Shown piece after piece: positions 1 to 11,218 of a DNA stretch of 11,218 bases (position 1 is its first letter; every line of letters starts with the position of its first letter). The notes below the pieces were generated by a model, which worked only from the letters and a program-made list of their open reading frames with translations, searched no databases and was not told the origin of the DNA. The stretch is from NCBI GenBank assembly GCA_023701085.1, contig JAMPXR010000038.1, forward strand, positions 1 to 11,218, given 5' to 3'. This stretch comes from Ramlibacter sp. Lineage in GTDB: Bacteria > Pseudomonadota > Gammaproteobacteria > Burkholderiales > Burkholderiaceae_C. The translations under genes were made by a program, and so were the position numbers.

Positions 1-91
1 CGCGCGCGCGGGAGCAGCGACGGACGCCGCGCCCGCGACCGACATCAAGTTCTGCGCGATCGACGATCCCGGCTGCGAGGCATGTCAGTGA
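1..91 (+). CDS. nrdA: Ribonucleoside-diphosphate reductase alpha subunit, C-terminal end only (partial)
   Basis: Reading from base 2, an open frame runs into TGA at 89-91 and ends in FCAIDDPGCEACQ. Class I ribonucleotide reductase large subunits end in a flexible tail with a Cys-x-x-Cys pair that passes electrons from thioredoxin or glutaredoxin to the active site; here the pair is the two Cys of CEAC (codons 74-76 and 83-85). The residues before it are Ala/Thr/Pro-rich, as expected for the mobile linker. The following gene is nrdB on the same strand, which strongly supports the call. Only 29 residues are visible; the catalytic barrel and ATP cone lie upstream of the window. The identification rests on the tail motif plus context, not on the catalytic domain. 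Confidence 0.85.
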   Translation, partial: ARAGAATDAAPATDIKFCAIDDPGCEACQ

Positions 92-200
92 CGGCTGCTC
101 GCCGCTTCATCGCGCGCAACGGCATTCAAGTGTCGGCGTTCTCCGACAGAACGTCGATGCAAACGAGCAACAAAATCTGGCGGTGATGTGAACGGACACT

Positions 201-228
201 TTGCAATTCGCATCACTGCTCACATAAT
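201..228 (+). promoter_or_regulatory. Candidate sigma70-type promoter for nrdB
   Basis: TTGCAA at 201-206 (4 of 6 to the -35 consensus) and CATAAT at 223-228 (5 of 6 to the -10 consensus) are separated by 16 bases. Transcription would start near 235, about 12 bases before the nrdB ATG at 247. This AT-richer patch stands out in a GC-rich region. It would let nrdB be transcribed separately from nrdA. I see no clear NrdR box around it. The call is by pattern only. Confidence 0.45.
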
Positions 229-246
229 CCGAGCATTGGAAAACTT

Positions 247-1455
247 ATGTTGACCTGGGACGAAGAAGTCAAGCCCGCATCGCCAGCATCCCACAGCGGT
301 TTGTTCGCAGACCGCGAGGCGGGGCATTCACCCCTTCGCCAAACCTCCTCCCCCTTCCCGCAACCCGCACCGCGCACGCTGGACGACGGCGCCGCGCCGC
401 CCGCGCACGCAGCGAAGTCCGCCATGGCGGCGAGCCAGCGCCGCGTCAACGCCGCCGACAAGCGCATCATCAACGGCCAGACCGACGTCAACCAGCTGGT
501 GCCGTTCAAGTACAAGTGGGCCTGGGAAAAGTACCTGGCCGCCTGCTCCAACCACTGGATGCCGCAGGAAGTGAACATGACGCGCGACATCGCGTTGTGG
601 AAGGATCCGAACGGCCTCACCGAGGACGAGCGCCGCATCATCAAGCGCAACCTCGGCTTCTTCGTGACGGCCGACTCGCTGGCCGCCAACAACATCGTGC
701 TGGGCACCTACCGCCACGTCACGGCGCCCGAGTGCCGGCAGTTCCTGCTGCGCCAGGCCTTCGAGGAGGCGATCCACACCCACGCCTACCAGTACATCGT
801 CGAGTCGCTGGGCCTGGACGAGTCCGAGATCTTCAACGCCTACCACGAGATCCCCTCGATCCGCGACAAGGACGAGTTCCTGATCCCCTTCATCGAGGTG
901 ATCATGGATCCTGCCTTCACGACCGGCACGCCGGAGAACGACCAGCGGCTGCTCAAGAGCCTGATCGTGTTCGCCTGCCTGATGGAGGGCCTGTTCTTCT
1001 ACGTCGGCTTCACCCAGATCCTGGCGATGGGCCGGCAGAACAAGATGACGGGCGCGGCCGAGCAGTACCAGTACATCCTGCGCGACGAATCGATGCACTG
1101 CAACTTCGGCATCGACCTGGTCAACCAGCTCAAGCTCGAAAACCCCCACCTGTGGACCCCGCAGTTCAAGGCGGAAGTCAAGGCGCTGTTCGAAAAGGCC
1201 GTCGAGCTCGAATACCGCTACGCCGAGGACACCATGCCGCGCGGCGTGCTCGGCCTCAATGCCTCCATGTTCAAGGGCTACCTGCGCTACATCGCGAACC
1301 GCCGCGCCACGCAGATCGGCCTGGAAGCGCTCTACCCGAACGAGGAAAACCCTTTCCCGTGGATGAGCGAGATGATTGACCTGAAGAAAGAGCGCAATTT
1401 CTTTGAAACCCGTGTGATCGAGTACCAGACGGGCGGCGCGCTTTCCTGGGATTGA
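247..1455 (+). CDS. nrdB: Ribonucleoside-diphosphate reductase, class Ia beta subunit (402 aa)
   Basis: This is the radical-generating small subunit of aerobic ribonucleotide reductase. With NrdA it reduces ribonucleoside diphosphates to deoxyribonucleotides in the cytoplasm. The di-iron ligands can be placed by comparison with E. coli NrdB: Asp143 (TADSLAAN), Glu174 and His177 (EEAIHTHAY), Glu247 (CLMEGLFF), Glu281 and His284 (RDESMH). Tyr181, four residues after His177, is the tyrosyl-radical position. The C-terminal tail, with Tyr393 in [12 protein letters not shown], is the part that docks on NrdA and relays the radical. The start at 247 gives the MLTWDEEV N-terminus I associate with Burkholderiales NrdB. 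A later ATG (residue 60, base 424) lies just before the conserved core. Residues about 18-65 are Pro/Ala-rich, probably disordered and variable in the family. The ribosome binding site is weak (GGA at 238-240). The gene sits 155 bases after nrdA. Confidence 0.96.
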
Positions 1456-1540
1456 AGAAGGCAGGCAGCAGGACGTGTTCGGGATTCGCGCGGGGCGATG
1501 ACCATGCCGCAAAGAAGCGTGGCTCGACCCGGCAACGGTG

Positions 1541-1574
1541 TTCATGAGGCTGGGCGCGCGCCCAACTTCATGAA
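1541..1574. repeat. Near-perfect 34-base inverted repeat downstream of nrdB
   Basis: TTCATGA (1541-1547) pairs with TCATGAA (1568-1574), and the centre is the perfect palindrome GGGCGCGCGCCC (1552-1563). Between the two stretches only one position fails to pair (C1550 against A1565), with one G-T wobble (1548/1567). There is no T-run directly after it, so it is not an intrinsic terminator by itself. It may stabilise the nrdB mRNA 3' end or serve as a protein site. It lies 85 bases after the nrdB stop and 3 bases before the terminator hairpin at 1578. Confidence 0.6.
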
Positions 1575-1577
1575 TCG

Positions 1578-1612
1578 CTCCATGCAAACCAACAAGCATG
1601 GAGTGCTTTTTT
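1578..1612 (+). terminator. Rho-independent terminator after nrdB
   Basis: CTCCATGC (1578-1585) and GCATGGAG (1596-1603) form a perfect 8-bp stem with a 10-base A/C-rich loop. It is followed by TGC and then six T (1607-1612). This fits termination of the nrdB transcript. It is only 35 bases before the next ATG, so it could also attenuate transcription into the histone-like gene if that gene's promoter lies upstream of it. Confidence 0.75.
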
Positions 1613-1613
1613 G

Positions 1614-1629
1614 GTTGATAGTGATCAAC
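1614..1629. promoter_or_regulatory. Short inverted repeat in the leader of the histone-like gene
   Basis: GTTGAT (1614-1619) and ATCAAC (1624-1629) are exact inverted copies around AGTG. The repeat starts just after the T-run of the terminator and ends 6 bases before the AGGAG ribosome binding site (1636-1640). It could be an operator or a small leader hairpin. No function is shown by sequence alone. Confidence 0.35.
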
Positions 1630-1646
1630 TTGAACAGGAGATAGTG

Positions 1647-2105
1647 ATGGCAACTGCAAAGAAACCGGCCGCCAAGAAGGCCGCAGCGAAAAAGCCGGCC
1701 GCCAAGAAGTCCGCGGCCAAGAAGGCACCGGCGAAGAAGGTAGCCGCCAAGAAGGCGCCGGCGAAAAAGGCCGCCGCGAAGCGCCCGGCCGCCAAGAAGA
1801 CCGCGGCGAAGCGCCCGGCCGCCAAGAAGGCGCCGGCGAAGAAGGCCGCCGCGAAGCGCCCAGCGGCCAAGAAGGTCGCCAAGAAGGCGCCGGCGAAAAA
1901 AGCCGCGGCCAAGAAGCCCGCTGCGAAGCGGCGTCCTGCGGCTAAGAAGGCAGCGAAGAAGCCCGCTGCGAAGAAAGCTGCGAAAAAACCCACTGCGAAA
2001 CCGGTAGCCAAGGCGGCCGCGCCTGCTGCCCCGGCTGCGCCCGCGGCTCAGACCACTCTGAACCCGCAGGCCGCCTGGCCGTTCCCGACGTCCAGCAAGC
2101 CGTAA
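1647..2105 (+). CDS. Histone H1-like, Lys/Ala/Pro-rich DNA-binding protein (152 aa)
   Basis: The protein is almost entirely degenerate copies of (A)[15 protein letters not shown] and AAKRP from residue 2 to about 120. It resembles the C-terminal tail of eukaryotic H1 and bacterial H1-like proteins (the AlgP/HctB type). Such proteins bind DNA non-specifically through Lys/Arg charge and act in the nucleoid. No globular domain is present. An Ala/Pro linker ([10 protein letters not shown]) leads to an uncharged tail, [17 protein letters not shown], with one Trp and one Phe; I recognise this tail from Burkholderiales homologues, so it is probably functional. The ATG at 1647 follows AGGAG at 1636-1640 with 6 bases between. 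The upstream in-frame extension would run through the leader hairpin and terminator, so it is not used. A strong terminator closes the gene. Confidence 0.88.
1650..2010 (+). repeat. Degenerate tandem codon repeats in the histone-like gene
   Basis: Units of about 12-15 bases of the form GCC-GCC-AAG-AAG and GCG-AAG-CGC-CCG recur throughout. The segment coding AAKRPAAKK appears three times in nearly the same DNA wording. Such arrays expand and contract by slippage, so length should vary between related strains. Confidence 0.75.
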
Positions 2106-2125
2106 GGCAAAGCGTTTTACGCATG

Positions 2126-2157
2126 AGCCCGGCACCGGCAGGTGCCGGGCTTTTTTT
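2126..2157 (+). terminator. Strong rho-independent terminator after the histone-like gene
   Basis: AGCCCGGCACC (2126-2136) and GGTGCCGGGCT (2141-2151) form a perfect 11-bp stem with a GGCA tetraloop, running into seven T (2151-2157). It lies 20 bases after the stop codon. The convergent lipoprotein gene ends at 2188, so this hairpin separates the two transcription units. On the - strand it has no T-run after the stem. Confidence 0.92.
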
Positions 2158-2187
2158 CCGTCCGCTTCGCCCCTTGCCCGCGGGGCG

Positions 2188-2865
2188 CTAGCGCTCCTGC
2201 GCGGCCAGCGCCATGCGCCGGCGCAAGCGCTGCGCCTCCTCCAGCGCGCCGGCCTGTTCGGCCCGCGCCGCCTGCACGCCCAGCCAGGCGAGCAAGGGAC
2301 GGCGCCATCCCTGGGCCGAAGCGGTGTCGGCCGCGAGCGCCAGCACGTCGGGATCGGCCCGGCCGTTGCGAAACAGGACACCCGCCGCGACCAGCCGCGA
2401 CAGCGGATCCTCGATGGCCGCGACGGCAGCCGCGCCGCCGGCCGGGGCGGCCGCCGCGCGGTGCTGCGCCGGCAGCAGGGCGAGATCGGCCGGCGCGATG
2501 CGGCCCGCCAGGTAATCGGCATAGGCCCGCTCGGCCGCCGGCGCATCGCCGCGCAGCCGCTCGAAGCCCTCGCAAGGCTCCAGCAGCAGGCTCGCCACGC
2601 GCACCGCGCAGCGCGTCAACTCGGCGCGGGCGACCAGCGCCGGCTGGCCGGTGCTGGCCAATTCGCCGCGCGCCCGCTCGAACTCGGCCGCCTCGACGCG
2701 GGCATTGCCTTGCAGGTAGGCCCGCGCGGAACGCTCCAGGGCATCGTGCGCGCTGATCTGCCAATCGGGCACGCGCGGCTTGCCGCCGCATCCGGCCAGC
2801 TGCAACGCCGCGACGACCATCAGCCCCGGCAGCAGGGTTTTCGCGCGGGCGGACATGCGTGTCAT
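2188..2865 (-). CDS. Lipoprotein downstream of an MCE gene, function unknown (225 aa)
   Basis: The start at 2865 is chosen because its ATG overlaps the TGA of the upstream MCE gene as ATGA, the usual sign of translational coupling. The N-terminus has a basic stretch, a hydrophobic segment (residues about 11-23) and a lipobox LAGC with Cys26 as the lipidated residue. The mature protein should therefore be anchored to a membrane leaflet facing the periplasm. The rest is Ala/Arg/Leu-rich and probably all helical, with a TPR-like look around residues 36-75 ([19 protein letters not shown]). Two further Cys flank a short stretch (TRC and EPC, about residues 85-97) and could form a disulfide. I do not recognise a named family. 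Position behind the MCE and permease genes suggests an accessory part of the same lipid transporter, perhaps analogous to outer-membrane Mla partners. That is inference from context. Confidence 0.8.
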
Positions 2866-3866
2866 GGCAGCTTCACCTCGGTGTCGCGCGCGAACGGCCA
2901 CTTGCGGTTCAGTTCGTTGATCATTCCCTCGATCTTGTGCAGGTTGGCCTCGACGTCCGCGCGCAAGGCGCCCAGGTCCACGGTGGCGCCGCGCACGTTG
3001 GCGCCTATGCCCTGCGCCTCGGCGAGCACCGCGTCCACGCCCTTCAGGCTGGCGCGCGTATCCGCGAGCAGCTGGTTGAGCTGCACGACGGTCGCGCGCG
3101 CGTCCCGCAGCAGGCCGTCCGGCCCGAACACCTGGGTATCGGCCTTCGCCGCGAGGCCGTCGATGCGCGCCAGCAGGGCATTGGTGCGGTCCAGTGCCGC
3201 GACCAGCTTGGCCGCGTCGGCGTCGTTGCCGAACACCGCCCCCAGCGCGCCGCGCGGTCCTTTCAGCTTGCGCGTGACCTCCTGCAAATCGTCCAGCGAC
3301 CCGCGCAAGGCCGCATCCTGGGCGGTCAACGCGCTCAGGTTCTCCAGCACCTCCTTGGCCGACGCCAGAACCCGCGGCAGCTCGGCGGTGGCGTCGCCGC
3401 GCAGTGCCGGCCGCTCGGCGCCGTCGGGCAGCGGCGGGTCGGTGAGGATGCCGGTGAAGGCCCGGATGTTGGTGCCGCCGACCAGGCCGCGCACCAGCGT
3501 GAACACGCTGGACGTGCGCAGCCAGTGCGCGTCCTTTTTCGCCACGTCGATGACGATGCGCACGTTGCCGTTGTCGGCCAGCTCGACCCGCCGGACACGC
3601 CCGATCGGAAAGCCCGAGAACGTCATGTCCATGCCGACCACCACACCCTCGGAGTCCTCGGTGAGCAGCACCAGCGTTTGCGTCGGCTCGAAGAAACCGC
3701 GCGCGTACAGCAGATACGCCACCGAGCCCGCCACCAGCAGCGCGGTGAAGACGAGCAGCAGCGCGGCCTTGAACTCCAGATGCCTGATCGGCCGCGCCGG
3801 CGCGGGCTCCGAGTTCTGGACCGGTGTGTGAGCTTGTTCCTGCATCTCAGCTTCCCATGACGCCAT
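2862..3866 (-). CDS. MCE-domain (MlaD-like) lipid-transport protein (334 aa)
   Basis: MCE proteins form hexameric rings on the inner membrane and bind or tunnel lipids through the periplasm for an ABC-type permease. The layout fits: a cytoplasmic N-terminus, one transmembrane helix at about residues 33-54, and a single MCE domain at about 62-138, with the typical GMDMTFSGFPIGRVRRVEL and GLVGGTNIRAF stretches. A long helical region follows to the end, with heptad-like Leu/Ala spacing (ELPRVLASAKEVLENL, QLNQLLADTRASLKGVD). It ends in [16 protein letters not shown], a tail I associate with Burkholderiales MCE proteins. Length is greater than E. coli MlaD because of this C-terminal helix. The start is uncertain: ATG at 3866, or ATG at 3845 (MQEQAHTP), which has GGGAAG a few bases upstream. 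The gene overlaps the next by ATGA and follows the permease gene after 125 bases. Confidence 0.9.
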   Translation of the reverse strand: MASWEAEMQEQAHTPVQNSEPAPARPIRHLEFKAALLLVFTALLVAGSVAYLLYARGFFEPTQTLVLLTEDSEGVVVGMDMTFSGFPIGRVRRVELADNGNVRIVIDVAKKDAHWLRTSSVFTLVRGLVGGTNIRAFTGILTDPPLPDGAERPALRGDATAELPRVLASAKEVLENLSALTAQDAALRGSLDDLQEVTRKLKGPRGALGAVFGNDADAAKLVAALDRTNALLARIDGLAAKADTQVFGPDGLLRDARATVVQLNQLLADTRASLKGVDAVLAEAQGIGANVRGATVDLGALRADVEANLHKIEGMINELNRKWPFARDTEVKLP

Positions 3867-3924
3867 GCGCCACCCGCGGCATATGAAAGGAGTGGGCGCG
3901 TTCGCGGGCCACCGCGGAACCGGC

Positions 3925-3985
3925 TTTGCCGGGCCGCTGGGGGCGCCCCTTGAGGGGATGCACCGAAGGCGCTTCGGGGTGGTCT
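3925..3985. repeat. GC-rich palindromic intergenic element between permease and MCE genes
   Basis: Three small palindromes follow each other: GGGGCGCCCC (3940-3949), CCCC-TTGA-GGGG (3946-3957) and CCGAAG-GCG-CTTCGG (3963-3977). They are flanked by GCCGGGCC (3929-3936) and GGTGGTC (3978-3984). The wording resembles dispersed intergenic repeats I associate with Comamonadaceae genomes, comparable in kind to REP elements. Only one copy is in this window, so its repetitive nature is from memory and not shown here. It could pause transcription or protect mRNA between the two genes. Confidence 0.5.
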
Positions 3986-3991
3986 TTCACG

Positions 3992-4795
3992 TCAGGAATA
4001 GTTGCCGGCCAGGCTGGCCGCCTCGAGCACCAGCAGCACCGCGAACATGCGCACCAGGCCTTGCAGGGCGGCGCTCTCGCGCGAACCGTCGCCCTCGACG
4101 TCGTACAGCCCCGACGCCATCGGAATGATGGACACCGCGAGGCTGAAGAACAGGGTCTTGAGCACGAAAATGAGCGACACGGCCGGATGGAACACATGGC
4201 CGAAGACATGCGTGTACGCCGGCGCGCCGGCGAAGGTCCAGCCATAGACGGCCAGGTAGGCCAGCACCAGCGCCACCACGCAGCTGAGCGCGGCCAGGGT
4301 GATGGTGGCGAACATGCCGGCCAGCGCGCGCGGCAGCGCCAGCGTCACGACCGGGTCGATGCCCTGGCGCGCCAGCGCGTCGAAATGCCCGATGCGACGC
4401 ATCTCCGCCAGCGCCGCGCCGTTGGGGATGGTGCAGCGCAGGGCGACGAAGAGCGCGGCGGTGAGGGGAATGAGTTCCAGCACCAGCACGCGGATCACCA
4501 TCTCCAGCGCGTAGCGCGACAAGCCGTAGCTCAGGGCCGTGACCACCACGATGCGCGTGATCACCAGGGTGAGCAGCGCGCACAGCACGGTGAACCACCA
4601 CAGGATGGGCGCGGTGTCCAGGTACAAGTGGCGCATCAGCGCCTGCCGCGTCTCGCGCCCGTAGCTCGATGGCGACATCGCCAGCACCAGCAGCGAGGCG
4701 CCGAAGAAGATGATGCGCCACCAGCCGGAAAGCCAGCGCAGGGGCGCCCGGCCCGTGTGGGTCAGCCTTTGGAATCGCGTGGATGCGGCGTCCAT
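3992..4795 (-). CDS. MlaE-type ABC transporter permease (267 aa)
   Basis: This is an integral inner-membrane protein of the MlaE/YrbE permease family, which works with an MCE protein and normally with an MlaF-type ATPase to move phospholipids between membranes. The family core is visible at residues about 105-165: LELIPLTAALFVALR, then an AEMRRIGHFDAL helix, then GIDPVVTLALPRALAG. Hydrophobic segments at about 27-41, 64-84, 102-120, 157-185, 205-228 and 247-263 fit a five- or six-helix permease. The length is about that of E. coli MlaE. The start at 4795 removes an Ala/Arg-rich upstream extension of 26 residues. No Shine-Dalgarno is seen before it, but TATCAT lies 6 bases upstream of the ATG, so the message may be leaderless. 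The MCE gene follows on the same strand. No ATPase gene is next to it. Confidence 0.85.
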   Translation of the reverse strand: MDAASTRFQRLTHTGRAPLRWLSGWWRIIFFGASLLVLAMSPSSYGRETRQALMRHLYLDTAPILWWFTVLCALLTLVITRIVVVTALSYGLSRYALEMVIRVLVLELIPLTAALFVALRCTIPNGAALAEMRRIGHFDALARQGIDPVVTLALPRALAGMFATITLAALSCVVALVLAYLAVYGWTFAGAPAYTHVFGHVFHPAVSLIFVLKTLFFSLAVSIIPMASGLYDVEGDGSRESAALQGLVRMFAVLLVLEAASLAGNYS

Positions 4796-4908
4796 GGCCA
4801 AATGATAGGCGAGCGCGGCGCCGAAGCCTCGCAGCGGCGACCCGGCGCCGCCCGCCGCCCGCGCCCGCCACAATAGCCGGCACGAGGCACCACGCGAAGG
4901 AGATGGCT
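4796..4908. promoter_or_regulatory. Divergent intergenic region between permease gene and gor
   Basis: These 113 bases must hold promoters for both directions. For gor, AAGGAG at 4897-4902 is a strong ribosome binding site 6 bases before the ATG at 4909. CACAAT at 4870-4875 is a possible -10, with no good -35. For the permease, TATCAT on the - strand (plus-strand ATGATA at 4802-4807) is a possible -10. I see no clear operator for OxyR or another redox regulator. Confidence 0.35.
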
Positions 4909-6276
4909 ATGGCCGATCATGACTACGACCTCTTCGTCATCGGCGGCGGCAGCGGCGGCGTGCGTGCCGCGCGCATGGCGGCGCAGCGCGGCGCCCGCGT
5001 CGCGCTGGCGGAAGCCGCGGCGCTGGGCGGCACCTGCGTCAACGTCGGCTGCATCCCGAAGAAGCTGTACAGCTACGCGGCGCACTTCGCCCACGACTTC
5101 CGGGACGCCGCCGGCTTCGGCTGGGACGTGGCCGCGCCGCGCCTGGACTGGGCGCGGCTGAAGGCCCAGCGCGCGCGGGAGATCGCCCGCCTGAACGGCG
5201 TGTACCGGCAGCTGCTGTCCGGCGTGGGCGTCGAAATCGTCACCGGCTGGGCGCGGCTGGCCGGCGGCCACGCGGTGCGGGTGCGCACAGCCGCCGACGA
5301 GCGCCGCATCACGGCCCGCCACATCCTGATCGCCACCGGCGGCACCCCGAGCGTCCCCTCGTTTCCGGGCTGCGAGCATGTGGTGACCTCCGACAACATG
5401 TACGACCTCGACCCGTTCCCGGCGCGCCTGCTGGTGGTCGGCGGCGGCTACATCGCCTGCGAATTCGCCTCGATCTTCAACGGCCTGGGTGCCCGCGTGA
5501 CGCAGCTGTACCGCGGCGAGCAACTGCTGCGCGGCTTCGACGACGACGTGCGGCATTTCATCGCGCGCGAAATGCGCAGGACCGGCGTCGACCTGCGCGT
5601 CGGCAGCAACGTGCGCGCCATCCATCGCGGCGCGCATGGCCTGGAGGCGACACTGGCCGACGGCAGCACGCTCACGGTGGACGTGGTGCTTTACGCCACC
5701 GGGCGCGTGCCGAACGTGAACGGGCTGGGCCTGGACGCCGCCGGGGTCGCCCAGGACGAGCAGTCGGCGATCGTGGTCGATGCGCATTACCGCACATCGC
5801 TGCCCTGGATCCACGCGCTGGGCGATGTGACGGCGCGGGTGCAGCTCACGCCCGTGGCCCTGGGCGAAGCGATGGCCTTCGTCAGCCACCTGTTCGGGCC
5901 GCGCGGGCGCGCCATGAGCTACGACTTCATCCCGACCGCGGTCTTCACGCATCCGAACATCGCGGCCGTGGGCTACACCGAAGCGCAGGCGCGCGCGGCC
6001 TTCCCGAAGGTCAGCGTCTACCGCAGCGAATTCAAGCCGCTGAAGCACACATTGAGCGGCAGCGGCGAACGCACGCTCATGAAGCTCGTGGTGGACGCGG
6101 CCAGCGACCGCGTGGTCGGCCTGCACATGGTGGGCCCGGACGCCGGCGAAGTGGTGCAGGGCTTCGCGGTCGCGATGAAGGCGGGCGCCACGAAGGAAGT
6201 GTTCGACAGCACCATCGGCATCCACCCGACGGCGGCCGAGGAGTTCGTCACGATGCGCGAGCCGGTACGCGGCTGA
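4909..6276 (+). CDS. gor: Glutathione-disulfide reductase (455 aa)
   Basis: This cytoplasmic FAD enzyme uses NADPH to reduce oxidised glutathione and so keeps the thiol pool reduced. The FAD-binding loop is at residues 10-17 (VIGGGSGG). The redox-active disulfide is Cys43 and Cys48 in GGTCVNVGCIPKK. The second nucleotide fold is at 176-187 (VVGGGYIACEFA); Arg202 and Arg208 (YRGEQLLR) match the pair that selects NADPH over NADH in glutathione reductases. The FAD motif ALGDV is at 303-307. The dimer-interface catalytic His-Glu pair is His439 and Glu444 in HPTAAEEFVTMR. Length equals the family norm. The start at 4909 is preferred over ATG 4903 because AAGGAG (4897-4902) is then 6 bases away instead of touching the start. 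The related trypanothione, mercuric and lipoamide dehydrogenases are less likely given the two Arg and the C-terminus. Confidence 0.95.
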   Translation: MADHDYDLFVIGGGSGGVRAARMAAQRGARVALAEAAALGGTCVNVGCIPKKLYSYAAHFAHDFRDAAGFGWDVAAPRLDWARLKAQRAREIARLNGVYRQLLSGVGVEIVTGWARLAGGHAVRVRTAADERRITARHILIATGGTPSVPSFPGCEHVVTSDNMYDLDPFPARLLVVGGGYIACEFASIFNGLGARVTQLYRGEQLLRGFDDDVRHFIAREMRRTGVDLRVGSNVRAIHRGAHGLEATLADGSTLTVDVVLYATGRVPNVNGLGLDAAGVAQDEQSAIVVDAHYRTSLPWIHALGDVTARVQLTPVALGEAMAFVSHLFGPRGRAMSYDFIPTAVFTHPNIAAVGYTEAQARAAFPKVSVYRSEFKPLKHTLSGSGERTLMKLVVDAASDRVVGLHMVGPDAGEVVQGFAVAMKAGATKEVFDSTIGIHPTAAEEFVTMREPVRG

Positions 6277-6288
6277 GATACGGCTTCC

Positions 6289-6343
6289 TTACAGCGCATT
6301 ACAAATTCGCGAGGGGGATGCAACCGCTTTACCGTTTCTTTGC
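6289..6343 (+). promoter_or_regulatory. Phased TTAC box array upstream of the first FecR/DUF6600 gene
   Basis: TTACA starts at 6289 and 6299, TTAC at 6329 and TTTGC at 6339, so the boxes are offset by 0, 10, 40 and 50 bases and all face the same side of the helix. The last box lies 52 bases before the ATG at 6391. The same boxes with identical spacing occur before the next gene (8808-8862), although the sequence between boxes 2 and 3 differs. Paired direct repeats 10 bases apart are typical of OmpR/PhoB-type response regulators. Downstream, GCGTTCTACTTC (6364-6374) is also shared and may contain the -10. The regulator is not in the window. Confidence 0.6.
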
Positions 6344-6390
6344 GATCGCCGCGCAGGCTCAGGCGTTCTACTTCTTGGGAGAAGACCGTC

Positions 6391-8784
6391 ATGACGCCTG
6401 GCCGCCTGCTTGTAGTTTGTCTGGTTCGCCTGTTGCCGGCGCTCGTCCTGGCGCTGCCTGGCGTGGCCGCGCTGGCGCAGCAGTCGGATCCGCCCGGGCG
6501 GGTGGCACGGCTCAATCATGTGCAGGGGCCGGTGGTGTTCTCGCCGGCCGGCGACAACGAATGGACCGACGCCGTCCTCAACCGCCCGCTCACGCGCGGT
6601 GACCGGCTGTGGACCGACCGCGGCTCGCGCGCCGACGTGCAGGTGGGCTCCGCCGCCGTGCGGCTGGACGGGCAGACCCATCTGGAAATCCTGGCGCTCG
6701 ACGACCAGTCGGCCCGCCTGAGCGTGACCCAGGGGACCGTGTACGCGCGGGTGCGCAGCTTGCCCGAGGGCGAGAATTTCGAGATCGACACGCCCAACCT
6801 CGCCTGGCGCGCCGCGTACCCGGGCGACTACCGCATCGACGTCGATGCGCTACGGGGCACCACCCGCGTCACCATTCATTCCGGCACCGGTGCGGTGTAT
6901 GGCGAAAACGGCCAGGCCCTGCCGCTGGGCGGCGGCCAGCAGATCACCTTTCGCGGGCGCGCGCTGGTGCAGCTGGGCGCCCAGGAGTCGCCGCCGCAGG
7001 ACGCGTTCGACCGCTGGGCGGCCGAGCGCAATCGCCTCGAGGACCAGGCGATTTCGGCGCGCTACGTGCCGCGCGAGGTCGTGGGGTTCCAGCAGCTGGA
7101 CGCCCATGGCCGCTGGGCGCACGACCCGACCCACGGCATGGTGTGGTTTCCGCAGGGCACGCCGGCGAACTGGGCGCCCTACCGCCACGGGCACTGGGAA
7201 TGGATCTCTCCCTGGGGCTGGACCTGGATCGACGACGCGCCCTGGGGCTTCGCGCCGTTCCACTACGGCCGCTGGACCCAGGTCGACTCGCGCTGGGCCT
7301 GGGTGCCCGGCCGCCTCGCGCTGCGGCCCGTGTACGCCCCGGCGCTGGTGGCATTCATCGGCGGCGCCGACAGTTCGGTCGCATGGTTTCCGCTGGGCCC
7401 GGGCGAAGCCTGGCAGCCGCCCTATCGCGCCAGCCCGGTCTATATCAGCAACGTCAACCGCCACATCCCGGTCGAGACCCCGGCCGGCTATACGCACCAG
7501 CGCAGCACGGAGGCCCTGACGGCCATCTCGGCGCAAGATTTTCATCGCGGCAAGCCGATGCGCGGCGGCTGGCTGCGCGTGGCGGCCAACACCCTGACCA
7601 ACGCCCGGATCGTGCCGCCGCCGCCGATGCCGCAAAGAAGCGAGCTGCTCGCCCACCAGCGATCGGCGCCGCCGCGCGTCACGCCGCCGGCCGAGGCCGA
7701 GATCCGCAAGGTGATCGCCACCCCCTTGTCCGGAAATACCCCGCCGGCGCCGTCCGCCGCGCGCGGCGCCGAAACGCGGCAGGCGCCGCAGGCGGACACC
7801 GCTGCTGCGGCGCCACCCGAGGCGCAGACGCAGGCCGAGGCGCAGCGCCCCTCGGCCGAACAGGCCCGGGCGCAGCGCCGGCAGGCCCGCCTGGCCGAGC
7901 GCGCCAAGCGCATCGAGCAGGCACAGCGCGAAGAACAGGCCGCACCCGAGCGCCAGGCCAGAGCCACCGTCCCGTCCCGGCCGGCCGAGGAAATCCCGCC
8001 TGGAACGCCGTTGGCCGAGCCCACGGCGCGCGCGACCGAGGACAAGCGCGCACGACAGGCCCGGACGGCCGCGGCAAGGCCGCAGGATCGGATGGCCGTG
8101 CGAGCCGTGCAGGCGCAGCGCGAAGAGGCGGCCCGGCAAGCCGCACAAGCCCGGCGCGAACAGCAGGCCTTGCAGGCCGCGCAGGAGCGGCGCGCGCAGC
8201 GCGCCAGAAGCGCCGAACAGACCCGGCGCGAGCAGGCAGCGCTCAAGACCGAGCCACTGCGGCGCGAGCAGGCGGCCCAGCGGACCCAGCGTGAACAGGC
8301 CGCCGCGCGGCGCGGCGAGCTGGCCAGGCGCGAACAGGCCCTGCGCGAGCAGCAGGCGGTGCGGGCCGCACAGGCCAAGCGCGAGCTGCAGGCGCGGCGG
8401 GCCGAGCAGGCGCGCCGCGAGAAGCAGGCACACCAGGAAGAGCAGCTGCGCCAGGACGCGCGCGCCCAGCAGGTCGAGCAGGCGCGCCGCGCCGCCGAGG
8501 ATGACGCGCAAGCCCTGCGCGAGCAGCGCAACCAGCGCGAAGAACAAGCCCGCCGCGAGGAACAAGCCCGGCGCGAAGCGCAGGCGCGCGAGCAGGCCCA
8601 GCGCGAGGCCTGGCAGCGCCAGCAGCAGGCGATCAGCGAGCAGTGGCGGCGCGACAACCAGACGTACGAGCAGCAGCAGCGCGAGCGGATCCGGCAGCGT
8701 CCCGACCTGCGCGATGAGCGCCGGCCCGCACCAGAGATCTGGCAACGCGGCATCCCCATCCTGAACCCGGGGCGCACCAGCTGA
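6391..8784 (+). CDS. Exported FecR-like/DUF6600-like protein with long charged coiled tail (797 aa)
   Basis: The start at 6391 follows GGAG (6378-6381) with 9 bases between, and gives a clean Sec signal peptide with cleavage expected after ALA at 29. Residues about 38-165 are a FecR-like beta domain (GDRLWTDRGSRADVQVG, ENFEIDTPN, PGDYRID). Residues about 225-350 are a Trp/Gly/Tyr/Pro-rich block (HGHWEWISPWGWTWIDD, PWGFAPFHYGRW) of the DUF6600 type. From about 430 to 785 the protein is Ala/Arg/Gln/Glu only, with units such as RREEQARREAQA, probably a very long charged helix or coiled coil. No catalytic residues are evident and there is no second membrane segment. It should be a periplasmic or surface-associated structural or binding protein. 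The true FecR sigma-regulator role is unlikely: there is no N-terminal anti-sigma domain. Its neighbour at 8912 is a tandem paralogue with the same upstream boxes. The biological role is not known to me. Confidence 0.88.
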   Translation: MTPGRLLVVCLVRLLPALVLALPGVAALAQQSDPPGRVARLNHVQGPVVFSPAGDNEWTDAVLNRPLTRGDRLWTDRGSRADVQVGSAAVRLDGQTHLEILALDDQSARLSVTQGTVYARVRSLPEGENFEIDTPNLAWRAAYPGDYRIDVDALRGTTRVTIHSGTGAVYGENGQALPLGGGQQITFRGRALVQLGAQESPPQDAFDRWAAERNRLEDQAISARYVPREVVGFQQLDAHGRWAHDPTHGMVWFPQGTPANWAPYRHGHWEWISPWGWTWIDDAPWGFAPFHYGRWTQVDSRWAWVPGRLALRPVYAPALVAFIGGADSSVAWFPLGPGEAWQPPYRASPVYISNVNRHIPVETPAGYTHQRSTEALTAISAQDFHRGKPMRGGWLRVAANTLTNARIVPPPPMPQRSELLAHQRSAPPRVTPPAEAEIRKVIATPLSGNTPPAPSAARGAETRQAPQADTAAAAPPEAQTQAEAQRPSAEQARAQRRQARLAERAKRIEQAQREEQAAPERQARATVPSRPAEEIPPGTPLAEPTARATEDKRARQARTAAARPQDRMAVRAVQAQREEAARQAAQARREQQALQAAQERRAQRARSAEQTRREQAALKTEPLRREQAAQRTQREQAAARRGELARREQALREQQAVRAAQAKRELQARRAEQARREKQAHQEEQLRQDARAQQVEQARRAAEDDAQALREQRNQREEQARREEQARREAQAREQAQREAWQRQQQAISEQWRRDNQTYEQQQRERIRQRPDLRDERRPAPEIWQRGIPILNPGRTS
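7840..8700 (+). repeat. Degenerate GCGC-GAG-CAG-GC repeats coding the charged tail
   Basis: The DNA repeats short words such as CGCGAACAGGC, CGCGAGCAGGC and GCCCGGCGCGAA in frame, coding R-E-Q-A and A-R-R-E units. The period is loose, mostly 15-24 bases. Expansion or contraction by recombination is likely. The low-complexity composition makes homology searches with this part unreliable. Confidence 0.6.
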
Positions 8785-8807
8785 GGATCGCCCCGGGGCC
8801 GCTCGGC

Positions 8808-8862
8808 TTACAGCCGATTACAGAAAACGGCCGGGCCCGGGGCCGCTTTACAGAGCCTTTGC
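8808..8862 (+). promoter_or_regulatory. Phased TTACA box array upstream of the second FecR/DUF6600 gene
   Basis: TTACAG starts at 8808, TTACAG at 8818, TTACAG at 8848 and TTTGCAG at 8858: offsets 0, 10, 40 and 50, exactly as at 6289-6343. This copy is closer to a consensus of TTACAG. The interval between boxes 2 and 3 is a G/C run here and mixed sequence there, yet has the same length. The last box starts 54 bases before the ATG at 8912. GCGTTCTTACTTC (8882-8894) matches the shared element before the first gene, with one extra T. CGGC-TTACA-GCCG (8804-8816) is also a small hairpin. The array lies in the 127-base gap after the first gene, so the second gene probably has its own promoter. Confidence 0.65.
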
Positions 8863-8911
8863 AGCACTCCGGCCGCGTTGCGCGTTCTTACTTCATGGGA
8901 GATCCATCACC

Positions 8912-10927
8912 ATGACGACCCAGCGCATGCTATCCGGCGTATTCCTGTCCCTGTCGCGCGTCCTGCCGCTGTTGATCCTTGCCTTTGGCAGCATGGCCGC
9001 GGCCGCGCAATCCGACCCGCCCGCCCGCGTGGGCAATTTGAGCCACCTGGAGGGGACGGCTGCGCTCGCACCCCCGGGTGACTCCGAATGGACCGACGCG
9101 GTGCTCAACCGTCCGATCACCCGCGGTGACCGCCTCTGGACCGACCGCGGCGCGCGTGCCGAAGTGCATCTGGGCTCCGCCGTCCTGCACGTGGACGGCG
9201 AGACCTTCCTGGATTTCACCGCCCTGGACGCGCAGGTGCTGCAGGCCAGCCTGAACGAGGGCACGGTCAACGCCCGCGTGCGCGAACTGGACGCCGGCGA
9301 GAACTTCGAGATCGACACGCCGCAGCTGGCGCTTCGCGCGTCGCAGCCCGGCGACTACCGCATCGACGTGGATTCGGCGCGCGGCACCACCCGCGTGACG
9401 GTGCGCAGCGGCATGGCGCTGGTGTACGGCGCCGGCGGCGAGGCGCAGCAGCTGCAAGCGGGCCGGCAGATCACCTTCACCGGACGCGAACTGGAGCGCG
9501 TCGCGGTGCAATCCCCGCAGGAAGACGGTTTCGACCGCTGGGCCGCCGACCGCAACCGCCGCGAAGACGAGTCGCTCGCCGCGCGCTACATCCCGCGCGA
9601 GGTGGTGGGTTATCACCAGCTCGACGCGTACGGCAGCTGGGCGCAGGACCCGAGCTATGGCATGGTCTGGTTCCCGCGCGTGACGGTGGCCGACTGGGCG
9701 CCCTACCGCTACGGGCACTGGGAATGGATTTCGCCCTGGGGCTGGACCTGGATCGACGACGCGCCCTGGGGCTTCGCCCCCTTCCATTACGGCCGTTGGA
9801 CCACGATAGGTTCGCGCTGGTGCTGGGTGCCCGGGCGCATCGGCCCGCAGCCCATTTACGCACCGGCCCTGGTGGCGTTCATCGGCAGCGGTTCCGGCTG
9901 GAGCCTGACCCTCGCTTCCGGCCCCGGCATCGGGTGGTACCCGCTGGCGCCCGGCGAAGCCTGGCGCCCGTATTACCGCAGCAGCCCGGTGTATGTCCGC
10001 AACGTGAATCGCAACATCGTGGTGAACAGCCAGTCGTTCGATTCCGCCGCGGCGCACGCGCACCGGCGTCGCGGCGAGGCGATCACGGCGATGCGGGTGG
10101 AGGATTTCAGCCGCGGCCGCCCGGTGCCCGGCCACTGGAGCCGCGTCAGTCCGGCCGAAGTCGCGCGCGCCCCTCTGGCGCCGCTCGCGTCCATGCCGGC
10201 GCCCCGCCGCTTCGGCGATGCCGCCCGCGGTGGGCCAGCGCGCACACAGGCGCCCGCTCCCAACTCCGCCCCTGCGGCGGTCGTGCCGCGCGAGCCGCTC
10301 GCCGGCACGCGCCCCGGCTTGCGGCCACGCGATGACGCCCGTGCGCAGGAGCAGCCGCCGCGCCGCGCACCCCGGCCACAGGCGGAAGTCCCGCGCCGGC
10401 CATTCGAGCAGGGGCCGGATCGGCGCGCGAATGATGAGCAACGCGCGCAGGACAACCAACGCCGCCAGCAACAGCAGGAACAGGCCCGACGTGACCAACA
10501 GGTGCGGCAGGAGCGCGACCGGCGCGAACAGCAGCAGGCGCACGAGCAGCAGGAGCAGCGGCGCGCGCAGCAGGAGCAGCTCCAGCGCGAGCAGGCGCTG
10601 CGGCAGCAGCAGGCGCAGCAGGAGCGCCGGCAACAGCAGCAAATGCGACAGCGCGAGCAGGAGCAGCGCCAGCAGCAGGCCCTCCAGGAACGGCAGCAGC
10701 ACCAGCAGCGGCTGCAGGAGCAGCGCGAGCAACGCCCGCAGCAGGCCGCGCAGGAGCGGCCGCGCGCGCAAATCCCCGCCCCGGCCGCCGTGCAGGCGGG
10801 GCCGCCGCAGCGCGGCGAGGGACGTGAGCGCGCGGCGCAGCGCGACCCCGGCGGGCGCGGCGAGCGCCGCTCACCGGACGACGGGGACGGCCGCGGGCGC
10901 GGCCAGGGTCCGGGGCGAGGGGGCTAG
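8912..10927 (+). CDS. Second exported FecR-like/DUF6600-like protein with Gln/Arg-rich tail (671 aa)
   Basis: This is a tandem paralogue of the gene at 6391. The start at 8912 follows GGAG (8898-8901). The signal peptide should be cut after AAA or AAAAQ near residue 32-33. The FecR-like domain is at about 38-170 (RGDRLWTDRG, ENFEIDTPQ, PGDYRID). The Trp-rich DUF6600-like block is at about 226-360; the stretch from HWEWISPWG to FHYGRW (residues 269-295) is identical to the paralogue. Compared with it, residues 326-340 (GSGSGWSLTLASGPG) include an insertion of about ten residues. The tail differs: a Pro/Ala linker to about 500, then Gln/Arg-rich repeats (RRQQQQEQARRDQQ) to about 625, then an Arg/Gly/Asp end (GRGRGQGPGRGG). 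It is likely periplasmic or surface-exposed. No enzyme motif is visible. Shared upstream boxes suggest co-regulation with the first copy. Confidence 0.88.
   Translation: MTTQRMLSGVFLSLSRVLPLLILAFGSMAAAAQSDPPARVGNLSHLEGTAALAPPGDSEWTDAVLNRPITRGDRLWTDRGARAEVHLGSAVLHVDGETFLDFTALDAQVLQASLNEGTVNARVRELDAGENFEIDTPQLALRASQPGDYRIDVDSARGTTRVTVRSGMALVYGAGGEAQQLQAGRQITFTGRELERVAVQSPQEDGFDRWAADRNRREDESLAARYIPREVVGYHQLDAYGSWAQDPSYGMVWFPRVTVADWAPYRYGHWEWISPWGWTWIDDAPWGFAPFHYGRWTTIGSRWCWVPGRIGPQPIYAPALVAFIGSGSGWSLTLASGPGIGWYPLAPGEAWRPYYRSSPVYVRNVNRNIVVNSQSFDSAAAHAHRRRGEAITAMRVEDFSRGRPVPGHWSRVSPAEVARAPLAPLASMPAPRRFGDAARGGPARTQAPAPNSAPAAVVPREPLAGTRPGLRPRDDARAQEQPPRRAPRPQAEVPRRPFEQGPDRRANDEQRAQDNQRRQQQQEQARRDQQVRQERDRREQQQAHEQQEQRRAQQEQLQREQALRQQQAQQERRQQQQMRQREQEQRQQQALQERQQHQQRLQEQREQRPQQAAQERPRAQIPAPAAVQAGPPQRGEGRERAAQRDPGGRGERRSPDDGDGRGRGQGPGRGG
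10430..10760 (+). repeat. Degenerate CAG/GAG-rich repeats coding the Gln/Arg tail
   Basis: In-frame words such as CAGCAGGAGCAGC and CAGCGCGAGCAG recur with loose period, coding R-E-Q-Q and Q-Q-A units with short poly-Gln runs (up to four). It resembles the tail of the paralogue in design but not in wording, since Gln replaces Ala and Glu. Length polymorphism by slippage is expected. Confidence 0.6.
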
Positions 10928-10946
10928 GGCCCTATCGGCCAAAGCG

Positions 10947-11210
10947 TCAGTTGACCGCTTCCTCCCGGAAGGACCGAACCACACTGGAGGATTTATCCTC
11001 GTCCGGCGGCAGGTAGATGGTGGTGCGGTCGATCTTCGCGTCGTAGGCCGCCAGTTCAGCGCTGGCGCTGCGGATCACGGCTTTGTCCAACGGATGGCAT
11101 TGGCGCTGACTCAGGCGGCTCAAGGACTCCGAACGCTCGATCATCTGGCGCACGCGGGCCGGGTCCGTCATCAGGGCAAAGGGGTTGGCCGCCGCTGTTG
11201 CTGTTCTCAT
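10947..11210 (-). CDS. Small conserved protein of unknown function (87 aa)
   Basis: The frame begins at ATG 11210, eight bases from the window end, so the ribosome binding site cannot be judged. The protein has no signal peptide or membrane segment and is likely cytoplasmic. It begins MRTATAAANPFALMTDPARV, continues with a helical stretch (RQMIERSESLSRLSQ), then QCHPLDKAVI with its only Cys next to a His, and ends in a charged segment (YLPPDEDKSSSVV). The NPFALM, SERL-like helix and C-x-PLDK pattern is one I associate with short hypothetical proteins in Burkholderiales, so it is probably a real gene. It is convergent with the FecR/DUF6600 gene, with 19 bases between the stops; TAGGGCCCTA (10925-10934) is a small palindrome there, but no T-run follows. 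No function can be assigned. Confidence 0.7.
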   Translation of the reverse strand: MRTATAAANPFALMTDPARVRQMIERSESLSRLSQRQCHPLDKAVIRSASAELAAYDAKIDRTTIYLPPDEDKSSSVVRSFREEAVN

Positions 11211-11218
11211 TCGCTGAA

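Follow-up and report, generated by a model that had tools for sequence, protein, structure and literature searches.

A conserved, helically phased box array before FecR/DUF6600 genes of Ramlibacter and its candidate OmpR/PhoB-family regulator

Why should two tandem genes of a bacterium each be preceded by the same four short boxes? This question is raised by a stretch of DNA of 11,218 nucleotides, referred to here as the window, from a Ramlibacter sp. genome assembly of 543 contigs that totals 3.1 Mb and is about 81% complete. Both genes encode members of DUF6600, a family of unknown function, and a conserved promoter code would give a direct handle on the timing of DUF6600 proteins and on the signaling system that commands them. 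A full-text search of the open-licence literature found no paper that names DUF6600, and a search of open-licence papers found no description of this four-box array. Judged from sequence comparison, a regulator very probably binds the array before FecR/DUF6600 genes, because relatives keep the boxes before the same genes, and by analogy with published binding sites this regulator is most likely of the OmpR type.

The two arrays and their genes

Gene 1 (positions 6391 to 8784, plus strand) encodes a protein of 797 amino acids with a FecR-like fold, a DUF6600 match (Pfam PF20245) and a long Q/R-rich tail, and gene 2 (8912 to 10927, plus strand) encodes a DUF6600 protein of 671 amino acids that likewise matches the Pfam family. 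The two are tandem paralogues, 63% identical, whose closest named relatives (among the best 80 of 343) are from Caenimonas soli and Ramlibacter. A structure model of the first 390 residues of the gene 1 product (mean pLDDT 80.5) resembles FecR/PupR-type anti-sigma domains (PDB 4m0h and 6ovk; E 2e-7 to 6e-7), and a search of the PDB by sequence with a protein profile returned no matches. Judged by eye, this product appears to carry an export signal. Upstream lies a gene for an oxidoreductase of the glutathione-reductase type (4909 to 6276, plus strand; open reading frame and Pfam match), and array 1 sits within the short gap 3' of it. An Rfam search of the window gave no matches.

The preliminary description of this locus placed boxes at 6289, 6299, 6329, and 6339 and again at 8808, 8818, 8848, and 8858, and all eight were located by reading the sequence and by pattern search. 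The offsets of 0, 10, 40, and 50 that it assigned to them stand for the distal pair (pair 1) and need revision for the proximal pair (pair 2). The distal pair is TTACA-N5-TTACA with a spacing of 10 (6289 to 6303 in array 1, where it is kept in relatives, and 8808 to 8822 in array 2; plus strand). Both copies contain an exact TACA-N6-TACA, which in array 1 reads TACAGCGCATTACA. The proximal pair is better read as TTTAC-N6-TTTGC from 6328 and 8847, with a spacing of 11, as indicated by homologue promoters and the core scan described below for array 1 (6328 to 6343, plus strand; TTTAC at 6328-6332 and TTTGC at 6339-6343) and by the core scan for array 2 (8847 to 8862, plus strand; TTTAC at 8847-8851 and TTTGC at 8858-8862). 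In both arrays a conserved GCGTT follows 19 bases 3' of the proximal pair and runs into a hexamer that may serve as the -10 element: GCGTT at 6363-6367 with TCTACT at 6367-6372 (6363 to 6372, plus strand), and GCGTT at 8882-8886 with TCTTAC at 8886-8891 (8882 to 8891, plus strand). The arrays end 48 and 50 positions 5' of the likely start codons, ATG 6391 and ATG 8912.

The half-sites thus stand head to tail at spacings of 10 and 11, which is the arrangement of tandem sites for OmpR/PhoB-family regulators. The four-box pattern of the preliminary description had no match in 200 dinucleotide shuffles of the window. Since genes 1 and 2 are paralogous, two matching copies in one window alone are no proof of selection; the argument that the array is under selection comes from conservation of its boxes in other species.

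Conservation of the array and its target genes

Homologues were gathered by protein similarity (best 80 of 343 in one search) and their promoters were tested only afterwards, which avoids selection by pattern, and 20 shuffles of each promoter served as the control. One locus (L064) lay outside the promoter test, its upstream stretch being too short, and another (L067) was excluded from the protein alignment owing to a stop within its stretch. At 70% protein identity or more, the four boxes were present in 16 of 16 promoters, including those of the two window genes, and the proximal core in 15 of 16. The corresponding values were 3/6 and 4/6 at 60-70% identity, 4/21 and 14/21 at 55-60%, 5/26 and 6/26 at 50-55%, and 0/42 and 2/42 below 50%, and shuffles gave none in any band. 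The filler has diverged in orthologues of other species, Polaromonas included, and the boxes are kept there at near-fixed spacing, so that the combination of conserved boxes, diverged filler and fixed distances claimed in the preliminary description extends beyond the window.

That description also held that homologues without the boxes would count against it, and on this point the result is divided: all four boxes occur in 28 of the 111 promoters when the identity bands are taken together, and they are missing from every promoter below 50% identity and from several second gene copies. In L241, L242, L253, and L254 the second copy follows closely on the first gene and lacks an array, a sign that the two may be co-transcribed; the window differs in that each of its two copies has an array of its own. 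Only 6 of 20 further homologue promoters contain the core by expression, and among the other 14 are paralogues of about 50% identity without boxes. The L246 promoter keeps TTTAC-N6-TTTGC at a longer distance from GCGTT. By these comparisons, the array is real, under selection and bound to a lineage.

Scans of 60 genomes of the genus define the targets. The strict array gave 17 matches in 13 of the 60 genomes and none with the backward control. In the window's own genome the full pattern occurs twice, both times in the window, and the backward control is again zero. All 17 strict matches lie before DUF6600 homologues, and the broad envelope regulon once envisaged for the array is not seen in these scans. 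A looser core, TTTAC-N6-TTNNC-N16..20-GCGTT, gave 55 matches in 35 of 60 genomes (control 13), of which 49 precede FecR/DUF6600 homologues. This count combines 27 of the 30 matches with extracted loci and 22 of the remaining 25, which were assigned by their position beside protein matches, known loci or extra stretches; one of the 22, at a contig end (G017:C282), was assigned since its matched letters equal those of L153. The six core matches elsewhere are L136, L143, L148, L261, L262, and L265. There is also a second class of targets, whose scanned member (L135) matches Pfam FecR and not DUF6600. The "regulon" seems to comprise one or two genes in each genome.

A broad regulon drawn from a scan with pair 1 was considered and rejected, since 18 of 30 inspected matches proved to be tolB-like coding DNA. 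The peptide FTG.Y flagged 19 of the 30; 18 of these read TFTG.YNISP and are tolB-like, whereas one (L200) is not. Pfam confirmed the TolB domain for L184 and L196; for the other 16 the assignment depends solely on the peptide they share.

The promoter core and its upstream modules

A profile was built from 43 non-redundant promoters, those at least 80% alike having been removed (46 to 43). The non-FecR matches L136, L143, and L148 were left out of this profile, and L261, L262, and L265 were removed before a second set of 45 promoters was formed. In 23 of the 43, the distance from the distal TTACA to the proximal TTTAC is 38 (two promoters), 39 (11), 40 (nine), or 29 bases (one); a distal pair had to match 8 or more of 10 box letters to be chosen, which partly forces its box conservation. 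The single spacing of 29 falls short of the others by one turn of the helix, in keeping with a need for phasing. No column among the six at the place of a -35 element carries more than 0.5 bits, and thus the proximal pair may stand in for the -35. A weak -10-like hexamer appears 3' of GCGTT. In both promoter sets the search pattern forces TTTAC and GCGTT, and the conservation of those letters is therefore not independent evidence.

Upstream of this core, the promoters take one of two forms. By a stricter expression, the distal pair is present in 22 of the 45 promoters (21 at -29 to -40 and one at -55). A palindrome is present in 16 (nine exact CGTGA-N5-TCACG and seven variants), and 14 of these 16 lie at -48 to -51. 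Both elements occur together in one promoter and neither in eight; given the relatedness of the promoter sequences, these exclusions cannot be counted as independent events. The wider core consists of the proximal pair plus GCGTT, and pair 1 is a lineage-dependent module. The exchange of upstream modules between lineages amounts to a natural experiment in promoter rewiring.

Candidate regulators, rival explanations and known systems

Overall, the array before these genes is, on sequence evidence, genuine, conserved, helically phased and of a known kind. We consider it best read, with a probability of about 60%, as tandem candidate activator sites for an OmpR/PhoB-family regulator at a promoter without a conserved -35. 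Each array would then be an activator-dependent promoter, at which dimers of a phosphorylated response regulator would bind head to tail on the two direct-repeat pairs, which stand roughly four turns of the helix from each other. The proximal pair ends just 5' of the expected -35 place and is followed by GCGTT and the weak hexamer, so that a regulator bound to it could contact RNA polymerase, and the distal pair might add strength or a second input. The output would be a FecR-fold/DUF6600 protein that is thought to be exported. We infer that a regulator binds, that it activates rather than represses, that the hexamer acts as the -10 and that the regulator is the one proposed below.

The foremost candidate for the distal pair is OmpR, given the likeness of this pair to published boxes of the OmpR type. 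OmpR was found in all 59 genus genomes searched, the window's included, at 94-100% identity. In the relative G034, 18 proteins match the OmpR/PhoB DNA-binding domain, and among the seven of these that were scanned there is one OmpR equivalog (420.5 bits against a cut-off of 331), a CreB equivalog (312.8 against 273) and one regulator that reaches the PhoB cut-off. None of the seven is an RstA equivalog, the best RstA score being 181 against a cut-off of 330; the RstA-like regulator L165 of a relative scores 164 bits against that cut-off. The ompR promoter itself carries GCAA-N4-TGTAAC in 30 of 30 loci read, with a spacing of 9 rather than the 10 of pair 1, and for this reason OmpR autoregulation neither proves nor excludes a link to the array. 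A regulator as universal as OmpR would be expected to have more targets, yet the inspected pair-1 matches were mostly the tolB-like coding DNA described above. Furthermore, pairs 1 and 2 differ in spacing and sequence and may therefore bind different proteins. No OmpR/PhoB-family gene adjoining the FecR/DUF6600 genes was noticed when the neighbor clusters of 80 loci were read by eye. A pair at the 3' end of a histidine-kinase gene, recurring in L005, L183, L187, L200, L204, L206, L207, and L208, was dropped as a lead to the regulator since G034 lacks it.

A bolder proposal, possible though doubtful, is that FecR/DUF6600 proteins across the Comamonadaceae have a two-component circuit to themselves, one that is neither OmpR, RstA nor CreB and controls nothing else. 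If so, the constant core TTTAC-N6-TTNNC plus GCGTT would be combined with either of two upstream modules, the distal TTACA pair or a CGTGA-N5-TCACG-like palindrome about 49 bases upstream. The palindrome would bring in a different second regulator, and the FecR-fold product might act back on the circuit as its sensor partner in the periplasm.

Several explanations depart further from OmpR/PhoB-type activation. The proximal box and GCGTT could be the -35 and -10 of a promoter for a dedicated ECF-type sigma factor, with the other boxes as an upstream activator site. In its favor, a CGTT-type -10 is used by some ECF sigma factors, and each genome holds few targets, which have the FecR fold in common. 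GCGTT also varies less than a normal -10 does: across 43 promoters, columns 36-39 reach 98-100%, a value mostly forced by the search pattern. ECF promoters usually separate their elements by 16-17 bases, however, and here about 20 lie between box 4 and CGTT; in addition, two of the four occurrences of the same box have no GCGTT nearby, and a reading by eye of the recurrent neighbor clusters turned up no sigma gene. This origin is unlikely. It is most strongly disfavored that the boxes are a functionless remnant of a duplication of gene and promoter: the paralogues are tandem and their upstream regions are alike beyond the boxes, but the boxes outlast diverging filler in all 16 promoters of close homologues as well as in Polaromonas, and the promoter shortened by a helical turn is still in phase. 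A regulator from outside the OmpR/PhoB family, or a repressor acting at the array as its operator, is very unlikely; position alone leaves the sign of regulation unfixed, but the layout matches the usual one of OmpR/PhoB-family activators, which bind head-to-tail repeats of 10-11 bases just upstream of a weak promoter.

Two further candidates come from neighboring genes and from box likeness. Of 14 array loci, 6 have a LysR-type gene (Pfam) 5' of the FecR/DUF6600 gene (at least 63% identity), compared with none of 66 other loci. A LysR orthologue is present in 22 of 60 genus genomes (E 1e-90), and in 10 of these 22 no more than about 1.5 kb separates it from a FecR/DUF6600 promoter core. That its product binds the array is nonetheless highly improbable, and as a general array regulator it was rejected: at this threshold, 7 of the 13 strict-array genomes have no match and 16 of the 47 others do have one, and the window has no linked LysR gene. 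Its absence from G069 (99% complete, all LysR candidates scored), G062 and G063 (both 100% complete, with 39/58 and 39/47 candidates scored) argues for a neighbor and not a general regulator. LysR sites are usually dyads with T-N11-A, whereas the array boxes are direct repeats. In the same 80 loci a sigma-54 activator is linked in 15, none of them among the 14 array loci. It is also quite unlikely that the proximal pair is a CreB-type tag, which would place the promoter in the CreBC (peptidoglycan stress) regulon. TTTAC-N6-TTTRC has the spacing of the cre/blr tag, TTCAC-N6-TTCAC, as given in an excerpt of PMC4689548; two promoters in relatives (L019 and L023) read TTTAC-N6-TTCAC, and G034 has its CreB equivalog. 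Against this, a perfect TTCACACAGACTTCAC tag lies 3' of creBC in G034, so CreB seems to keep TTCAC there, and the window boxes read TTTAC/TTTGC.

The preferred reading, OmpR/PhoB-family activation, can be set beside four known systems. The likeness to direct-repeat sites of this family suggested in the preliminary description is upheld for pair 1 by the OmpR and RstA boxes in excerpts of PMC9861516 and PMC4117788. With the OmpR box of EnvZ/OmpR the array shares head-to-tail half-sites spaced by 10 (TTTAC...TTACA), and TTTACAGCGGATTACAAAAA is one of the distal pairs in relatives that resemble the OmpR box predicted for Acidithiobacillus caldus, TTTACGATTTGTTACAAAAA (PMC9861516, excerpt). The proximal pair differs from it in its spacing of 11 and its TTTGC end, and no broad target set was found in the scans. 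The RstA box of RstBA, TACA-N6-TACA with one DNA-binding domain per TACA (PMC4117788, excerpt), is present exactly in both distal pairs of the window. The cre/blr tag of CreBC/BlrAB (PMC4689548, excerpt) shares with the proximal pair the N6 between five-base boxes and differs in the boxes themselves. Finally, operons of Burkholderiales bring CreB-type regulators together with LysM/FecR proteins, which also bears in favor of a CreB tag, and the BiofilmReg operon of Burkholderia unites a CreB-type regulator, a LysM/FecR protein and a CHASE2 kinase (PMC5192318, excerpt). No such regulator was noticed near the window genes, and the target here carries DUF6600, but in the excerpted account BiofilmReg is alike in coupling a FecR-domain protein to an OmpR-type two-component system within the same order (PMC5192318).

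Variation upstream of FecR/DUF6600 genes

In other FecR/DUF6600 promoters, a CGTGA-N5-TCACG palindrome replaces the distal TTACA pair of the four-box array. It lies about 49 bases upstream of the proximal TTTAC (in loci L016, L019, L047, L135, L155, L263 and others from relatives' genomes). Among 45 promoters whose TTTAC and GCGTT were both forced by the search pattern, there were nine exact copies and seven variants, and a single promoter carried palindrome and distal pair together.

A LysR-type regulator gene lies upstream of the FecR/DUF6600 genes at 6 of the 14 array loci (L036:2962-3864 and L039:1600-2505; also L038, L042, L043 and L052), and none was found in the window or in 7 of the 13 array genomes.

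Box pairs elsewhere and a decoy

At L005:1500-1515, and also in L183, L187, L204, L206, L207 and L208, a histidine-kinase gene carries a TTTAC-N6-TTACA pair at its 3' end, and the non-coding sequence flanking this pair is conserved. The pair, which faces a heptosyltransferase gene in L005, is missing from the relative G034. Scans for the distal-pair motif meet a decoy in the tolB coding sequence of genus genomes (L184, L196 and others), where FTG.YN codons mimic that pair.

Neighboring genes and known regulators

Within the window, positions 1647-2105 encode a lysine/alanine-rich repeat protein that Pfam assigns to the histone H1-like nucleoprotein HC2 (54.2 bits against a cut-off of 40). On the minus strand, MlaE- and MlaD-type transport genes and a small lipoprotein-like reading frame (2188-4801) probably form a lipid transport operon.

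Among relatives, a perfect cre tag, TTCACACAGACTTCAC, occupies the minus strand of L272:2630-2645 in G034, between creC and the next gene. A conserved GCAA-N4-TGTAAC box precedes ompR in the 30 loci read (L211-L240), possibly reflecting autoregulation.
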